64,000 nucleotides of DNA from Streptomyces sp. NBC_00285 (lineage in GTDB: Bacteria > Actinomycetota > Actinomycetes > Streptomycetales > Streptomycetaceae). Made by a program: the position numbers and the translations under genes. The notes beneath the pieces were generated by a model. The model made no database searches. It worked only from the letters and a program-made list of their open reading frames with translations, and was not told the origin of the DNA. The stretch is from contig NZ_CP108055.1 in the NCBI RefSeq assembly GCF_036174265.1, positions 5,208,001-5,272,000 of the forward strand. The letters run 5' to 3'. Below are positions 1 to 64,000 of this stretch, piece by piece (position 1 is the stretch's first letter; the number at the start of each line of letters is the position of its first letter).

Positions 1-365
1 ACCAGGCCCGGCCGGAGCCGCATCGTCGCAGTGCGCGGCTCCAGTCTCCGTCCTCCCGGCATTTCCAGACGGGGTGTTCTCACCAAGTCCCGCCGCCGCA
101 GAGGACAGCGCGCGAGGAAACGGTGGAGGGGGGCCTCCCATCCTCGCGCCACGTACGGCCGCCGCCGTACTGCGGCGGCGGCCGTACTGCGACGGCGGCC
201 GTACGGACCGCGAACCCCGATGCGGGGGCCGGGTCAGGACCCCAGGCGGCGCGGAAGAGGTTCAGGGCGCCGACGACCTCGTCCCACAGGGCGCATGGGC
301 AGCGCCTGGACCGCCCCGAAGCCGCCGCGGCGGGCCACCATGTCGGCGGCCTCAGCCGCGATGCC
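1..365. other. Intergenic region with a 15-bp-stem hairpin, no gene seen
   Basis: I see no convincing gene here; the reading frames are open in several registers, as is usual for GC-rich DNA. The notable element is a perfect inverted repeat at 153-187: arms at 153-167 and 173-187 (15 bp) around the loop TACTG, followed by a third near-copy of the arm at 190-204. It lies downstream of the minus-strand GAF-ANTAR gene and could end its transcript, although no T-run follows. Confidence 0.5.
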
Positions 366-1103
366 TCACGACGCGGTACCGGTCAGCTTGGGATCCGCGT
401 GTCCTTCGAGCACCTCGCGGGCCACATCCTTCAGCGGTCGCTGACATGAGCGGGCGTGTTTGCGCAGAAGATCGAAAGCTTCGTCCAGGGACACCCCGCG
501 GAGAGTCGAGAGCACACCCTTCGCCTGTTCGATGACCACGCGGCTGGTCAACGCCTGTTCCAGCTGGGCGGTGAGCATCCGGCTGCGATCGGCCTCGCGG
601 GCGCCTTCCAGAAGGACGGCGGTGAAGTCGGCGAGCGACCGGCCGAGAGCCAGGGTCGCCGGGGAAAAGGCATGCGGTGTGCAGGACAGCAGGATGAGCG
701 CACCGCTCGTTCCGCCGTGTTGGCGCAGGGGAAGGGCCACGGCGTGGGTGTAGCCCAGCTTCAGCGCCCGCCGGGTGTAGTGCGGCCACTGCTGCCTGGT
801 GGGACGGTTACCGAGAGCCACCTGGGCCCAGGGGCCCGGGTCAGCCTGACGACAGTCATGGCCGGGGCCCTCCCGCCACCCGACGGCTTCGTGTTCCATG
901 CGCGACACCTGGGGGTTGGAGCCCGCCACGTACGCTGTGTCGTAGCCCTTGGGGGCGAACACCACGGTCGCGGCATGGGTGCCGAGCAGGGCCGGGGCGC
1001 GCTGCGCCAGCACGGACAACGGCCCGGGTGTGTCCGACGAACGGTCCGCCGTGCTGCCGGCCAGGGCTACGAACGCGTCGGCCAGCCGCTGTTCGGACGT
1101 CAT
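366..1103 (-). CDS. GAF-ANTAR regulatory protein
   Basis: This 245-residue protein has a GAF-type sensory region at about residues 25-165 and an ANTAR domain at about 178-232, recognisable by VIEQAKGVL (190-198) and the following helices. ANTAR domains bind paired hairpins in nascent RNA and act as antiterminators, so the likely role is ligand- or redox-controlled antitermination in the cytoplasm. The start is supported by GGGAGAGG just upstream of the ATG. It follows a second GAF-ANTAR gene after only 12 bp and is the last gene of an apparent minus-strand operon with cheR- and cheB-like genes. The signal and the RNA targets cannot be read from the sequence. Confidence 0.88.
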   Translation of the reverse strand: MTSEQRLADAFVALAGSTADRSSDTPGPLSVLAQRAPALLGTHAATVVFAPKGYDTAYVAGSNPQVSRMEHEAVGWREGPGHDCRQADPGPWAQVALGNRPTRQQWPHYTRRALKLGYTHAVALPLRQHGGTSGALILLSCTPHAFSPATLALGRSLADFTAVLLEGAREADRSRMLTAQLEQALTSRVVIEQAKGVLSTLRGVSLDEAFDLLRKHARSCQRPLKDVAREVLEGHADPKLTGTAS

Positions 1104-1115
1104 GGCACCTCTCCC

Positions 1116-1970
1116 TCAGATGAGTTTGCGGTCTCCGTGCACGATCTGCCGGGCGACGGTGTCGGAAGACACCTCCTCGGCGAACGCCACGGCCTTGATG
1201 AGCGCCAGCGCGTCCACGACGGAGCAGCCGATCCGTACGGACACCATGCCGACCGCCTGGTGCACGGTGGCCCGTACGTCGGTTCCGCCATAGAGGTCCG
1301 GGTCTGCGTCGGGGTCGAGCAGCACGATGCGGGTGAGAACCTCGGCGATCTCGGCGAGGCGGGCGGGCCGCGCGTCCGCGCGTCCCGGGTCGAACACCGT
1401 CAGTGCCCCGATACAACTGCCCTGTGCCTGCAGCGGAACCGCCTCCACCGAGGTGATGCCCAGCGAGACCAGGGAAGACCCGTACCCAGGCCAGCGCGCC
1501 TCGATCTCGGGCCCCGACACGTGTACCGGACGGTGGGTCGCCGCCGCTTCCTGGCCCGGCCCCTCGCCGAGTACGAACTCCAGGTCCTGGGCCGCGCGGG
1601 ACAACTGGTCGGAGGCGGCGACCGCGAGGTGGTTCTGCTCGGTGTCCAGCAGCGCCATCGCCGCGCTGTCGGTACCGCACGCCTCCGCGACCACCGTCAT
1701 GAACCGCGGCCGGGCGCCCAGCCCTCCGGCCCACGCAGCCGCGCGGAGGGCGAAACTGTCCTGGAGCCGGGCCGAGGCGCGATGGCACTCGGCGGTCCTG
1801 CGGTACGTGCTCGCGATCTGGCTGTGGAACTCCCGGCCGGGTTCCGCCGCCAGCCGTTCGTGCCGCTCGGCGGTCGCGGCCGCCCGGTCCGCCCGCTCCC
1901 GGGCCAGCGCGGCACGTTGCCGTGCCACCGCTGCCAGACCGAGGTCCTCCATGCGCCCCTGCGGGTCCAT
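1116..1970 (-). CDS. GAF-ANTAR protein with N-terminal coiled coil
   Basis: This 284-residue protein starts with an Ala/Arg/Glu-rich helical segment (about 10-75, probably a coiled coil), continues with a GAF domain (about 95-215, including a GEGPGQEAA stretch common in these proteins) and ends with an ANTAR-like three-helix region (about 228-280, core VHQAVGMVSVRIGCS). The ANTAR part is less canonical than in the neighbouring gene, so RNA binding is inferred. It begins 22 bp after the CheR-like gene and is probably co-transcribed with it. An alternative ATG at 1952 has a better ribosome binding site (AGGGG) than the one at 1970, so the first six residues are uncertain. Confidence 0.82.
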   Translation of the reverse strand: MDPQGRMEDLGLAAVARQRAALARERADRAAATAERHERLAAEPGREFHSQIASTYRRTAECHRASARLQDSFALRAAAWAGGLGARPRFMTVVAEACGTDSAAMALLDTEQNHLAVAASDQLSRAAQDLEFVLGEGPGQEAAATHRPVHVSGPEIEARWPGYGSSLVSLGITSVEAVPLQAQGSCIGALTVFDPGRADARPARLAEIAEVLTRIVLLDPDADPDLYGGTDVRATVHQAVGMVSVRIGCSVVDALALIKAVAFAEEVSSDTVARQIVHGDRKLI

Positions 1971-1992
1971 GGGCCCAGGCTACGCCGCAGGG

Positions 1993-3858
1993 TCAGTCGG
2001 AGACATCGCTTCGGCTCTCTTCCATCATCAGGACGACGCCGCCGTGGTTCCCGCCGAACGGGGAGAAGAACACGTCACAGCTGATGGGCCGACCGATACG
2101 GCTCAGCGCCTCGACGCCGACCGGGCCGGAGCGACTGCGGGTCTCCATGCACCGCTCCACGACGGGCCGCAACTCCTTTGTGGGCAGGCCGAAATCCAGG
2201 TCGAAGAAGGGTTCGCCCAGCACCTCGTCCGCGCGCAACCCCCACAGGTCGACGGCGCCCCGGTTCCAGCTCTTGACCTTCAGGTCCTTGCCCAGGACCA
2301 CCACACCCGCCGCGATGCTCTTCAGAACCGCCTCCAGGAACGCCCTGGCCTCGTCCAGTTCGTCCGTGCGGATGCGCATCTCCTCGTTCATCGTCTCCAG
2401 TTCCTCGTTACCGGACTGGAGTTCTTCGTTGGTGGTCTCCAACTCTTCGTTGGTGGACTGGAGTTCCTCGTTCGTCGTCTCCAGTTCCTCGATGCTGGAC
2501 TGGAGTTCTTCGTTGGTGGTCTCCAACTCTTCGTTGGTGGACTGGAGTTCCTCGTACGCCGTCTCCAGCTCCTCCCGGACTCTTTTGACCTCGGACTTCA
2601 GATGCGTGGCGACGGTCACGTCGGTGAACGAGATCACGGTGGCGATGTGCAGCCCGCCGGCTCCGGAGAGTGGCTGGATGAGGATGTCGTAGTACTGGAT
2701 GCCCTCGCCCGTCCGGCGCTCGACCCGGTTGACCCGCAGGGTCCGGCGCTCGTGCATGGACTGGTCGATCAGGGAACGGAGTTCGACCGGCCGGTAGGAG
2801 ACCTCCAGGTCCTGGAAGGGACGGCCGATGTCCCCGGTGGTCAGGCCGAGCTGGATCCTTGCCTGGTTGTTGACGGTCACAACCGTTCCGTCGCTGTCGA
2901 GGGCGATCAGCGGGGTGGGTCCGGCGTCGAGCACCAGGTCGCGCAACTGGCGGGCGCGTGCCACCGAGTGCACCTCGCCACCCGTGCCCGTCCTGATCTT
3001 CAAGGGAGCCGGATGGTAGGTCAGTCCGTTGTTGCCGGTACGGCGCCGGAAGACACGCTGACGCATGTTCACCACTTCGAAGCGCTCGCTGTCGTTCAGC
3101 AACATCTCGGCCTTGCCGAGAAAGAGGAAGCCGCTGGGGCGCAGGGCGAAGTGGAAACGGTCGACGATCTGCGTCTGGGCCTCGACATTGAAGTACATCA
3201 GCGTGTTCCGGCACACGAGCAGGTCGAGCCGGGAGATCGGGGCGTCACGGGTGATGTCGTGCCGCCCGAAGATCACCCGCCGTCGCAGGTCGGGGCGGAA
3301 GCTGAACTGCGCGCTGTTCTGCTCGAAGTACTTCTCCCTTGTCTCCGGGGACAGAGGTTCCAGCGACTTTGACGTGTACAGCCCGGAACGGGCTTCGCGC
3401 AGCGCTTCCTCGTCGACGTCCGTGGCGTAGATCTTGACGCGACGCAGGCACTCCTCGATGCCGAGTGCCTCCGCGAACATCATGGCCATCGAGTACGCCT
3501 CCTCACCGCTGGAGCAGCCCGCGCTCCACACCCTGATCTCCTGCTCCGGATCGAGAGTCGTGAGCAGCTCGGGAACGACCTCGTGCTGGAGGAGGGTCCA
3601 TGCCTCCGGATCACGGAAGAAGGAGGTGACGTTGATCAGGATGGTGTTGAAGAGGACGCCGAATTCCTCGGTGTCGGTCTCCAGGAGATCCTGGTAGTCC
3701 CCGTACGAGCGGATACCGACGTCCGTCATCCGCTTGTGGATGCGCCGGGCCAGCGTCGAGCGCTTGTAGCCCGTGAAGTCGAAACCGCGGGCTTCCCGGA
3801 TGAATACGAGCAGTTCCTCCAGCGCCTCGTTGTCCTCGTCGTCCTGCGGTTCGCCCAT
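1993..3858 (-). CDS. CheR-type methyltransferase with two PAS domains and a long coiled coil
   Basis: The 621-residue product has a complete CheR methyltransferase region (about 10-272): the N-terminal helical part, the SAM-binding motif WSAGCSSGEE (111-120), and CRNTLMYF with the following GFLFLGKAEML. A PAS domain follows (about 305-415), then a coiled coil (420-505) of heptads alternating EELETTN and EELQSTN, then a second PAS domain (about 506-615). CheR enzymes methylate glutamates of chemoreceptors using SAM; none is visible here, so the target is unknown. The ATG at 3858 overlaps the TGA of the CheB-like gene by one base (TGATG), with GAGAGG five bases upstream, implying translational coupling. 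A GTG at 3861 is an alternative. CheB/CheR/PAS proteins are usually one polypeptide; here they are split. Confidence 0.92.
   Translation of the reverse strand: MGEPQDDEDNEALEELLVFIREARGFDFTGYKRSTLARRIHKRMTDVGIRSYGDYQDLLETDTEEFGVLFNTILINVTSFFRDPEAWTLLQHEVVPELLTTLDPEQEIRVWSAGCSSGEEAYSMAMMFAEALGIEECLRRVKIYATDVDEEALREARSGLYTSKSLEPLSPETREKYFEQNSAQFSFRPDLRRRVIFGRHDITRDAPISRLDLLVCRNTLMYFNVEAQTQIVDRFHFALRPSGFLFLGKAEMLLNDSERFEVVNMRQRVFRRRTGNNGLTYHPAPLKIRTGTGGEVHSVARARQLRDLVLDAGPTPLIALDSDGTVVTVNNQARIQLGLTTGDIGRPFQDLEVSYRPVELRSLIDQSMHERRTLRVNRVERRTGEGIQYYDILIQPLSGAGGLHIATVISFTDVTVATHLKSEVKRVREELETAYEELQSTNEELETTNEELQSSIEELETTNEELQSTNEELETTNEELQSGNEELETMNEEMRIRTDELDEARAFLEAVLKSIAAGVVVLGKDLKVKSWNRGAVDLWGLRADEVLGEPFFDLDFGLPTKELRPVVERCMETRSRSGPVGVEALSRIGRPISCDVFFSPFGGNHGGVVLMMEESRSDVSD
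2413..2555. repeat. 59-bp exact direct repeat in the CheR coiled coil
   Basis: Positions 2413-2471 and 2497-2555 are identical over 59 bp, spaced 84 bp (28 codons, four heptads) apart. They encode the repeating EELETTNEELQSTN heptads. An exact repeat in frame lets the coil lengthen or shorten by recombination without breaking the protein. Confidence 0.9.
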
Positions 3859-4556
3859 CACTGCCTCTCGGCCCCGACGAGTCCCCGCACGACCGCGGCG
3901 ATCTCATCGAGGGGTAGCAGGAAGTCCACCGCTCCCGTGGCCACCGCCGACTGCGGCATCCCGGGGAAGTCCGCGGTCTCCGGATCCTGGACGATCACCG
4001 TACCGCCGCGTGACTTGACGGCGCCGACTCCCGTGGCTCCGTCCCGGCCGGTCCCGGTGAGCACGCAGGCGATCGCCTCCGGCCCGTAGGCACCGGCCAC
4101 CGACTCGAAGAGAAGGTCGGCGGAAGGGCGTACGAAGTGGACGAGCTCGGCGCTTGACAGGCTCAGGACGCCGTCGGCGTCGACGAGGAGATGCCGGTCG
4201 GGAGGAGCGACGTAGACGGTGCCGGGCCGCACGTGCTCTCCGGCCTCGGCAAGCTTGACGTGAAGGGCGGTCCGGCGTGCGAGGACCTCGGCGAGCAGCG
4301 TCCGGTGCCGCGGGTCGAGGTGCTGAACCAGCAGCACCGGCACCGGCAGCTCGGGTCCCAGCGCCCCGAGCATCGCGGTCAGTGCCTGGATGCCGCCCGC
4401 GGACGAGGCCACGGCGACGACGCTGTAGTGATCTGCGGGCGGCTGGTCACGCGTCACGCCGTGAGCGTAGCGGAACGCGACCGGCCCGCGGGGAGCCGAA
4501 GCGGTCGGCGAGCGCCCAGGTTCGCCTTCCGGAGCGGCTTCCTGGTCTGAGTGCAC
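3858..4556 (-). CDS. CheB-type protein-glutamate methylesterase without receiver domain
   Basis: This 232-residue protein is a CheB catalytic domain. The triad is present: Ser52 in VASSAGG, His79 in VQHLDPRH and Asp172 in LTGTGRDGATG. CheB hydrolyses receptor methyl esters (or deamidates glutamine). The usual N-terminal phosphoacceptor receiver is absent, replaced by about 40 low-complexity residues, so control by phosphorylation is not expected. The GTG start at 4556 has AGGAG eight bases upstream. It is the first gene of the minus-strand cluster and is coupled to the CheR-like gene by a TGATG overlap. With no chemoreceptor in sight, it more likely modifies another signalling protein. Confidence 0.92.
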   Translation of the reverse strand: MHSDQEAAPEGEPGRSPTASAPRGPVAFRYAHGVTRDQPPADHYSVVAVASSAGGIQALTAMLGALGPELPVPVLLVQHLDPRHRTLLAEVLARRTALHVKLAEAGEHVRPGTVYVAPPDRHLLVDADGVLSLSSAELVHFVRPSADLLFESVAGAYGPEAIACVLTGTGRDGATGVGAVKSRGGTVIVQDPETADFPGMPQSAVATGAVDFLLPLDEIAAVVRGLVGAERQ

Positions 4557-4590
4557 TCTTTGGGCTCCTAATCAAGAATATCTATAAAAT

Positions 4591-4661
4591 TACACCCGAA
4601 GGGTGTAGCCCACTCCAGGTGAAGCGTTTCTGTTCCCAGGGTCGACCTAAAGTCGGCCCTG
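4591..4661. promoter_or_regulatory. Divergent promoter region with two hairpins
   Basis: The region between the cheB-like gene (minus) and the STAS gene (plus) is unusually AT-rich at 4570-4595. It has a perfect hairpin (4591-4597 with 4601-4607, loop GAA) and a second stem at about 4639-4661 with one mismatch. On the minus strand the first hairpin is followed by ATTTTA. These are candidate operators or attenuator elements; no assigned regulator. Confidence 0.4.
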
Positions 4662-4752
4662 TCGTCACCCGAGCCCCCGGTGGCTGTGGATATCCAATGT
4701 CGCCCGCTTCGCTGTCGAGGCGGGCACCTTGCGAAACCATGGAGATGCCGCG

Positions 4753-5124
4753 ATGCCCCGGGAGCCCACTTCCTCTGCCCAGCAGGTTCGCGTCCACGAG
4801 ACAGACGGACAAACCGTCGTCCAACTGTTCGGCGAGATCGACATAGCTGTCACGCTTCTGATCACCGCCGAGGTGGATGCGATCACAAGCCGACCGAATT
4901 CCCATGTCGTGGTCGATCTCGGCCTTGTCGACTTCCTCGACTGCCGCGGGCTGGGGTTGCTGTGCCGAGCACGGCGACGCGTCGAGGAACGGGGCGGACA
5001 CCTGACACTCGTCTGCCCCGATCCCCGCATCCGCCAGATGATCCGGATCGTCGGCCTCAGCCAGGTCTTCTTCCTTACGGACACCCTGGACGAGGCACTC
5101 GACGGTCGCACGTCCGTGAGGTGA
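4753..5124 (+). CDS. STAS-domain anti-sigma factor antagonist
   Basis: This 123-residue protein is a single STAS domain of the SpoIIAA/RsbV type. The strand LFGEIDIAVT, the segment VVVDLGLVDFLDCRGLGLL (which contains the position normally phosphorylated, here near Asp-Cys rather than the usual Ser/Thr) and a C-terminal helix are visible. Such proteins free sigma factors by binding an anti-sigma kinase. If Cys or Asp truly replaces the phosphorylatable serine, control by phosphorylation would be altered. The ATG at 4753 is chosen because GGAG lies eight bases upstream; the frame is open from a TTG at 4729. It is divergent from the CheB/CheR/ANTAR cluster and may belong to the same pathway. Confidence 0.85.
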   Translation: MPREPTSSAQQVRVHETDGQTVVQLFGEIDIAVTLLITAEVDAITSRPNSHVVVDLGLVDFLDCRGLGLLCRARRRVEERGGHLTLVCPDPRIRQMIRIVGLSQVFFLTDTLDEALDGRTSVR

Positions 5125-6034
5125 GAGCGGACCCGCACCGGACCAGGGCTTCCTGCCGGGCGGTCCGATTCGTGACCCGTTGCCTTCCGCGCACAGGCCC
5201 TGAGCGACAGACCAGAACACCTCGTTCTCGTCGGGACAGCGGTGCCGGCCCGTGCGGTGAGCCGTTACCGACCCCGTGCCTCCAGGTCGCGGGAGACACA
5301 TCCGTCAAGGGGCCGAAACCCGCGTCCGGCAAGAGGCGTGAACGGACTCCGGCCCACGTCCTGCCGGCCTGTTCGACGGCCGTGGGGACGATCCACGCGT
5401 GCGGATTCCGTGACAGGGGGCAGGGACATGGACAGGGACAGTCAACGGGCTGCGAACCGGTACCGGCCGGTTCGCGCACTGCCGCCGCCACCAGGACGGT
5501 TGTACGCTCACCGGCAGGGCCATTGAGCGTTCCACCGGCAGCAGTCGATGGAGAGTCGCCGGCCCCGTATCTTTCGGCCCCCTGTCCCCGGGCCGCAGTG
5601 ACCATCCGACCACTGCGAGGGGGCTGGAGCCGCATCGCCGACAACGCAGCTCCAGCCCATCGTCCTCCCCAGCCCTGTGCGAGACCGGGGTGTATTCGCG
5701 TACACCCCGGGTGGAGTGGTGGGGACGGGTCGGTGTGAGGCGGCGAGGGAGGGGACCTCGGCGCCGTCCTCACACATACAGCCGCCGCCCGTGTTCGGCT
5801 GCGTGCGGCGGCTGTTGGCCATTCCAACACCGATGTCCCGGGCCGGAGCACGTCTTGACGGGCTGTTGACGGCCGAGAACAACGACTCCGGGCCGACGCG
5901 ACTGCCGCGCCGAGAAGGCCGCCGAGCGCATCCGCTCACGCACAGCCCCGAAAACGAAGCAGCGCCCGACCCGACCGAAGCCGACTCAGGCGCTGCGTAG
6001 CAGGTCAGAGAGATTACCCCCCGCCTACAACCCG
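5125..6034. other. 910-bp stretch without a convincing gene
   Basis: Several short frames are open on both strands but none resembles a known family or has a good start. One structural element stands out: a 10-bp perfect hairpin at 5685-5694 / 5701-5710 with loop TTCGCG. Its position does not clearly tie it to a gene. Confidence 0.5.
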
Positions 6035-6107
6035 TAGGCCCTGTGGGACTCGAACCCACAACCAATGGATTAAAAGTCCACTGCTCTGCCAATTGAGCTA
6101 AGGGCCC
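6035..6107 (-). tRNA. tRNA-Lys (anticodon TTT)
   Basis: On the minus strand the sequence folds as a tRNA: acceptor GGGCCCT with AGGGCCT (terminal G-U), D arm TTAGCTCAATTGGCAGAGC, anticodon loop CTTTTAA and T arm GGTTCGAGTCC. CCA is not encoded. The gene stands alone. Confidence 0.97.
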
Positions 6108-6205
6108 GGGCGATGTTGCCTCCCCGAGCATAGCCGGACGCGGCCGTGTCTCCGATCGGGTATCGGGGACACGGCCGCGTCGGGGGGACGGAACGGGTGG
6201 GAAGG

Positions 6206-7756
6206 TCAGGGATCGACCGGTTCGGGGGCGTTCGCGCGGGCCGCCAGGCGGGCCTTGGTGCGTTCGTGATCGGGGTTCAGGAACCAGTTCCGGGCCGAGG
6301 CCTGCCACCAGATCCAGGCGAAGCCCAGGACGGCCAGGACGGCGATCGGGGCGTAGTTGAAGGTCTCCCAGGTGACCGGGGAGGTCTGCGGGAGCATGAA
6401 CAGCACCGTGATCACGCCGACCCATGCCACCGACACCACGCCGATCGCGCGGGACCAGCGGCCCAGATGCCACGGCCCCCGCCGGAACTCCTCGCCCTTG
6501 CGCAGTCTCAGCAGCGTCGGGATGACGTACGCGATGTACAGCCCGATCACCGCGACGGACGTCACGGCCGCGTAGGCCGCGTAGTTGATCAGGTACGGCA
6601 GCCCGAGCAGCAGTGCCCCCACCGCCGCCAGCCACACCGCCGCCACCGGGGTCCGGGTGCGGGGGCTCACTGTGTGCCACACGCGCGAGAACGGCAGCGC
6701 GCCGTCGCGTGAGAAGGCGTAGATCATGCGGCTGTTGGCGGTCACCGACGCCATCCCGCAGAACAGCTGGGCGCCGATCACGACCAGCAGGAGCAGCTTG
6801 CCGGCCGTCGCTCCCAGGGCGTCCAGGAGGATCTGGGCCGGGGGCGCGCCCGTCGGGGATTTCAGTGCGCCGTCGTACGACTGGATCGCGAAGGTGAAGC
6901 CCAGGAGGAGGACGAAGCCCGCAATCCAGGACGTCCAGATCGACTGGACGATGCCCTTCGGGCCCGCCGTGGACGCGTCGTGGGTCTCCTCGGTCATGTG
7001 GGCCGAGGCGTCGTAGCCGGTGAAGGTGTACTGGGCCATCAGGAGGCCGATCAGGACGACGTAGACGCTGCTGCCCCAGCCCGTGTTGTTCACGAACTCG
7101 CCGAAGACGAAGGACGCCGACTGATGCTTGTCGGGGGCGAAGGTCAGCGCGCCGACGATCACGGCCACGCCGACCACGTGCCACCACACGCTCACGCTGT
7201 TCAGCAGGGCGACGATCCGCACGCCGAAGGTGTTCAGCAGGCCGTGCAGCAGCAGGATGGCCGCGAACAGCAGGACCGTCCGGCCCGGGGTCACCTTGAA
7301 GTCGAACTGCAGGTTCAGGTACGCGCCCAGGAAGGACGCGGCGCCGAAGTCGATGCCCGCGGTCACCGCGACCTGGCCGAGCACGTTGAACCAGCCCGTG
7401 AACCACGCCCAGGCTGCGGCCGAACGCGGGGGCGCGAGCCGGTGGGCCCAGAAGTACAGGCCCGCCGAGGTCGGGTACGCCGAACAGATCTCGGCCATCG
7501 ACAGGCCGACGAACAGCGTCATCAGGCCGACGGCGACCCAGCCCCAGGTGATCACGGCCGGGCCGCCCGTGTTCATGCCGAACATGTACAGCGTCAGGCA
7601 GCCCGACAGCACCGAGATGATGGTGAAGGAGACCGCGTAGTTGGAGAACGCCGACATGCGGCGGGCCAGGACCTGCGTGTAGCCGAGCTGGGCAAGCCGT
7701 TCTTCGTCGGAGAGTCCGGAGAGCTCCGAGGGCCCGCTCGCTGTGTCATCTGTCAT
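6206..7756 (-). CDS. APC-family amino acid/amine permease
   Basis: This 516-residue protein has about twelve hydrophobic segments and the features of the APC superfamily: an N-terminal EERLAQLGYTQVLARRMS before the first helix, and a cytoplasmic TGYDASAHMTEETHDAS stretch after the sixth, typical of the GABA/choline/amine permease subgroup. It should import an amino acid or amine with a cation; the substrate is not determined. ATG at 7756 is preferred over an upstream in-frame start at 7792 because it begins the conserved cytoplasmic tail and GGGAGGGG lies upstream. It lies 71 bp downstream of the two secreted FG-GAP genes on the same strand, with a small palindrome in the gap. Confidence 0.9.
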   Translation of the reverse strand: MTDDTASGPSELSGLSDEERLAQLGYTQVLARRMSAFSNYAVSFTIISVLSGCLTLYMFGMNTGGPAVITWGWVAVGLMTLFVGLSMAEICSAYPTSAGLYFWAHRLAPPRSAAAWAWFTGWFNVLGQVAVTAGIDFGAASFLGAYLNLQFDFKVTPGRTVLLFAAILLLHGLLNTFGVRIVALLNSVSVWWHVVGVAVIVGALTFAPDKHQSASFVFGEFVNNTGWGSSVYVVLIGLLMAQYTFTGYDASAHMTEETHDASTAGPKGIVQSIWTSWIAGFVLLLGFTFAIQSYDGALKSPTGAPPAQILLDALGATAGKLLLLVVIGAQLFCGMASVTANSRMIYAFSRDGALPFSRVWHTVSPRTRTPVAAVWLAAVGALLLGLPYLINYAAYAAVTSVAVIGLYIAYVIPTLLRLRKGEEFRRGPWHLGRWSRAIGVVSVAWVGVITVLFMLPQTSPVTWETFNYAPIAVLAVLGFAWIWWQASARNWFLNPDHERTKARLAARANAPEPVDP

Positions 7757-7783
7757 GCCCCCAGCAATTCCCCTCCCGGGGGC

Positions 7784-7797
7784 GTGACACACGTCAC
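7784..7797. promoter_or_regulatory. Palindrome GTGAC-ACAC-GTCAC upstream of the permease
   Basis: A perfect 5-bp inverted repeat with a 4-bp spacer lies 28 bp upstream of the permease start. The arrangement fits a small operator; the regulator is unknown. Confidence 0.35.
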
Positions 7798-7827
7798 AAC
7801 TTGGCTAGAAAAGGCCCCACCGTATTC

Positions 7828-10800
7828 CTAGAACACGCCCTTGTAGCCCTGCCAGCCGCTCGCGATCTTCGTACGCGCCCCGAACGACCCCTTGCCGTCG
7901 CCGTTGCTGCGCCAGAGGCTGCCGCCGGTGTCCCGGGAGACCAGGTCGTTCTTCCCGTCCCCGGTGATGTCACCGACGCCGACGACCACGTTGTACGAGC
8001 CACCCCAGCCGGCGAACAGCTTCACCCGCGCCGTGAACGTGCCGTTGCCCTTGCCGTAGTACCGGTACAGGTTGTTCGACGTGTCCTGGGCGAGCAGATC
8101 ACCGATGCCGTCGCCGTTCAGGTCCCCGGCGCCCACGACCTTCTTGTACGTCTTCCAGTTGTCGTAGAGCTTCACGCGCGCGGAGAGCTTGCCCGTGTTC
8201 GTGCCCTTGTACAGGTAGACCGTTCCGGTCGACGCCGTCCGAACGATCAGGTCCGGCCGGCCGTCACCGCTCACATCCCCGGGCGAGGTCAGCACGTCGT
8301 ACTGGTTCCAGCCACTGGTTCCCAGCGACGTGTACGACGTCGACGGCTTCAACGCGGCCCCGCAGCCCGGCTTGTACAGGCGCAGCGCCCCACTGCTCAG
8401 TCGCACCAGCACGTCGTCGCAGCGGTCGCCGCTCAGATCGCCGTACGAGACGAACCGCGCGGTGGTGGGCCAGCCGGTGCCGGTGACCTTCCCCGAGAAC
8501 GCCCCCTTGCCCGTGCCCTTCTGGAAGGCCAGCGCGCCCGAGGAGTTGAGGGTGAGCAGGTCGCCGATGCCGTCGTCGCCGGCGTGGTCGTGGCGTACGG
8601 CGGCGCCGCCCGACAGGGCCGCCCTGCCGGTCGCGGTCAGGGGCACTCCCCGGCCGTCGGCGGGCTGGGCGGTGAGCGTCCAGGTGTACATGCCGTTGGC
8701 GGCCCAACTCCCGGACGCCGTACGGCCGTCCCATGCGGCGGTGACGGAGCTGCGGGCCTCGCCCCCGGCGAGGGTGCGGACCGTCGTGCCGTTCGCCGCC
8801 TTCAGCGTCAGCTTCCACGAGGCGGCCGGCTTGGACAGCTGCCAGGACGACTTCCAGCTGTCCGCCGCCCTGAACGCCGTCGGCGTGGCGGCCTGCGTCG
8901 CGGTCAGCGGCGATGCGGGCACCCCGCTGGGCACGACGTGGACGTGGTTCGCCTTGTCGACGTAGGCGATGCCGCCGCCGAAGCGGTCCACGGCCCAGGT
9001 ACGGCGGCGGGTCTCGCTGCCGTCGGTGGACATGGGGATGCCGAGGTCACGGGTGACCGCGGTGCCGCCGCTCTGGAACTCGGTCAGCCGCAGGTTGGAG
9101 CCGGTGTAGCGCTGGTTGACGAAGTAGCCGTCGCCGAGTAGACCGCCCCGGCCTGCGGGCAGCGCGATCTTCTCGCCCGTGTTCACATTGACTACGCCGT
9201 GCTGCTGGAACTGCTCGCAGGTCCAGTACAGCCACGGCCCGGCACTCTGCAGTTCGACGGGGACACAGGGCGCGCCCGTGTCGAGCGTGCCGGTGTCCTT
9301 GCCGGTCGCGAGGTCCTTGCGGGCGACGGTGCCGGCCGTGGTCGTGGCCGCGTACAGCGTTCCGCCCCACACGGTCGCGCCGGTCTCCGGCCGCTGGTCG
9401 ACGACCGAGCCGGTGTCGAGGTCGACGACGATCGTCACCCCGTCCGGCACCGGGTACCCGGGGACCGTCGGCCGGCCGCTCTGGTAGACGGCGTACCGGC
9501 CGGTGGCCTCGGTGAGCCGCCCGTCGGAGTTCCCGGTCAGCGCACGGTCCGCCCGGTCGGGTCCGCGTCGGCCGACGATCTCGACCTGCGCGGGGCTCGA
9601 CTGGAAGTTGCGGACCTGGTAGACCGTCCGCCCGTCACCGCTGTTGAGGAGCTGCGTGCAGAGCGACTGCCCGCAGACCGTGTAGTCGTACGACCGCCCG
9701 CTCTCCCGTCCGACGTACACCGGGTCGGACGCGGAGGTGGGTGCCTGGGCGGGGCTGAGGGTGCGGTTGTAGAAGCCGGCGCCCTGCGGGCCCTCCTTCT
9801 CCACCGTGGACAGGGTGCCCGCGCTCAGCGCGATCGCGTCCACACCCGCCGCGACCGGGTCGAGGCGCCGTACCTTCTCCAGGCGTGGCAGGCCGTCCGT
9901 GCCGACGGTGACCTTCTGGACGTACCAGTCCGCCGACGAGGTCCCGCCGATCACCGCGACTCCACCGCCGGCGATCTGTACGGCCTCCTGGTCGGCCTTC
10001 TCCAGCAGCGTTCGCCGCTGCTGCCCGTCGAACGAGAGGGCGACCAGGTTCCGCTGCAGAGCCGCGTCCGTGCCATCGGTCTGGGTGAAGGCCAGCAGCC
10101 AGCCGTCGAGCAGGCCGATCTTGGAGAGGTCGAGGCCGGAGGGGACCGGGAAGGTCCGCTCGGGTGCGTCCAGGTCGGTGCGCGAGCGCACGTGGGCCAC
10201 CCGGTCGGAGTCGATCCACAGCAGGTCGTCCCCGGCGAGCGCGACGTAGGGGCTCCAGCCCGTGTTCGCGGCGAGGGTACGCAGCCGGCCGGTCTTCAGG
10301 TCGATCAGACCGAGCCGGTCGTACCGGCCGTTCTCCGCGTCGGCGGCCGAGGTGGCGAACCGTACGACGGCCTCCCGCGCGTCACCCGCGACCAGCCGCA
10401 CCTGCTTCAGGTCGGTGCCCTCGGGCCAGCCCGTGACGGTGACCTTGGCGTCGATCACCGGGTTGTCGGCGGGCAGCAGGTACCAACTGTCCACCGTCTG
10501 GAGGTCGTTGTCCGTGTAGTCCTGCACCAGGACCGTGGAGCCGAGGAGGCCCTGGAAGAGGTCGCCGGAACCGTAGGGCACGGTGAACCGGCGCGCGGTG
10601 CCGTCCGCCATGTTCTCGATGTCGATCGAGCCCAGGTAGTGGTGGGCCACGTAGTCCGACTCGGCGCCGAACTCGGCGAAGCCCGCGTCCTCGTTGTTGC
10701 CGTAGCCGAGCAGGGTCGTCGTCTCACCGGTGTCGAACCGGGTCCACTGGAACTCCTGCCCGAAGCTCGGGTCGGCGTCCTCGGGCGAGTGGACGAAGCC

Positions 10801-10971
10801 GGTGGCGCCGAAGGAACCCAGCGAGTCCTCGCGGGGTACGGCACGCCAGTTGGGCGTGATGTCGAGCTGTCCCGGGGTGTCCGCGACGGCCGGTGCGGCG
10901 AGGAGCGGGGTGAGCCCGATCCCCAGCGCCAGAATGCCGGCCACGGCCCCCGCTCTGATCAGGTGTCGCAT
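7828..10971 (-). CDS. Secreted FG-GAP/VCBS-repeat protein (1,047 aa)
   Basis: The protein has a signal peptide (about residues 1-31, cleavage after APAVA-D). A long N-terminal region (about 35-720) of beta-rich WD/propeller-like character follows, with recurrent segments such as LDTGAPCVPVELQSAGPWLYW, then an Ig-like or FlgD-like segment (about 740-815), and FG-GAP repeats to the C terminus with calcium-type loops such as GDLNGDGIGDLL and GDITGDGKNDLV. The function is unknown; extracellular binding or adhesion is a guess. Its ATG overlaps the TGA of the upstream paralogue by one base (TGATG), so the two are translationally coupled. Confidence 0.88.
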   Translation of the reverse strand: MRHLIRAGAVAGILALGIGLTPLLAAPAVADTPGQLDITPNWRAVPREDSLGSFGATGFVHSPEDADPSFGQEFQWTRFDTGETTTLLGYGNNEDAGFAEFGAESDYVAHHYLGSIDIENMADGTARRFTVPYGSGDLFQGLLGSTVLVQDYTDNDLQTVDSWYLLPADNPVIDAKVTVTGWPEGTDLKQVRLVAGDAREAVVRFATSAADAENGRYDRLGLIDLKTGRLRTLAANTGWSPYVALAGDDLLWIDSDRVAHVRSRTDLDAPERTFPVPSGLDLSKIGLLDGWLLAFTQTDGTDAALQRNLVALSFDGQQRRTLLEKADQEAVQIAGGGVAVIGGTSSADWYVQKVTVGTDGLPRLEKVRRLDPVAAGVDAIALSAGTLSTVEKEGPQGAGFYNRTLSPAQAPTSASDPVYVGRESGRSYDYTVCGQSLCTQLLNSGDGRTVYQVRNFQSSPAQVEIVGRRGPDRADRALTGNSDGRLTEATGRYAVYQSGRPTVPGYPVPDGVTIVVDLDTGSVVDQRPETGATVWGGTLYAATTTAGTVARKDLATGKDTGTLDTGAPCVPVELQSAGPWLYWTCEQFQQHGVVNVNTGEKIALPAGRGGLLGDGYFVNQRYTGSNLRLTEFQSGGTAVTRDLGIPMSTDGSETRRRTWAVDRFGGGIAYVDKANHVHVVPSGVPASPLTATQAATPTAFRAADSWKSSWQLSKPAASWKLTLKAANGTTVRTLAGGEARSSVTAAWDGRTASGSWAANGMYTWTLTAQPADGRGVPLTATGRAALSGGAAVRHDHAGDDGIGDLLTLNSSGALAFQKGTGKGAFSGKVTGTGWPTTARFVSYGDLSGDRCDDVLVRLSSGALRLYKPGCGAALKPSTSYTSLGTSGWNQYDVLTSPGDVSGDGRPDLIVRTASTGTVYLYKGTNTGKLSARVKLYDNWKTYKKVVGAGDLNGDGIGDLLAQDTSNNLYRYYGKGNGTFTARVKLFAGWGGSYNVVVGVGDITGDGKNDLVSRDTGGSLWRSNGDGKGSFGARTKIASGWQGYKGVF

Positions 10972-11141
10972 CAGGAGACCCCCTTGTAGCCCTGCCAGCC
11001 GGTCGCGATCTTCGTACGCGCCCCGAACGACCCCTTGCCGTCACCGTTGTTGCGATAGAGGTTGCCCGCGGTGTCCCGGGAGACCAGGTCGTTCTTCCCG
11101 TCCCCGGTGATGTCACCGACGCCGACGACCACGTTGTACGA
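7831..11141. repeat. Long direct repeat: 3' ends of the two FG-GAP genes
   Basis: The last roughly 165 bp of each gene (7831-8000 and 10974-11143) are nearly identical, including a run of about 73 identical bases covering the GDITGDGKNDLVSRDT coding segment. The rest of the genes has diverged much further, so recent gene conversion at the 3' ends is likely. Confidence 0.8.
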
Positions 11142-13094
11142 GGTCCCCCAGCTGGCGAAGACCTTCACCCGCTCCTTGACCTGACCGGTGCCGGTGCCGT
11201 CGTAGCGCCACAGCGTCCCGGCCTTGTCCTGCACCAGCACGTCCCCGAAACCGTCGCCGTTCAGATCACCGGCGCCGACGATCTTCTTGTACGTCGCCCA
11301 GCTGCGGATCTTCACGCCCGGCTTGAGCTTGCTCGCGCCGTCGTTCGCGAAGAGATAGACGTCCCCGGTCGAGGCCTTGCGGGCCAGCAGATCGGTACGG
11401 CCGTCGCCGGTCAGGTCACCGGGGGCGGTGAGGACGTTGTACGCGTTCCAGCCCGTGCCGAGGGAGGTGTGGCTGCTCGCAGGCGTGTACGGCTCACCGC
11501 ACCGGCCCGCGTAACGCCGCAGTTCGCCGTTCGGCATGCGGACCAGCATCTCGGCGCAGCGGTCGGCGCCCATGTCGCCGAAGGGCACGGCCACGGTGCC
11601 CGCGGGCCAGCCGGAGCCGGTCTTCTTGAAGTCGAACGTGCCCTTGCCGGTGGTGTACTGGAGGCTCAGGGCACCCGAGGCGTTGAGTGTGACCAGCTCT
11701 CCGTAGCTGTAGTACCCCTGGTCGTGGAAGCCCTGGCGGCCGCCGTTGTAACCGAGCGAGCCACCCGTGGTGTACGTACCGCCGCCGTCCTCGGCAGTCG
11801 CCTTCAGGCTCCAGGTCTTGGGGCCGTTGAAGGGGTAGGCGCCCGAGTCGGTCTTCAGGTCCCAGTTCACCTCGACCTGGGCTCCGTGGCCCCTGATGGT
11901 GCGCTCGGTGCGGCCCTGCGCGTCCCTCACGGTGAAGGTCCAGTTGGCGGGCTTGTTCAACTGCCAGTAGCTGCCCCAGGCCTCGACGCCGTTGCGGCCC
12001 TTCACGTCCACCGAGTCGCCGTCCACGTCCGACTCGATCTTCGCCAGCGACTGCGCCGGCACTCCGCTCTGCACTATCCGGATCGACTTGTCCGCGCCGA
12101 CGTACGCGATGTCGCCGCCGAGCTTGTCCACCGACCAGGTCAGCCGCCGCTGGTCGGCGGTGTTCCCGGCCGGCAGGTCGGCGATCGCGCGCGCGGCGGC
12201 GGCCGTACCGGAGTGGTAGTCCGTCAGCATCAGCTTGCCGGCGCTCCGGTCGTGCCGGACGAGATAGCCGTCGCCGACGAGGGCGGGCCCCGAGGGCACC
12301 GTGATGTTCTTCTTCGCCGTACGGTCGTACACGCCCGCGGTGCCCGTCGGGCCGCAGTTCCAGTAGATCCAGCGGCCGATCACCTGAAGGTCCTTGACCG
12401 TGCAGGGGGCACCGGTGGAGACGGTCGCGACCGTCTTCTTCGCCTCCAGGTCGTACTGGGTGACGACACCGTTGCCCGAACCCGGCGTCCACAGCGCCGA
12501 CCCCCACACGGAGGCGGCGGTGACGGAGCGGGTGCGGCGCACGTCCGCGGTGCGGAAGGAGGCCACCGCGTCGACGTACTGCTTGCCGGTGGAAGCCGCG
12601 TCGTAGACGTAGTAGCGCCCGGTGGCGTCGACGAAACGGCCACCGGTCACGGTCGGCTCGTCGGTGCCGCTGAGTGAGTTCTCGGTCAGGTGGATCTGCG
12701 CCACCTGCTTGCCGGTGGCGTCGTCCATGAAGTAGCCGGCGTAGGTGTTGCCGAAGGAGCGCATCGGCACGCAGCCCTCCGCGCCCGCGTCGCACGGCAC
12801 CCGCTGCACATGGCTGCCGCCCGCGTCGATGTCCGCGTATCCGCGGTAGGTCTTGTCCAGCACCGTGGAACCGTCGGCGGAGACCTGTCGGCCCACCACC
12901 CACTGGTAGCCGCTCGGCGTGTTCTCCACGCTGGTCAGAAAGCCGCCCGCGTAGTCGATACCCCACACGCCGTCCGTGGCGATCGGTGTCGGGGTGGTGG
13001 TGTCCGCGGCCGCAGGGCCCGCGGTGGTCAGTGAGCCCGCGCCGATGGCCGCGAGGCCGACGAGAGCAGAAGCGATCCGGGCACGCCGGGTCAA
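10971..13094 (-). CDS. Secreted FG-GAP/VCBS-repeat protein (707 aa), paralogue of the next gene
   Basis: This protein has the same plan as the 1,047-residue neighbour: a signal peptide (about 1-30, ending GPAAA-D), a beta-rich region with STGAPCTVKDLQVIGRWIYW matching the paralogue's motif, an Ig/FlgD-like segment, and C-terminal FG-GAP repeats (GDLTGDGRTDLL, GDLNGDGFGDVL, GDITGDGKNDLV). I start it at TTG 13094 (residues LTRRARIASALVG...), because GGGAGGG lies four bases upstream and the signal peptide then begins normally; the frame remains open to 13160. It is shorter than the paralogue by about 340 residues in the N-terminal region, suggesting loss or gain of propeller units after duplication. 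Confidence 0.86.
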   Translation of the reverse strand: MTRRARIASALVGLAAIGAGSLTTAGPAAADTTTPTPIATDGVWGIDYAGGFLTSVENTPSGYQWVVGRQVSADGSTVLDKTYRGYADIDAGGSHVQRVPCDAGAEGCVPMRSFGNTYAGYFMDDATGKQVAQIHLTENSLSGTDEPTVTGGRFVDATGRYYVYDAASTGKQYVDAVASFRTADVRRTRSVTAASVWGSALWTPGSGNGVVTQYDLEAKKTVATVSTGAPCTVKDLQVIGRWIYWNCGPTGTAGVYDRTAKKNITVPSGPALVGDGYLVRHDRSAGKLMLTDYHSGTAAAARAIADLPAGNTADQRRLTWSVDKLGGDIAYVGADKSIRIVQSGVPAQSLAKIESDVDGDSVDVKGRNGVEAWGSYWQLNKPANWTFTVRDAQGRTERTIRGHGAQVEVNWDLKTDSGAYPFNGPKTWSLKATAEDGGGTYTTGGSLGYNGGRQGFHDQGYYSYGELVTLNASGALSLQYTTGKGTFDFKKTGSGWPAGTVAVPFGDMGADRCAEMLVRMPNGELRRYAGRCGEPYTPASSHTSLGTGWNAYNVLTAPGDLTGDGRTDLLARKASTGDVYLFANDGASKLKPGVKIRSWATYKKIVGAGDLNGDGFGDVLVQDKAGTLWRYDGTGTGQVKERVKVFASWGTSYNVVVGVGDITGDGKNDLVSRDTAGNLYRNNGDGKGSFGARTKIATGWQGYKGVS

Positions 13095-13235
13095 GGGTCC
13101 CTCCCCAGGGAAGTCAGAAAAGGCGCGTCGGCAGGCCTCGTCGAATTCCCCCTCGGCCACACTCCGCCACGCGATACATCAGATGCTAACAACGGCCACA
13201 CAGGCTTCGACAGCCAATTGTCGATCGCGCGTACG

Positions 13236-13269
13236 AAAAGGGCCCGTACGACCGAAGTCGTACGGGCCC
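13236..13269 (-). terminator. Intrinsic terminator of the RNA helicase gene
   Basis: A perfect 13-bp stem (13240-13252 with 13257-13269) has a UUCG loop on the minus strand and is followed by TTTTC. It lies 20 bp after the helicase stop codon. Confidence 0.9.
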
Positions 13270-13288
13270 CAGCTCAGCTCACGCTGCG

Positions 13289-15475
13289 TCAGCCGTTGCG
13301 CTTCCAGCGCGGCTTGTCGTCACGGCGGCCGAAGGTGCCGGTGCCGGTACCCGTGCCGGTGCCACCGCGGTGGTCGTCACGACGGCCGGACGGGCGGTCG
13401 TGGCCGGAGCGGAAGCCGCCGCCGGTGGGGCGGTCGCCCTGACGGTCGCGGTTGAAGGGACGGTCGCTGCCCCGGTGGGTGGACGGACGCTCGTCACGAC
13501 GGTCACGGTTGAAGCCACCGCCCGTGGGGCGGTCGTCGCGGCGGAAGCCACCGCCGGTGGGGCGCTCGTCACGACGGTCACGGTTGAAGCCACCGCCGGT
13601 GGGGCGGTCGCCCTGACGGTCACGGTTGAAACCGCCCGAGGGACGGTCGTCGCGGCGGAAGCCACCCGAGGGGCGGTCGTCACGACGCTCGAAGGAACGG
13701 CCACCACGGTCGTCGCGACGGTCGTCACGGTTGAAGCCGCCGGAGGGACGCTCGTCACGACGGTCACGGTTGAAGCCACCCGAGGAACGGTCGTCCCGAC
13801 GGTCGTCGCGGCGGAAGCCACCCGAGGGACGCTCGTCACGACGGTCACGGTTGAAGCCAACCGAGGAACGGTCGTCACGACGCTCGAAGGAACGGCCACC
13901 ACGGTCGTCACGACGATCGTCACGGCGCTCGTAGTTGCCCCGCTCGTCACGACGCTGACGCGGCTGGTCGTACGCGGGCTGCTCGGCGACCACGGCCTCA
14001 GCCGCCTCCACCGCCTCGGCCACCACGGCCTGGGCCTCGGCGACCGCCGCCTCCGGGTCCTCGCCACGCTCGCGGGCGGCGCGGGCGACCAGACGGTCGG
14101 CCTCCTCGCGCAGCTCGGTCGCGCGACGCTGCGCCCGCTCCAGCTCCTTGGCGAGGTGCGAGACCTCACGCTCGGCCTGCTGCGCCGCGTTGGCCGCGGA
14201 CTCGGACTGGACCTCGGTCATCGAACGCGCGCCCGTGATCTCGGCGACCTCGGGCTCGAAGGCCGTACCGGTGTTGATGATGTGACGCCCGGCGTCGACG
14301 CCCGCGTCCTCCATCAGCCGGAAGATCTGGCGGCGCTGGTGCGGCAGGGACAGCGACACGACCGTGCCGGTGCGGCCCGCGCGAGCGGTACGGCCGGCGC
14401 GGTGCAGGTAGTCCTTGTGGTCACCGGCGGGGTCGACGTTCAGGACGAGGTCGATGCCGTCGACGTGGATGCCGCGGGCGGCGACGTCGGTCGCGACGAG
14501 CGCGTTGACGTAGCCCTTCTTGAAGTCCTCCAGGACGCGGGTGCGGGCACCCTGCGTCATGCCGCCGTGCAGCGCGTCCGCCTTCACACCGGACTCGCAC
14601 AGCTGCTCGGCGATACGGTCGGCGCCCAGCTGGGTGCGGACGAAGATGATCGTGCGGCCCTTGCGGGAGGCGATCGCGGCCGTGACCGGCGCCTTGTCCT
14701 TGGGCTTCACGATGAGGATGTGGTGGGACATCGTCGTGACGTTGCCCTGGGCGCTGTCGACCTCGTGCGTGACCGGGTTGCTCAGGTAGCGCTTGACCAG
14801 CGTGGAGATCTCGTTCTCCATCGTGGCCGAGAACAGCATGCGCTGGCCGCCGCCCGGGATCTGGTCCAGCAGCTCGGTGACCTCGGGCAGGAAGCCCAGG
14901 TCGGACATCTGGTCGGCCTCGTCGAGGACCGCGATCTCGACGTTCGCCAGGGAGCAGGCGCCACGGTTGATGAGGTCGCGCAGCCGGCCCGGGGTGGCGA
15001 CGAGGACGTCGACACCGCGCTCCAGGGCGTACATCTGGTTGCTCATCGACGTGCCGCCGCAGACGACCTTCATCTTGAGGCCGAGGACGTCGCCGTAGGG
15101 CTGGAGGGCGTCCGCGACCTGCATCGCGAGCTCACGGGTCGGCGTGAGGATGATGCCGCGGGGCTTCTTCTTGTCGGTGTGGCCGCCGGACAGCTTCGTC
15201 AGCAGCGGCAGACCGAAGGAGAGGGTCTTGCCGGAGCCGGTGCGGCCACGGCCCAGGATGTCCTTGCCGGCCAGGGCGTCCGGGATGGTCGCGGCCTGGA
15301 TCGGGAAGGGGGAGGTCACGCCGTTCTGGGCGAGCTTGCGGACCACACCCTCGGGGAGACCGAGGTCCGCGAAAGTAGTCTCGGGGGCCTCGATGGCCTC
15401 GGGGGTCTGGGAGACCGCCTCGTCGGTGCCCTCGTTCTCGGGCATGACGATGTGGTCAGTACTGGAAATGGACAT
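13289..15475 (-). CDS. DEAD-box ATP-dependent RNA helicase with RGG-like tail
   Basis: The 728-residue protein carries the full DEAD-box set: Q-motif PFPIQAATIP (57-66), Walker A GRGRTGSGKT (75-84), PTRELA, TPGR, VLDEADQM, SAT, the VATDVAARGIHVDG segment and HRAGRTARAG. It unwinds structured RNA, plausibly in ribosome assembly or mRNA decay in the degradosome. From about residue 503 the protein is a low-complexity tail of repeats such as GGFNRDRRDERPS and GGFRRDDRRDD, rich in Arg, Asp and Gly, likely an RNA-binding disordered region. ATG 15475 is chosen because GGAAGG lies upstream and the domain begins normally; the frame is open a further 56 codons. It stands as a single gene with its own terminator. 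Confidence 0.95.
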   Translation of the reverse strand: MSISSTDHIVMPENEGTDEAVSQTPEAIEAPETTFADLGLPEGVVRKLAQNGVTSPFPIQAATIPDALAGKDILGRGRTGSGKTLSFGLPLLTKLSGGHTDKKKPRGIILTPTRELAMQVADALQPYGDVLGLKMKVVCGGTSMSNQMYALERGVDVLVATPGRLRDLINRGACSLANVEIAVLDEADQMSDLGFLPEVTELLDQIPGGGQRMLFSATMENEISTLVKRYLSNPVTHEVDSAQGNVTTMSHHILIVKPKDKAPVTAAIASRKGRTIIFVRTQLGADRIAEQLCESGVKADALHGGMTQGARTRVLEDFKKGYVNALVATDVAARGIHVDGIDLVLNVDPAGDHKDYLHRAGRTARAGRTGTVVSLSLPHQRRQIFRLMEDAGVDAGRHIINTGTAFEPEVAEITGARSMTEVQSESAANAAQQAEREVSHLAKELERAQRRATELREEADRLVARAARERGEDPEAAVAEAQAVVAEAVEAAEAVVAEQPAYDQPRQRRDERGNYERRDDRRDDRGGRSFERRDDRSSVGFNRDRRDERPSGGFRRDDRRDDRSSGGFNRDRRDERPSGGFNRDDRRDDRGGRSFERRDDRPSGGFRRDDRPSGGFNRDRQGDRPTGGGFNRDRRDERPTGGGFRRDDRPTGGGFNRDRRDERPSTHRGSDRPFNRDRQGDRPTGGGFRSGHDRPSGRRDDHRGGTGTGTGTGTFGRRDDKPRWKRNG

Positions 15476-15723
15476 GCGTATGCGAAACCTTCCGGAGTCT
15501 CGTCGGCACGCGCCCGTCAACTCCGTGATTCGCAATACGACCGCCTCTATGCGGTCAGCCACGGCAAAGGAGAGAACGCGCCACACGGCGCGCTTCTGCG
15601 TTGGCGCCGGGCAAATGATCAAACGATCTATAACCATACGCACCCACCACCTCCGAAGGCAAACCGATCCGCGTGCATGTATCCCAGATCACTCGGCGGC
15701 CCGGTCCTGAGCCGGCCCTGAGG

Positions 15724-16242
15724 TCACACCGGTGAGCCGGCGGTGGGCGCCGGCTCCCGCTGGCTCAGCTGCGGTCCCGTCTCCGGCTGCGCCGAGGACG
15801 ACGGCTCGGCCGGCGGCGGCGACGGCGTGGGCGACGCGGGCGGCTCGCTCGGCACCGGCGGCTCCGGATCGGCCGAACGGGTGGGCGTCGGATCGGCCCC
15901 GGTCGGCGCCGGCACCCCGGGCTTCACCGACTGCCCGGGCTTCACCGGGGCGGACGCGCTCGCTCCGGCCGAGGCGGACACCGAGGGCGAGGCCGACTCC
16001 TCGCCGTCCTTGCCCTTCCCGTGCTTCCCGTGCTTCCCGTCCGAGGCGGCCCCGCCGAACCCCGCGGAACCACCCGAGACCGCCGATCCACCGTCCGGCA
16101 CCTCCCCGCCCCGCTCGCCGGCGGAGTGCGACGGCTTCGCGCTGTCACCACCGTCGTCCCCGCCCACGCTCATGCAGCCCGCTGCGGCGGCGACGGCGAT
16201 GACCGTGGCGGCCAGACGGACGGGTACGTACAAGGGGCGCAC
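15724..16242 (-). CDS. Small Pro/Ser-rich lipoprotein
   Basis: The 172-residue product has a lipoprotein signal: basic MRPLYVPVRLA, a hydrophobic stretch, and AAAAGC with Cys23 as the lipidated residue. The mature part is low-complexity (Gly, Ser, Pro, Lys), with a Gly-Lys-His run near residues 69-76 and a long Pro/Thr/Ser-rich C terminus, so it is probably disordered and exposed outside the membrane. No family is recognised. Confidence 0.65.
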   Translation of the reverse strand: MRPLYVPVRLAATVIAVAAAAGCMSVGGDDGGDSAKPSHSAGERGGEVPDGGSAVSGGSAGFGGAASDGKHGKHGKGKDGEESASPSVSASAGASASAPVKPGQSVKPGVPAPTGADPTPTRSADPEPPVPSEPPASPTPSPPPAEPSSSAQPETGPQLSQREPAPTAGSPV

Positions 16243-16321
16243 GAGCAGCCACCTCCGAGGGCGGTCGTCAAAGAGTCAACCTGCCCAACTCCCGCCGCCC
16301 ACAAGAGGACACGCGAACCGC

Positions 16322-16672
16322 TCAGCCGTACCCGAGTGCATGCAACCGCTCGTCGTCGATCCCGAAGTGATGGGCGATCTCGTGCACCACCGTCACCTCG
16401 GCCTCCGCGACGACCTCCTCACGCGTCCCGCACATCCGCAGCGTCGGCCCCCGGTAGATCGTGATGCGATCCGGCAACACCCCCGCGTACCACTCCCCCC
16501 GGTCCGTCAGCGGAGTGCCCTCGTACAGCCCGAGCAGCTCGGGATCGTCGGCGGGCGGCTCGTCCTCGACGAACACCGCGACGTTGTCCATCAGCCGCGT
16601 CAACTCCGGCGGAATCCGGTCCAGGGCGTCGGCGACCAGTTCCTCGAACTCCTCGCGCGTCATCTCCAGCAC
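16322..16672 (-). CDS. Zincin-like metallopeptidase family protein
   Basis: This 116-residue protein contains the zinc-protease motif HEIAHHFGIDDERL near the C terminus, within VVHEIAHHF (HExxH), matching a small family of single-domain zincin-like proteins (Pfam Zincin_1). An RIPPELTRLMDNVAVFVED segment is also characteristic. Substrate is unknown. I take the GTG at 16672 as the start because GGAGAA lies seven bases upstream and the family begins near LEMTREEF; the frame is open to a GTG at 16690 with no ribosome site. It is divergent from the metallophosphoesterase gene. Confidence 0.88.
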   Translation of the reverse strand: MLEMTREEFEELVADALDRIPPELTRLMDNVAVFVEDEPPADDPELLGLYEGTPLTDRGEWYAGVLPDRITIYRGPTLRMCGTREEVVAEAEVTVVHEIAHHFGIDDERLHALGYG

Positions 16673-16757
16673 AGACCCATTCTCCGGCACAGAACGCCCG
16701 TACGAGAGTCAGGGGCGCGCCCGCATATCCGCGCGCGGACTTGGGCATACGGGATCA

Positions 16758-18287
16758 ATGGCACGCGTCCCCGTCGCAGCCCTGCCCCGCCGCACCGCCC
16801 TCGACGTCCTCCGCTCACCCGCACGCGCACTCGCCCGCCACTACGGCAGTCGCCGCTCCCACCCGTCCGCCGAGCTCGTCCACCCACCCCACCCCTGGAC
16901 CCGCGCCCTCGGCCTGGTCGCCGTCGTCCTCATGGGCGCCTGGCTGGGTCTGCTGATCGTCGGCGACGTCCGGGTGCCGGTCGGCCCGATGAACACGACG
17001 ATGACCCTGCGCCCGTCCCTGACCGGCGGCACGAAGATCAACATCTCACCGCTCGGCGCGCTCCAGCTGGACAGCCACCAGGCCCCCGTCCGCCTCGACG
17101 TCAACGTCGACCAGCTCGACCCGGAGCGCTCCCAGGCCCTCGTCGACCACCCCGAACGCCTCTCCGGCCTCCAGGACGAGGTCGCGGCGGATGTCGAGCA
17201 CGGCACCCTCGACCTCGCCGTCCGCTCCTGCGTCGCCGTCGTCTCGGGCGCCACGGCCCTGGGCCTTGCGGTCTACCGCCGCCCCCGCAGGGCGCTCGCG
17301 GCCGGCGGACTCGCCCTGACCCTCCTGGCCGCGTCGGGCGGCACCGCCTACGCCACCTGGAACCCGGAATCGGTCCTGGAACCCAAGTTCTCGGGACTGC
17401 TCTCCTCGGCGCCCTCCCTGGTGGGCAACGCCCGCAGCATCGTCACCGAGTTCGACGTCTACCAGAAGGAACTGGCCCGCCTCGTGACGAACGTGACGAA
17501 GCTCTACGACGTCACGTCCACCCTCCCCGCCTACCAGCCGGACCCCACCACCATCCGGGTCCTGCACGTCTCCGACATCCATCTCAACCCCGCGAGCTGG
17601 AAGATCATCGCCTCGCTGGTGGAGCAGTACAAGGTCAACGTGATCGTCGACTCCGGCGACACGATGGATCACGGCACGGCGGCGGAGAACGGCTTCCTGG
17701 ACCCGATCCCGGACCTCGGCGCCCCCTACGTCTGGGTCCGCGGCAACCACGACTCCGTCACCACCCAGCGCTACATGGAGGGGCTCAAGCACGTCCACGT
17801 CCTGGACAACGGCAAGGCGCAGACCATCGCCGGCCTGCGCTTCGCCGGAATGGGCGACCCCCAGTTCACCCCGGACCGCTCCACGGACCCGGGCGCCGAC
17901 GAGTCCCAGGAGGCGGCGGGCGCCCGCCTGTCCGCGGCTCTGCGCGAGCAGCGCATCGCCGGCACCCCGGTCGACCTCGCGGTCGCCCACGAACCCTCCG
18001 CCGCCCGCGAGGTCGACGGCGAGGTCCCGATGGTCCTGTCCGGCCACCTCCACCACGAGGAGATGGAGGTCATGAAGAAGGGCACGCGACTGCGCGTCGA
18101 GGGCTCGACGGGTGGCAGCGGACTGCGTGCCGTCGAGGGCAAGTACCCCGACCCCATCGAGGCCTCGATCCTCTACATGGACCGCGACACCCGGCGCCTC
18201 CAGGCCTGGGACGAGATCAGACTCGGCGGCCTGGGCCTGACGACGGCGGAGGTCAGCCGCCACCTCCCGGAGGACAACCAGCCCTGA
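16758..18287 (+). CDS. Membrane-anchored metallophosphoesterase
   Basis: The 509-residue protein has an N-terminal region with membrane segments (about 52-75, and two more near 155-205), then a calcineurin-type phosphoesterase domain (about 270-500). The metal-binding motifs are complete: VSDIHLN, DSGDTMDH, RGNHDS, VAHEPS and LSGHLHHEE. The catalytic domain most likely faces outside or sits in the cytoplasm beside the membrane; sequence alone does not settle this. ATG 16758 is the first start after the long open frame and begins the conserved MARVPVAALPRRTALD. Ribosome binding site is weak. No operon partner. Confidence 0.9.
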   Translation: MARVPVAALPRRTALDVLRSPARALARHYGSRRSHPSAELVHPPHPWTRALGLVAVVLMGAWLGLLIVGDVRVPVGPMNTTMTLRPSLTGGTKINISPLGALQLDSHQAPVRLDVNVDQLDPERSQALVDHPERLSGLQDEVAADVEHGTLDLAVRSCVAVVSGATALGLAVYRRPRRALAAGGLALTLLAASGGTAYATWNPESVLEPKFSGLLSSAPSLVGNARSIVTEFDVYQKELARLVTNVTKLYDVTSTLPAYQPDPTTIRVLHVSDIHLNPASWKIIASLVEQYKVNVIVDSGDTMDHGTAAENGFLDPIPDLGAPYVWVRGNHDSVTTQRYMEGLKHVHVLDNGKAQTIAGLRFAGMGDPQFTPDRSTDPGADESQEAAGARLSAALREQRIAGTPVDLAVAHEPSAAREVDGEVPMVLSGHLHHEEMEVMKKGTRLRVEGSTGGSGLRAVEGKYPDPIEASILYMDRDTRRLQAWDEIRLGGLGLTTAEVSRHLPEDNQP

Positions 18288-18307
18288 TCGACCGCCTCCC
18301 AATCAAT

Positions 18308-18337
18308 TTGGCCCTGCTCCGAGCGGCGTAGTACAGT
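18308..18337 (+). promoter_or_regulatory. Candidate promoter of the tRNA-Glu-Asp-Phe cluster
   Basis: A -35-like TTGGCC (18308-18313) is followed after 18 bp by -10-like TACAGT (18332-18337). The same -10 and spacing occur before the second tRNA-Asp. The leader to tRNA-Glu would be about 145 nt. Confidence 0.5.
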
Positions 18338-18487
18338 CTCGTCGTGCCCAAGGGCACCGGTCAGGGCTTGACCGTCCGGCTCTCCGCAAGGAGAACAGGA
18401 GAAGCGGAACCCTCCGGGGGGAAGCGGAGTCACATGCTTCTGACGTCCCTCTGGAGACGCCTAGACGAAGCAGAGCAGTATCGGTTG

Positions 18488-18560
18488 GCCCTCATCGTCT
18501 AGTGGCCCAGGACGCCGCCCTTTCAAGGCGGTAGCACGGGTTCGAATCCCGTTGGGGGTA
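18488..18560 (+). tRNA. tRNA-Glu (anticodon TTC)
   Basis: It folds as a tRNA with acceptor GCCCTCA / TGGGGGT, anticodon loop CTTTCAA and T arm GGTTCGAATCC. CCA is not encoded. Confidence 0.96.
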
Positions 18561-18598
18561 CGCAATACCGTGTGCGAGACTGTTCGTGCACAAAGCTT

Positions 18599-18673
18599 GG
18601 TCCTGTGGAGCAGTTTGGAGTGCTCGCCACCCTGTCAAGGTGGAGGCCGCGGGTTCAAATCCCGTCAGGACCG
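18599..18673 (+). tRNA. tRNA-Asp (anticodon GTC), copy 1
   Basis: It folds with acceptor GGTCCTG / CAGGACC, anticodon loop CTGTCAA, T arm GGTTCAAATCC and discriminator G. It is identical to the copy at 22963. Confidence 0.97.
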
Positions 18674-18697
18674 CTGAGGTTTCTTCTGGAACCTCTC

Positions 18698-18771
18698 GGC
18701 TGGGTAGCTCAGTTGGTACGAGCGACCGCCTGAAAAGCGGTAGGTCGCCGGTTCGACCCCGGCCCCAGCCA
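18698..18771 (+). tRNA. tRNA-Phe (anticodon GAA)
   Basis: It folds with acceptor GGCTGGG / CCCAGCC, anticodon loop CTGAAAA and T arm GGTTCGACCCC. It is the last gene of the three-tRNA cluster. Confidence 0.97.
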
Positions 18772-18778
18772 CAGCACA

Positions 18779-18808
18779 GACCCCGATCTCCGGATCGGGG
18801 TCTTGTTG
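18779..18808 (+). terminator. Terminator of the tRNA cluster
   Basis: A 9-bp stem (18779-18787 with 18794-18802) with loop CTCCGG is followed by TTGTTGT, directly after tRNA-Phe. Confidence 0.8.
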
Positions 18809-18909
18809 TATGTGTCGTCCGTTATGTGTGACGTCCGTCGTGCGTGTCGTACGACGGCGGACAAAACCGTTCGCCACTAATTTCCCCGGGATGAGATCCT
18901 GGACCGCGT

Positions 18910-21900
18910 ATGTCTACGCACCCTGCCCCCGCCCCCGGCACCCCCGCTTTCGGGGAGCTCGCCGCCCGCCTGACCGAGCTGTCCCTGCGTGACGCGCACC
19001 GGCTCGGGCGCAGGCTCGAAGGCGCGCGCAAGATCCGCAAGCCGGAGACGCGGGCCGCCGTCCTGACCGAGATCGAGACCGAGGTCGGCAAGAGCGCGGA
19101 GCGCACCGCCGCACGGCGTGCCCGCACGCCCGCGGTGACCTACCCCGAGCAGCTGCCGGTCAGCCAGAAGAAGGACGAGATCGCGGCCGCCATCCGTGAT
19201 CACCAGGTCGTGATCGTCGCCGGTGAGACCGGGTCCGGCAAGACCACCCAGATCCCGAAGATCTGTCTGGAGCTGGGCCGGGGGGTGCGCGGCATGATCG
19301 GGCACACCCAGCCCCGTCGGATCGCCGCCCGTACCGTCGCCGAGCGGATCGCCGAGGAACTGGACACCCCGCTCGGCGAGGCCGTCGGCTGGAAGGTGCG
19401 GTTCACCGACCAGGTGAACCCGGAGGCGACCTTCGTCAAGCTGATGACGGACGGCATCCTGCTCGCCGAGATCCAGACCGACCGCGAGCTGTACGGCTAC
19501 GACACGATCATCATCGACGAGGCCCACGAGCGGTCCCTCAACATCGACTTCCTGCTCGGGTATCTGGCGCAGTTGCTGCCGAAGCGGCCCGACCTCAAGG
19601 TCGTCATCACCTCGGCGACCATCGATCCCGAGCGGTTCTCCCGGCACTTCGGGGACGCGCCGATCGTCGAGGTCAGCGGGCGGACGTATCCGGTGGAGGT
19701 GCGCTACCGGCCCCTCCTGGAGGATGAGTCCGAGGACTCGGACCGCGACCAGATCACCGCGATCTGCGACGCCGTCGAGGAGCTCCAGGGCGAGGGCAAG
19801 GGCGACATCCTCGTCTTCCTCTCCGGCGAGCGGGAGATCCGGGACACCGCGGACGCCCTCGTGAAGAAGAACTATCGCTTCACCGAGGTGCTCCCCCTCT
19901 ATGCCCGGCTCTCGCACGCCGAGCAGCACCGGGTGTTCCAGCAGCACACCGGCCGCAGGATCGTGCTGGCGACGAACGTGGCCGAGACGTCCCTGACCGT
20001 GCCGGGCATCAAGTACGTCATCGACCCCGGCTTCGCCCGTATCTCCCGCTACAGCCACCGCACCAAGGTCCAGCGGCTGCCCATCGAGGCGGTCTCGCAG
20101 GCCAGCGCCAACCAGCGCAAGGGCCGCTGCGGCCGTACCTCCGACGGCATCTGCATCCGGCTGTACAGCGAGGAGGACTTCGAGGCCCGCCCCGAGTTCA
20201 CGGACGCGGAGATCCTCCGCACCAACCTCGCCTCCGTCATCCTGCAGATGACCGCGGCCGGCCTCGGCGACATCGAGAAGTTCCCCTTCCTCGACCCGCC
20301 GGACCACCGCAACATCCGTGACGGCGTCCAGCTCCTGCAGGAACTGGGTGCGTTGGACCCGGCGGAGCGGGACTCGCGCAAGCGACTGACCCAGACCGGC
20401 CGCAAGCTCGCGCAGCTGCCCGTCGACCCGCGCCTTGCGCGCATGGTCCTGGAGGCCGACAAGAACGGCTGTGTCCGCGAGGTCATGGTCATAGCCGCCG
20501 CGCTCTCCATCCAGGACCCGCGCGAGCGTCCCGCCGACAAGCAGACCCAGGCCGACCAGCAGCACGCCCGCTTCAAGGACGAGACCAGCGACTTCCTCGC
20601 CTACCTCAACCTGTGGCGGTACGTCCGCGAGCAGCAGAAGGAGCGGGGTTCGTCGTCCTTCCGCCGGATGTGCAAGCAGGAGTACCTCAACTTCCTGCGC
20701 ATTCGCGAATGGCAGGACATCTACACCCAGCTGCGCACGGTCGCCAAGCAGATGGGCATCCATCTGAACGAGGAGGACGCGGCCGAACAGAGCGTCCACG
20801 TCTCCCTCCTCGCCGGTCTGCTCTCGCACATCGGCATGAAGGACGTGAAGGACGGCAACAAGAACGAGTATCTCGGCGCCCGCAGCGCCAAGTTCGCGAT
20901 CTTCCCGGGCTCCGCGCTCTTCAAGAAGCAGCCGCGTTTCATCATGTCGGCGGAGCTGGTGGAGACCTCGCGCCTGTGGGCCCGGGTCAACGCGAAGATC
21001 GAGCCGGAGTGGGTCGAGCCCCTGGCCGAACACCTCCTGAAGCGGACGTACTCCGAACCGCACTGGGAGAAGGACCAGGCCGCGGTGATGGCGTACGAGA
21101 AGGTCACGCTGTACGGCGTGCCGATCGTCGCCCAGCGGAAGATCAACTACGGCCGGATCGACGCGGAGGCCTCACGAGAGCTTTTCATCCGCAACGCCCT
21201 GGTCGAGGGGGACTGGCGCACCCACCACAAGTTCTTCGCCGACAACCGCCGACTCCTCAGCGAGGTCGAGGAGTTGGAGCACCGCGCGCGGCGCCGGGAC
21301 ATCGTGGTGGACGACGACACGTTGTTCGACTTCTACGACCAGCGGGTGCCCGAACACGTCGTGTCCGGGGCGCACTTCGACTCGTGGTGGAAGCACAAGC
21401 GGCACGAGGAGCCGGAGTTCCTGGACTTCGAGCGCGCGATGCTCATCCGGGAGTCGGCGGAGGCGGTCACCAAGGACGACTACCCCGACTCGTGGCGCCA
21501 GGGGCAGCTCAAGTTCCGCGTGACGTACCAGTTCGAGCCGGGCGCGGACGCGGACGGCGTGACCGTCCACATTCCGCTCCAGGTCCTGAACCAGGTGACG
21601 GACGAGGGCTTCGACTGGCAGATCCCGGGCCTCAGGGAGGAGCTGGTGACGGAGCTGATCCGTTCCCTCCCGAAACCGATCCGCCGCAACTACGTGCCGG
21701 CGCCGAACTTCGCGAAACGATTCCTGGACACCGCCGTCCCGCTCCAGGAGCCGCTTACGGTCACGATGGCCCGTGAGCTGAGGCGCATGGTCGGCGTGCC
21801 GTTCGACGCGGACGACTTCGACCGGTCGAGGATCCCGGACCATCTGTGGATCACGTTCCGGATCGTCGACGAGCGGCGCCGGAAGGTGGCCGAGGACAAG

Positions 21901-22869
21901 GACCTGGAGACGCTGCGGCTGCGGTTGCGGCCGAAGGCACGTCAGGCGCTCTCCCAGGCCGCGGCGGCGACCGCCACCCGTGAGGGCGGCGAATCGCTGG
22001 AGCGCAAGGGCCTCACGGACTGGACGATCGGCACGCTCACCCGGGTCTTCGAGACGCGTCGGGCCGGTCAGCCGGTGAAGGCCTACCCGGCCCTGGTCGA
22101 CGACGGCGACACGGTGTCCGTGCGGCTCTTCGACACAGAGGCGGAGCAGGCCGAGGCGATGTGGAAGGGCACGCGGCGGCTGATCGTGCGCAACATCCCG
22201 GTGAGCCCGGCGAAGTTCGCCTCCGAGAAGCTGACGAACCCCCAGAAGCTGGCGCTGTCGGCGAACCCGCACGGCTCGATCCAGGCCCTGTTCGAGGACT
22301 GCGCGACCGCCGCGGCGGACAAGCTGATCGGTGACTTCGGGGGCCCGGCATGGGACGAGGAGTCGTACCGCAAGCTCTACGACAAGGTGCGGGCGGAGAT
22401 CGTCGACACGACGGTGCGTACGGTCGGGCAGGTGCAGCAGGTGCTCGCCGCCTGGCATGCCTGCGAGCGGCGCCTCAAGGCCGTACGGAGCCCCGCGCTG
22501 CTGGCGAACCTCGCGGATGTACGGGCGCAGTTGGACGCGCTGGTGAAGCCCGGGTTCGTGACGGCGACAGGGTTGCGCCGCCTGCCCGACCTGATGCGCT
22601 ACCTGGTTGCGGCGGACCGCCGGCTGCAGCAGATGCCGACGAACGTCCAGCGGGACACGACCCGTATGGAGAAGGTCCACGAGATGCAGGACGAGTACGC
22701 CTGGCTCCTGGAACAGCTCCCCCAGGGGCGGCCGGTCCCCCAGCAGGTCCTGGACGTTCGGTGGATGATCGAGGAGCTGAGAGTCAGCTATTTCGCCCAC
22801 GCCCTCGGCACCGCGTACGCCGTCTCCGACAAGCGGATCGTGAAGGCGATCGACACGCTCGCACCGTAA
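18910..22869 (+). CDS. hrpA: HrpA-type ATP-dependent RNA helicase
   Basis: This 1,319-residue DEAH-box helicase has the length and order of HrpA: Walker A GETGSGKTT (about 104-112), the DEAH motif IIDEAHERS, SAT in VITSATID, helicase C motifs (LATNVAETSLTVPG and QRKGRCGRTSDG), then the helicase-associated and OB regions and a long C-terminal DUF3418 region. HrpA processes mRNA and rescues stalled ribosomes in other bacteria. The ATG at 18910 is the first start and begins a conserved Ala/Pro-rich leader. It lies between two tRNA clusters and has no co-directional partner. The protein is cytoplasmic. Confidence 0.95.
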   Translation: MSTHPAPAPGTPAFGELAARLTELSLRDAHRLGRRLEGARKIRKPETRAAVLTEIETEVGKSAERTAARRARTPAVTYPEQLPVSQKKDEIAAAIRDHQVVIVAGETGSGKTTQIPKICLELGRGVRGMIGHTQPRRIAARTVAERIAEELDTPLGEAVGWKVRFTDQVNPEATFVKLMTDGILLAEIQTDRELYGYDTIIIDEAHERSLNIDFLLGYLAQLLPKRPDLKVVITSATIDPERFSRHFGDAPIVEVSGRTYPVEVRYRPLLEDESEDSDRDQITAICDAVEELQGEGKGDILVFLSGEREIRDTADALVKKNYRFTEVLPLYARLSHAEQHRVFQQHTGRRIVLATNVAETSLTVPGIKYVIDPGFARISRYSHRTKVQRLPIEAVSQASANQRKGRCGRTSDGICIRLYSEEDFEARPEFTDAEILRTNLASVILQMTAAGLGDIEKFPFLDPPDHRNIRDGVQLLQELGALDPAERDSRKRLTQTGRKLAQLPVDPRLARMVLEADKNGCVREVMVIAAALSIQDPRERPADKQTQADQQHARFKDETSDFLAYLNLWRYVREQQKERGSSSFRRMCKQEYLNFLRIREWQDIYTQLRTVAKQMGIHLNEEDAAEQSVHVSLLAGLLSHIGMKDVKDGNKNEYLGARSAKFAIFPGSALFKKQPRFIMSAELVETSRLWARVNAKIEPEWVEPLAEHLLKRTYSEPHWEKDQAAVMAYEKVTLYGVPIVAQRKINYGRIDAEASRELFIRNALVEGDWRTHHKFFADNRRLLSEVEELEHRARRRDIVVDDDTLFDFYDQRVPEHVVSGAHFDSWWKHKRHEEPEFLDFERAMLIRESAEAVTKDDYPDSWRQGQLKFRVTYQFEPGADADGVTVHIPLQVLNQVTDEGFDWQIPGLREELVTELIRSLPKPIRRNYVPAPNFAKRFLDTAVPLQEPLTVTMARELRRMVGVPFDADDFDRSRIPDHLWITFRIVDERRRKVAEDKDLETLRLRLRPKARQALSQAAAATATREGGESLERKGLTDWTIGTLTRVFETRRAGQPVKAYPALVDDGDTVSVRLFDTEAEQAEAMWKGTRRLIVRNIPVSPAKFASEKLTNPQKLALSANPHGSIQALFEDCATAAADKLIGDFGGPAWDEESYRKLYDKVRAEIVDTTVRTVGQVQQVLAAWHACERRLKAVRSPALLANLADVRAQLDALVKPGFVTATGLRRLPDLMRYLVAADRRLQQMPTNVQRDTTRMEKVHEMQDEYAWLLEQLPQGRPVPQQVLDVRWMIEELRVSYFAHALGTAYAVSDKRIVKAIDTLAP

Positions 22870-22891
22870 CGGCTCCCGCACACACGGTGAG

Positions 22892-22921
22892 TTCGACCAG
22901 GCCCGCCTGCTCCTGTACAGT
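22892..22921 (+). promoter_or_regulatory. Candidate promoter of the second tRNA-Asp
   Basis: TTCGAC (22892-22897) and TACAGT (22916-22921) are separated by 18 bp, with tRNA-Asp starting 41 bp after the -10. The arrangement copies that of the tRNA-Glu cluster. Confidence 0.55.
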
Positions 22922-22962
22922 CCTTCTCGCAGCGCAACGCAGCAATAAGCGCCGCAAAACCT

Positions 22963-23037
22963 GGTCCTGTGGAGCAGTTTGGAGTGCTCGCCACCCTGTC
23001 AAGGTGGAGGCCGCGGGTTCAAATCCCGTCAGGACCG
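22963..23037 (+). tRNA. tRNA-Asp (anticodon GTC), copy 2
   Basis: It is base-for-base identical to the tRNA-Asp at 18599 (acceptor GGTCCTG / CAGGACC, loop CTGTCAA). Its 3' end and terminator are duplicated 152 bp downstream. Confidence 0.97.
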
Positions 23038-23048
23038 CAGCAGGAAGC

Positions 23049-23085
23049 AAGGCCCGCAACCCGGCAACGGGACGCGGGCCTTCTT
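23049..23085 (+). terminator. tRNA-Asp terminator (first copy)
   Basis: The stem AAGGCCCGC / GCGGGCCTT (9 bp) is followed by TTCTTC. Confidence 0.8.
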
Positions 23086-23200
23086 CGTGCGCCGCCACCT
23101 CCCCCACCTCCCCCACCCCTGGCACACCAAGACGCAGGCCGCGCCCGCGGCACAGCCGCAATCGGATACTGCACATCCCGTCAGGACCGCAGTAGGAAGC

Positions 23201-23238
23201 AAGGCCCGCAACCCCGGCAACGGGACGCGGGCCTTCTT
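23201..23238 (+). terminator. tRNA-Asp terminator (second copy)
   Basis: The same 9-bp stem, AAGGCCCGC with GCGGGCCTT, and the TTCTTC tail are repeated inside the duplicated unit. Confidence 0.75.
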
Positions 23239-23395
23239 CGTGTCAGCATCCCGGCAACGGGGCTAGCAGGTCTTCCTCGTGGTTGTGCAGTGGCCTGGCG
23301 GGGGCCGGTGCCGCCCACGCCATCTTGACGGCGCACCCGGAGCCCGGTACCCAGAGACGAGGGCGCGTTCCTCGCAGAGCCTCTGGAGGTGGCGT

Positions 23396-23587
23396 ATGGC
23401 GGCAACGGCCAGGCATGAGACGCGGGCCCTGCTCCGCGCGCATCTGTCGGCCGCGACGTCGTATCGGCATCTGACCCGCCACTGCGCGATCTGCCACCGT
23501 CTGCTGCGGCTGGCGATGGACTCCGCCCCGCAGACCGCCCCGGCCCCGGAGAGGGACAGGGAGGACGAGAGCCCCTCCCCCGCGTGA
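23396..23587 (+). CDS. DUF6274-type small protein
   Basis: This 63-residue protein (starting MAATARHETRALLRAHL) has an HCAICHRLLRLAM segment: a CxxC flanked by His, which could bind a metal. It resembles the DUF6274 family found beside bldC in Streptomyces; the family name is from memory. GGAGGT lies five bases before ATG 23396, which fixes the start well below the upstream limit of the open frame. The C-terminal third is charged and Pro-rich, probably disordered. It lies on the opposite strand to bldC, and the two genes converge. Confidence 0.8.
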   Translation: MAATARHETRALLRAHLSAATSYRHLTRHCAICHRLLRLAMDSAPQTAPAPERDREDESPSPA

Positions 23588-23988
23588 CCCCTCTAGCGCA
23601 CATGAACCAGGAGCAACAAGGACCCTGGCATGTGACGGGAGTCACCGCATGAGTTTTTGAAACCGTGGAACTTACCACTCTCCTACAACTGGTCAATTTT
23701 ATATGTGCAATTGCACTACTGATCGAACCTCCGCCAGGCTCCGGTCGGGGACCGCCCCACAGGAGATCCGACACCCCTCCCCAGACTCCGACAAGCCCGC
23801 TCACAGCGGCGCCGAACGCCCACGGTTCGCGCACAAAAAAGATCGCGCCGGACTCGGCGGAGTCCAGCGCGATCGACGACGAGGTGGAGAATAGGCCCTG
23901 TTGGGGCAGGACCCGCGTCGCTTGTAGCCAGGGTTCGGACGCATCAACCGGTTGGGGGACCAGTCGATTTGTCCGGTTATTCAGTTGT
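23588..23988. other. Intergenic region between DUF6274 and bldC, with an AT-rich patch
   Basis: No gene is seen. Positions 23645-23735 are markedly AT-rich for this genome and hold the perfect 12-bp palindrome GTGCAATTGCAC (23705-23716). The right half carries the bldC terminator. Such patches are typical targets of Lsr2-type proteins. Confidence 0.5.
23835..23874 (-). terminator. bldC terminator
   Basis: On the minus strand, a stem of 8 + 6 bp with one mismatch (23841-23874, four-base loop) is followed by TTTTTT (23835-23840). It is a textbook intrinsic terminator, about 115 bp after the bldC stop. Confidence 0.92.
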
Positions 23989-24195
23989 TCAGGCCTCGCT
24001 GCGCTGCTGCGGGATGCCCGCGAGCAGAGCACGGACCTCCGCCTCGCGGTAACGGCGGTGCCCGCCGAGCGTGCGGATCGACGTGAGCTTGCCGGCCTTC
24101 GCCCACCGCGTGACCGTCTTCGGGTCCACGCGGAACATCGTGGCGACCTCAGCCGGGGTCAGCAGCGGCTCGGCATCAGGGGTGCGAGCGGTCAT
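23989..24195 (-). CDS. bldC: BldC, MerR-like developmental regulator
   Basis: The 68-residue product is the length of BldC and has its winged helix-turn-helix (LLTPAEVATMFRVDPKTVT, then RWAKAGKLTSIRTLGGHRR). BldC binds direct repeats upstream of developmental genes and keeps Streptomyces from sporulating too early. It has the MerR-type DNA-binding domain with no effector domain or dimerisation helix. GAGGAGG sits before the ATG. A hairpin-forming palindrome (24213-24232) lies in the leader. The gene is monocistronic, with its own terminator. Confidence 0.96.
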   Translation of the reverse strand: MTARTPDAEPLLTPAEVATMFRVDPKTVTRWAKAGKLTSIRTLGGHRRYREAEVRALLAGIPQQRSEA

Positions 24196-24716
24196 GAGCG
24201 GCCTCCTCGGGAGAACCGATCGATCTCGGTTCTTTCCTCTAAATTCTGCACCTTGACCCGCGTTGCCCGAAATGGCGGATGCGGGTCGAGTCGGTTATAG
24301 GACGAACGGCTTGTCCTCGGCACTACAACTACACCATCTGTCCAGTCGCGTCGGCCAAACCGATGGAATTGCCCCCCAGGTGTTCATCGGCGACGGAAGC
24401 CGATGGACCATGCCATAGCGGACAGTCACGCCACTGTGACGATCAGTCACAGAGCGATCAGGAGTCATCAGACCCCCCAAAGCGGAACCTCCCCCGGGCC
24501 CCTTGTCCTATTTTGGCATGAGGAGGGGCAAGAGACGCAAGAGCCGGGTACGTGCGGTCCGTCACGCTTGACACTCCGTGAGGCGTACGCCCGGAACGGG
24601 ACCTACGTCCGTTGCCGGGGAGACTCAGGAAGCTGGAACACCTTGAGCGAGGACCAAACCCCAGATCGGGCGTCAGGTCAAACGCCAGTTCGTGACATGC
24701 CGCACAACAAGCCCGC
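24196..24716 (-). promoter_or_regulatory. bldC upstream region
   Basis: The 520 bp upstream of bldC hold no gene. Visible elements on the minus strand are a 7-bp palindrome GAACCGA...TCGGTTC (24213-24232) just ahead of the ribosome site, a stem at 24255-24261 / 24281-24287, and a possible -10 TATAAC (24294-24299). These suggest leader-level or operator control but no factor can be assigned from the sequence. Confidence 0.45.
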
Positions 24717-25559
24717 TCAGTTCGCCGAGCGACGGTCCCTGACGGCCCGCCAGCGCTCCACGAGCCGCCCGTAGGCCTCGCCCGCCGCGGCCCCGTCGCC
24801 CTGCCTGAGCGCCTCGATGCCCTCCGCCACGTCCGCCGCCGAGTGGTCGTCCTCCAGCGCGCCGTGCGGGAGCACATGCACCAGACCGCCGTAGTCGAGC
24901 TCGACCAGCGAGCGCGGGTGGAACTCCTCCAGCCAGCGCCCGACGTCGATCAGACCGTCGATGAGCGGCCCCTCGTCCATGGCGTCCTTGAGGGTCCGCA
25001 GGGCCCGCGCCACGCGCCGCCGGGCCTGCACCATGGGCGTGCGGTAGCGCAGCGTCGGCGGGGTGTCGCCGGAGCCCTTGTCGAAGTGCCGCTCCTCGTC
25101 GACGACCAGCACGAACCAGTGCAGGGGCACCTGCCAGGTCGCGGTGCGGATCCAGGGTCGGGCGTCCGGGTTGCGGGCGAGCCAGCGCTCGTAGTCCTGG
25201 GCGCTCTGGCGGCGTACGAGCTCGGGCAGGACCGCGTCCAGGACCGGCCCCGGCAGCTCGTCCCCCAGCTCCTCCAGGGCCAGCCAGCCGCGCAGCCGGG
25301 TGCGCCACGGGCACACGCACACCACGCCGTCCACATCGAGCACGAAGGCGTCGGCGCTCTCGTGCACCGGGACCGGGACGGGCGGGACGGGCAGCAAGTC
25401 GGCCAGCGAGCGGCGCAGTTCGTCCTGGTAGGACGGACGGTCCGGGCGGCGGGCGTAGCCGGCCCAGTGGCCGCGTTCCGGCTCCGGGAAGGCAGCCAGC
25501 GGTTCGTACACGCGCAGATAGGTCGCATACGGGACGATCACCGAGGACACCTTGGGCAC
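24717..25559 (-). CDS. Conserved hypothetical protein (280 aa)
   Basis: The GTG at 25559 is chosen: GGGGGAGAG lies upstream and the conserved segment VPYATYLRVYEPLAAF starts almost at once. A long open frame upstream reads antisense to vdh and is an artefact. The protein has alternating hydrophobic and charged helices, an internal DGVVCVCPWRTRLRGW segment with two Cys, and HWFVLVVDEERH. No signal peptide or membrane span. I do not recognise a functional family. It is conserved next to vdh in related genomes as far as I recall. Divergent promoter region with vdh. Confidence 0.75.
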   Translation of the reverse strand: MPKVSSVIVPYATYLRVYEPLAAFPEPERGHWAGYARRPDRPSYQDELRRSLADLLPVPPVPVPVHESADAFVLDVDGVVCVCPWRTRLRGWLALEELGDELPGPVLDAVLPELVRRQSAQDYERWLARNPDARPWIRTATWQVPLHWFVLVVDEERHFDKGSGDTPPTLRYRTPMVQARRRVARALRTLKDAMDEGPLIDGLIDVGRWLEEFHPRSLVELDYGGLVHVLPHGALEDDHSAADVAEGIEALRQGDGAAAGEAYGRLVERWRAVRDRRSAN

Positions 25560-25584
25560 GCCTGCTCTCTCCCCCGCCACCTGC

Positions 25585-25627
25585 CGGGAAAACCTGCGAA
25601 ACCCGCACACAGACGTGCGGGAAAACC
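25585..25627. promoter_or_regulatory. Paired CGGGAAAACC direct repeats in the vdh promoter region
   Basis: CGGGAAAACC occurs at 25585-25594 and 25618-25627, 33 bp apart (three helical turns), each followed by a related AA-rich extension. A hairpin CCCGCAC / GTGCGGG (25602-25608 / 25615-25621) lies between. They sit between the divergent hypothetical gene and vdh and look like a regulator-binding pair. Confidence 0.45.
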
Positions 25628-25781
25628 ATGCAAATCGTCGCACGCCCGTGCCTCTGGAAAAGGTGATCCTGAGCACTGCACGGCCGTAGGCCGTCACAAG
25701 GCCTAATCTCGTGCCCACCGGCCCCGCCACCCTTACGGAAGCCGGTGACCCACCGCCGCAACTTACCCAGGAGTCACCACA

Positions 25782-26882
25782 GTGACCGACGTAACCGGCG
25801 CTCCTGCCGACGTGCTGCACACCCTGTTCCGCTCGGACCAGGGCGGCCACGAGCAGGTCGTGCTCTGCCAGGACCGCAGAAGCGGCCTCAAGGCCGTCAT
25901 CGCCCTCCACTCCACCGCGCTGGGCCCCGCCCTCGGCGGGACGCGCTTCCACCCGTACGCGACCGAGGCGGAGGCCGTCACCGACGCGCTGAACCTCGCG
26001 CGCGGGATGTCGTACAAGAACGCCATGGCCGGCCTCGACCACGGCGGCGGCAAGGCAGTGATCATCGGGGACCCGGAGCGCGACAAGAGCGAGGAACTGC
26101 TCCTGGCGTACGGCCGGTTCGTCTCCTCCTTGGGCGGCCGCTACGTCACCGCGTGCGACGTCGGTACCTACGTCGCCGACATGGACGTCGTCGCACGTGA
26201 GTGCCGCTGGACGACCGGCCGCTCCCCCGAGAACGGCGGCGCCGGCGACTCCTCCGTCCTCACCGCCTTCGGCGTCTACCAGGGCATGCGGGCCAGCGCC
26301 GCGCACCTGTGGGGCGACCCCACGCTGCGTGGCCGTACGGTCGGCATCGCGGGCGTCGGCAAGGTGGGCCACCACCTGGTGGAGCATCTGCTGGACGAAG
26401 GCGCCCACGTGGTCATCACCGACGTCCGGCAGGAAGCCGTGTGGCGCATCGCCGACAAGCACCCGGCCGTGGGCGTGGTCACCGACACCGAGGCACTGAT
26501 CCAGGTCGAGGGCCTCGACATCTACGCCCCCTGTGCGCTCGGCGGTGCCCTGAACGACGACACCGTGCCCGCGCTGAGCGCTCGGATCGTGTGCGGGGCG
26601 GCGAACAACCAGCTCGCCCACCCGGGTGTCGAGAAGGACCTCGCCGACCGCGGGATCCTCTACGCGCCGGACTACGTGGTGAACGCCGGCGGGGTCATCC
26701 AGGTCGCCGACGAACTGCACGGGTTCGACTTCGAGCGGTGCAGGGCCAAGGCCGCCGAGATCTACGACACCACGCTCGACATCTTCGCACGTGCGAAGGA
26801 AGACGGGATTCCGCCGGCTGCCGCGGCCGACCGGATCGCCGAGCAGCGGATGCATGAGGCGGCCATGGAACGGGCCCGCTGA
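25782..26882 (+). CDS. vdh: Valine (branched-chain amino acid) dehydrogenase
   Basis: This 366-residue enzyme is of the Leu/Phe/Val dehydrogenase type and oxidatively deaminates valine and other branched-chain amino acids with NAD. The catalytic glycine-rich segment [14 protein letters not shown] (Lys) and the preceding [15 protein letters not shown] are intact, as is the NAD-binding [12 protein letters not shown] and the [10 protein letters not shown] segment. Streptomyces uses Vdh to feed branched-chain precursors into fatty acid and polyketide synthesis. The ATG start lies just past the promoter region at 25560-25780. Monocistronic. Confidence 0.95.
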
Positions 26883-27163
26883 CGTCTGACCGGTACCCGT
26901 CGGCGCACACTTGGAGAGAACTCTCACGTTCGTCGGCGGGTCGGCCGCCAAGAAGTGGTTAAAATCGCGGTTGACCAGCGGGGACGGGGCTCCCCGAGGG
27001 TTCTGTGTTGGGCCACGTCCTGCGGGCGACGTACCGTATGGCCGTGGGCTCAGGTACCGTGGAAGCCCTACGGACCGGTCTCTCTGCGGAGAGTCCGTTC
27101 CAGATCATGAACGCGTGTCAAGACTCTGGGGCCGCCGGGCCCCGTATCCGAGGGGGTCGAGCC

Positions 27164-27424
27164 ATGGGGCGCGGCCGGGCAAAGGCCAAGCAGACGAAGG
27201 TCGCCCGCCAGCTGAAGTACAGCAGCGGCGGGACTGATCTGTCGCGTCTGGCCAATGAGCTGGGCGCTTCGACGACTTCGAGCCAGCCGCCTAACGGCGA
27301 GCCGTTCGAAGACGATGAGGACGAGGACGACCCGTACTCCCAGTACGCGGATCTCTATAACGACGACGATGAGGACGAGGACGACCAGTCCGGTCCTTCG
27401 TCGCAACATCGCCGCGGCGCGTAG
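27164..27424 (+). CDS. DUF3073 family protein
   Basis: The 86-residue protein starts MGRGRAKAKQTKVARQLKY, the typical N terminus of DUF3073, with AGGGGG upstream fixing ATG 27164. After a basic N-terminal third come very acidic runs (EDDEDEDDPYSQ and DDDEDEDDQ), so it is a charge-segregated small protein. Function unknown. It converges on the purM-purF operon. Confidence 0.9.
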   Translation: MGRGRAKAKQTKVARQLKYSSGGTDLSRLANELGASTTSSQPPNGEPFEDDEDEDDPYSQYADLYNDDDEDEDDQSGPSSQHRRGA

Positions 27425-27451
27425 TGCTTGCAGCGGCTTAGCCGTTGGCCG

Positions 27452-27485
27452 ACCCGGTCCGGAGCCTTGGCGCCGGACCGGGTTT
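27452..27485. terminator. Terminator between DUF3073 and purM
   Basis: An 11-bp perfect stem (27452-27462 with 27473-27483) is followed by TTTC on the plus strand. It ends the DUF3073 transcript and may serve purM on the other strand. Confidence 0.75.
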
Positions 27486-27499
27486 CGTGCTGGCGTCAC

Positions 27500-27545
27500 G
27501 GGGCTCCGCCCCGGACCCCGCTCCTCAAACGCCGGAGGGGCTGAA
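27500..27545. repeat. Streptomyces-type extragenic repeat
   Basis: The GC-rich stretch ending GGAGGGGCTGA, with internal GGGGCTCCGCCCCGG, looks like an interspersed sequence often found between Streptomyces genes. This is recalled from experience, not searched. Confidence 0.5.
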
Positions 27546-27546
27546 T

Positions 27547-28611
27547 TCAGGCGTAGTCGCCCACCAGTTCCGCGCCTGTGGTGCGGTCTTCGCGGTCGGT
27601 GATCTCGCCGGCCACCCATGCCTCGACACCGCGATCGGCCAGGGTCTCCAGGGCCACGTCAGCGGCGTCCTGCGGGACGATCGCGATCATGCCGACGCCC
27701 ATGTTCAGGGTCTTCTCCAGCTCCAGGCGCTCGACCTGCCCCGTCCTGCCGACGAGGTCGAAGATCGGGTCCGGGGTCCAGGTGGAGCGGTCCACGACGG
27801 CGTGCAGGGCGTCGGGGATCACCCGGGCCAGGTTGGCGGCGAGGCCGCCACCGGTGACGTGCGAGAAGGCGTGTACGTCCGCGGTGCGGATCAGGGCCAG
27901 GCAGTCCAGCGAGTAGATCTTGGTGGGCTCCAGGAGCTCCTCGCCGAGGGTGCGGCCGAGCTCGTCGATCCGGGCGTCCAGGGCCAGGCCCGCCTCGCTC
28001 AGGAGCACATGCCGGACGAGCGAGTACCCGTTCGAGTGAAGACCCGAGGCCGCCATCGCGATGACGGCGTCACCCTTACGGATGCGATCCGCGCCGAGGA
28101 GCCGGTCGGCCTCCACGGCGCCCGTACCGGCGCCGGCGACGTCGAAGTCGTCCGGGCCCAGCAGACCGGGGTGCTCGGCCGTCTCGCCGCCCACCAGGGC
28201 GCAGCCGGCGAGCACACAGCCCTCGGCGATGCCCTTGACGATCGCGGCGACACGCTCGGGGTGGACCTTGCCGACACAGATGTAGTCGGTCATGAACAGC
28301 GGCTCGGCGCCGCACACCACGATGTCGTCCATGACCATCGCGACGAGGTCGTGGCCGATGGTGTCGTAGACGCCCATCTGCCGTGCGATGTCGACCTTGG
28401 TCCCGACGCCGTCGGTCGCGGAGGCGAGGAGGGGACGCTCGTAGCGCTTGAGGGCGGAGGCGTCGAAGAGACCGGCGAAACCGCCGAGGCCGCCGAGGAC
28501 CTCGGGACGCCGGGCCTTCTTCACCCACTCCTTCATCAGCTCGACGGCGCGGTCGCCCGCTTCGATGTCGACGCCCGCGGCTGCGTAGCTGGCACCAGTT
28601 GTCTCAGACAT
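27547..28611 (-). CDS. purM: Phosphoribosylformylglycinamidine cyclo-ligase (AIR synthetase)
   Basis: The 354-residue protein matches PurM, which closes FGAM to AIR with ATP (purine step 5). The N-terminal SYAAAGVDIEAGDRAVE, the LLASATDGVGTK segment, VGGETAEHPG and SGLHSNGYSLVR are all present. It follows purF on the minus strand after 45 bp, so the two are likely one operon. ATG 28611 has no strong GA-rich site; the start begins MSETTGASYAA as in homologues. Confidence 0.96.
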   Translation of the reverse strand: MSETTGASYAAAGVDIEAGDRAVELMKEWVKKARRPEVLGGLGGFAGLFDASALKRYERPLLASATDGVGTKVDIARQMGVYDTIGHDLVAMVMDDIVVCGAEPLFMTDYICVGKVHPERVAAIVKGIAEGCVLAGCALVGGETAEHPGLLGPDDFDVAGAGTGAVEADRLLGADRIRKGDAVIAMAASGLHSNGYSLVRHVLLSEAGLALDARIDELGRTLGEELLEPTKIYSLDCLALIRTADVHAFSHVTGGGLAANLARVIPDALHAVVDRSTWTPDPIFDLVGRTGQVERLELEKTLNMGVGMIAIVPQDAADVALETLADRGVEAWVAGEITDREDRTTGAELVGDYA

Positions 28612-28656
28612 GGCAGTAGAGAACTTTCGTGTCGTACGGCAGGTGGGACGGGCTGT

Positions 28657-30183
28657 CTACGGGCGACGGATCGCGTCGGACGCGGCCGTGGCGGCGGGCC
28701 CCGCGGCCAGCTCGGTCTCCAGGAGCTGCTTGCCGAGCAGCTCGGGGTCCGGGAGCTCCATCGGGTACTCGCCGTCGAAGCAGGCACGGCACAGGTCCGG
28801 CTTGGCGATGGTGGTCGCCTCGATCATGCCGTCGAGGGAGATGTACGAGAGGGAGTCGGCGCCCAGCGAGGTGCCGATCTCGTCGATGGTCATGCCGTTG
28901 GCGATGAGTTCCGCGCGGGTGGCGAAATCTATGCCGAAGAAGCAGGGCCACTTCACGGGCGGCGAGGAGATCCGGATGTGGACCTCCGCCGCGCCCGCCT
29001 CACGGAGCATCCGCACCAGGGCCCGCTGGGTGTTGCCGCGCACGATCGAGTCGTCGACGACGACCAGGCGCTTGCCCTTGATGACTTCCTTGAGCGGATT
29101 CAGCTTCAGGCGGATGCCGAGCTGGCGAATGGTCTGCGAGGGCTGGATGAACGTACGGCCGACGTAGGCGTTCTTCACTAGACCCGCGCCGAAGGGGATG
29201 CCGGACGCCTCGGCGTAGCCGATGGCTGCCGGGGTGCCCGACTCCGGTGTCGCTATGACCAGGTCGGCGTCGACCGGGGCTTCCTTCGCGAGCTTGCGGC
29301 CCATCTCCACGCGGGAGAGGTACACGTTCCGGCCGGCGATGTCGGTGTCGGGGCGCGCGAGATAGACGTACTCGAAGACGCAGCCCTTGGGCTTCGCTTC
29401 CGCGAATCGGGAGGTGCGCAGGCCGTTCTCGTCGATGGCGACGAACTCGCCCGGCTCGATCTCGCGGACATAGCTCGCACCGCAGATGTCGAGGGCGGCG
29501 GACTCGGAGGCCACGACCCAGCCGCGCTCGAGACGGCCGAGAACCAGCGGGCGGATGCCCTGCGGGTCGCGGGCTGCGTAGAGGGTGTGCTCGTCCATGA
29601 AGACGAGGGAGAAGGCGCCCTGGACCTGCGGGAGGATCCTCGCGGAGGCCTCCTCGATGGTCAGCGGCTTGCCGTCCTCGTCGACCTGGGCCGCGAGGAG
29701 CGCGGTGAGCAGGTCGGTGTCGTTGGTGGCCGCCACTCGCGGGCTGCGGCCTTCCTGCTTGGGCAGGTCGGCGACCATCTCGGCGAGCTGCGCCGTGTTG
29801 ACCAGGTTGCCGTTGTGGCCGAGCGCGATGGAACCGTGCGCGGTGGCACGGAACGTCGGCTGGGCGTTCTCCCACACGGAGGCGCCGGTGGTCGAGTAGC
29901 GGGCGTGACCGACCGCGATGTGACCCTGGAGCGAACCGAGCGAGGTCTCGTCGAAGACCTGGGACACGAGGCCCATGTCCTTGAAGACGAGGATCTGCGA
30001 GCCGTTACTGACCGCGATTCCCGCGGATTCCTGGCCTCGATGCTGGAGGGCGTAGAGCCCGAAGTAGGAGAGCTTGGCGACCTCTTCGCCCGGAGCCCAG
30101 ACACCGAAGACGCCGCAAGCGTCCTGGGGGCCCTTCTCACCGGGGAGCAGGTCGTGGTTGAGTCGTCCGTCACCACGTGGCAC
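28657..30183 (-). CDS. purF: Amidophosphoribosyltransferase
   Basis: The 508-residue protein is PurF, the first step of purine synthesis (PRPP + glutamine to phosphoribosylamine). It has a short propeptide before Cys23 (the mature N-terminal nucleophile in DACGVFG), the PRPP-binding site VVVDDSIVRGNT, and Cys residues that fit an iron-sulfur cluster of the Bacillus type (in KGCVFEY, WPCFFG and CRAC). Feedback by purine nucleotides is expected for the family. It starts the purF-purM operon. Confidence 0.97.
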   Translation of the reverse strand: MPRGDGRLNHDLLPGEKGPQDACGVFGVWAPGEEVAKLSYFGLYALQHRGQESAGIAVSNGSQILVFKDMGLVSQVFDETSLGSLQGHIAVGHARYSTTGASVWENAQPTFRATAHGSIALGHNGNLVNTAQLAEMVADLPKQEGRSPRVAATNDTDLLTALLAAQVDEDGKPLTIEEASARILPQVQGAFSLVFMDEHTLYAARDPQGIRPLVLGRLERGWVVASESAALDICGASYVREIEPGEFVAIDENGLRTSRFAEAKPKGCVFEYVYLARPDTDIAGRNVYLSRVEMGRKLAKEAPVDADLVIATPESGTPAAIGYAEASGIPFGAGLVKNAYVGRTFIQPSQTIRQLGIRLKLNPLKEVIKGKRLVVVDDSIVRGNTQRALVRMLREAGAAEVHIRISSPPVKWPCFFGIDFATRAELIANGMTIDEIGTSLGADSLSYISLDGMIEATTIAKPDLCRACFDGEYPMELPDPELLGKQLLETELAAGPAATAASDAIRRP

Positions 30184-30240
30184 GGCTCCGAGTGTAGGCG
30201 AGATCGACCAACGGTCCGAATTCGCGGAGAGTGGGCTTTC

Positions 30241-31092
30241 TTACTCCGCGCGGGCCCGAAGATCCTTCCCGGAAGCCGTCGTGAGCGTCAGAGAATCACG
30301 TTCCTGCAGGTAGGACACCTTGCCGGAGAGGATTTCGGCGAGTTCGCGCTCGGTCTTCATCACCGGGCCGGAACACACCATGCGTGTGGTTGCGAGGCGC
30401 CCGAACTCGATGGTGCCGCCCTTGACGGTGGCCTTGCCGTGAAATGTGTTACAGCCGAGGCTGCCGGTGACGGCGTCGTCCTTGGTGAGCGTGAGGTACG
30501 CCTTCGTGTCCGTCTTCGTGTCCGACTGCGTCTCGACGGCCCAGCGGGTGCCCTTGAGGGGCGGCGGGTCCGCGCTCTTGTCGTGGAGGGTGATGCTGTC
30601 GCCCCCGGGGCTGGTCAGGGTGAGGGTCCGGATGCCGTTCCGCTCCTGGACCGCGGCCTTGAGGTCGTTGTCGAAGACGCGTATGAACTTCTGCTCGAAC
30701 TCTCCCACCGGGCCCGGGCAGCCCATCGCCGTCATCGCGAGGTCGGAGATCCTCACGGTGTCGCCCACGATCTCGGCGTCGGCGCCGAAGCTGTTGCAGC
30801 CGACGCTGCCGCCGGACTCACCGCCCTCGACGTCCGGGTCGGCCGTGCCGGGCTTGAAGGTGATCTCGGCCTCGTCGCGCGAGGAGCCCTTCCCCTCCGG
30901 GAGGGGATAGTCCTTGCCGTCCACGGTCACCTTCCGGGGAATCCAGTGGGCGTCCGCGATGGCAGGGGCCTTCTTCGTCTCCCCTTCGCCGACAGGGCCG
31001 CTTCCGCTGCCGGACTCCGTGCCGCAGGCGGCCAGGACGGCGGTGCCGGCCAGGGCTGCGGCGGCGTACTTCACGTAGGTCGTCCGCTTCAT
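30241..31092 (-). CDS. META-domain lipoprotein
   Basis: The product (283 residues from ATG 31092) has a lipoprotein signal with VLAACG (lipidated Cys) and two META-type domains, each with a CNSF or CNTF motif (GCNSFGA and GCNTFHG) and a downstream MVCSG or AMGCPG motif. META domains occur in periplasmic or surface stress proteins; the role here is unknown. A GTG at 31107 adds five residues. It is 57 bp from purF on the same strand, but with no sign it is functionally linked. Confidence 0.85.
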   Translation of the reverse strand: MKRTTYVKYAAAALAGTAVLAACGTESGSGSGPVGEGETKKAPAIADAHWIPRKVTVDGKDYPLPEGKGSSRDEAEITFKPGTADPDVEGGESGGSVGCNSFGADAEIVGDTVRISDLAMTAMGCPGPVGEFEQKFIRVFDNDLKAAVQERNGIRTLTLTSPGGDSITLHDKSADPPPLKGTRWAVETQSDTKTDTKAYLTLTKDDAVTGSLGCNTFHGKATVKGGTIEFGRLATTRMVCSGPVMKTERELAEILSGKVSYLQERDSLTLTTASGKDLRARAE

Positions 31093-31158
31093 GGTTCTTT
31101 GACGCACGAGGCGGCTCGAGGGTTCGGTGCCGTTACCAGTCCGTTGTCATGCTCGCCG

Positions 31159-31956
31159 TCAGCTCATCAGGGGCAGCAGTCCGCCCAGGTCCGCCCGTTC
31201 CCCGCTCGCGCTGACCTCGGCCTCGTCGAGCGCGCCCTGCCAGGTCCGCCGCCCGGTGGCGAGCCGGATCCAGGTCAGCGGGTCGGTCTCCACCACGTTG
31301 GGAGGGGTGCCCCGGGTGTGCTTCGGCCCCTCGACGCACTGCACGACGGCGTACGGCGGGATCCGCACCTCGGTCGAGCCGCCGGGTGCCTTGCTGGCCA
31401 GGGTGTCGGCGAGCAGGCGGGTGCAGGCGGCGAGGGCCTGACGGTCGTGAGGGACGTCGAGGCCGGGCACGGCGGCGTTGAGGTCGTCGGTGTGGACGAC
31501 GAGCTCGACGGTACGGGTGACCAGGTAGTCGGCGAGGGGCAGCGCACCCGCGTTGGTCTCCAGGAGCCGGGTGCCGGGGTGCGCGTCCAGCAGCTCGGTC
31601 AGGGTCCGGTCGACGTCCGTGAGGTAGGCGTCGAGGTCGGGGTGCTGTTCGGCGACGCCCCGGGTGAAGTCGGCGATGGCCGCGGAGCTGGCGGCGGTGG
31701 CGAACGGCCAGTCGAGGACCGTGGCGTCCTGCCGCGCGGGCGCCGGCAGGGCCAGGGCCCGGTGAACGGCGGTGACCGCCATCCCGATGTGCGCGACCAG
31801 CTCCCGTACGGTCCACTCCCCCAGTCGCGTCGACCGCGCCAGCTGCTCCGGAGTCAGGGTGCGCACGGCCTCGCGTACGTTCCCGAGCTGGGCCTCGACG
31901 GCCTTGCGGACCTTGACGGGGTCGTAGGTACGGGCGCGCTTCCTGGCCGTTGGCAT
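31159..31956 (-). CDS. SCP-like/maleylpyruvate isomerase-type mycothiol-dependent family protein
   Basis: The 265-residue protein has a DinB/maleylpyruvate isomerase N-terminal fold: the GEWTVRELVAHIGMAVTAVH helix with its metal-type His, then a C-terminal SCP-like domain (PLTWIRLATGRRTWQ). Family members use mycothiol or act as transferases; no activity can be assigned from the sequence. Start MPTARKRARTYDPVK at ATG 31956. It overlaps the 3' end of a possible upstream ORF by about 100 bp. Confidence 0.82.
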   Translation of the reverse strand: MPTARKRARTYDPVKVRKAVEAQLGNVREAVRTLTPEQLARSTRLGEWTVRELVAHIGMAVTAVHRALALPAPARQDATVLDWPFATAASSAAIADFTRGVAEQHPDLDAYLTDVDRTLTELLDAHPGTRLLETNAGALPLADYLVTRTVELVVHTDDLNAAVPGLDVPHDRQALAACTRLLADTLASKAPGGSTEVRIPPYAVVQCVEGPKHTRGTPPNVVETDPLTWIRLATGRRTWQGALDEAEVSASGERADLGGLLPLMS

Positions 31957-32246
31957 GACGGCGAGCCTAGTCGGCGCGGAGGGCGACCGGCGGGGGAGGT
32001 GGCCTCCGTGCGGCCGCGGGGGTGGGTGATGTCGAGGACGTACCGGTCGGTGGGCGGGGTGCCGGGCCGGGCCGCTTCGGCCAGGGAACCGCACACCCTG
32101 CGCGCGTGGTCCGCCAGCCCCTGCTCGACCGGGGCGGGAGTGTCCGCGGCGGCCGTCTCGACGGGCTCGGCCGGCGGACCGGGCGACTCCCGCGTGCCCT
32201 TCTGCGTGGCCTTCTGCGTGTCCGCGCTGTTGGCGCTGCGACTCAC
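31854..32246 (-). CDS. Possible short ORF with coding bias, frame uncertain
   Basis: From GTG 32246 the frame reads VSRSANSADTQKATQKG... for about 90 codons with very high G/C at third positions, then bias drops near 31970, where another frame hits a TAG at 31967-31969. This suggests a real small gene of about 92 residues with a frameshift near its 3' end, or a coincidence. No family recognised. As annotated in this frame it overlaps the SCP-like gene by 103 bp. Confidence 0.35.
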   Translation of the reverse strand: MSRSANSADTQKATQKGTRESPGPPAEPVETAAADTPAPVEQGLADHARRVCGSLAEAARPGTPPTDRYVLDITHPRGRTEATSPAGRPPRRLGSPSCQRPGSAPVPTTPSRSARPSRPSSGTYARPCAP

Positions 32247-32305
32247 CAAGTCGCCTGCTGGGCACGGTGGTTCGGGGTCGGCGCGGCGACCTGTGGCGGT
32301 ACGAC

Positions 32306-32342
32306 GAAGGCCCCGTCCGTCGGTGTGACGGGCGGGGCCTTC
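32306..32342. terminator. Terminator after purL
   Basis: A long stem, GAAGGCCCCG with CGGGGCCTTC (32306-32315 / 32333-32342), extends inward by a further 5 bp. It follows the purL stop by 20 bp on the minus strand. Confidence 0.75.
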
Positions 32343-32361
32343 GGGGTCGTACGACTGCCGG

Positions 32362-34616
<2,255 letters not shown>

Positions 34617-34620
<4 letters not shown>

Positions 34621-35297
34621 GCGTTGACCAGCTTCTTGAGGATCGAGGTGAAGAAGGGGAGGCCGTCGGTGCGGCCGGACCCGATGAGCGGCTCGACGGC
34701 GTGCTCCGGGTGCGGCATGAGGCCTACGACGTTCCCGGCCTCGTTGGTGATGCCGGCGATGTCGCGCAGCGAACCGTTCGGGTTGAAGTCCACGTAACGG
34801 AACGCGACCCGGCCCTCCGCCTCCAGCTTGTCCAGCGTGTACTCGTCGGCGACGTACCGGCCGTCCATGTTCTTCAGCGGGATGTGGATCTCCTGGCCGG
34901 ACTCGTAGTCGACGGTCCAGGCGGTGTCCGCGTTCTCCACGCGCAGCTTCTGGTCGCGGCAGATGAAGTGGAGGTGGTCGTTGCCGAGCATCCCGCCGGG
35001 AAGCAGGTGCGCCTCGGTGAGGATCTGGAAGCCGTTGCAGATACCGAGGACCGGAAGTCCTGCCCTGGCCTGCTCGATGACCGTCTCCATCACCGGCGAG
35101 AAGCGGGAGATGGCACCGGCCCGCAGATAGTCGCCGTAGGAGAAACCACCGGGAAGGACGACCGCGTCGACCTGGTGGAGGTCCTTGTCCTTGTGCCAGA
35201 GGGCGACCGGCTCGGCGCCCGCGAGGCGGATCGCGCGCTGGGTGTCCCGGTCGTCAAGGCTGCCGGGGAAAGTGACGACGCCAATACGAGCGGTCAC
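34617..35297 (-). CDS. purQ: FGAM synthase glutaminase subunit
   Basis: The 226-residue class I glutamine amidotransferase has the nucleophile Cys87 in VLGICNGFQ, and the His196 and Glu198 pair in [10 protein letters not shown]. It provides ammonia to PurL. It overlaps purL by four bases (34617-34620) and purS by four bases (35294-35297), typical of a tightly coupled operon. Confidence 0.97.
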
Positions 35298-35557
35298 TTC
35301 GCGGCCTCCGCGACTTCCTCCACCTTGACGGTGAAGTCCTCGATCACGGTGTTGGCGAGGAAGGATTCCGCAAGATCGTGGATGCGGGCGAGCGCGGCCT
35401 CGTCGACCGGTCCGTCAACTTCCAGTTCGAATCGCTTTCCCTGACGTACGTCGGAGATGCCGTCGAAACCCAACCGCGGCAGTGCACGCTGCACCGCCTG
35501 GCCCTGGGGGTCGAGGATCTCCGGCTTGAGCATGACGTCGACTACGACGCGTGCCAC
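35294..35557 (-). CDS. purS: FGAM synthase subunit PurS
   Basis: The 87-residue protein ([19 protein letters not shown], starting GTG 35557) matches PurS, the small third subunit that pairs PurQ with small PurL. GGGAG lies five bases before this GTG. Another GTG, six bases upstream at 35563, would add two residues. It opens the purS-purQ-purL operon. A 270-bp gap separates it from the divergent lsrL gene. Confidence 0.95.
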
Positions 35558-35826
35558 TGGCACTCCCGGTGGTGTGGTGCTGAGCAGGTTCCTTCAGACT
35601 ACCCGCACAAAATTTCTACGCGCGTTGAGTTGTAGGAATCTACGTGACGGCCATCACGGTCCAGTACGGAGGCGGACGTTGGCGAAAATTTCCGGGAAAG
35701 ATCTCGGATCGACACCCGATACCTATTGCGCTCGGACACGCGGAAGGATTTAGTCGAGCTTCACAATGCATTGTCGGGCACTGTACAAATGAATTGGCAA
35801 CGTGCCGTACGAAGGGACCGATATTC

Positions 35827-36144
35827 GTGGCGCAGAAGGTCGTGGTCACTCTCTCCGACGACATCGACGGCTCGGAAGCGGCGGAAACGATCGCCTTCGG
35901 ACTCGACGGCAAGTCGTACGAGATCGACCTGAATCAATCCAATGCCGAGAAACTGCGTAAGGCGCTTGAGCCGTACGTGGAGGCCGGCCGCAAGCGGTCC
36001 AGGTCGGGCAAGGCGTACAGGCAGACCGAGGTCGCTCCCGACCCGGCTGCGGTCCGGGCCTGGGCCCAGGCCAACAAGATGGACGTCCCCGCCCGCGGAC
36101 GGATTCCCAAGAGGGTCTACGAGGCGTTCGCCGAGGCTCAGTGA
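35827..36144 (+). CDS. lsrL: Lsr2-like nucleoid protein (LsrL)
   Basis: The 105-residue protein is of the Lsr2 family: an N-terminal dimerisation region (VVVTLSDDIDGSEA), and a C-terminal DNA-binding domain with the AT-hook-like RGR (90-92) in PARGRIPKRVYEAFAEA. Lsr2 silences AT-rich, often foreign, DNA. Streptomyces has two: Lsr2 and LsrL; the location next to purS matches LsrL in S. coelicolor (SCO4076, from memory). The GTG at 35827 is preceded by AAGGGA. It is divergent from purS, and its upstream region is fairly AT-rich. Confidence 0.92.
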   Translation: MAQKVVVTLSDDIDGSEAAETIAFGLDGKSYEIDLNQSNAEKLRKALEPYVEAGRKRSRSGKAYRQTEVAPDPAAVRAWAQANKMDVPARGRIPKRVYEAFAEAQ

Positions 36145-36449
36145 GCCGAGGGAGCCGAGGGAGCCTGAGAATCCCGGCCCTGCAGTCCTGACAATGGAGT
36201 CCTGGCCGCGGATCCCGGCCGCGGACTCCGGGCCCTGAGCGTCCCGGCCCTGCGTGCCGTGGCCCTGAGAGCCAGGCTTCTGGGACGCGGGGACGGGAAC
36301 ACGGGTGCGTGAACGCGCCCTTGCGCGCTGGGCCGACGCCGGGTCACCCGCCCCTCGGGACAACCGACTTGCGTTGCACCCCACCTGGTCAGCTAGAGTC
36401 TGGAACACGCCGAGGGGCAAGGCCGAAAGGCCCAGCTCACGAAGTACAC
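36145..36449. other. Intergenic region with repeated GAGCCGAGG and a stem-loop
   Basis: No gene seen. Downstream of lsrL, GAGCCGAGG-type units repeat three times and a stem GGAGTCC / GGACTCC (36196-36202 / 36223-36229) with an inner GGCCG / CGGCC may be a terminator. A possible tRNA promoter with TAGAGT as the -10 box lies near 36392. Confidence 0.4.
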
Positions 36450-36521
36450 GCGGGTGTAGTTCAGTAGTAGAACATCCCCCTTCCAGGGGGAAGGCGCAGT
36501 GTGCAATTCCTGTCACCCGCT
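36450..36521 (+). tRNA. tRNA-Gly (anticodon TCC)
   Basis: It folds with acceptor GCGGGTG / CACCCGC, anticodon loop CTTCCAG and T arm with GTGCAATTCC. CCA is not encoded. Confidence 0.95.
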
Positions 36522-36607
36522 CCGCACCGCCGATCAGACCACCCCCTCGGGGGAGGATCAGGTAGGCTGGTGCTCGCGCCGATCGGTGAAAGCCGGTCGG
36601 AGGCAAT

Positions 36608-36680
36608 GCGGACGTAGCTCAGTTGGTAGAGCGCAACCTTGCCAAGGTTGAGGTCGCCAGTTCGAACCTGGTCGTCCGCT
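36608..36680 (+). tRNA. tRNA-Gly (anticodon GCC), copy 1
   Basis: It folds with acceptor GCGGACG / CGTCCGC, anticodon loop TTGCCAA and T arm AGTTCGAACCT. It resembles the third tRNA-Gly at 40547 except for compensating base pairs. Confidence 0.97.
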
Positions 36681-36688
36681 CCACAGAG

Positions 36689-36720
36689 AAGACCCCGGTC
36701 ATCGCGACCGGGGTCTTTTC
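36689..36720 (+). terminator. Terminator of the tRNA-Gly pair
   Basis: A 12-bp perfect stem, AAGACCCCGGTC with GACCGGGGTCTT (36689-36700 / 36706-36717), ends in TTTT. Confidence 0.95.
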
Positions 36721-36729
36721 GTGTCCCCT

Positions 36730-36759
36730 CACTCCGTCTGACATTTGTCATACGGAGTG
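36730..36759. promoter_or_regulatory. 30-bp palindromic operator upstream of the ABC transporter
   Basis: CACTCCGT (36730-36737) mirrors ACGGAGTG (36752-36759), and inside it TGACA mirrors TGTCA around a central TT. Only one base pair of the thirty is mismatched. It is 50 bp before the ABC ATPase start and is the likely binding site of the response regulator encoded by the fourth gene downstream; sites of this type are known for DesR-like regulators. Confidence 0.7.
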
Positions 36760-36808
36760 GTGACAGCGCGCACTGCTGCCGCGCCCGGTCCGCCGGGACG
36801 CTGAGTTC

Positions 36809-37750
36809 ATGAACACCGACGAACACGAACACGTGATTGAGGTCACCGGCCTGCGGCGTGTGTACGGGGGCGGGTTCGAGGCGGTGCGCGGAATCGGATT
36901 CTCCGTGGCCCGCGGAGAGATCTTCGCCCTGCTCGGCACCAATGGCGCCGGAAAGACCTCCACCGTGGAACTGCTGGAGGGGCTCGCCCCGCCGACCGAC
37001 GGGAGGATCCGCGTCCTCGGCCACGATCCCTACGCCGAGCGGGCCGTCGTACGGCCACGCACCGGGGTGATGCTCCAGGAGGGCGGTTTCCCGTCCGAGC
37101 TGACGGTCGGCGAGACCGCGCGGATGTGGGCGAGCTGCGTCAGCGGGGCCCGGCCGCCGCTGGAGGTGCTGGAACTGGTCGGGCTCGCCCGGCGGACCGG
37201 CGTACGGGTCAAGCAGTTGTCCGGTGGCGAGCGGCGCCGCCTCGACCTGGCCCTCGCGCTGCTCGGCGACCCCGAGGTGCTGTTCCTCGACGAGCCGACC
37301 ACCGGGCTGGATGCCCAAGGGCGCCGGGACACCTGGGAGTTGGTGCAGTCCCTGCGCGACCGCGGCACGACCGTGCTGCTCACCACGCACTACCTGGAAG
37401 AAGCCGAGGAGCTCGCCGACCGGCTGGCGATCCTCCACGAGGGGCGCATCGCCGCCACCGGGACGACGGCCGAGGTGACCGCCGGGCAGCCGTCCCGGAT
37501 CTCCTTCCGGCTGCCGGACAGCTACCACCTCGGCGATCTCCCGCCGCTCGACGCGCTGGGCGTGTGCGGGCACGAGGTCGACGGGCGGGTCGTACGGCTG
37601 TGGACGCGGGAACTTCAGCGGGCGGCCACCGGGCTGCTGGTGTGGGCCGACGCGGCCCGGGTCGAGTTGCACGGTCTCGACGTGCGGTCGGCGTCCCTGG
37701 AGGAGGCGTTCCTCGGGATCGCACGGGAAGAGAAGGAGCGGGTGGCATGA
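36809..37750 (+). CDS. ABC transporter ATP-binding protein
   Basis: The 313-residue ATPase has Walker A LLGTNGAGKTS (41-51), the signature LSGGERRR (about 136-143) and Walker B VLFLDEP (about 157-163). A C-terminal extension (about 230-313) is typical of ABC-2 exporters of drugs and natural products. It works with the permease that overlaps it by four bases (ATGA). The four-gene set with a two-component system resembles antibiotic- or lipid-sensing export modules such as linearmycin resistance (LnrLMN with LnrJK) and Des-type systems; the substrate is not known. Confidence 0.93.
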   Translation: MNTDEHEHVIEVTGLRRVYGGGFEAVRGIGFSVARGEIFALLGTNGAGKTSTVELLEGLAPPTDGRIRVLGHDPYAERAVVRPRTGVMLQEGGFPSELTVGETARMWASCVSGARPPLEVLELVGLARRTGVRVKQLSGGERRRLDLALALLGDPEVLFLDEPTTGLDAQGRRDTWELVQSLRDRGTTVLLTTHYLEEAEELADRLAILHEGRIAATGTTAEVTAGQPSRISFRLPDSYHLGDLPPLDALGVCGHEVDGRVVRLWTRELQRAATGLLVWADAARVELHGLDVRSASLEEAFLGIAREEKERVA

Positions 37751-38562
37751 GCGGGAGCGCGATCGGAAGTACGGCGGCGAGCGCCGCGGAGCGTACGACC
37801 ACCACGCCGGCCGGACGCGTCGGCGCACTCGGGCGGGCCGAACTGACGCTGTTCCTGCGGAGCAAGGGCATGATCCTCTCGGCGGTGTTCCTGCCGCTGG
37901 TACTGCCCTTCAGCCTGCGGGCGAGCATCCCGGACGCGGACCTGAAGGAACAGGGCCTCAGCCTCGGGATGCTGCTGATTCCCGGGGCCGTCGGTTTCTC
38001 ACTGCTCTTCGCGGTCTACACGGCCCTGACCGGCGTCTTCGTCGGACGGCGTGAGGAGCTCGTCCTCAAGCGGCTGCGCACCGGGGAGCTGCGGGACCAC
38101 GAGATCATGGCCGGGGCGGCGCTGCCCGCGATCGTCACGAGCCTCGTGCAGTGCGTGCTCCTCGCCGTCGGCTGCTCGGTACTGCTGGATCTGGCCGCGC
38201 CGAAGGCACCCCTCCTCGCCGTCCTCGGTGTGCTCCTCGGTCTGCTGATGAGTGCGGCCCTCGCCGCGCTGACCGCGAGCTTCACCCGGACCGTGGAGAG
38301 CGCCCAGGTCACCGGGCTGCCGCTGATGATCATCACGATGATGGGCTCGGGGGTCGCCGTCCCGCGGGAATTCCTGCCCGACCGGATCGCCTCGGTGTGC
38401 GAACTGCTGCCGCTCACCCCGGTGATCACGCTGGTGCGCGGCGGCTGGAGCGGCGACCTCTCCGCCTACGAGGCCCTGGGAGCGGTACTGACGGCGCTGG
38501 CCTGGACCGCGCTGACCGTGTTTGCTGTGCAGCGGTGGTTCCGCTGGGAACCCCGGCGCTGA
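37747..38562 (+). CDS. ABC-2 type permease
   Basis: The 271-residue protein has about six membrane segments, beginning with LFLRSKGMILSAVFLPLVLPF and ending with a conserved PLTPVITLVRGGWSG motif of ABC-2 permeases. ATG 37747 overlaps the ATPase stop by four bases. It pairs with that ATPase as an exporter. Confidence 0.92.
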   Translation: MSGSAIGSTAASAAERTTTTPAGRVGALGRAELTLFLRSKGMILSAVFLPLVLPFSLRASIPDADLKEQGLSLGMLLIPGAVGFSLLFAVYTALTGVFVGRREELVLKRLRTGELRDHEIMAGAALPAIVTSLVQCVLLAVGCSVLLDLAAPKAPLLAVLGVLLGLLMSAALAALTASFTRTVESAQVTGLPLMIITMMGSGVAVPREFLPDRIASVCELLPLTPVITLVRGGWSGDLSAYEALGAVLTALAWTALTVFAVQRWFRWEPRR

Positions 38563-38582
38563 ACGGTACGGGGGGCAGGAGA

Positions 38583-39815
38583 ATGCGTGATTCGGCCGGC
38601 TGGTGGCGGCGCAAGAGCACACCGGCGAAGGTGGAGACGTACACGCGCTGGTCGTTCCACTTCTTCGCCCTGCTCGAGGTCCTGGCGATCGGGCTGCCGG
38701 TCCTCGGGCAGATGACCGGCTCACCGGGGGTCTGGCTGCTCCTGCTGGTCTGCGCGCACTCCGTGGTCTGCGCGGTGACCGCGTCCCGGGCGCTCGACTG
38801 GACCCGGGGACGGCGCGAGCAGCCGGTGCGGATGCTGTGGGTGCTCGGCGCGGTGACCGTGCTCGTGGCCTCCGTGGCGATCGGGATCGCCGAGCGGGGG
38901 CCGCGCGGCGACGACGTCGACGCTGCGGCGGGCTCGGTCTTCGTGGGGGTCCTGGTCTTCGGGGCCGGCACCGGCGCGCTGGCCATCCGCAGACGCCGCA
39001 GGGCGGTCGCGTTGGTGTGCGGCTTCGCCGGAGGCGCCGTGATCGGCGGGTTCCCGCTCGGCACAGCCCTTTCCGGCGCGCTGGCCACCGGGCTCGTGGT
39101 GCTCCTCGGCGCCGCCTTCCTCGCCTTCACCTCCGTCTTCTCCGTCTGGCTCCTCAACGCCGTCTACGAACTCGACGCCGCCCGCGAGACCCGCGCCCGG
39201 CTCGCCGTCGCCGAGGAACGGCTGCGGTTCGGGCGGGACCTGCACGACGTGGTGGGCCGGAACCTGGCGGTGATCGCGTTGAAGAGCGAGCTGGCCGTGC
39301 AGCTGACCCGGCGCGGACGGGACGAGGCCGTGGACCAGATGACCGAGGTGCAGCGGATCGCGCAGGAGACACAGCGCGAGGTGCGGGACGTTGTACGGGG
39401 GTACCGGGAGGCCGACCTCAGGTCCGAACTCGCCGGAGCGCAAGGGGTGTTGACCGCCGCCGGCATCGACTGCGAGGTCACCGGGGAGCCGGCCGGACTG
39501 CCCGCCGAGGTGCAGTCGGCGCTCGGCTGGGTGGTGCGGGAGGCCACCACGAACGTCCTGCGGCACGGCGACCCCGAGCGGTGCACGGTGACCGTGCTCA
39601 CGCTGGCGGAACGGGTGGTGCTGACCGTGGAGAACGACGGGGCGCTGCGGGCCTCGGACACCGGCGGCTCCGGGCTCGCCGGACTGCGGGAGCGGCTCGC
39701 GGCCGTGGCCGGGACGCTGGAGGCGGGCCGGGTGCGCGAGGGTGTGTTCCGGCTGGTGGCGGAGGTGCCACTGGCGGCGGACGTACCGCTGGCGGCGGGG
39801 GAGGCGGTCTCGTGA
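38583..39815 (+). CDS. DesK-type sensor histidine kinase
   Basis: The 410-residue kinase has about six membrane helices (about 22-190) with almost no extracellular domain, then a HisKA_3 dimerisation region with the phosphoacceptor His221 in GRDLHDVVGRNL, and an ATPase domain with the N-box REATTNVLRHGDP and G-box GSGLAGLRERL. Kinases of this shape sense the membrane or the transporter itself. The C terminus ends with Ala/Val repeats. ATG 38583 lies 20 bp after the permease gene. Confidence 0.93.
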   Translation: MRDSAGWWRRKSTPAKVETYTRWSFHFFALLEVLAIGLPVLGQMTGSPGVWLLLLVCAHSVVCAVTASRALDWTRGRREQPVRMLWVLGAVTVLVASVAIGIAERGPRGDDVDAAAGSVFVGVLVFGAGTGALAIRRRRRAVALVCGFAGGAVIGGFPLGTALSGALATGLVVLLGAAFLAFTSVFSVWLLNAVYELDAARETRARLAVAEERLRFGRDLHDVVGRNLAVIALKSELAVQLTRRGRDEAVDQMTEVQRIAQETQREVRDVVRGYREADLRSELAGAQGVLTAAGIDCEVTGEPAGLPAEVQSALGWVVREATTNVLRHGDPERCTVTVLTLAERVVLTVENDGALRASDTGGSGLAGLRERLAAVAGTLEAGRVREGVFRLVAEVPLAADVPLAAGEAVS

Positions 39816-39915
39816 CGGTCTCGGTGACGAGGGAGGCGGCGCTGTGAGGGCAGTTGGCGACGATGGGGGCGGTGCGGCTGTGACGGCCGCTACGGGTGGC
39901 GGGGGAGGCGGTTCC

Positions 39916-40524
39916 GTGACCGTGCGGGTGCTGCTCGCCGACGACGAGCATCTGATCCGGGGCGCGCTGGCCGCGTTGCTTTCGCTGGAGGACGACCTCG
40001 CGATCGTCGCGGAGGCGGCGACCGGCCCCGAAGCGCTGGCGATGGCCCGGGCGCACGAGCCCGACGTCGCCGTACTCGATCTTCAGATGCCCGGCGCGGA
40101 CGGTGTGAAGGTCGCCACATCCCTGCGCGCGGAACTGCCGTCGTGCAAGGTGCTGATCGTCACCAGCCACGGTCGGCCGGGGCATCTCAAGCGGTCCCTG
40201 GAGGCCGGTGTGCGGGGGTTCGTCCCGAAGACCGTGAGCGCACGGAAACTCGCCGAGATCATCCGCACGGTGTACGCGGGAAACCGTTACGTCGACCCCG
40301 AGTTGGCCGCCGACGCGATCTCCGCCGGGGACTCGCCACTGACCGCGCGGGAGGCCGAGGTGCTGGAACTCGCCGCCGACGGGGCGCCCGTCGCGGAGAT
40401 CGCCGAACGTGCCGCGCTGTCGCAGGGAACCGTCCGGAACTACCTGTCGTCGGCCGTGTCGAAACTCGGTGCCGAGAACCGGCATGCGGCGGTGCGGCTC
40501 GCACGGGAACGAGGTTGGGTATAG
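39916..40524 (+). CDS. NarL/DesR-type response regulator
   Basis: The 202-residue regulator has a receiver domain (acidic DD at 9-10, phosphorylated Asp55 in VAVLDLQMPG, Thr83 and Lys105) and a LuxR-type HTH (about 138-200, TAREAEVLELAADG...). It most likely binds the 30-bp palindrome ahead of the transporter genes. The frame is open further upstream; GTG 39916 is chosen because GGAGG lies seven bases upstream and the receiver begins there. Its stop codon lies within a TATAGT sequence before the third tRNA-Gly. Confidence 0.9.
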   Translation: MTVRVLLADDEHLIRGALAALLSLEDDLAIVAEAATGPEALAMARAHEPDVAVLDLQMPGADGVKVATSLRAELPSCKVLIVTSHGRPGHLKRSLEAGVRGFVPKTVSARKLAEIIRTVYAGNRYVDPELAADAISAGDSPLTAREAEVLELAADGAPVAEIAERAALSQGTVRNYLSSAVSKLGAENRHAAVRLARERGWV

Positions 40525-40525
40525 T
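40520..40525 (+). promoter_or_regulatory. Possible -10 box (TATAGT) of the third tRNA-Gly
   Basis: TATAGT at 40520-40525 lies 21 bp before tRNA-Gly; it contains the TAG stop codon of the response regulator. No good -35 is seen. The hexamer may also be a coincidence of the stop codon. Confidence 0.35.
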
Positions 40526-40546
40526 GGTTCTCGCGCCACGGCGCAT

Positions 40547-40619
40547 GCGAACGTAGCTCAGTTGGTAGAGCGCAACCTTGCCAAGGTTGAGGTCGCGAGT
40601 TCGAACCTCGTCGTTCGCT
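40547..40619 (+). tRNA. tRNA-Gly (anticodon GCC), copy 2
   Basis: It folds with acceptor GCGAACG / CGTTCGC and loop TTGCCAA. Compared with copy 1 (36608), changes are paired: acceptor GCGGACG/CGTCCGC to GCGAACG/CGTTCGC and a T-stem C-G to G-C swap, so the fold is kept. Confidence 0.97.
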
Positions 40620-40626
40620 CCACTGC

Positions 40627-40654
40627 AAAGGCCCCCGGTTCCCCGGGGGCCTTT
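40627..40654. terminator. Bidirectional terminator between tRNA-Gly and purC
   Basis: A perfect 12-bp stem, AAAGGCCCCCGG with CCGGGGGCCTTT, around a TTCC loop. Its A and T ends serve both the plus-strand tRNA and the minus-strand purC, which ends five bases away. Confidence 0.9.
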
Positions 40655-40658
40655 CGCG

Positions 40659-41558
40659 TTACGACCAGCTCAGGCCCGTCAGACGCTCGTACGCCTCGAC
40701 GTACTTGGCGCGGGTCGCGTCCACGACCTGCTGCGGCAGCGGCGGCGGGGGCTGCTCGCTCCTGCGGTCCCAGCCGGACTCCGGCGAGGTCAACCAGTCG
40801 CGCACGAACTGCTTGTCGTACGACGGCTGCGCGCGCCCCGGCTCCCACTGGTCGGCCGGCCAGAAGCGGGAGGAGTCCGGGGTGAGGACCTCGTCCGCGA
40901 CGACGAGGGTCTCCCCGTCGAAACCGAACTCGAACTTGGTGTCCGCGAGGATGATCCCGCGGTCCCGGGCCACGTCCCGGCCACGCGAGTACACCGCGAG
41001 GGTCGCCTGCCGCAGCTGCGCGGCGGTCTCCGCACCGACCTGGCGGGCGACCTCCTCGTACGAGACGTTCTCGTCGTGCTCGCCGACGGCCGCCTTGGTG
41101 GCCGGGGTGAAGATCGGGGCGGGGAGCTCGCTGCCGTCGACCAGGCCCTCGGGGAGGGCGAGGCCGCAGACCGTGCGGGACTCGTCGTACTCCACCAGGC
41201 CGGAGCCGGTGAGGTAGCCGCGGGCGACGCACTCGACCGGCACCATCTGGAGCGACCTGCACACCATCGTGCGGCCCGCCCAGTCGGCGGGGGCGCCTTC
41301 CGGCACGTCGGTGCTCAGGACGTGGTTCGGCATCAGATCGGCGATCTGGTCGAACCACCACAGCGACAGCTGGGTGAGGACGCGCCCCTTGTCGGGGATC
41401 TCGGTCGGCAGCACCCAGTCGAAGGCGGAGATACGGTCGCTGGCGACCATCACGAGGTCGCCCGCCTCGTTCTGGTACAGCTCGCGCACCTTGCCGGTGT
41501 GCAGGTGCACCAGGCCCGGAACCTGGAGCGGCTCGGGCTTTTCTACGAATCCGGACAC
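40659..41558 (-). CDS. purC: SAICAR synthetase
   Basis: The 299-residue enzyme joins aspartate to CAIR with ATP (purine step 8). The GKVRELYQ segment, SDRISAFDWVLPTEIPDKG, CVARGYLTGSG, LADTKFEFGFD and DKQFVRDWL are all present as in PurC. Minus strand, single gene with a shared terminator. Its upstream gene is the dimethylformamidase-like protein, 105 bp away. Confidence 0.96.
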   Translation of the reverse strand: MSGFVEKPEPLQVPGLVHLHTGKVRELYQNEAGDLVMVASDRISAFDWVLPTEIPDKGRVLTQLSLWWFDQIADLMPNHVLSTDVPEGAPADWAGRTMVCRSLQMVPVECVARGYLTGSGLVEYDESRTVCGLALPEGLVDGSELPAPIFTPATKAAVGEHDENVSYEEVARQVGAETAAQLRQATLAVYSRGRDVARDRGIILADTKFEFGFDGETLVVADEVLTPDSSRFWPADQWEPGRAQPSYDKQFVRDWLTSPESGWDRRSEQPPPPLPQQVVDATRAKYVEAYERLTGLSWS

Positions 41559-41663
41559 GGTTCCTCCCCGTGGTTATTTCCAACGGGTCGATTGTCCCGT
41601 ATGGGGCGCTGACCTTGGACCTGGGGTGTGCGGAGCGGGCGGAGGGGGTGCTGTCGAGCGGGT

Positions 41664-43172
41664 TCAGTCACGCTTGCAGATGCGGTCCAGGAGGTTGGCG
41701 GTGGCCCGCTGGACGCGGGAGTCGACGTGGCCCGGACGGTCCAGCGCCGGGGACCAGGCGAACGTGCCCGCCGCGAAGACCAGGGCGCCGGAGGGGGCGC
41801 GGTAGAGGGACGTCTCCTGGTGGCGGAGGGCGCCCTCGCTGTCGACGTACGGCGAGTGGGCGAGCAGGATGCGGTCGTCGTGCTCGGGGAGCGGGATGCG
41901 CGGGAAGTAGCGGTCCGCCTCGCCCGCCACCAGACCGGCGAGTTCGTCGCCGTCGTGCGCGCCGGTCGCGTCCCACAGCCAGTGGTCGGCGTTGCGGACG
42001 ATCAGGGGGTGCGGCTCGGGGACCCGTCCCGCGTACTGGATGCCGACCAACTGCTGCTCGGGGCGGTCGACTTCGCGCCACAGCACGGGTTTGCCCGGGC
42101 CGCTGCGTTTGCGGCAGGTGAGCAGGCGGTCGGGGACACCGGACGGCGAGGGGCCCAACTCGACCTGCCAGTACATGGTGTTGGCGGACAGGAAGACCAG
42201 GGAGGTGCCGCTGTCCCGGGCGCCCTCGACCGTACGGCGCATGGCCGTGGACCAGTACTCGTCGTGGCCGGGGAAGACCAGGCCCCGGTAGCGGGCGAGG
42301 TCGAGGTTCCCTGCGTGCAGGTCACGGGCGTCGGCGTAGGCGAGGTCGTAGCCGTAGCGCTCGGCGAAGCGGATGAAGTCGTAGGCGTGACCCACGTGCA
42401 TGGGCAGGCCCGCGCCCGCGTACGGCCGGTCGAAGGAGACCGTGGTCGCGGCGTCGGCCTCGCCGAGGAGCCGGCCCTGCTCGTCCCAGGCGTGGTAGAG
42501 ACTCGCGCCCGTGCGGCCGTCCTCGGGGTAGAGGTTGTACGCCTGCCAGGTCACGTCGGGCAGGAGGAGCAGCAGGTCCGCGGGATGGTTGTCGCGGACC
42601 GTGAACGGGATGTGGGAGCGGTAGCCGTCGGCGGTGGTGAGGACGGCGACATACGCCCCGATGCTCCAGTACGAGGGGATCTGCAGCCGCCAGGACAGCC
42701 ACCAGTGGTGACAGGAGACCGTGCGGTCGGCGGTCAGCGGCGCGGGCTGGACGATGCCGGAGAGGCGCGGGCTCGTGGTGATCTTCGACGCGCCGTCGCC
42801 GCCGTAGTGGCCGATGCGGTAGACGTCGACGGCGAACTCCTGGGGCGGGTCGACGGTGATGTGGAAGTCGACGGCCTCGCCCGGGGCGACCGCGCCGGTG
42901 GAGGTGAAGCCCTTGATCTGACGGCGTACGTCGTCCGCGGAGCGGGGGCCGCCGCCGGGGGCGGTGCGCGGGGAGGGGACGCGCGGGGCGCCCTTCCTCG
43001 GGGTGTGGGCCGGGTCCTTCTCCACGTACCAGGGGACGACCTGGCCGGTGTCGTCGAAGTACGTCTCGCTGCCGCGCAGCCAGGGGACGGGGCCCTGGCC
43101 GAAGGGGTCCGTCACGGCGTGCGCGAGTGCTCCCGACTCCCAGCGGCGGACGTGCTCCGGTCCTGGGCTCAT
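41664..43172 (-). CDS. N,N-dimethylformamidase beta-subunit-like protein
   Basis: The 502-residue protein resembles the catalytic C-terminal region of N,N-dimethylformamidase: VDVYRIGHYGGDGAS near residue 110, the DVTWQAYNLYPEDGRTGASLYH segment, VFPGHDEYWSTAMRRTVE, and FAAGTFAWSPALDRPGHVD. Residues that bind the metal (Tyr, Glu/Asp, His) appear present but I cannot place them reliably. Substrate unknown; amide hydrolysis is only inferred. ATG 43172 with GGAGGGGAG upstream; a much longer open frame to the right is noncoding. Confidence 0.82.
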   Translation of the reverse strand: MSPGPEHVRRWESGALAHAVTDPFGQGPVPWLRGSETYFDDTGQVVPWYVEKDPAHTPRKGAPRVPSPRTAPGGGPRSADDVRRQIKGFTSTGAVAPGEAVDFHITVDPPQEFAVDVYRIGHYGGDGASKITTSPRLSGIVQPAPLTADRTVSCHHWWLSWRLQIPSYWSIGAYVAVLTTADGYRSHIPFTVRDNHPADLLLLLPDVTWQAYNLYPEDGRTGASLYHAWDEQGRLLGEADAATTVSFDRPYAGAGLPMHVGHAYDFIRFAERYGYDLAYADARDLHAGNLDLARYRGLVFPGHDEYWSTAMRRTVEGARDSGTSLVFLSANTMYWQVELGPSPSGVPDRLLTCRKRSGPGKPVLWREVDRPEQQLVGIQYAGRVPEPHPLIVRNADHWLWDATGAHDGDELAGLVAGEADRYFPRIPLPEHDDRILLAHSPYVDSEGALRHQETSLYRAPSGALVFAAGTFAWSPALDRPGHVDSRVQRATANLLDRICKRD

Positions 43173-43635
43173 GGGTCGCTCCCCTCCCTCGTGCCCCCGT
43201 GGTCGGTCGTACGCCGTCCGAATCTCGGCTGGTCTCGGCGTGCTGTCCGGTCTGTGCTCTGCGTGCGCGGTGCCTGGTGCGGCTGTCCTGTTGCCGTTGT
43301 GCGCCTGTCCTATGGCGTGTGCCCATGCCATGTGCGCGATCGGTCCCAGCACATCACATTGCGCACGCAGGCTGTCACTATTCGTTGCGAATTGGCCAAA
43401 AGTGGAATGAGAGGGTCCGCTATGGGGGTGCTCTAGAGGGTGGTTCTGGGTGGGGTGGGTGAGGGTGGGTGGAGAGGGGGCCTGGTGGGAGGGGCCCGGG
43501 TGGGAGGGAGGCCCGTCCGGTGGGCGGGCCTCGGATACGAGGGTGCCCTGCGAGTGGTTCTGGTTGGCCTGGATGGGAGGACCTGGATGCGAGGGGCCCT
43601 CCGGGAGAGAGGCTCGCCCGTCCTGTGGGCGGGCC
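43173..43635. other. Intergenic region with a G-rich plus-strand tract
   Basis: No gene is seen. Positions 43435-43640 are very G-rich on the plus strand, with many GGG runs (for example at 43441-43510) and two related hairpins, near 43509-43533 (core GGCCCG...CGGGCC) and 43608-43632. They may be terminators for the minus-strand gene that ends at 43636, and a possible G-quadruplex site. Confidence 0.5.
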
Positions 43636-45684
43636 TCAGACCAGGCGTACCGGCTTCTCAGGGCGTATCCCCGACTTGACCAGCCAGGCGCGCAGGGGGA
43701 CCGGATCGCCGTCCTCCACGAGGCTGAGCACGCGGGGGGCGAGGTCCGCGGCGCGTTCGCCGTTGATGAGGAGGGACGGCCCGTCGAGCCAGTCCAGGCC
43801 GGGGGCGGCCCCCGCGGTGTCGATCGCGGCACAGCAGACCATCGCGGTGACGTGGTCGGTGAGAAGCTCCCGCGCGGTGCGGGGCGGCTGAAGAGGAAAG
43901 AGGGGGAGGGCGGCGTCGTCCCAGAACGTGGTGTCGGGCGTCTTGCCGGCTGAGGGGACTGCGGCTTCCTCGCGGGCGAGCTCGGCGGTGAGTGCAGCGG
44001 CCAGGGTCTCGGCTTCGCCATCGGCCCTTGGGGTGTCACCCGCGTCGCCCTCATCCATGCCGACTTCGTCGTCGGTGTCGAGGGGTGCAGGCAGTTCGAT
44101 GGGGGGCTCGGCGTCGGTGGCGCCTGCGGGGGCGGTGACAGCTGCGAGGTCGGTCGGGGCGGTTGGTGCGGGGGCTTCGGTGACCTGATTGTCCGGCGCG
44201 GTCGGCGAGGGGGCTCCAGCGATCTGCTCGTCCGGCGCGGTCCGTGCGGGGACTGCGGCCACCTGGTCGTCCGACTGGGCCGGTCCAGGGGCTGGGTCCA
44301 CCAGGTCGTCCGACTGGGCCGGTCCAGGGGCTCCGGTCGCCTGATCGTCCAGCTCGATCGGGACGAGGTCTGCGGGAGTGGGGGCCTGCTGGCGAGTACG
44401 CGTGGGTGCCGGGGGCTGTGTGGGCTGGGGAGTCGACAAGTGGTCGAGGACCCGGGAGAGGGTGGGGCCGTGGGATTCCGGCAGTGCGGATCCCGGGGCG
44501 CGGCCCACTCCCTGGGCGTCGAGCACGCGGTGGAGGCGGGCCGCGTCCAGGCGCCACTTTCGGTCGACGACCTCGTCCGGGTACTCCTGCCAGTCCACGG
44601 GGGACCAGTCCGGGCCGGTCTCCGCGGGGCCTCCGTGGAAGAGGCGGGCGGCAAGCAAGGAGGCGGCCTCGTCCATCGCGCCGGGTTCTTCGAGCAGGTC
44701 GCACGCGGGGCGCTCGCCCAGGCGGGAGGCGAACCCCTCGGCCAGGCGGTCACGGCGGGAAAGCTCGGTGAGCGCGGCCACCACGCCCGCGTCCAGCCGG
44801 GAGGGCCAGCGGCCCATCCGCCAGGCGGGGAGCGCGACCCGGGTCAGCAGACGGTCCCAGCCCGCGTACGCGAGGCCCACCTGTTCCTGGGCGACGATCC
44901 TGAGGCCGTAGTCCACAGCCTGTGCACGCTCGGAGGCCGCGGCGGCGACACCGCGCTCCATCTGGGTCGCGTGCTCCCGGCAGCTGCGCAGGAGGAGTCG
45001 AGCCACCCAGGCGACGCCCGCGCAGACCACCCGGGTGAGCGGGCAGCGGCCGGACGCCGAGCCGACGGCCACCGCCGCGTCCAGGCCCCGGACGAAACGC
45101 CGGGCCGCGGCTATGTCCGGGTGCGCCGACGGTCCCGTACCGGCGACGACCGGGGCGAGCACCGCGCGCAGTTCGCCGACGCGCATCCACCACAGGAACG
45201 GAGAGCCGATCACCAGCACCGGTGCGGCCGGCACCCGGCGGTGTGAGCCGCGGACGCCCGCGATCTCGTCGTCCAGGCCCTGCTGCGGCGGCTGGCCGTT
45301 GGCGGGGTGGGTGCGGTCCTCCAACCAGCTGTCGCAGTCCGGGGTGAGCGCTATCGCGGAGGGCGCGGGGACCTCCAGGCGGTCGGCGAGGTCACGCACC
45401 ATGCGGTACAGGTCGGGCGCGGACTCCTCGGCGATCGCGACCGTCGGGCTGACCGCCGGCCGGGCCCGGGTCACGACCAGGGCGACGGCCCCGGCGGCGA
45501 GCAGCACGAGGGCCCCGAGAACGGTCATCACCAACCGCGCGGTGTCCCAGAAGCCGCCCACCAGATGGCCGGTGGACCCTCCGGCGAGCAGCACCACGGC
45601 GCCCGCCGCGGGCAGCAGCGCCACAGCCAGCGCACGGCTGCGGATGCGCAGCACGGCGAGGGCCCGGGAGCGCGCTGCCTGCAC
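43636..45684 (-). CDS. Membrane protein resembling an inactive M48-type protease
   Basis: The 682-residue protein has two membrane segments (about 17-35 and 52-73), then a region laid out like an M48/HtpX peptidase: RDLADRLEVPAPSAIALTP..., VLVIGSPFLWWMRVGELRAVLAPVVAGTG. In active M48 enzymes the HExxH zinc motif follows ELRAVLAHE; here the same place reads APVVAG, so the zinc ligands are missing. A Pro/Asp/Gln-rich stretch of about 16-residue degenerate repeats (about 420-500) follows, then a C-terminal domain. I start at GTG 45684 because GGAGGT lies just upstream; the frame is open to 45711. Function is unknown. It could be a pseudoenzyme acting on protein quality. Confidence 0.75.
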   Translation of the reverse strand: MQAARSRALAVLRIRSRALAVALLPAAGAVVLLAGGSTGHLVGGFWDTARLVMTVLGALVLLAAGAVALVVTRARPAVSPTVAIAEESAPDLYRMVRDLADRLEVPAPSAIALTPDCDSWLEDRTHPANGQPPQQGLDDEIAGVRGSHRRVPAAPVLVIGSPFLWWMRVGELRAVLAPVVAGTGPSAHPDIAAARRFVRGLDAAVAVGSASGRCPLTRVVCAGVAWVARLLLRSCREHATQMERGVAAAASERAQAVDYGLRIVAQEQVGLAYAGWDRLLTRVALPAWRMGRWPSRLDAGVVAALTELSRRDRLAEGFASRLGERPACDLLEEPGAMDEAASLLAARLFHGGPAETGPDWSPVDWQEYPDEVVDRKWRLDAARLHRVLDAQGVGRAPGSALPESHGPTLSRVLDHLSTPQPTQPPAPTRTRQQAPTPADLVPIELDDQATGAPGPAQSDDLVDPAPGPAQSDDQVAAVPARTAPDEQIAGAPSPTAPDNQVTEAPAPTAPTDLAAVTAPAGATDAEPPIELPAPLDTDDEVGMDEGDAGDTPRADGEAETLAAALTAELAREEAAVPSAGKTPDTTFWDDAALPLFPLQPPRTARELLTDHVTAMVCCAAIDTAGAAPGLDWLDGPSLLINGERAADLAPRVLSLVEDGDPVPLRAWLVKSGIRPEKPVRLV

Positions 45685-46013
45685 GCCTACCTCCACACCC
45701 ATACCGGTCACGACCGGACCTCACCCCCTGCCTGCCGTCCTGAATGTCCAGCTGTCCTGGCGTTGCTCACTCCCCCACTGTGGCATCCACCACTGACATC
45801 GCAATGCCGGTGGGCCAAGTGCCGGACCGCTTGCGCCGCACCCTAGTTGGGCCCCGGGCCCCCGTCAGCTGTATGGAGGCCCGGTCACTCGATGGAATGG
45901 CTTTGGGGAAAGGTGGATGACTAACAGCAAAGATCAGGCCCCGAATCCTGAGACGGATCCGGGGCCTGCGAGGTTCAGCGTTTGCTGCGGTTTCTTCTCT
46001 TTAGCCGGATTTC
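45685..46013. other. Short intergenic region with a terminator
   Basis: The region between the M48-like gene (start at 45684) and purD (end 46014), both minus-strand, has no gene. It contains the purD terminator near 45935-45968 and the probable promoter of the M48-like gene. Confidence 0.5.
45935..45968 (-). terminator. purD terminator
   Basis: CAGGCCCCG (45935-45943) pairs with CGGGGCCTG (45960-45968), and on the minus strand GATCTTTGC follows. Confidence 0.7.
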
Positions 46014-47291
46014 TCAGGCTTCGGACGCCGCCTTCGCCGCGATGTCCGTCCGGTACTGGGAACCGTCGAGCCGGATACGGGCCACCGCCCGGTACGCGCG
46101 CTCGCGGGCCTCGGTGAGGTCCTGGCCGGACGCCGTGACCGACAGGACCCGGCCGCCCGCGCTGAGTACGGCGTCGCCGTCCCGTTTGGTGCCCGCGTGC
46201 AGGACGTACGCGTGCGGGGCGTCCTGTTCGGCCACCTCGTCGAGACCGGTGATCGGGTCCCCGGTGCGCGGGGTGCCGGGGTAGTTGTGCGAGGCGACGA
46301 CCACGGTGACCGCTGCGTCCTCGCTCCAGCGCAGGGGTGCCAGGTCGGCCAGGTTGTTGGTGGCCGCCGCGAGCAGGACGCCGGCCAGCGGGGTCTTGAG
46401 GCGGGCCAGGACGACCTGGGTCTCGGGGTCGCCGAAACGGGCGTTGAACTCGATGACCCGGACGCCTCGGGACGTGATCGCGAGACCGGCGTACAGCAGA
46501 CCGGAGAAGGGGGTGCCGCGGCGGCGCATCTCGTCGACCGTCGGCTGGAGGACCGTCTGCAGGACCTCGTCCACCAGCTTGGGGTCGGCCCAGGGCAGCG
46601 GGGAGTACGCGCCCATGCCGCCCGTGTTCGGGCCCTCGTCGGCGTCGAGCGCACGCTTGAAGTCCTGGGCGGGCTGGAGGGGAAGCACCGTGTCGCCGTC
46701 GGTGATGGCGAAGAGGGAGACCTCGGGGCCGTCGAGGAACTCCTCGATGACGACCCTGCCCGGCTGCCCGGGAGTCGTCCCCACGCAGGCGTTGGCGTGC
46801 GCTGTCGCGACCTCGAGGTCGCTGGTCACGACCACGCCCTTGCCTGCAGCCAGACCGTCGTCCTTGACGACGTACGGGGCGCCGAAGGCGTCGAGGGCCT
46901 CGGCGACCTCCTCGGGGGTCGCGCAGACGTAGGAGCGGGCGGTCGGGACTCCGGCCGCGGCCATGACGTCCTTGGCGAAGGCCTTCGAGCCCTCGAGCTG
47001 CGCGGCCTCCCCCGACGGGCCGAAGACCGGGATGCCCGCCTCGCGCACGGCGTCGGCGACCCCCGCGACGAGCGGGGCCTCCGGGCCTACGACGACCAGG
47101 TCGGCGCCGAGTCGCTGCGCGAGCGCGGACACGGCATCGCCGTCGAGAGCGTCGACCGGGTGCAGCTCGGCGACCTCGGCGATGCCGGCGTTGCCGGGAG
47201 CGCAGTGCACGGCGCTCACGTCGGGGTCGAGGGACAGGGAGCGGCACAGGGCGTGTTCGCGGGCACCGGTACCGATGACGAGGACGTTCAC
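46014..47291 (-). CDS. purD: Glycinamide ribonucleotide synthetase
   Basis: The 425-residue ATP-grasp enzyme makes GAR from phosphoribosylamine, glycine and ATP (purine step 2). Visible features: VLVIGTGAREHAL at the N terminus, VVVGPEAPLVAGVAD, PYVVKDDGLAAGKGV, and NARFGDPETQ in the metal-binding region. GTG 47291 gives the expected length; the frame is open further left. It ends with a terminator near 45935. dnaX lies 116 bp upstream on the same strand. Confidence 0.95.
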   Translation of the reverse strand: MNVLVIGTGAREHALCRSLSLDPDVSAVHCAPGNAGIAEVAELHPVDALDGDAVSALAQRLGADLVVVGPEAPLVAGVADAVREAGIPVFGPSGEAAQLEGSKAFAKDVMAAAGVPTARSYVCATPEEVAEALDAFGAPYVVKDDGLAAGKGVVVTSDLEVATAHANACVGTTPGQPGRVVIEEFLDGPEVSLFAITDGDTVLPLQPAQDFKRALDADEGPNTGGMGAYSPLPWADPKLVDEVLQTVLQPTVDEMRRRGTPFSGLLYAGLAITSRGVRVIEFNARFGDPETQVVLARLKTPLAGVLLAAATNNLADLAPLRWSEDAAVTVVVASHNYPGTPRTGDPITGLDEVAEQDAPHAYVLHAGTKRDGDAVLSAGGRVLSVTASGQDLTEARERAYRAVARIRLDGSQYRTDIAAKAASEA

Positions 47292-47407
47292 GGGGGTCAG
47301 CCTAACGGGGTTTTTGTGGGGGGCTCCCAAGGGGTGGAGGGAGAAGGACCGTAGGTTCCTCCAAGGCGGGGCGGTCCGCGCCCGCCGGTACCTCTCCTCG
47401 CTGTCCC

Positions 47408-49828
47408 CTACTCGTTCGTGAACTCCTCGACGACCGTCGCCCCGAGTTCTCGCACGATCAGTTCGTGGCCGGAGAGGGCCGACTCGTTGAGATCGGGGTC
47501 GTCGTCCTCGGGAATGTCGTCCTCGATGGAGACCGGCGGAGGTTCCGGTGCGGAGGGACGGGATGTCGGGGCCGGTGTGGCGGAGGGCGCCGAGGCATGC
47601 CGGTCCGAGGCTGCCGTCGGCTGGGGGGACGGCGAGGCCTGGGGGGCGGGGGCGCCGTAGCCTCCCGGGTTTCCGGTGCCGGAACCGCCGGCGGTGCCGC
47701 CTCCGCCGTAGCCACCGCCGCCGCCACTGTTGAAGCCTCCGGATGCCGGGGGGGCCGCGCCGCCGCCCGACGGGTCGACGAGCGCGTCGATCTTCCACTG
47801 GACGCTGAACTGCTCGGCGAGCGCCTGGCGCAGGACCTCCTCGCTGCCGCTGCTCGCGAAGTTGTCGCGGGCTCCGGCGTTGACGAAGCCGATCTGGAGT
47901 GTGGTGCCGTCGAAGCCTGTCACCTGGGCGTTCTGGCTGAGCAGGATCCAGGTGAAGCGGCGGCGGTTCTTGACTGCTTCCAGGATGTTGGGCCAGAGCT
48001 GGCGGGGGTCGAGGCCGCCGGCGGGGGGCGCGTAGGCGCCAGGAGCGGGGGCGGACGCCGCGGAGGTGGGCTGGGCCGGGGCCGCAGTTGCCGCGGGTCG
48101 CTGCGATGCCGCCTGGGGTTGGCCTCCGCCGCCCGCTGGGGTCGGGGTGGGCCAGCCGCCGGGCCGACGGCCACCACCGGCGGAAGCGGCGGTGGGCCAG
48201 GCGCCGGGGGCGGGGGCCGGGGCTGACGAAGCGGGGGGTGGGTCGGAGGGCGGCTGATGACTCGGGGGAGTCTGGTCCGGGGCGGCGGCAGGGGGCGGGC
48301 CTGCGGGGGCGACCTGGTCAGCGGGTGTGGCTGGGCCGACGGGCGGCGCCGGGTCCGCCGTAGCGCCGGGGAAGCCGCCTGCGCCGACGGCTCCGCCGGG
48401 GAGACCGCCACCCGGGGCGCCGCCGGCAGGCGTGCCCGCACCTGCGGCCCGTACCGCCGCGCGGGCTGCGGCCGGTCCGCCGCCTGGCGGGACCGGAGCC
48501 GGAGCCGGAGCCGGAGTCGGATCGGGAGCCGACGCCAGGGGCGCTGATGCTGATGACTGCGGTGGCCGGGCATAGGCCGTCGAGGCACCCGGGGCCGCTC
48601 CCGCTCCCCCGTGAGCCTCCGGTCCGGGTACGTATGCCATCGCGGGGGCGCCACCGCCCGGCGAGAAGTTCACGCCCCGCTCGACGCGGTCGAGGCGGGC
48701 CATGAGGGAGCGCTGATCGCCGTAGGCAGCCGGGAGCAGCACGCGCGCGCAGATGAGTTCGATCTGGAGGCGGGGCGAGTTGGCGCCGCGCATCTCGGTC
48801 AGGCCTTCGTTGACGAGGTCGGCGGCTCGGCTGAGTTCGGCCGCGCCGAAGGTGCCCGCCTGCGCCTGCATCCGCTCCATGGCGTCGGCGGGGGCGTCGA
48901 TGAGGCCCTTCTCGGCGGCGTCCGGTACGGCGGCGAGGATCACGAGGTCGCGCAGCCGCTCCAGCAGGTCGGCGACGAAGCGGCGCGGGTCGTTGCCGCC
49001 CTCGATGATGCGGTCGACGACCTCGAAGGCGGCGGCGCCGTCACCGGTGGCGAAGGCCTCGACGACGGTGTCGAGGAGGGAACCGTCGGTGTAACCGAGG
49101 AGGGAAGTGGCCATGGCATAGGTCACACCCTCCTCCCGCGCTCCCGCGAGCAACTGGTCCATGACGGACATGGAGTCACGCACGGAGCCCTGTCCCGCCC
49201 GCACGACGAGAGGCAGGACACCGTCCGCGACGGGGATGTTCTCCTGGCCGCACACCTCGCCGAGGTACTCCCGCAGGGTGCTGGGTGGCACGAGCCGGAA
49301 GGGGTAGTGATGGGTCCGGGACCGGATCGTCCCGATGACCTTCTCGGGTTCGGTGGTGGCGAAGATGAACTTGAGGTGCTCCGGGGGCTCCTCCACGACC
49401 TTCAGCAGCGCGTTGAACCCGGCCGACGTGACCATGTGGGCCTCGTCGATGATGTAGATCTTGTAACGGCTGCTGGCAGGCCCGAAGAAGGCCTTCTCGC
49501 GCAGCTCACGGGCATCGTCCACGCCACCGTGGGAAGCGGCGTCGATCTCGATGACGTCGATGGAACCGGGGCCGTTGCGCGCGAGGTCGCGACAGGACAG
49601 GCACTCACCGCACGGGGTCGGTGTGGGTCCCTGCTCGCAGTTCAGGCACCTGGCCAGGATGCGCGCGCTGGTCGTCTTCCCGCATCCGCGCGGCCCGCTG
49701 AACAGGTACGCGTGATTGACCCGGTTGTTGCGCAGCGCCTGCTGCAACGGGTCGGTGACATGCTCCTGCCCGATGACCTCGGCGAACGACTCCGGGCGAT
49801 AGCGGCGGTACAGCGCGAGAGACGACAC
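47408..49828 (-). CDS. dnaX: DNA polymerase III gamma/tau subunit
   Basis: The 806-residue clamp-loader ATPase has Walker A GPRGCGKT (45-52), a zinc motif with Cys64, Cys73, Cys76 and Cys79, DEAH in IIDEAHM, and SRT at the arginine-finger position. A long Pro/Ala/Gly-rich linker (about 385-640) and a C-terminal tau-type domain (about 645-725) follow. It loads the beta clamp and links the replisome. GTG 49828 begins VSSLALYRRYRPESF, the conserved start. SRP RNA and tRNA-Ser lie upstream. Confidence 0.96.
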   Translation of the reverse strand: MSSLALYRRYRPESFAEVIGQEHVTDPLQQALRNNRVNHAYLFSGPRGCGKTTSARILARCLNCEQGPTPTPCGECLSCRDLARNGPGSIDVIEIDAASHGGVDDARELREKAFFGPASSRYKIYIIDEAHMVTSAGFNALLKVVEEPPEHLKFIFATTEPEKVIGTIRSRTHHYPFRLVPPSTLREYLGEVCGQENIPVADGVLPLVVRAGQGSVRDSMSVMDQLLAGAREEGVTYAMATSLLGYTDGSLLDTVVEAFATGDGAAAFEVVDRIIEGGNDPRRFVADLLERLRDLVILAAVPDAAEKGLIDAPADAMERMQAQAGTFGAAELSRAADLVNEGLTEMRGANSPRLQIELICARVLLPAAYGDQRSLMARLDRVERGVNFSPGGGAPAMAYVPGPEAHGGAGAAPGASTAYARPPQSSASAPLASAPDPTPAPAPAPVPPGGGPAAARAAVRAAGAGTPAGGAPGGGLPGGAVGAGGFPGATADPAPPVGPATPADQVAPAGPPPAAAPDQTPPSHQPPSDPPPASSAPAPAPGAWPTAASAGGGRRPGGWPTPTPAGGGGQPQAASQRPAATAAPAQPTSAASAPAPGAYAPPAGGLDPRQLWPNILEAVKNRRRFTWILLSQNAQVTGFDGTTLQIGFVNAGARDNFASSGSEEVLRQALAEQFSVQWKIDALVDPSGGGAAPPASGGFNSGGGGGYGGGGTAGGSGTGNPGGYGAPAPQASPSPQPTAASDRHASAPSATPAPTSRPSAPEPPPVSIEDDIPEDDDPDLNESALSGHELIVRELGATVVEEFTNE

Positions 49829-49886
49829 GCATACGAGGTTATAGGCGCCCACTGACAACCCGGCCCCTGCGCGCCCCGCCAGGCCC

Positions 49887-49983
49887 CCGGGAACGCGAGC
49901 GCCCCCCACGCACCCGCCAGAGCCAACCTACCCTTGCTGCCTTCCGGCCCTGGGGGAGTTCAGTCAGATAGCGCCGCGTGAGG
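49887..49983 (-). ncRNA. ffs: Signal recognition particle RNA (small bacterial type)
   Basis: On the minus strand the sequence contains the conserved SRP core: AGGGCCGGAAGGCAGCAAGG with the GGAA loop, flanked by long stems (CTCCCCC with the GGGGGG run). It is the small SRP RNA that binds Ffh for co-translational targeting. Ends are approximate. It lies next to dnaX, as in other actinobacteria. Confidence 0.88.
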
Positions 49984-50062
49984 GGCTGCCCAAACAGTAC
50001 CCGATGGCAGGGGTCGGGAACGAGTTCGCGAGCACTCCTCAACGTCTTGTATTGTTTGCCGC

Positions 50063-50147
50063 GGAGGATTCGCCTAGTGGCCTAGGGCGCACGCTTGGAA
50101 AGCGTGTTGGGGGCAACCCCTCACGAGTTCGAATCTCGTATCCTCCG
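50063..50147 (+). tRNA. tRNA-Ser (anticodon GGA)
   Basis: It folds with acceptor GGAGGAT / ATCCTCC, anticodon loop TTGGAAA, a long variable arm (GTTGGGGGCAACCCCTCAC) and T arm AGTTCGAATCT. Discriminator G is followed by an encoded CCA (50148-50150). The 3' part from position 50094 is the template for two downstream copies. Confidence 0.97.
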
Positions 50148-50186
50148 CCAGTGCCTCACCGGGCACGATGTCGAAGGGCCCCACCG
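50094..50186. repeat. attL-like 93-bp direct repeat (copy 1, within tRNA-Ser)
   Basis: This 93-bp segment runs from the last base of the 5' anticodon stem through the tRNA 3' end and into the terminator. It is identical to 55318-55410. Repeats of a tRNA 3' part at both ends of a segment are the mark of integration by a tRNA-targeting recombinase. Confidence 0.88.
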
Positions 50187-50205
50187 TTCGCGGTGGGGCC
50201 CTTCG
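50172..50205 (+). terminator. tRNA-Ser terminator
   Basis: A perfect 15-bp stem CGAAGGGCCCCACCG / CGGTGGGGCCCTTCG, with loop TTCG, follows the tRNA-Ser by 24 bp. Confidence 0.9.
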
Positions 50206-50370
50206 ACGTTTGGCGTGGCCGTTAGCCCAGGCCGTGTTCCGTCTTGAGCCAGGTGACCAGTCCATGTGCTCGGTCAGGGGCGAGGCGCGGATGAGGTCCT
50301 TCCACTCCGCGATCGGTCGGCCGTACTTCTTCTCGATCGAGGGGAAGTAGCTCGCGGGGCCCTTCACGGG
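50198..50370 (-). pseudogene. DUF4287-like gene remnant with frameshifts
   Basis: On the minus strand, one frame reads GPASYFPSIEKKYGRPIAEW and continues to LTEHM (to about 50263); the next frame continues LVTWLKTEHGLG and then stops (TAA near 50222). Together they match the DUF4287 core (SYFPSIEKKYGRPI... WLKTEHGLGHGHAN). At least one frameshift separates the pieces, and the 3' end runs into the tRNA-Ser terminator and the repeat, where homology stops. The gene was probably cut by the integration event. Confidence 0.65.
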
Positions 50371-50580
50371 TTCGGCCGTGGCTGCGTTTCCGTTCGTCTG
50401 CGGCGTGGTGGTGCTGCCTGTACGACCTGGACCGAGGCGCGAATACATCGGTCGGGAAGGTGTGATCCACGCCACAGTAAAGATCGAACGTCTGTCCTTG
50501 CCCCTCGTTAGAATTCGCTCGCCCCAAGAGCCCTCGTGAGCACCACAGGGACGGGGCCTGCGCTTTCCAGGGGGGAACGC

Positions 50581-53500
50581 ATGCTTCACACGTCCATCAG
50601 GGAACAACGCCGAAGACGACACGCGTCCAGGGGGGCCACTTCGCTTCTCGCGCTGATCGTCGCCGTCCTGGCCTCGTTCACCGCACAGACCGGCACGGCT
50701 TCCGCCGTGGCCGTGCCGACCCCGAAGACCACGGCCGCGGCCTCCGGGCCCGCGACACCGAAGTCACCGAAGTCACCGAAGTCACCGAAGTCACCGGAGA
50801 AGAAGGCGGCTCCCGAGGCGCTGCACGCCACCGCCGCGCGCGAGATCGGCCGTAGCGACGCGGCCGACACCTGCTCCGGGGCGATTGAGTCGGGAACGGT
50901 CTACACCTGCTCCGTCGGGCCCGAGGGCGGCGCGAGCTTCACCTTCGCCCTGCCGAACCCCGACGACCTGGTGTTCCTCCAGGTCGTCTCCACCGATGAC
51001 CAGCCCCAGTACCCGACGCTCACCGCACCGGACGGTTCGACGGTCACCTGCGACCGGCCCGACGGCGCGTACGGGGCGGCACGGTGTCCGACGAGCCGGG
51101 CCGGTACGTACACCGTGCAGGCCGGGGCCGCGCCGAGTGGCTTCTCGGTGTCGTACACGGCTCTGCTGTCCGGCACTTCCTGCACCGCGGTCTCCAAGGA
51201 CGACACCGCCCTCGGGGCGCCGAAGTCCCTCGCCGACACGCTTACCGCCGGGTCCGCCGGCCACTGCTTCGGCCTGCCGTCCGCCGCCGGGGACGTTCTG
51301 CGGAGCCATCTGTCCGCGTGGCAGGTGACCGGGACCGTTTACGACGCCACCGGCACGGAGGTCTGCACGACCCGTGAGAACAACGCCACGGACTTCGACT
51401 GCACCCTCAAGGGCAACGCACCGTTCCGTGTGCTGACGAACCAGTCGTACGCGGCGAGCATGGACTACAGCCTCACGTCGGCCCGCCTCTCCGCTCCCGC
51501 CGGCTGCCCCACCGTCCAGCCGCTGGCCTACGGCACGGTCCCGGACGCCACGTCCACCGCGCGCTGCCGCGTCCTGCACGTACCCGCCTCCGGGCCCTAT
51601 CTCTTCGACACCGTCGGCGACAGCGTCTCCGGGAGCCTCTACGCCACCGACGGCACGTCCCGCTGCACCCCCACGCTGCTCGCCCCCTGCACCCTGACCG
51701 CAGGTGATTACACCTGGGCGCGCGACGGGCGCAGCAGCGCCCCGGCCGCCTTCGGGGTCCGGCTGTACGCGACGAACCTGACGCAGGGCTGCACCGCCGT
51801 ACGCGACGACGGCTTCGCCTCCGGCGCGGTGAAGGGTGCCTTCGGCGGACCGGGCGAGCAGCAGTGTCTGTCCCTCCCGACGGCCACCGGCCACGGCCTC
51901 TACCTGATCGACCGGACACCGGACGGCGGAGTCAACCCGAGCTACCGAGTGTTCGACGCCAAGGGCATCGCGCAGTGCGACAACGACGACTCCCCGGTGA
52001 TCTGCAAGCTGACCGGGACCGCCCCGTTCCACGCGGTGCTCTCGGGCTCCGCCGCAGGTGAGTACCAGCTCGCCGTCCAGGACACCGGGAAGACCGCGGG
52101 CTGCACGGCCTGGCCGCAGTCGGCGTTCGACGGCACCTGGGGCGTGTCGGTTCCGCTCACCAGCACGACCCAGGCCGTGTGCCTGGGCATCGCCGCCGAC
52201 CAGCACTCCACCGCCGAGATGTTCGACTACACGAACAACACCAACAGGGTCAACGCCGCGGTGCGGGTGTTCGACGGCGCCGGCAACGAGCTGTGCACCA
52301 CTGTCGGCGGCTCCACGACCACCTGCCGGTTCACGGCCGGTGTCGGCTACACGGCCCTGCTGACGGGCACCGGCGCCTCGGACACGTACAAGCTGGTCCG
52401 CCGGGACATCTCTTCGACGGCGAAGTGCGCCGCTCCGGCCTCGCTCACCGTCGGTGGAGCCTCCGCGTCCTTCACCCTCGACTCCGCACTGGACAGCCGG
52501 TGTCTGCGTGTCACTGCAGCGGCCACGGACAAGCTCTGGATGTCCGCGCGGACCCCGACGGCCGCCCGGAACACGGGCGTGGTGCTGAAGGTGGTCGACG
52601 CCTCGGGCACGAGCGTGTGCCGGCAGTGGGGCGTCTCCTGCCGCGTCACCGGCTCGACCTCGTACATCGTCATCATCCTGGCCTCGGGGTACGACGAGAC
52701 CCCCATTTCCGCACACGTCGACACCTGGCGCGTCGGCACCGCCTCGGGCTGGGCCCCGGAGTGCACGGCGAACAAGGTGTCCCCGCAGGGCTTTTCCGTG
52801 CGGAGCGGCACGTTCACCGAGTCCGCAACCGCGTACTGCGCCGTGATCCCCATGCAGCCGTCGCAGCGCTTCCAGGTGTACGGCACCCAGAGCAGCAGCA
52901 CGGGCACCCCGTGGGTGAGCCTGCTGAGCACCACCCGCTTCGCCGGCGCGAGCGCCGACTACTCCTACCAGTGCAACGGTGACAACGCCGGTGTCTTCAG
53001 CTACTCCTGCCTCACCACCTCCAGCGCCTCCGCGGGCGACTACCTGATGCTGGTGAGCCCGTACCAGGCGGACACTCCGGTCGAGTACTCCATGCAGGGT
53101 GTCTGCAAGAGCGGCTGCACCACTCAGCCGAAGTCGGCCGACGTCACCTCGCTGGGCCCGACGAGCGGACCTGCCGGGACGTCCAACCAGGTTGTGCTGC
53201 ACGGCGCGAACCTGACCCTCGGCACCCAGGTGGAACTCCGGTCCGGGGACGACTCCCGCACCGCCGAGCCGGTCTCCGTCAGCGCCGATGGCACCACGCT
53301 CACCGTGCGGCTCGGTACGTACGACCTCCCTCCGGGCGCGTACGACCTGGTGATCGACAACGTCGGGTACACATCCGGCATCCCGTCACCCGGCTACCTT
53401 CCGGGCGCCTACACCGTCACCGCCGCACCGGCGGCGACCCACAACCGCCTCGTCCCGGTCTCGCCGACGCGCTTCCTGGACACCCGCAACGGCACCGGCG

Positions 53501-54552
53501 CCCCCAGGGCACGGGTCGGCGCGGGCGGAATCGTCGAGCTCAAGGTCGCCGGGACGCACGGTATCCCCGCCACCGGGGTCACCGCGGTCGTCATGAACGT
53601 CACCGCCGTCCGGCCCACCGGCAACGGCCACGTCGACGTGTACCCCACCGGTCAGCCGCTGCCGACCGTCTCCAGCGTCAACTACACGGCGCCGCAGACC
53701 ATCGCCAACCTGGTGACGGTTCCCGTACGGAACGGATCGGTGGACCTGCGCAACAGTGCGGGCTCCGTCGACCTCCTCGCCGACGTCACGGGCTACTACG
53801 CGGAGGGGAGTTCAGGTTCGGCCTTGACGCCGGTCTCGCCGACGCGCTTCCTGGACACCCGCAACGGCACCGGCGCCCCCAAGGCGCGGATCGGCGCGGG
53901 CGGAATCGTCGAGCTCAAGGTCGCCGGGACGCACGGTATCCCCGCCACCGGGGTCACCGCCGTCGTAATGAACGTCACCGCCGTCCGGCCCACCACCGGG
54001 GGCTACATCACCGTGTACCCCGGCGGCCAGTCGCTGCCGGCCGTATCCAACATCAACTTCCCCGCCGGCCGGACGATCCCCAACGTGGTCGTCGTCCCGG
54101 TCGTGAACGGTTCGGTGGACCTGCGCAACAGTGCGGGCTCCGTCGACCTCCTCGCAGATGTCACGGGATACTTCTCCGCCACCGGTTCGACCTTCACCCC
54201 GGCGGGCCCGCTGCGGCTACTGGACACACGCAGCGGACTGGGTGCCCGGCCCGGAGCCGTCGCCCCGGGCGGTCTGGTCAGCCTCCCGGTCACCGGTACG
54301 GCCGGCGTCCCCTCCTCCGGGGTCACGGCAGTGGTGCTCAACGTGACGGTCACGGCGCCTTCGGCCGGGGGATATCTGACGGTCCACCCGCACGGTCTGC
54401 CGGAGCCCGGGGTCTCGAACCTCAACTTCGGCGCAGGGCAGACTATTTCCAACATGGTCGTGGTGCCGGTGGTTGACGGACGGGTCACCTTCGCCAACCA
54501 CACCGGTTCGGTCCAGGTCATCGCCGACCTGGCCGGGTACTACAGCAGCTGA
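50581..54552 (+). CDS. Large secreted protein: seven four-cysteine modules, IPT-like domain, three repeat domains
   Basis: The 1,323-residue protein has a long signal peptide (about 1-40). After a KSPKSPKSPKSP linker (about 60-80) come seven modules of about 105 residues (about 95-860), each with four Cys in the order C-x(about 25)-C-x(about 35)-C-x(about 8)-C; several begin GCTA. Next is an IPT/TIG-like domain (about 865-960), then three domains of about 120 residues, each starting with FLDTR or LLDTR and ending VTGYY or LAGYY. The last three are common in actinomycete exported proteins of unknown role. ATG 50581 has GGGGGGAA upstream; the frame is open from GTG 50536. It lies inside the first tRNA-Ser interval and is the only intact gene there. 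Confidence 0.85.
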   Translation: MLHTSIREQRRRRHASRGATSLLALIVAVLASFTAQTGTASAVAVPTPKTTAAASGPATPKSPKSPKSPKSPEKKAAPEALHATAAREIGRSDAADTCSGAIESGTVYTCSVGPEGGASFTFALPNPDDLVFLQVVSTDDQPQYPTLTAPDGSTVTCDRPDGAYGAARCPTSRAGTYTVQAGAAPSGFSVSYTALLSGTSCTAVSKDDTALGAPKSLADTLTAGSAGHCFGLPSAAGDVLRSHLSAWQVTGTVYDATGTEVCTTRENNATDFDCTLKGNAPFRVLTNQSYAASMDYSLTSARLSAPAGCPTVQPLAYGTVPDATSTARCRVLHVPASGPYLFDTVGDSVSGSLYATDGTSRCTPTLLAPCTLTAGDYTWARDGRSSAPAAFGVRLYATNLTQGCTAVRDDGFASGAVKGAFGGPGEQQCLSLPTATGHGLYLIDRTPDGGVNPSYRVFDAKGIAQCDNDDSPVICKLTGTAPFHAVLSGSAAGEYQLAVQDTGKTAGCTAWPQSAFDGTWGVSVPLTSTTQAVCLGIAADQHSTAEMFDYTNNTNRVNAAVRVFDGAGNELCTTVGGSTTTCRFTAGVGYTALLTGTGASDTYKLVRRDISSTAKCAAPASLTVGGASASFTLDSALDSRCLRVTAAATDKLWMSARTPTAARNTGVVLKVVDASGTSVCRQWGVSCRVTGSTSYIVIILASGYDETPISAHVDTWRVGTASGWAPECTANKVSPQGFSVRSGTFTESATAYCAVIPMQPSQRFQVYGTQSSSTGTPWVSLLSTTRFAGASADYSYQCNGDNAGVFSYSCLTTSSASAGDYLMLVSPYQADTPVEYSMQGVCKSGCTTQPKSADVTSLGPTSGPAGTSNQVVLHGANLTLGTQVELRSGDDSRTAEPVSVSADGTTLTVRLGTYDLPPGAYDLVIDNVGYTSGIPSPGYLPGAYTVTAAPAATHNRLVPVSPTRFLDTRNGTGAPRARVGAGGIVELKVAGTHGIPATGVTAVVMNVTAVRPTGNGHVDVYPTGQPLPTVSSVNYTAPQTIANLVTVPVRNGSVDLRNSAGSVDLLADVTGYYAEGSSGSALTPVSPTRFLDTRNGTGAPKARIGAGGIVELKVAGTHGIPATGVTAVVMNVTAVRPTTGGYITVYPGGQSLPAVSNINFPAGRTIPNVVVVPVVNGSVDLRNSAGSVDLLADVTGYFSATGSTFTPAGPLRLLDTRSGLGARPGAVAPGGLVSLPVTGTAGVPSSGVTAVVLNVTVTAPSAGGYLTVHPHGLPEPGVSNLNFGAGQTISNMVVVPVVDGRVTFANHTGSVQVIADLAGYYSS
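53455..54000. repeat. Near-identical domain repeat in the secreted protein
   Basis: The first about 165 bp of the first and second C-terminal domains (53455-53620 and 53830-53995) are almost identical, 375 bp (125 codons) apart, showing recent duplication or conversion. The third domain is much more diverged. Confidence 0.85.
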
Positions 54553-55317
54553 CCACCAGGTCGGGGGCATGGCTCGCACCGCCCCCGACCGCTCCCTGTA
54601 CACACCGAAACTGCCGCGCGCTCCGGCGAACGTCGGCCGGGCTGCGGTGTGCTCTCTGCTCGTGCGCTGATCCGGCGGGCGAGTGCGAGCGGGCCCACTG
54701 CGGCGAGTGCCGTCCACCCTGAAGGCGCCCTGGTAGCGGCCGCGGGCGTGGACCGGGGCGAGGCCGGCGACGACCGAGGCGGCGATGCCGGCCGCGGAGT
54801 CCTCGCCCAGCGACCGGACGACCACCGACACCGCGAAGCGCGGTAGGCGTCGGCCCCACATCCGGAACGGATCATCCTCACCGAACCACTCCGCTTCCCG
54901 TCCGCGTCTCCTGGAACGTCTTTTCCCGGTAACACCGCCCCTGCGCGATAACAGCCCCGAACATGGCCGCGAACGTATGCCGCGGCACCCCAGCCAGTCC
55001 GACATGCCCTTCTGCCGATCAAGCTCATGGAACGGGAGGCAATCGTCCCGCTTGCCGATGACTCGAATCGCCATCCTCGGCGGCCATGGAGATCGATTCC
55101 CCCCTCATCAAACACCCGCCTCCAGGCTCGGAGTCAACCTGTCAGGCAGCACGAAACGCGATGCGTCAAGTGGGGCCTGCCCAGGCAGAACGCGACCGTC
55201 TCTGGTCTCACTTCCGGTCTCATTCGCCCACGTTCAGGGCCGTTCAGAAGATCGCGTGCAAGGCGCTTCAGCGCAGTTCAGGACGTTCCTGATGTTCCGT
55301 GAACCTCTGGACGAAGA
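54553..55317. other. Degenerate DNA between the secreted protein and the second repeat
   Basis: No intact gene. On the minus strand around 54715-54840 a frame reads ASVVAGLAPVHARGRYQGAF, like an MFS transporter segment (GLAP...RGRYQG), but without a start, membrane helices or a continuing frame. It is best seen as decayed sequence. The last part (54900-55317) has no recognisable content. Confidence 0.4.
54715..54840 (-). pseudogene. Possible MFS transporter fragment
   Basis: The segment VVAGLAPVHARGRYQGAFRV resembles the loop motif after the fourth helix of MFS exporters. The flanking residues are not hydrophobic and no start or stop frames a gene. Low confidence. Confidence 0.3.
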
Positions 55318-55410
55318 CTTGGAAAGCGTGTTGGGGGCAACCCCTCACGAGTTCGAATCTCGTATCCTCCGCCAGTGCCTCACCGGGCACGATGTCGAAG
55401 GGCCCCACCG
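55318..55410. repeat. attR-like 93-bp direct repeat (copy 2, tRNA-Ser 3' part)
   Basis: Identical over 93 bp to 50094-50186: it begins at the last base of the 5' anticodon stem and includes the 3' half of the tRNA and most of the terminator, but not the tRNA 5' half, so it cannot make a tRNA. It ends the first interval. Confidence 0.9.
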
Positions 55411-55427
55411 CGAGGTGGGGCCCTTCG
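55396..55427 (+). terminator. Terminator of the duplicated tRNA-Ser 3' part
   Basis: A 14-bp stem (55396-55409 / 55414-55427) with loop GCGA, in place of the TTCG loop of the first copy. Confidence 0.75.
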
Positions 55428-55907
55428 TCGTTGTCCGCCTCAGTTGGTCGCCTGCTGCTTGCTCGAGATGGGAGACAACCGACTTCGATGCGGAAGGATG
55501 AGTGGGCGGTCTCATAGACATGAGTGAGCGTGAGTACTGGGCCTCCCTGGCTCAGGCCCCGAGATGTTCGTGGGCCAGACCACACTCGCCCGCGTGGAAA
55601 GCTTCTTGATCGGCCACGACGCCCGGGCTCGGCGGCCGGCGTGACTGGCTGGTGGCCAGGCGCGGCCGGGAATGCCAACACGCTTGGACGGGTCTGGTCC
55701 GTCATATCGCCCTCCGGAGTGCGGTGAGGACGACTCCGCCTACGACCGGGGCGACGACCGTCTTCTGATCGACGGACACCGAGGACAGCGAGCGGCGGGC
55801 GGGTACCAGGTCGGTCGTTGTGGTGCGCTGTGGGAGTGTGCGGGCGGCGGGTGCGGGTTGTCGGGGTACTTGCACAGGAACACGGGTGGATCGATGCTGC
55901 CGCCTCC
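55411..55907. other. Region with no intact gene, one coding-like minus-strand tail
   Basis: No full gene. On the minus strand 55702-55800 has high third-position GC and reads SVSVDQKTVVAPVVGGVVLTAL before a stop, with a hydrophobic stretch, but no good start follows upstream. An AAGGAGG at about 55900 suggests a lost gene. It may be a truncated membrane protein. Confidence 0.4.
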
Positions 55908-56282
55908 TTATGCACTGAGGTGTTCGTGAAGCATCTGCCAGGTTCCGGCGTTGTTGACGAGCACGTTGGTGCCACGGCCTCTCCCTGACCGCGGCTGGCC
56001 GTCGATGGTTCCGGTCCAGGCGAACCGGTAGCGGCATACCGCTTGGTCATCGCTGTGAGCGATCCACTCGACGTCGTCGATCTGGTAGACATCGTCGCGG
56101 ATGGTGGCGAAGGTCTCGGAGATGGCGGAGAGGACGGCTTCGCGGCCACGGTGGGATCCGTCGGAGAACCAGTAGACGGCCTCGGGTGCGATCAGTGGGA
56201 CGAGCTGGGTGATGTCGTGGCTGTTGGTGGCCTGCTCGTAGGCGCGGATGAACTCGGTGAGCGGGACGGTGGGTTCGGGCAT
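55908..56282 (-). CDS. SnoaL-like/NTF2 family protein
   Basis: The 124-residue protein is a single NTF2-like domain: TEFIRAYEQATNSHDI at the start, the APEAVYWFSDGSHRGREAV segment, and the C-terminal GRGTNVLVNNAGTWQMLHEHLS. Such proteins are cyclases, isomerases or binding proteins; no activity is indicated. ATG 56282 has AAGGA upstream. It lies in the second repeat interval beside decayed transposase pieces. Confidence 0.82.
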   Translation of the reverse strand: MPEPTVPLTEFIRAYEQATNSHDITQLVPLIAPEAVYWFSDGSHRGREAVLSAISETFATIRDDVYQIDDVEWIAHSDDQAVCRYRFAWTGTIDGQPRSGRGRGTNVLVNNAGTWQMLHEHLSA

Positions 56283-56695
56283 CGGCAGGTCCTTTTCTCC
56301 CTTGCGGGGCGCGACAGGTGACAGGGGCGTGGTCAGGCCGCCGTGGTTTGTTCTCGCTCGACGAGGATGCCGTTGTCGAACGTGGCGCCCGCGCGGACCG
56401 GGCGACGAGGAGCGCCTTCCACGGACCCATCGCACCGTCGCCGACGAGCAGTTCGGGATCACGCATGCCCCGGCGAGGCAGTCGCGCAGCCGATCGGCCC
56501 ACGACTCGGTGGACTCACCGCCTCAAGGAACCTTCCCCACCCGAGTTGCTTCGGCACGAAGTGGTTGTGGCTCAAGAACTATTGCCTCGCGATCCCTCTC
56601 GCCATCGGCCCCGACTGGGATGTGAGTAAAGATCGCATTGCTGTCTATGCCGGCTTCGGTCGTGGTGTTGACCGGTTCACCGCGCCACCTCCACG
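56283..56695. other. Decayed sequence with an IS256-like fragment
   Basis: No intact gene. The IS256-like piece (56389-56517) is followed by an unrelated minus-strand tail reading AGATFDNGILVEREQTTAA to a stop near 56333, and a plus-strand frame ending WDVSKDRIAVYAGFGRGVDRF just before 56696. All seem fragmentary. Confidence 0.45.
56389..56517 (-). pseudogene. IS256-family transposase fragment, frameshifted
   Basis: On the minus strand ESTESWADRLRDC runs into a 2-bp frameshift near 56477 and continues as RRGMRDPELLVGDGAMGPWKAL, matching the middle part of IS256-type (Mutator) transposases (WxxLxxDLxxRGMxxPxLxVGDGAxGxWxAL). The rest of the element is absent. Confidence 0.6.
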
Positions 56696-57007
56696 ATGAT
56701 CGGTGTGATTGACCCCGCTGACCTTGCTGGATCCGTTCCGCCAAGTGCTGCTCCAGACACGGCCGGTGCTGTCTTCTTCATCCTTGTGGGAGCCGGCCTG
56801 CTGTGCGGAGGGACCGTCATCGGCACCGACTGCAAGAAGGTGGCGTCCCGCTTCTACGCGAAGGCGATGAACACGCAACGGACCAAACCGCCCCGCATCT
56901 ACGGCGGTCCTGCAGCAGGGGTGTTGCTCCTCAGGACGATCGGACTCTTGCAGATCCTCGCGGGCAGCGGCGCGGTTGCCGTCGGCATCCACTTCCTCAG
57001 CCGGTAG
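56696..57007 (+). CDS. Small membrane protein
   Basis: The 103-residue product has two likely membrane spans (about 24-44 and 75-98), joined by a basic loop with CKKVASRFYAKAMNTQRTK. The frame has coding-like composition but slightly lower third-position GC than neighbours. ATG 56696 lacks a clear ribosome site but overlaps a stop codon of a partial frame upstream. No family recognised. Confidence 0.55.
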   Translation: MIGVIDPADLAGSVPPSAAPDTAGAVFFILVGAGLLCGGTVIGTDCKKVASRFYAKAMNTQRTKPPRIYGGPAAGVLLLRTIGLLQILAGSGAVAVGIHFLSR

Positions 57008-57346
57008 GCCGTCGCTCCAGACGGGGCGCGTGCGTGTTTTAAGCCCGTCCTTTGGGCCCCCGAGGCCGCTGAGCAGTCGTCAACGACGACCACCAGGCGC
57101 ACATTCCTCCCTGCCCGAAGTCCTCCGGAGTCAACCGGTCGTGCCATTCCCGCGCCAGATCCTGCGGGGGACCACGGGAATACCAGGGAACGCGGTTTGC
57201 CGTCCTCGGACGCCGCCACCGTCAGTCCGCAGGTCGACAGGGGTGCCGGCCTTGAATCACCACAGTTTCCGAAGCTCAGGGCTGTCAGGACGCGGGAGCC
57301 CGGCAGACTCCTGTTCGCTTGAGGCTGGGCATGATCTTGCCGCCAA
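57008..57346. other. Region with no recognised gene
   Basis: Minus-strand frames read fragments such as SGREWHDRLTPEDFGQGGMC, which do not match a family I know. It may contain decayed sequence between the small membrane protein and the TerD-like gene. Confidence 0.4.
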
Positions 57347-58612
57347 CTATCTCGTCTTGAATTCGACCTTCCCGGTGCTCATGCGAAAGTTCCCGTTCGA
57401 GTAGAGGGTGGGTCGAGCCTCGACGTGGTTGCCGCTGTACTTCTCGACATGCCGGATCTCGACACCTCCGGGAACGGTGAAGTCGATCAAGGCGATTGCC
57501 ACCCAGTAGGACAAGTTGCGATTGTTGAACAGTGGCACCGTTACCGTGGAACCCCGCCCGTCGGTGATGACTGCCCGAGCACCGTAGGACTTGAACGAAC
57601 CGGCACCGTTTTCCACCGCGCTGTACGCACACAGCAGGACGAACCCCTGTAGGTCGGGGCGCCGAATGGTAATCGTCTCGCGGCCCGGCACCCGGGAGTC
57701 GCCGTCCAGGGCGATGTACGGCGGCGCAAAGGGCGAACCGAGTTGCCGGTAGTAGACGACCTGCTCTGACTTGTTCGGGCGCTTGCCGGTCGGGGTGACA
57801 AGACTTCCCGGGACATAGAGGGCGTACAGGTCGAGGTCAGCGCCAACTCGTCTTCGTGCCGCGCTCCCGCCGTTCCATTCGAGCGTGGCCGTCACGACAA
57901 GACTTGGGTCGTCCTTTCGCATGTCAATAGTCGCCTGGCCGGCCTTGGTGAGAGCGACTTTGCCCAGCGGGACGAGCGGGCGAGTCGGTACCGTCAACAG
58001 CGCCGATACGCCGGCCGATGAGACGTTCGGTGCATAGGTGGGCAGTGGCGGCGCAGCAGAAATGTGCCGAGTCTGCGTGGCCGTCGCAGCAGTTGGAGAC
58101 TGTGCTGTGGAAGGCCCCGGGTCATCTACAACGATGCCGAAGTCCGAGGCCAGCCCCGCCAGCCCGGTGTCCCACCCCTGGCCTACTGCCCTTGCCTTCC
58201 AAACCCCTGCCCGCCTGTACAGCTCGACGAGGATGACCACGGTCTCCCGATGCACGAGCGGCGGCGGCGCAAACGTGATCCGTGCGCTCCCGCAATCGAT
58301 GGCGGCATGAGGGGTGTTGCTCGCGTCGAAGTGAGTAGCCCGCAGTTCGGGGTCAATGCTGGCGACGATCGCAACACGGTCGACTGTCTCGGGGACCACG
58401 GTCAGATCCGCAACGATCGTCTGCCCGTTCAGTACGATCCCGTCCTGCGACGAGTGGTTGTAGAAGACCAGATCGTCATCACTCCGCACCTTTCCGTCCT
58501 GGGCGAGCAAGACGGCAGATACGTCGATTCCCGTAGTGAGCGAAGTGAGGGTGACGCGGCAGACCGCTGCGGACAGGACAGCGTTGCCGCCTTTGGCAAG
58601 GGTGGTGGTCAT
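57347..58612 (-). CDS. Two-domain TerD/TerA-like stress protein
   Basis: The 421-residue protein begins MTTTLAKGGNAVLSAAVCRV, the start of a TerD domain (1-165), with DDDLVFYNHSSQDGIVLNG and a DRVAIVASIDPE segment typical of calcium-binding TerD folds. A Pro/Thr-rich linker (about 170-210) leads to a second TerA-like domain (about 220-421), with GADLDLYALYVPG and ending MSTGKVEFKTR. In other bacteria such proteins belong to chemical-stress and phage-sensing ter clusters; no other ter gene is seen here, so it probably works alone or with genes elsewhere. ATG 58612 has GAGGG upstream. Confidence 0.85.
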   Translation of the reverse strand: MTTTLAKGGNAVLSAAVCRVTLTSLTTGIDVSAVLLAQDGKVRSDDDLVFYNHSSQDGIVLNGQTIVADLTVVPETVDRVAIVASIDPELRATHFDASNTPHAAIDCGSARITFAPPPLVHRETVVILVELYRRAGVWKARAVGQGWDTGLAGLASDFGIVVDDPGPSTAQSPTAATATQTRHISAAPPLPTYAPNVSSAGVSALLTVPTRPLVPLGKVALTKAGQATIDMRKDDPSLVVTATLEWNGGSAARRRVGADLDLYALYVPGSLVTPTGKRPNKSEQVVYYRQLGSPFAPPYIALDGDSRVPGRETITIRRPDLQGFVLLCAYSAVENGAGSFKSYGARAVITDGRGSTVTVPLFNNRNLSYWVAIALIDFTVPGGVEIRHVEKYSGNHVEARPTLYSNGNFRMSTGKVEFKTR

Positions 58613-59129
58613 AAGGTGCCCTCTCACGGTGGTGCGTACATGTTGGTACCCGCAGCCAGCCCATGTGGGACAAACAGTGATTTCCTGCGGTGAAGCACCT
58701 CCGAGGTGATCAGGTTGCTGAGGTTGCAAGGTGCGCCGACGGCTCGGCCACCCGTCTCAATTTCCCTCTCGTTCAGTTCCGTTCACGGCCGTTCAGGCGA
58801 GACCGGGAGCCGTCTCCGCACCGGCAGCCGGGCCTGCCTGAGGGCACTTGAACGTCCCCGGACACATTCCCGCATCCCCGCACCACAGGTGGAAAGCGAA
58901 TCAGGGCAACCCCTCACGGGTGTCAACGGGTTCGATTCTCGTTGTCCTCCGCCAGTTCCTCAGCGGGGCACGGTGGCAAAGGGCCCCGCTGTTCGCCGCG
59001 GCGGGGGAAGGGCCCCGGCTCTGTCTTCGTACCGTGTTCGCGGGTCGTGGAAGTGCGCCATCCTTGACCTTGGTGCCGGAGCAGCTTCGGCCCGGTTGTG
59101 ATGTTCCCTGTCTGTCGAGGTGCACCCTC
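58613..59129. other. Intergenic region with the third tRNA-Ser-like copy
   Basis: No gene. It carries the third, diverged tRNA-Ser 3' part near 58889-59015. A weak promoter for the helicase-associated protein presumably lies here. Confidence 0.5.
58889..59015. repeat. Third, diverged tRNA-Ser 3' copy
   Basis: Starting with GGTGGAAAGCG, the sequence follows the tRNA-Ser copies: GGGCAACCCCTCACG, GGTTCGATTCTCGT and GTCCTCCGCCAG. The variable arm is longer and differs, so it fits a different tRNA-Ser as its source. The region ends in a GC-rich hairpin (about 58981-59009). It closes the second interval. Confidence 0.75.
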
Positions 59130-61553
59130 ATGAAGTCCCGATCGACGCTTGCGGCTTGGCTGAGCGAACTCGACGGTCCCCGCCTGGCACGCGTGCTCGC
59201 CATGCGGGAGGACGCGGCCTCCTCCCCGGAACCACGCTCGGTGGGGGAACTGGCGGACCGGCTCCAACGTCCGGGGTCCGTGGCACTCGTCCTGCCGCAC
59301 CTCACGCTGCCGTGCTTGCAGGCCGCCGAGGCGTTGGCGGCCCTGGGAGGGCGAGCGACCCGGGACAGCCTCGCGCAGTTGCTCGGCTCGACGTCCCCTG
59401 CCGCTGTGCGCGCGCTGGACGCGACCCTGGAGGCGCTGTCGGATCGGGCGCTCGTGTGGCACGACGGCAACGAGACGCTCCGGATGCCCACGCCCTTGCG
59501 GCAGGCCTGGAGCACGCCTCTGGGGCTCGACGCCCCGCTGGAGGAGCTGCTGACCGGCGCCACCTCGGAGGAACTGCGCGGCATGCTGGCGGCCCTGGGT
59601 GTCAAGCCACCCGGCACCAAGCAGCAGCGGCTCGCGGCTCTGGTGGAGCATCACAGTGACGCGGAACGGGTCGCGGCGTTGGTGGCGGGGGCGCCGGCGG
59701 CAACACGGAAGGTGCTTGAGCAGAGCGCCAGGTCCACGCCGCGTCAGTCTCTGTTCGTCGTGTTCGGGGCTCCTGACATCGACAGCCGGCCAGGCGCCCG
59801 GTGGGCCCTCGACCGCGGGCTTCTGCTCCAGGACCGTCACCGGTACGGGCCCGTCCGGATGCCGGTCGAGGTGGCCTTGGCTCTACGGGGCCCGGGTTGG
59901 CACGCTCCGTTCGAACCTCTGCCGCCCGTCACCCAGTTGGTGCCCATCACCTCCTCGGAGGTGGAGCGGGAGGCCTCGGTGGCCGCCACCGCGTTCGCTG
60001 CCCACGCCGCCTCCGTCCTTTCGGCATGCGCGACCACTCCACCGGCCCGGCTGAAGTCGGGCGGGATCGGCGCACGTGAACTGGCCCGGCTCGGCAAGGC
60101 CGCCCAGGCGGACGACGCCGTCGTACGCATCGCCCTGGAGACCGCGTACGCCGCCGGGCTGCTGGCCCCCGACGGCGATCGCGTGCCTCCCACCGAGGCG
60201 TACGACGCCTGGGCCGAGCAGGAGCCCGCGGAACAACTCGCCGTACTGCTCCGGGCCTGGCGGGATCTGCCGCTCACCCCCACCCGGGCGCGTGACGAGG
60301 ACAACAAGGCGCTTCCCGCGCTCGCCGGTGCGCCTGACTGCGACGGTTGTCTGCAGGCCCGCCACGGGTTGCTCACCGCAGCGGCGGGGCTCCCGGCAGG
60401 ACAGGGTGTGAAGGTCGCTTCGGAGCTGGGGACGCTACTGGCCTGGCACCGTCCGCTCGCCGACGACGCGTCGCCCGAGGACGCGGCACCCTTCAGCACC
60501 GTGATCCGCGAAGGCGAACTGCTGGGCGTGCTGGCACGGGGTGCGCTGTCCCCGCTCGGTGCCCATCTGGCGGCACGCGCCGACGAAGAGCTCGGCATCA
60601 CGGCCCGGCGGCTGCTGCCCCCCGCGACCACGACGGCCCGGATCGGCGCGGACCTCACGGCCGTCGTCACCGGTACCCCGTCCGCGCGTCTCGCAACGAT
60701 GCTGGATTCGGTCGCCGACCGGGAGACCAGTGGCACGGCGTCGGTATGGCGCTTCAGTGCCGGCAGTATCCGACGGGCCCTGGACGCCGGCCACACCCCG
60801 GACGACATCACAGCCGACCTGGCAGCCGGCTCCGCCACGGCCCTGCCACAGCCGCTGACCTATCTCATCGCCGACACCGCACGAGGTCACGGACGGGTGC
60901 GCGTCGCCCCCGCGGCCTGTGTCATCCACGGCGACGAACCCGCACTCCTGGCCGAACTCGCCGCCCACCGCGCGCTGTCCAAGCTCGCCCTGCGGCAGCT
61001 CGCCCCGACGGTCCTGGTCAGCGGCAGCCCGCCCGGGGCAACTCTCGCCGCGCTCCGTGCCGCGGGCTACGCCCCGGTCGCCGAGACCGCCGGGGGAACG
61101 GTACGCATCGAGAAGCGCGTGCCGCAGCGGGCCGCCGCTGCCGTCCCGCCCCCGCGAAGGAACGTCGCACGGCGAGGCCCCCGGCCCACCGCAGCCCTCG
61201 CTACGGAGATGCCCGCCGGGATGGACGTTCTGGCCGACCGGCTGCTCAAGGCCCCGCCGATCGCGCCGGAACCCGACCCGTTCGGCAGCGGGGTGCCTTT
61301 CGCGACGGACACCGAGGAGATCGTCGCCGGATACGCGAAGCACCTGTCGTACAGCGACGTCCGTCAGGTCGCCCATGCCATCGACACCGGTGCGGCCATC
61401 ACCGTCGAGTACATCGCCACCTCGGGCAGCCGGACCGTACGCACCCTCAGCGACCTGGAGCTCGACCCGCCCTACCTCGAAGCCTGGTGCCACCTGCGCG
61501 AAGCGGAACGCGTCTTCACGCTCTCGCGCATCCATGGCGTGATGCCCGCATAG
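59130..61553 (+). CDS. Helicase-C-associated/WYL-like regulatory protein
   Basis: The 807-residue protein resembles those with a helicase conserved C-terminal 3 domain (XPB/Ssl2-like) and a WYL-type C terminus (ITVEYIATSGSRTVRTLSD). Repeated winged-helix-like segments (LLTGATSEELRGMLAALGVK and others) fill the N-terminal half. It has no Walker motifs, so it is not itself a helicase. Such genes are widespread in actinomycetes and of unknown function. ATG 59130 has GAGG upstream. It follows the tRNA-Ser repeats and is likely part of the core chromosome. Confidence 0.8.
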   Translation: MKSRSTLAAWLSELDGPRLARVLAMREDAASSPEPRSVGELADRLQRPGSVALVLPHLTLPCLQAAEALAALGGRATRDSLAQLLGSTSPAAVRALDATLEALSDRALVWHDGNETLRMPTPLRQAWSTPLGLDAPLEELLTGATSEELRGMLAALGVKPPGTKQQRLAALVEHHSDAERVAALVAGAPAATRKVLEQSARSTPRQSLFVVFGAPDIDSRPGARWALDRGLLLQDRHRYGPVRMPVEVALALRGPGWHAPFEPLPPVTQLVPITSSEVEREASVAATAFAAHAASVLSACATTPPARLKSGGIGARELARLGKAAQADDAVVRIALETAYAAGLLAPDGDRVPPTEAYDAWAEQEPAEQLAVLLRAWRDLPLTPTRARDEDNKALPALAGAPDCDGCLQARHGLLTAAAGLPAGQGVKVASELGTLLAWHRPLADDASPEDAAPFSTVIREGELLGVLARGALSPLGAHLAARADEELGITARRLLPPATTTARIGADLTAVVTGTPSARLATMLDSVADRETSGTASVWRFSAGSIRRALDAGHTPDDITADLAAGSATALPQPLTYLIADTARGHGRVRVAPAACVIHGDEPALLAELAAHRALSKLALRQLAPTVLVSGSPPGATLAALRAAGYAPVAETAGGTVRIEKRVPQRAAAAVPPPRRNVARRGPRPTAALATEMPAGMDVLADRLLKAPPIAPEPDPFGSGVPFATDTEEIVAGYAKHLSYSDVRQVAHAIDTGAAITVEYIATSGSRTVRTLSDLELDPPYLEAWCHLREAERVFTLSRIHGVMPA

Positions 61554-61596
61554 CCCCCGCCCCCGCCCCAGCCCCAACCCCAACCCCAGCCCCCGC
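61554..61596. repeat. C-rich tract (G-quadruplex-forming on the minus strand)
   Basis: Runs of four or more C are spaced by one to two bases, including three CCCCAA-type units; the minus strand therefore has many GGGG runs. It lies between two converging genes, right after the stop codon of the helicase-associated gene. Confidence 0.8.
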
Positions 61597-61626
61597 TGCC
61601 GGCCACGAGGCAGGCTCCGTCCGGCT

Positions 61627-62406
61627 TCAGTGCACCGACAGTCCCCCGTCCACGAAGATCGACTGCCCCGTGACGTAGGCCGACGCCCCGCTCGCCAGGA
61701 AGACCGCGGCGCCCGCGAAGTCGTCGGCGAGGCCGTTGCGGCCGGTCATGGTGCGGGCGGCGAGGGCAGCGACCTGGTCGGGGTCGGTGGCGAGGCGGGC
61801 GTTGAGCGGGGTCATCACGAAGCCCGGGACGAGGGTGTTGCAGGTGACGCCGTGCGGGGACCAGGCCTCGGCCTGGGAGCGGGCCAGGGACTCCAACCCG
61901 CCTTTGGAGACGCCGTATGCGCCGCTCTGGACGAAGGCGCGGTGGGCCTGCTGGGAGGTGATGTGGATGATGCGGCCGAACCCGCGCTCGGCCATGCCGG
62001 GGCCGAACCGCCGGCCCAGGAGGAAGGGGGCCTCCAGGTTGACCGCCATCGTGGTGTCCCACACGTCGTCGGTCAGCTCGGCCATCGGCGGACGCAGGTT
62101 GATCCCGGCCGAGTTGACCAGGATGTCCGGCTCGCCGAACACACCGACGGCCGCCTCCGCCGCCGTACGAACGCCGTCCCTCGTGCCCAAGTCCCCTTTG
62201 ACCCAGCCCGCCCGGCAGCCGTCGGCCGTCAACTCCGCGACCGCGGCGGCCAGTTCCGTCTCCTTGCGGGCCACGATCACCACACTCGCCCCCGCCCGCG
62301 CCAACGCCCCCGCGATCGCCCGGCCGATGCCCGAACTCCCGCCGGTCACCAGCGCCACGCGGCCGTCCAGCGAGAACAGTTCGGAGAGATATGCCTGCGA
62401 AGTCAT
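61627..62406 (-). CDS. Short-chain dehydrogenase/reductase
   Basis: The 259-residue SDR has the NAD(P) motif TGGSSGIGRA, NSAG, the catalytic YGVSK (Tyr, Lys) and a C-terminal GQSIFVDGG. It reduces or oxidises an alcohol or ketone; similar proteins include gluconate 5-dehydrogenases. ATG 62406 begins MTSQAYLSELFSLDG. It is divergent from the DUF72 gene after only 30 bp. Confidence 0.92.
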   Translation of the reverse strand: MTSQAYLSELFSLDGRVALVTGGSSGIGRAIAGALARAGASVVIVARKETELAAAVAELTADGCRAGWVKGDLGTRDGVRTAAEAAVGVFGEPDILVNSAGINLRPPMAELTDDVWDTTMAVNLEAPFLLGRRFGPGMAERGFGRIIHITSQQAHRAFVQSGAYGVSKGGLESLARSQAEAWSPHGVTCNTLVPGFVMTPLNARLATDPDQVAALAARTMTGRNGLADDFAGAAVFLASGASAYVTGQSIFVDGGLSVH

Positions 62407-62436
62407 GCCCGCACCGTAAGCCGGTACCCGCCCCCC

Positions 62437-63340
62437 ATGTCCCGCACCCCCATGACCCGCACCTCGATGACCGGCACCCTGGAGACCGACGGCCTCCCGC
62501 CCCGGATCCTTCTCGGCGCCTGCTCCTGGACCGATCCCGCGCTGGTCCGCAGCGGCTGGTATCCGCGTGGGCGGCGGGACGCGGAGGGGCGGCTGCGGCA
62601 CTACGCCGAGCGGTTCCCCGTCGTCGAGGTCGACGGCACCTTCTACGCGCTGCCCGGCGCAGCGCAACAGCCGGCTGTGGGTGGAGCGGACGCCGCCCGA
62701 GTTCGTGTTCGACGTGAAGGCGTACGCGTCGCTCACCGGGCATCCGGTGAAGCAGGCCGCCCTCCAGGACACCGCCCCGGGCGAGGTGTGGAAGCGGTTC
62801 GCCGCCGGGATCGAGCCGTTGCGGGAGGCCGGGCGGCTCGGCGGGGTGCTGTTCCAGTTCCCGCCGTGGTTCCGGCCGGGGGCGCGGGCGGAGAGGTTCC
62901 TGGAGGAGACCGCAACGCGGACCGCCGGGTGGCCGGTCCACCTGGAGTTCCGGCATCCGTCCTGGTGGGAGGGGCGGCAGAAGGACCTGACCGGCGCGTT
63001 GCTGAGCACGTACGACTTCGCCGCCGTGGCCGTCGACATGGCCCAGGGGCTGCCCGCCTCGCTGCCGCCGGTCACCCCCGTCACCTCGCCGCGGCTGTCC
63101 GTCGTGCGGTTCCACGGGCGCAGTGTCTCGTGGGGCCGCGGCAGCAAGGAGGACCGTTTCCGGTACGACTACTCGCGCGCCGAACCAGCCGAGTGGGTAC
63201 CGCGGTTGGACGCCCTGGCCGATCGGGTCGACCGGCTCCACGTGCTGTTCGACAACTGCTGCGGAGCGGCCGCCGTGCACGCCGCCGAGACCATGGCCGA
63301 GTTGCTCAGCCGAAAATCCTCACCGTCTTCGTCACGCTGA
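62437..63340 (+). pseudogene. DUF72 family protein with a frameshift
   Basis: The frame from ATG 62437 reads MSRTPMTRTSMTGTL, then GACSWTDPALVRSGWYPRG and VEVDGTFYALPG, where DUF72 proteins continue. Near 62660 the match shifts to the next frame (QRNSRLWVERTPPEFVFDVK), one base later, and continues correctly to 63340 (HLEFRHPSWW, VRFHGR). Either a sequencing error, or a real frameshift that inactivates the gene. DUF72 proteins adopt a TIM-barrel fold; function unknown. It overlaps the copper gene by 35 bp at the 3' end. Confidence 0.8.
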
Positions 63341-64000
63341 CCTGGTCGATGTCCGTCACCCTGATCGTCGCCTTCATCCGCCAGTCGCCGGCGATGGGCA
63401 GGGTGAGGTCGTTCGTGCCCCAGTAGCCGCCCTCGTCCTTCAGTTCGGCGTCGATCGGGCCGACCTCCTTGGCCGGGAGGGTGAAGGAGAGCCGGAGTTC
63501 GGGGACCGTGGCCAGGCCGCCGTCGGCGGCGAAGACGATGGCCTGGACCGAGTTCTCGCCGGTGCGGCCCGGGTCGAGGGTGATCTGCACCGTGCCCCTC
63601 ACCGTGTCGACGGTGAAGGGGACGTTGGTCACGGACGCGGCGGGCAGTCCGCCCGCGGCCGGACCGGCCTCGGCCGCCTCCGCCTGCGCCCGGCCCGGGA
63701 GCGTGCCGCTCAGTACGGTGCTGAGCACCAGCACCACGACACCGACGGCCACTTCCGCGAGGACGGAACGGCGCAGGCCGCGCTGGTGGGCCGGGGAGTT
63801 CCCCGCGGGGGCGGCGCGCGTCTGCCCCTCCGAGGCCGACGACCGACCTTGCGAGGCCGACGGTCCCTCCGAAGCCGACAGCCCTTCCGCGGCGGACAGT
63901 CCTGCCGAGGCGGACAGTCCTGCCGAGGCGGACGATTCCTCCACCCGCTCCCGTGCGACGGCCTCCGCCCCCACCGTCACCTTCTCCCGTACGACCGCGT
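63306..64000 (-). CDS. Copper resistance CopD/YcnJ-like protein (3' part)
   Basis: The visible 231 codons are the C-terminal part of an actinobacterial CopC/CopD-type copper protein: a Ser/Ala-rich loop (SASAGLSAAEG repeats), a membrane span in RRSVLAEVAVGVVVLVLSTVL, then a FixH/YtkA-like extracellular domain (TVDTVRGTVQITLDPGRTGEN and LKDEGGYWGTNDLTLP). The frame remains open at the window edge, so the gene is truncated. The repeated SxSAGLS and SEGPSASQG units form a degenerate tandem repeat. Confidence 0.8.
   Translation of the reverse strand, partial: AVVREKVTVGAEAVARERVEESSASAGLSASAGLSAAEGLSASEGPSASQGRSSASEGQTRAAPAGNSPAHQRGLRRSVLAEVAVGVVVLVLSTVLSGTLPGRAQAEAAEAGPAAGGLPAASVTNVPFTVDTVRGTVQITLDPGRTGENSVQAIVFAADGGLATVPELRLSFTLPAKEVGPIDAELKDEGGYWGTNDLTLPIAGDWRMKATIRVTDIDQVSVTKTVRIFG

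Follow-up and report, generated by a model that had tools for sequence, protein, structure and literature searches.

Stacked remains of at least two, and probably three, mobile elements lie behind the tRNA-Ser(GGA) gene in the window analysed here, the whole stretch of 64,000 nucleotides from Streptomyces sp. NBC_00285. The interval is very probably a tandem accretion array, built by serial insertion of tyrosine-integrase elements in the order E3, E2, E1. Copies of the tRNA 3' end mark off two or more elements, and the occupancy of the site varies among relatives. Serial site-specific integration at the tRNA had been proposed in a first-pass annotation of the window, and it is supported by the cores and by tyrosine integrases found at the same site in relatives. 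The opposite outcome, in which all relatives carry the same three copies with the same cargo, was not seen, because relatives differ in both.

Cores behind the tRNA-Ser(GGA) gene

50063..50150, + strand: tRNA-Ser(GGA), the integration target (ARAGORN; Rfam RF00005 at 50063-50147)
50094..50186, + strand: att core and terminator start, copy 1 (sequence comparison)
55318..55410, + strand: att core and terminator start, copy 2, exact (sequence comparison)
58889..58996, + strand: att core and terminator, copy 3, decayed (sequence comparison)

The cores are observed directly. The 93 bases at 50094-50186 recur at 55318-55410 with zero differences, which reproduces the exact repeat of the tRNA 3' part reported earlier, and coincidence is not an issue as the source of 93 identical bases. 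Past copies 1 and 2 the terminators diverge (2 bases deleted, 2 changed). A diverged third copy, previously placed at 58889-59015, is present, but it extends only from 58889 to about 58996, and its 57-nt tRNA part shows 8 mismatches, 11 inserted bases and 2 deleted bases. These indels would fit decay once selection on the copy was gone. To the right, DNA similarity to relatives starts again at 58996, while the gene order of G140 and G141 beyond the variable part is back only at about 61627, past the gene at 59130. When core plus terminator was compared with plasmid and phage records, 7 and zero matches were found, respectively.

Elements of a Streptomyces tyrosine-integrase family would have recombined their attP core, reaching from the anticodon loop to the terminator, with the tRNA gene, and every insertion would have rebuilt the tRNA and displaced the preceding 3' part. 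The 3' part of the present tRNA-Ser(GGA) is expected to be the contribution of the last element to enter. Entry, oldest first, might have run from E3 (helicase gene) through E2 (CGTCTCA-type arms, TerD) to E1 (GGTCTCA arm, large ORF), with integrases either lost or acting from elsewhere. The att pairs and circle formation are putative, and functional attL and attR sites of E1 and E2 are predicted at most.

Copies that have tRNA sequence and terminator in common could also arise if a segment was duplicated or if tRNA-Ser genes underwent homologous recombination with one another, but this is a highly improbable source here: among the matches listed, displaced copies begin almost always at tRNA positions 23-34, left arms (see below) mostly keep a fixed distance from the tRNA end, and one integrase family occurs at the same site. 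The first-pass annotation had further suggested that copy 3 came from another host's tRNA-Ser, arriving with an element from a host having a different gene. An insertion of about 10 bases in the variable-arm/T-stem region of copy 3 speaks for this; however, the insertion breaks the usual tRNA spacing (by eye), and the outer cores in L034 and L049 are likewise diverged. Moreover, no comparable tRNA was found in the own genome, where besides copy 3 itself only copies 1 and 2 score below E 0.01, nor among the matches listed in a 392-genome search, where the best identity to the tRNA part was about 85%. A foreign origin of copy 3 was rejected on these grounds as very unlikely.

Integrases at the site

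In Streptomyces, this site serves as a hotspot for integration. As noted at first pass, no recombinase lies between the copies in the window: a PF00589 profile search of the own genome gave 19 matches, 0 of them within the array, and tblastn of four hotspot integrases against 50151-58900 gave a best E of 0.010, which is chance level. The search for integrases at the same core that had been proposed there did succeed in relatives, where members of a tyrosine integrase family are found at this att core in an intact, frameshifted or partial state. In 80 integrase loci the tRNA-Ser(GGA) core lies <=400 bp from the integrase C-end in 47 and 0.5-7.4 kb off in 25, with no core on that side in 8; the integrases of L045 and L047 are identical and not independent. 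Cargo proteins of integrase-bearing elements, picked by the authors, include restriction enzymes and LmuB (L264, L231, L237, L256, L035).

The anticodon-loop boundary had been taken to point to a specific class of tyrosine recombinase; it fits in kind, but the identification came from the integrases themselves. Sublocation classes of tRNA integration were reportedly treated by Williams in 2002.

Two other possibilities were discarded. A regular expression found no integrases in 40 stretches, with a motif that was too strict; the PF00589 search did find integrases, so the hotspot is not wholly devoid of them. The nearest candidate for an integrase of the own genome acting in trans (G000:C1:5913870-5915153) is about 37% identical and has a tRNA-Thr in its 20-kb stretch; no cognate integrase is therefore seen in the own genome at present.

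Arm repeats and integrase clades

At the element ends, each integrase clade has its own pair of repeats with 12 bp spacing. CGTCTCA arms accompany 45 of 46 G091-like integrases with an upstream core, and GGTCTCA or GGTTGCA arms 20 of 21 G025-like ones; in a third clade 0 of 5 integrases have any of the four arm types. On a tree of 79 integrases the five arm labels amount to 8 changes, against a mean of 30.9 after shuffling, and 0 of 200 shuffles were as low.

Both ends are of the same type in 29 of 33 elements from relatives, against 12.1 expected (reached in 0 of 100,000 permutations), a comparison for which the four arm motifs were noticed in the same data beforehand. The ends were scored separately, so pairing was not built into the test. 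Unequal ends were found in L034 (by eye, a tie between two types), L060, L147 and L195. For this test 44 elements were cut out besides the two of the window, E1 and E2, which did not enter it; 11 without two arms of >=12/14 were excluded, and identical intervals were entered once. Copy 3 of the window fell under the core cut-off of the script and was admitted as an exception. The stretches were chosen by the authors and are non-random: 40 from 38 genomes (20 picked because of extra copies, the other 20 from the best complete matches) and a further 20 from the 392-genome search.

A search of 150 genomes with exact arm patterns gave 16 matches, two of which overlap at a single place; 15 of the 16 adjoin a tRNA-Ser(GGA) core, the lone exception, away from any core, being in L182; a reversed-pattern control in these genomes gave 0 matches. 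E2-type arms are also present elsewhere in some genomes. Most left arms lie at +61 to +66, counted from the end of the tRNA.

The arm repeats suggest which integrase clade inserted remnants that now lack an integrase. In the window, the GGTCTCA arm of E1 and the CGTCTCA-type arms of E2 may be read as two insertions by two clades.

Cargo of E1 and E2

50151..55317, strand not given: E1, right arm of GGTCTCA type, left arm not found, no integrase
50438..54840, strand not given: E1 cargo stretch common to G232 (96.6% identity)
50536..54552, + strand: 1338-aa ORF (ORF list), with three 300-nt repeats near its end
55204..55246, + strand: E1 right arm, a GGTCTCA pair at 55204 and 55216 (spacing 12 bp) and a CGTTCA pair at 55231 and 55241 (spacing 10 bp)
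55411..58888, strand not given: E2, no integrase
55436..55447, + strand: E2 half left arm of CGTCTCA type, CGCCTCAGTTGG, read by eye and under the arm-scan cut-off
55908..56462, - strand: SnoaL/DUF4440-like ORF (Pfam)
57347..58729, - strand: TerD-domain ORF, E2 cargo (Pfam)
58753..58795, + strand: E2 right arm, a CGTCTCA pair with the second unit altered, then spaced CGTTCA copies

Right arms were thus found in both elements. The arm scan of the window found no left arm for E1, and the ends of E1 cannot be matched because of this. The half left arm of E2 sits +61 from the tRNA end, as do intact left arms. E1 and E2 are probably stranded, since neither has an integrase, E1 has no left arm, E2 has half of one, and the right core of E2 is decayed.

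The cargo of E1 also occurs within a tRNA-Ser(GGA) array in G232, where it is 96.6% identical, against 76-85% for host stretches and 93% for the tRNA stretch itself. The order in G232 is dnaX, tRNA-Ser(GGA), an element with integrase, a core, and the E1 cargo. The left arm there is decayed too far for typing, and a second core was not found to the right of the cargo. In both the window and G232, tblastn of hotspot integrases was negative for the stretch from the neighbouring core to the E1 cargo and for the DNA behind the cargo. Pfam, NCBIfam and PADLOC searches with the 1338-aa ORF gave no match within the limits applied. This ORF may carry an export signal, as suspected by eye.

Positions 57256-58857 of E2 are 88% identical in G177, adjoining a tRNA-Ser copy there, against 76-81% for the host flank. 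Relatives of the TerD-domain ORF in G177, G032 and G254 are about 90% identical over residues 40-460.

The helicase/WYL gene and the right flank

59130..61553, + strand: Helicase_C_3/WYL gene (Pfam), probable cargo of an older element E3
61627..63147, - strand: short-chain dehydrogenase ORF, return of synteny with G140 and G141

The gene at 59130 had been taken as host flank, so that the tRNA followed directly by this gene would mark an empty site. Such an arrangement does exist, with the two within about 0.5 kb, in L046, L066, L067 and L148; in L067 the two are separated by an integrase remnant. As a general rule host flank was rejected: the homologue is flanked on both sides by GGTTGCA arms, with a whole or partial core behind, in L046, L147 and L148, and the gene is missing from 20 kb of L054 and fragmentary in L041 and L069. 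We suggest that it arrived as cargo with E3, an element older than both E1 and E2. Arms of E3 were not found in the window, though they were in some relatives.

Origin of the integrase-less elements

E1 and E2 probably entered as ordinary autonomous elements and later lost their integrase genes by deletion, as the range from intact to partial integrases at the site in relatives and the near-constant company of an integrase with the E2 arm type would indicate. Against this, neither E1 nor E2 holds an integrase remnant, and for the E1 arm type absence of the integrase was the rule in the loci examined. Among both-armed elements at loci not collected via their integrase, which were hand-picked, integrase sequence is present in 2 of 11 with GGTCTCA/GGTTGCA arms versus 12 of 13 with CGTCTCA/AGTCTCA arms (Fisher p 5e-4). 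By coordinates, PF00589 had 0 matches in nine integrase-less intervals (G107, G141, G136, G049, G128, G023, G094, G285, G248), and PF00239 had 0 in eight of the nine. Proteins of integrase-less elements, picked by the authors, include a HamB-like helicase (L039), a PIN protein (L042), an ATPase (L034) and an SNF2 helicase (L226).

These figures favour another explanation, in which E1 is no decayed autonomous element but belongs to a class of integrase-less cassettes with GGTCTCA/GGTTGCA arms, for whose insertion and movement other elements supply G025-like integrases in trans; so does the E1 cargo common to two distant genomes, in neither of which tblastn showed a hotspot integrase between the cargo and its neighbouring core or behind the cargo. 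We regard it as possible but rather unlikely. In 19 of 21 cases cargo precedes the G025-like integrase, which sits 1.1-7.4 kb into the element, and a single deletion can therefore excise it cleanly with both arms kept; remnants are expected in the other class, because there the integrase mostly adjoins the left arm. Furthermore, L057 retains a 73-aa integrase remnant, L060, one of the nine, has unequal ends, E1 shows one arm alone, and no cognate integrase is now seen in the own genome. Loss of the integrases after insertion is the preferred reading.

Comparison with known systems

A study on AICE accretion at tRNA-Arg in a Streptomyces population describes several elements per tRNA gene, direct repeats that are identical, a remnant lacking traB, and a proposed rescue by a helper integrase (PMC9513070). 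The array described here likewise has several elements in one tRNA gene with direct repeats; it differs from that account in the tRNA, in arms by which remnants lacking an integrase can be assigned to an integrase type, and in a flanking gene that is cargo in relatives. The part of the Sav3708/Sav3728 report concerned with tandem AICEs at tRNA-Arg describes two integrase subfamilies in one tRNA (PMC3218068), but these AICEs have their own integrases and another tRNA. In E1 and E2 the integrase is absent, and rep and tra are absent from the Pfam results for the subset of ORFs searched. Passages of the Synteruptor paper (PMC11195616) outline an island hotspot beside a tRNA-Ser gene, among others in S. 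ambofaciens and S. coelicolor, with distinct islands at one place and one empty strain; distinct islands at one tRNA-Ser are shared with our case. Those passages do not specify the tRNA-Ser further and give no att core, arms or layering, which are described here.

Outside Streptomyces, the sections of PMC3146451 on Dehalococcoides ssrA islands describe islands in tandem, bordered by repeats of a tRNA-like gene, and 15 islands that lack an integration module and are termed possible cis-mobilizable elements. That system uses a serine recombinase and a tmRNA target, whereas a tyrosine integrase family and tRNA-Ser(GGA) are involved here. The window has cores and some arms that may correspond to the attL and attR sites of a CIME. 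Hitcher elements, for example CALINs and MITEs, are presented in part of PMC11389934 as trans-moved recombination sites without recombinase; trans movement at the present site is by comparison inferred only, and would involve a tyrosine integrase and arm sites at a tRNA. By PADLOC, the window cargo searched does not qualify the interval as a defence island: the 1338-aa ORF and TerD had no match, and the helicase gene matched nothing beyond WYL and, weakly, a reverse-transcriptase-associated WYL model.

Implications

Tandem accretion is already known; the present analysis adds to it an arm barcode and a class of elements without integrase. No description of arm-typed tRNA-Ser(GGA) arrays was recognised in the literature searched, which covered few subscription journals, and their absence from it is unproven. 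Integrase-less remnants can usually not be assigned, but here the arms point to the inserting integrase clade, and a test of trans movement with defined parts is therefore possible. An apparent chromosomal landmark gene beside this tRNA can itself be mobile cargo, and the helicase/WYL gene adjoins tRNA-Ser(GGA) in a good number of species.

In some Streptomyces, integrase-carrying elements at this tRNA bring restriction and other defence genes. Speculatively, and with considerable doubt, the genus might also maintain a pool of small integrase-less cassettes with matching clade-specific arms that come and go at tRNA-Ser(GGA) by means of integrases from other elements, the helicase/WYL gene being a settled cassette. 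If so, the tRNA would be a shared dock for cargo such as helicases, ATPases and a PIN-domain protein.

Structure of the array at tRNA-Ser(GGA)

The array follows dnaX; the array and its surroundings show these features (window positions):

49892-49990 (-): bacterial small SRP RNA, between dnaX and the tRNA (Rfam RF00169)
50063-50150: tRNA-Ser(GGA) (ARAGORN; Rfam agrees)
50151-55317: element E1
55318-55410: core copy 2
55411-58888: element E2
58889-58996: core copy 3
59130-61553 (+): helicase/WYL gene (Helicase_C_3/WYL)

The first-pass annotation had reported an exact 93-bp repeat of the tRNA 3' part, a diverged third copy, and two intervals without a recombinase. This description is right, because the 93 bases starting at the anticodon loop (the core) recur exactly as copy 2, copy 3 is decayed, and neither an integrase nor a recognisable remnant was seen in either interval (PF00589 search of the genome; tblastn with hotspot integrases). 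Within the 57 nt of tRNA sequence, copy 3 carries 8 mismatches, with 11 bases inserted and 2 deleted; copy 2 has no changes there, and its differences are confined to the terminator further on. Copy 2 is thus undecayed, even though the entry of E1 removed it from any working tRNA. Copy 3 is decayed. This contrast fits the expected order with the newest element adjoining the tRNA. The closest relative of the hotspot integrases elsewhere in this genome (L273, G000:C1:5913870-5915153) is about 37% identical, and its 20-kb stretch holds a tRNA-Thr.

The site and its integrases across Streptomyces

A tRNA-plus-terminator query matched 149 of 150 Streptomyces genomes. Among the matches listed, most further copies have their first base at tRNA positions 23-34, in the region of the anticodon loop; their distance to the tRNA or the neighbouring copy ranges from about 2 to 48 kb. 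In 40 hand-picked stretches from 38 of these genomes, copy number, spacing and content vary between genomes; 28 of the stretches have dnaX to the left like the window, and some of the others are truncated. With four hotspot integrases as queries, 22 of the stretches proved to hold intact or partial relatives.

Tyrosine integrase (PF00589) matches follow the tRNA or a displaced copy at a distance of 1.4 kb in genome G091 and 9.3 kb in G025. The G141 match, which contains a stop, follows a displaced copy at about 0.1 kb. G137 has two matches with identical proteins, one about 0.1 kb past the tRNA and one likewise past the second copy; they may be a tandem pair of one element. These two G137 loci (L037/L038; G137:C1:7868956 and 7890455) are about 21.5 kb apart. 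Two integrases tested matched Phage_integrase and Phage_int_SAM_3. In the best 80 of 318 relatives from a scan of GTDB genome contigs, the core lies at most 400 bases from the integrase C-end in 47 loci and 0.5-7.4 kb from it in 25; it is absent on that (upstream) side within the locus in 8.

Arm types and integrase clades

Most displaced copies are preceded by paired 7-mers, 12 bp apart, in many cases accompanied by spaced CGTTCA copies. A second pair follows the tRNA end, in most cases at +61 to +66. Four types of these arms were seen: CGTCTCA, AGTCTCA, GGTCTCA and GGTTGCA. Arm type tracks integrase clade. The CGTCTCA arm is present in 45 of 46 G091-like loci having an upstream core, and GGTCTCA or GGTTGCA in 20 of 21 G025-like loci, the exception scoring just under the cut-off; none of the four types was found in the five third-clade loci. 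A tree built from 79 integrases needs 8 changes to explain the arm labels, compared with 30.9 on average after shuffling. The two ends of an element agree in type in 29 of 33 cases, where 12.1 would be expected. Two exact arm patterns gave 16 matches in 150 genomes (two overlapping at one place), 15 adjoining a tRNA-Ser(GGA) core; read backwards as a control, they gave none.

The right end of E1 is a GGTCTCA arm, and no left arm was found. E2 ends on the right in a CGTCTCA arm with its second unit changed, and half a CGTCTCA-type arm can be read by eye at +61 behind copy 2. Judging from these different arm types, E1 and E2 were probably served by two different integrase clades.

Elements without an integrase

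Among 24 two-armed elements, from loci not fetched by integrase, integrase sequence is present in 12 of 13 with CGTCTCA/AGTCTCA arms versus 2 of 11 with GGTCTCA/GGTTGCA arms. By coordinates, PF00589 has no match inside the nine integrase-less GGTCTCA/GGTTGCA intervals (G107, G141, G136, G049, G128, G023, G094, G285, G248), and PF00239 none in eight of them (all but G141). These elements may be carried by the integrases of other elements, or their own integrase, which in G025-like elements lies deep inside (1.1-7.4 kb in 19 of 21), may be easily lost without leaving a trace.

Cargo

E1 has a relative in G232 that is 96.6% identical over 50438-54840; host stretches on both sides are 76-85% identical to the window and the tRNA stretch 93%. 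The order in G232 is dnaX, tRNA-Ser(GGA), an element whose integrase belongs to the third clade, a core and this cargo. A second core was not seen in G232, and the left arm that follows its core has decayed too far for its type to be read. The E2 stretch 57256-58857 has a counterpart of 88% identity in G177, next to a copy of tRNA-Ser, with the host flank at 76-81%. TerD with E2-like (CGTCTCA) arms also occurs elsewhere, at L142 (G032:C71) and L143 (G254:C1:8909973), where the sequence departs from the tRNA shortly after the core start; these are possibly secondary-site insertions or deletions through the core.

Three 300-nt repeats (53455-54498; 86% and 61% identical to the first) lie inside a 1338-aa ORF, which has DNA relatives in 29 of 382 genomes (its own included), many matching in the repeat part only.

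The part of the window cargo searched in PADLOC shows no likeness to defence. Hand-picked proteins from integrase-bearing G025-like elements matched PADLOC models for restriction systems of types I, II and III and for Lamassu LmuB; those from integrase-less elements comprise one large protein matching HamB-like helicases, one with a PIN domain, one with an SNF2 helicase and one with an ATPase domain.

A proposed helicase/WYL layer

The 59130 gene was initially taken to be host. At two loci in relatives (L046, L147) it lies between left and right GGTTGCA arms with a core behind. Both arms also surround it at L148, with a partial core behind, and at L149, with none; at L055 the right arm follows it with a partial core. 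These are the 5 loci with an arm behind the gene among 11 searched, all with a long helicase match (L031, L034, L052, L152, L154 and L157 fell outside the search). L066 and L150 have a short, weak match, and L067, L145, L151 and L153 no arm there, the L145 stretch ending soon after the gene. The gene is missing from the 20 kb of L054 and fragmentary in L041 and L069. In G140 it is 77% identical to that of the window, the neighbouring DNA mostly 87-92%; from 61627 on, the window is again syntenic with G140 and G141. Neither arm nor core was found behind the gene in the window itself, so it is from relatives that we infer an older element, E3, that would have carried it.

At L145, L147, L149 and L150 the core ahead of the helicase gene has a terminator unlike that of the window tRNA; elements therefore seem to bring their own terminator along with the tRNA end.

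Relation to described islands

A literature search found no description of an arm code that types integrase-less remnants or of a settled helicase layer. The window is one more array of an already described kind: earlier reports describe a Streptomyces tRNA-Arg in which AICEs and remnants have accreted (PMC9513070), tandem AICEs (PMC3218068), a tRNA-Ser island hotspot (PMC11195616) and, in Dehalococcoides, islands without an integrase at ssrA (PMC3146451).
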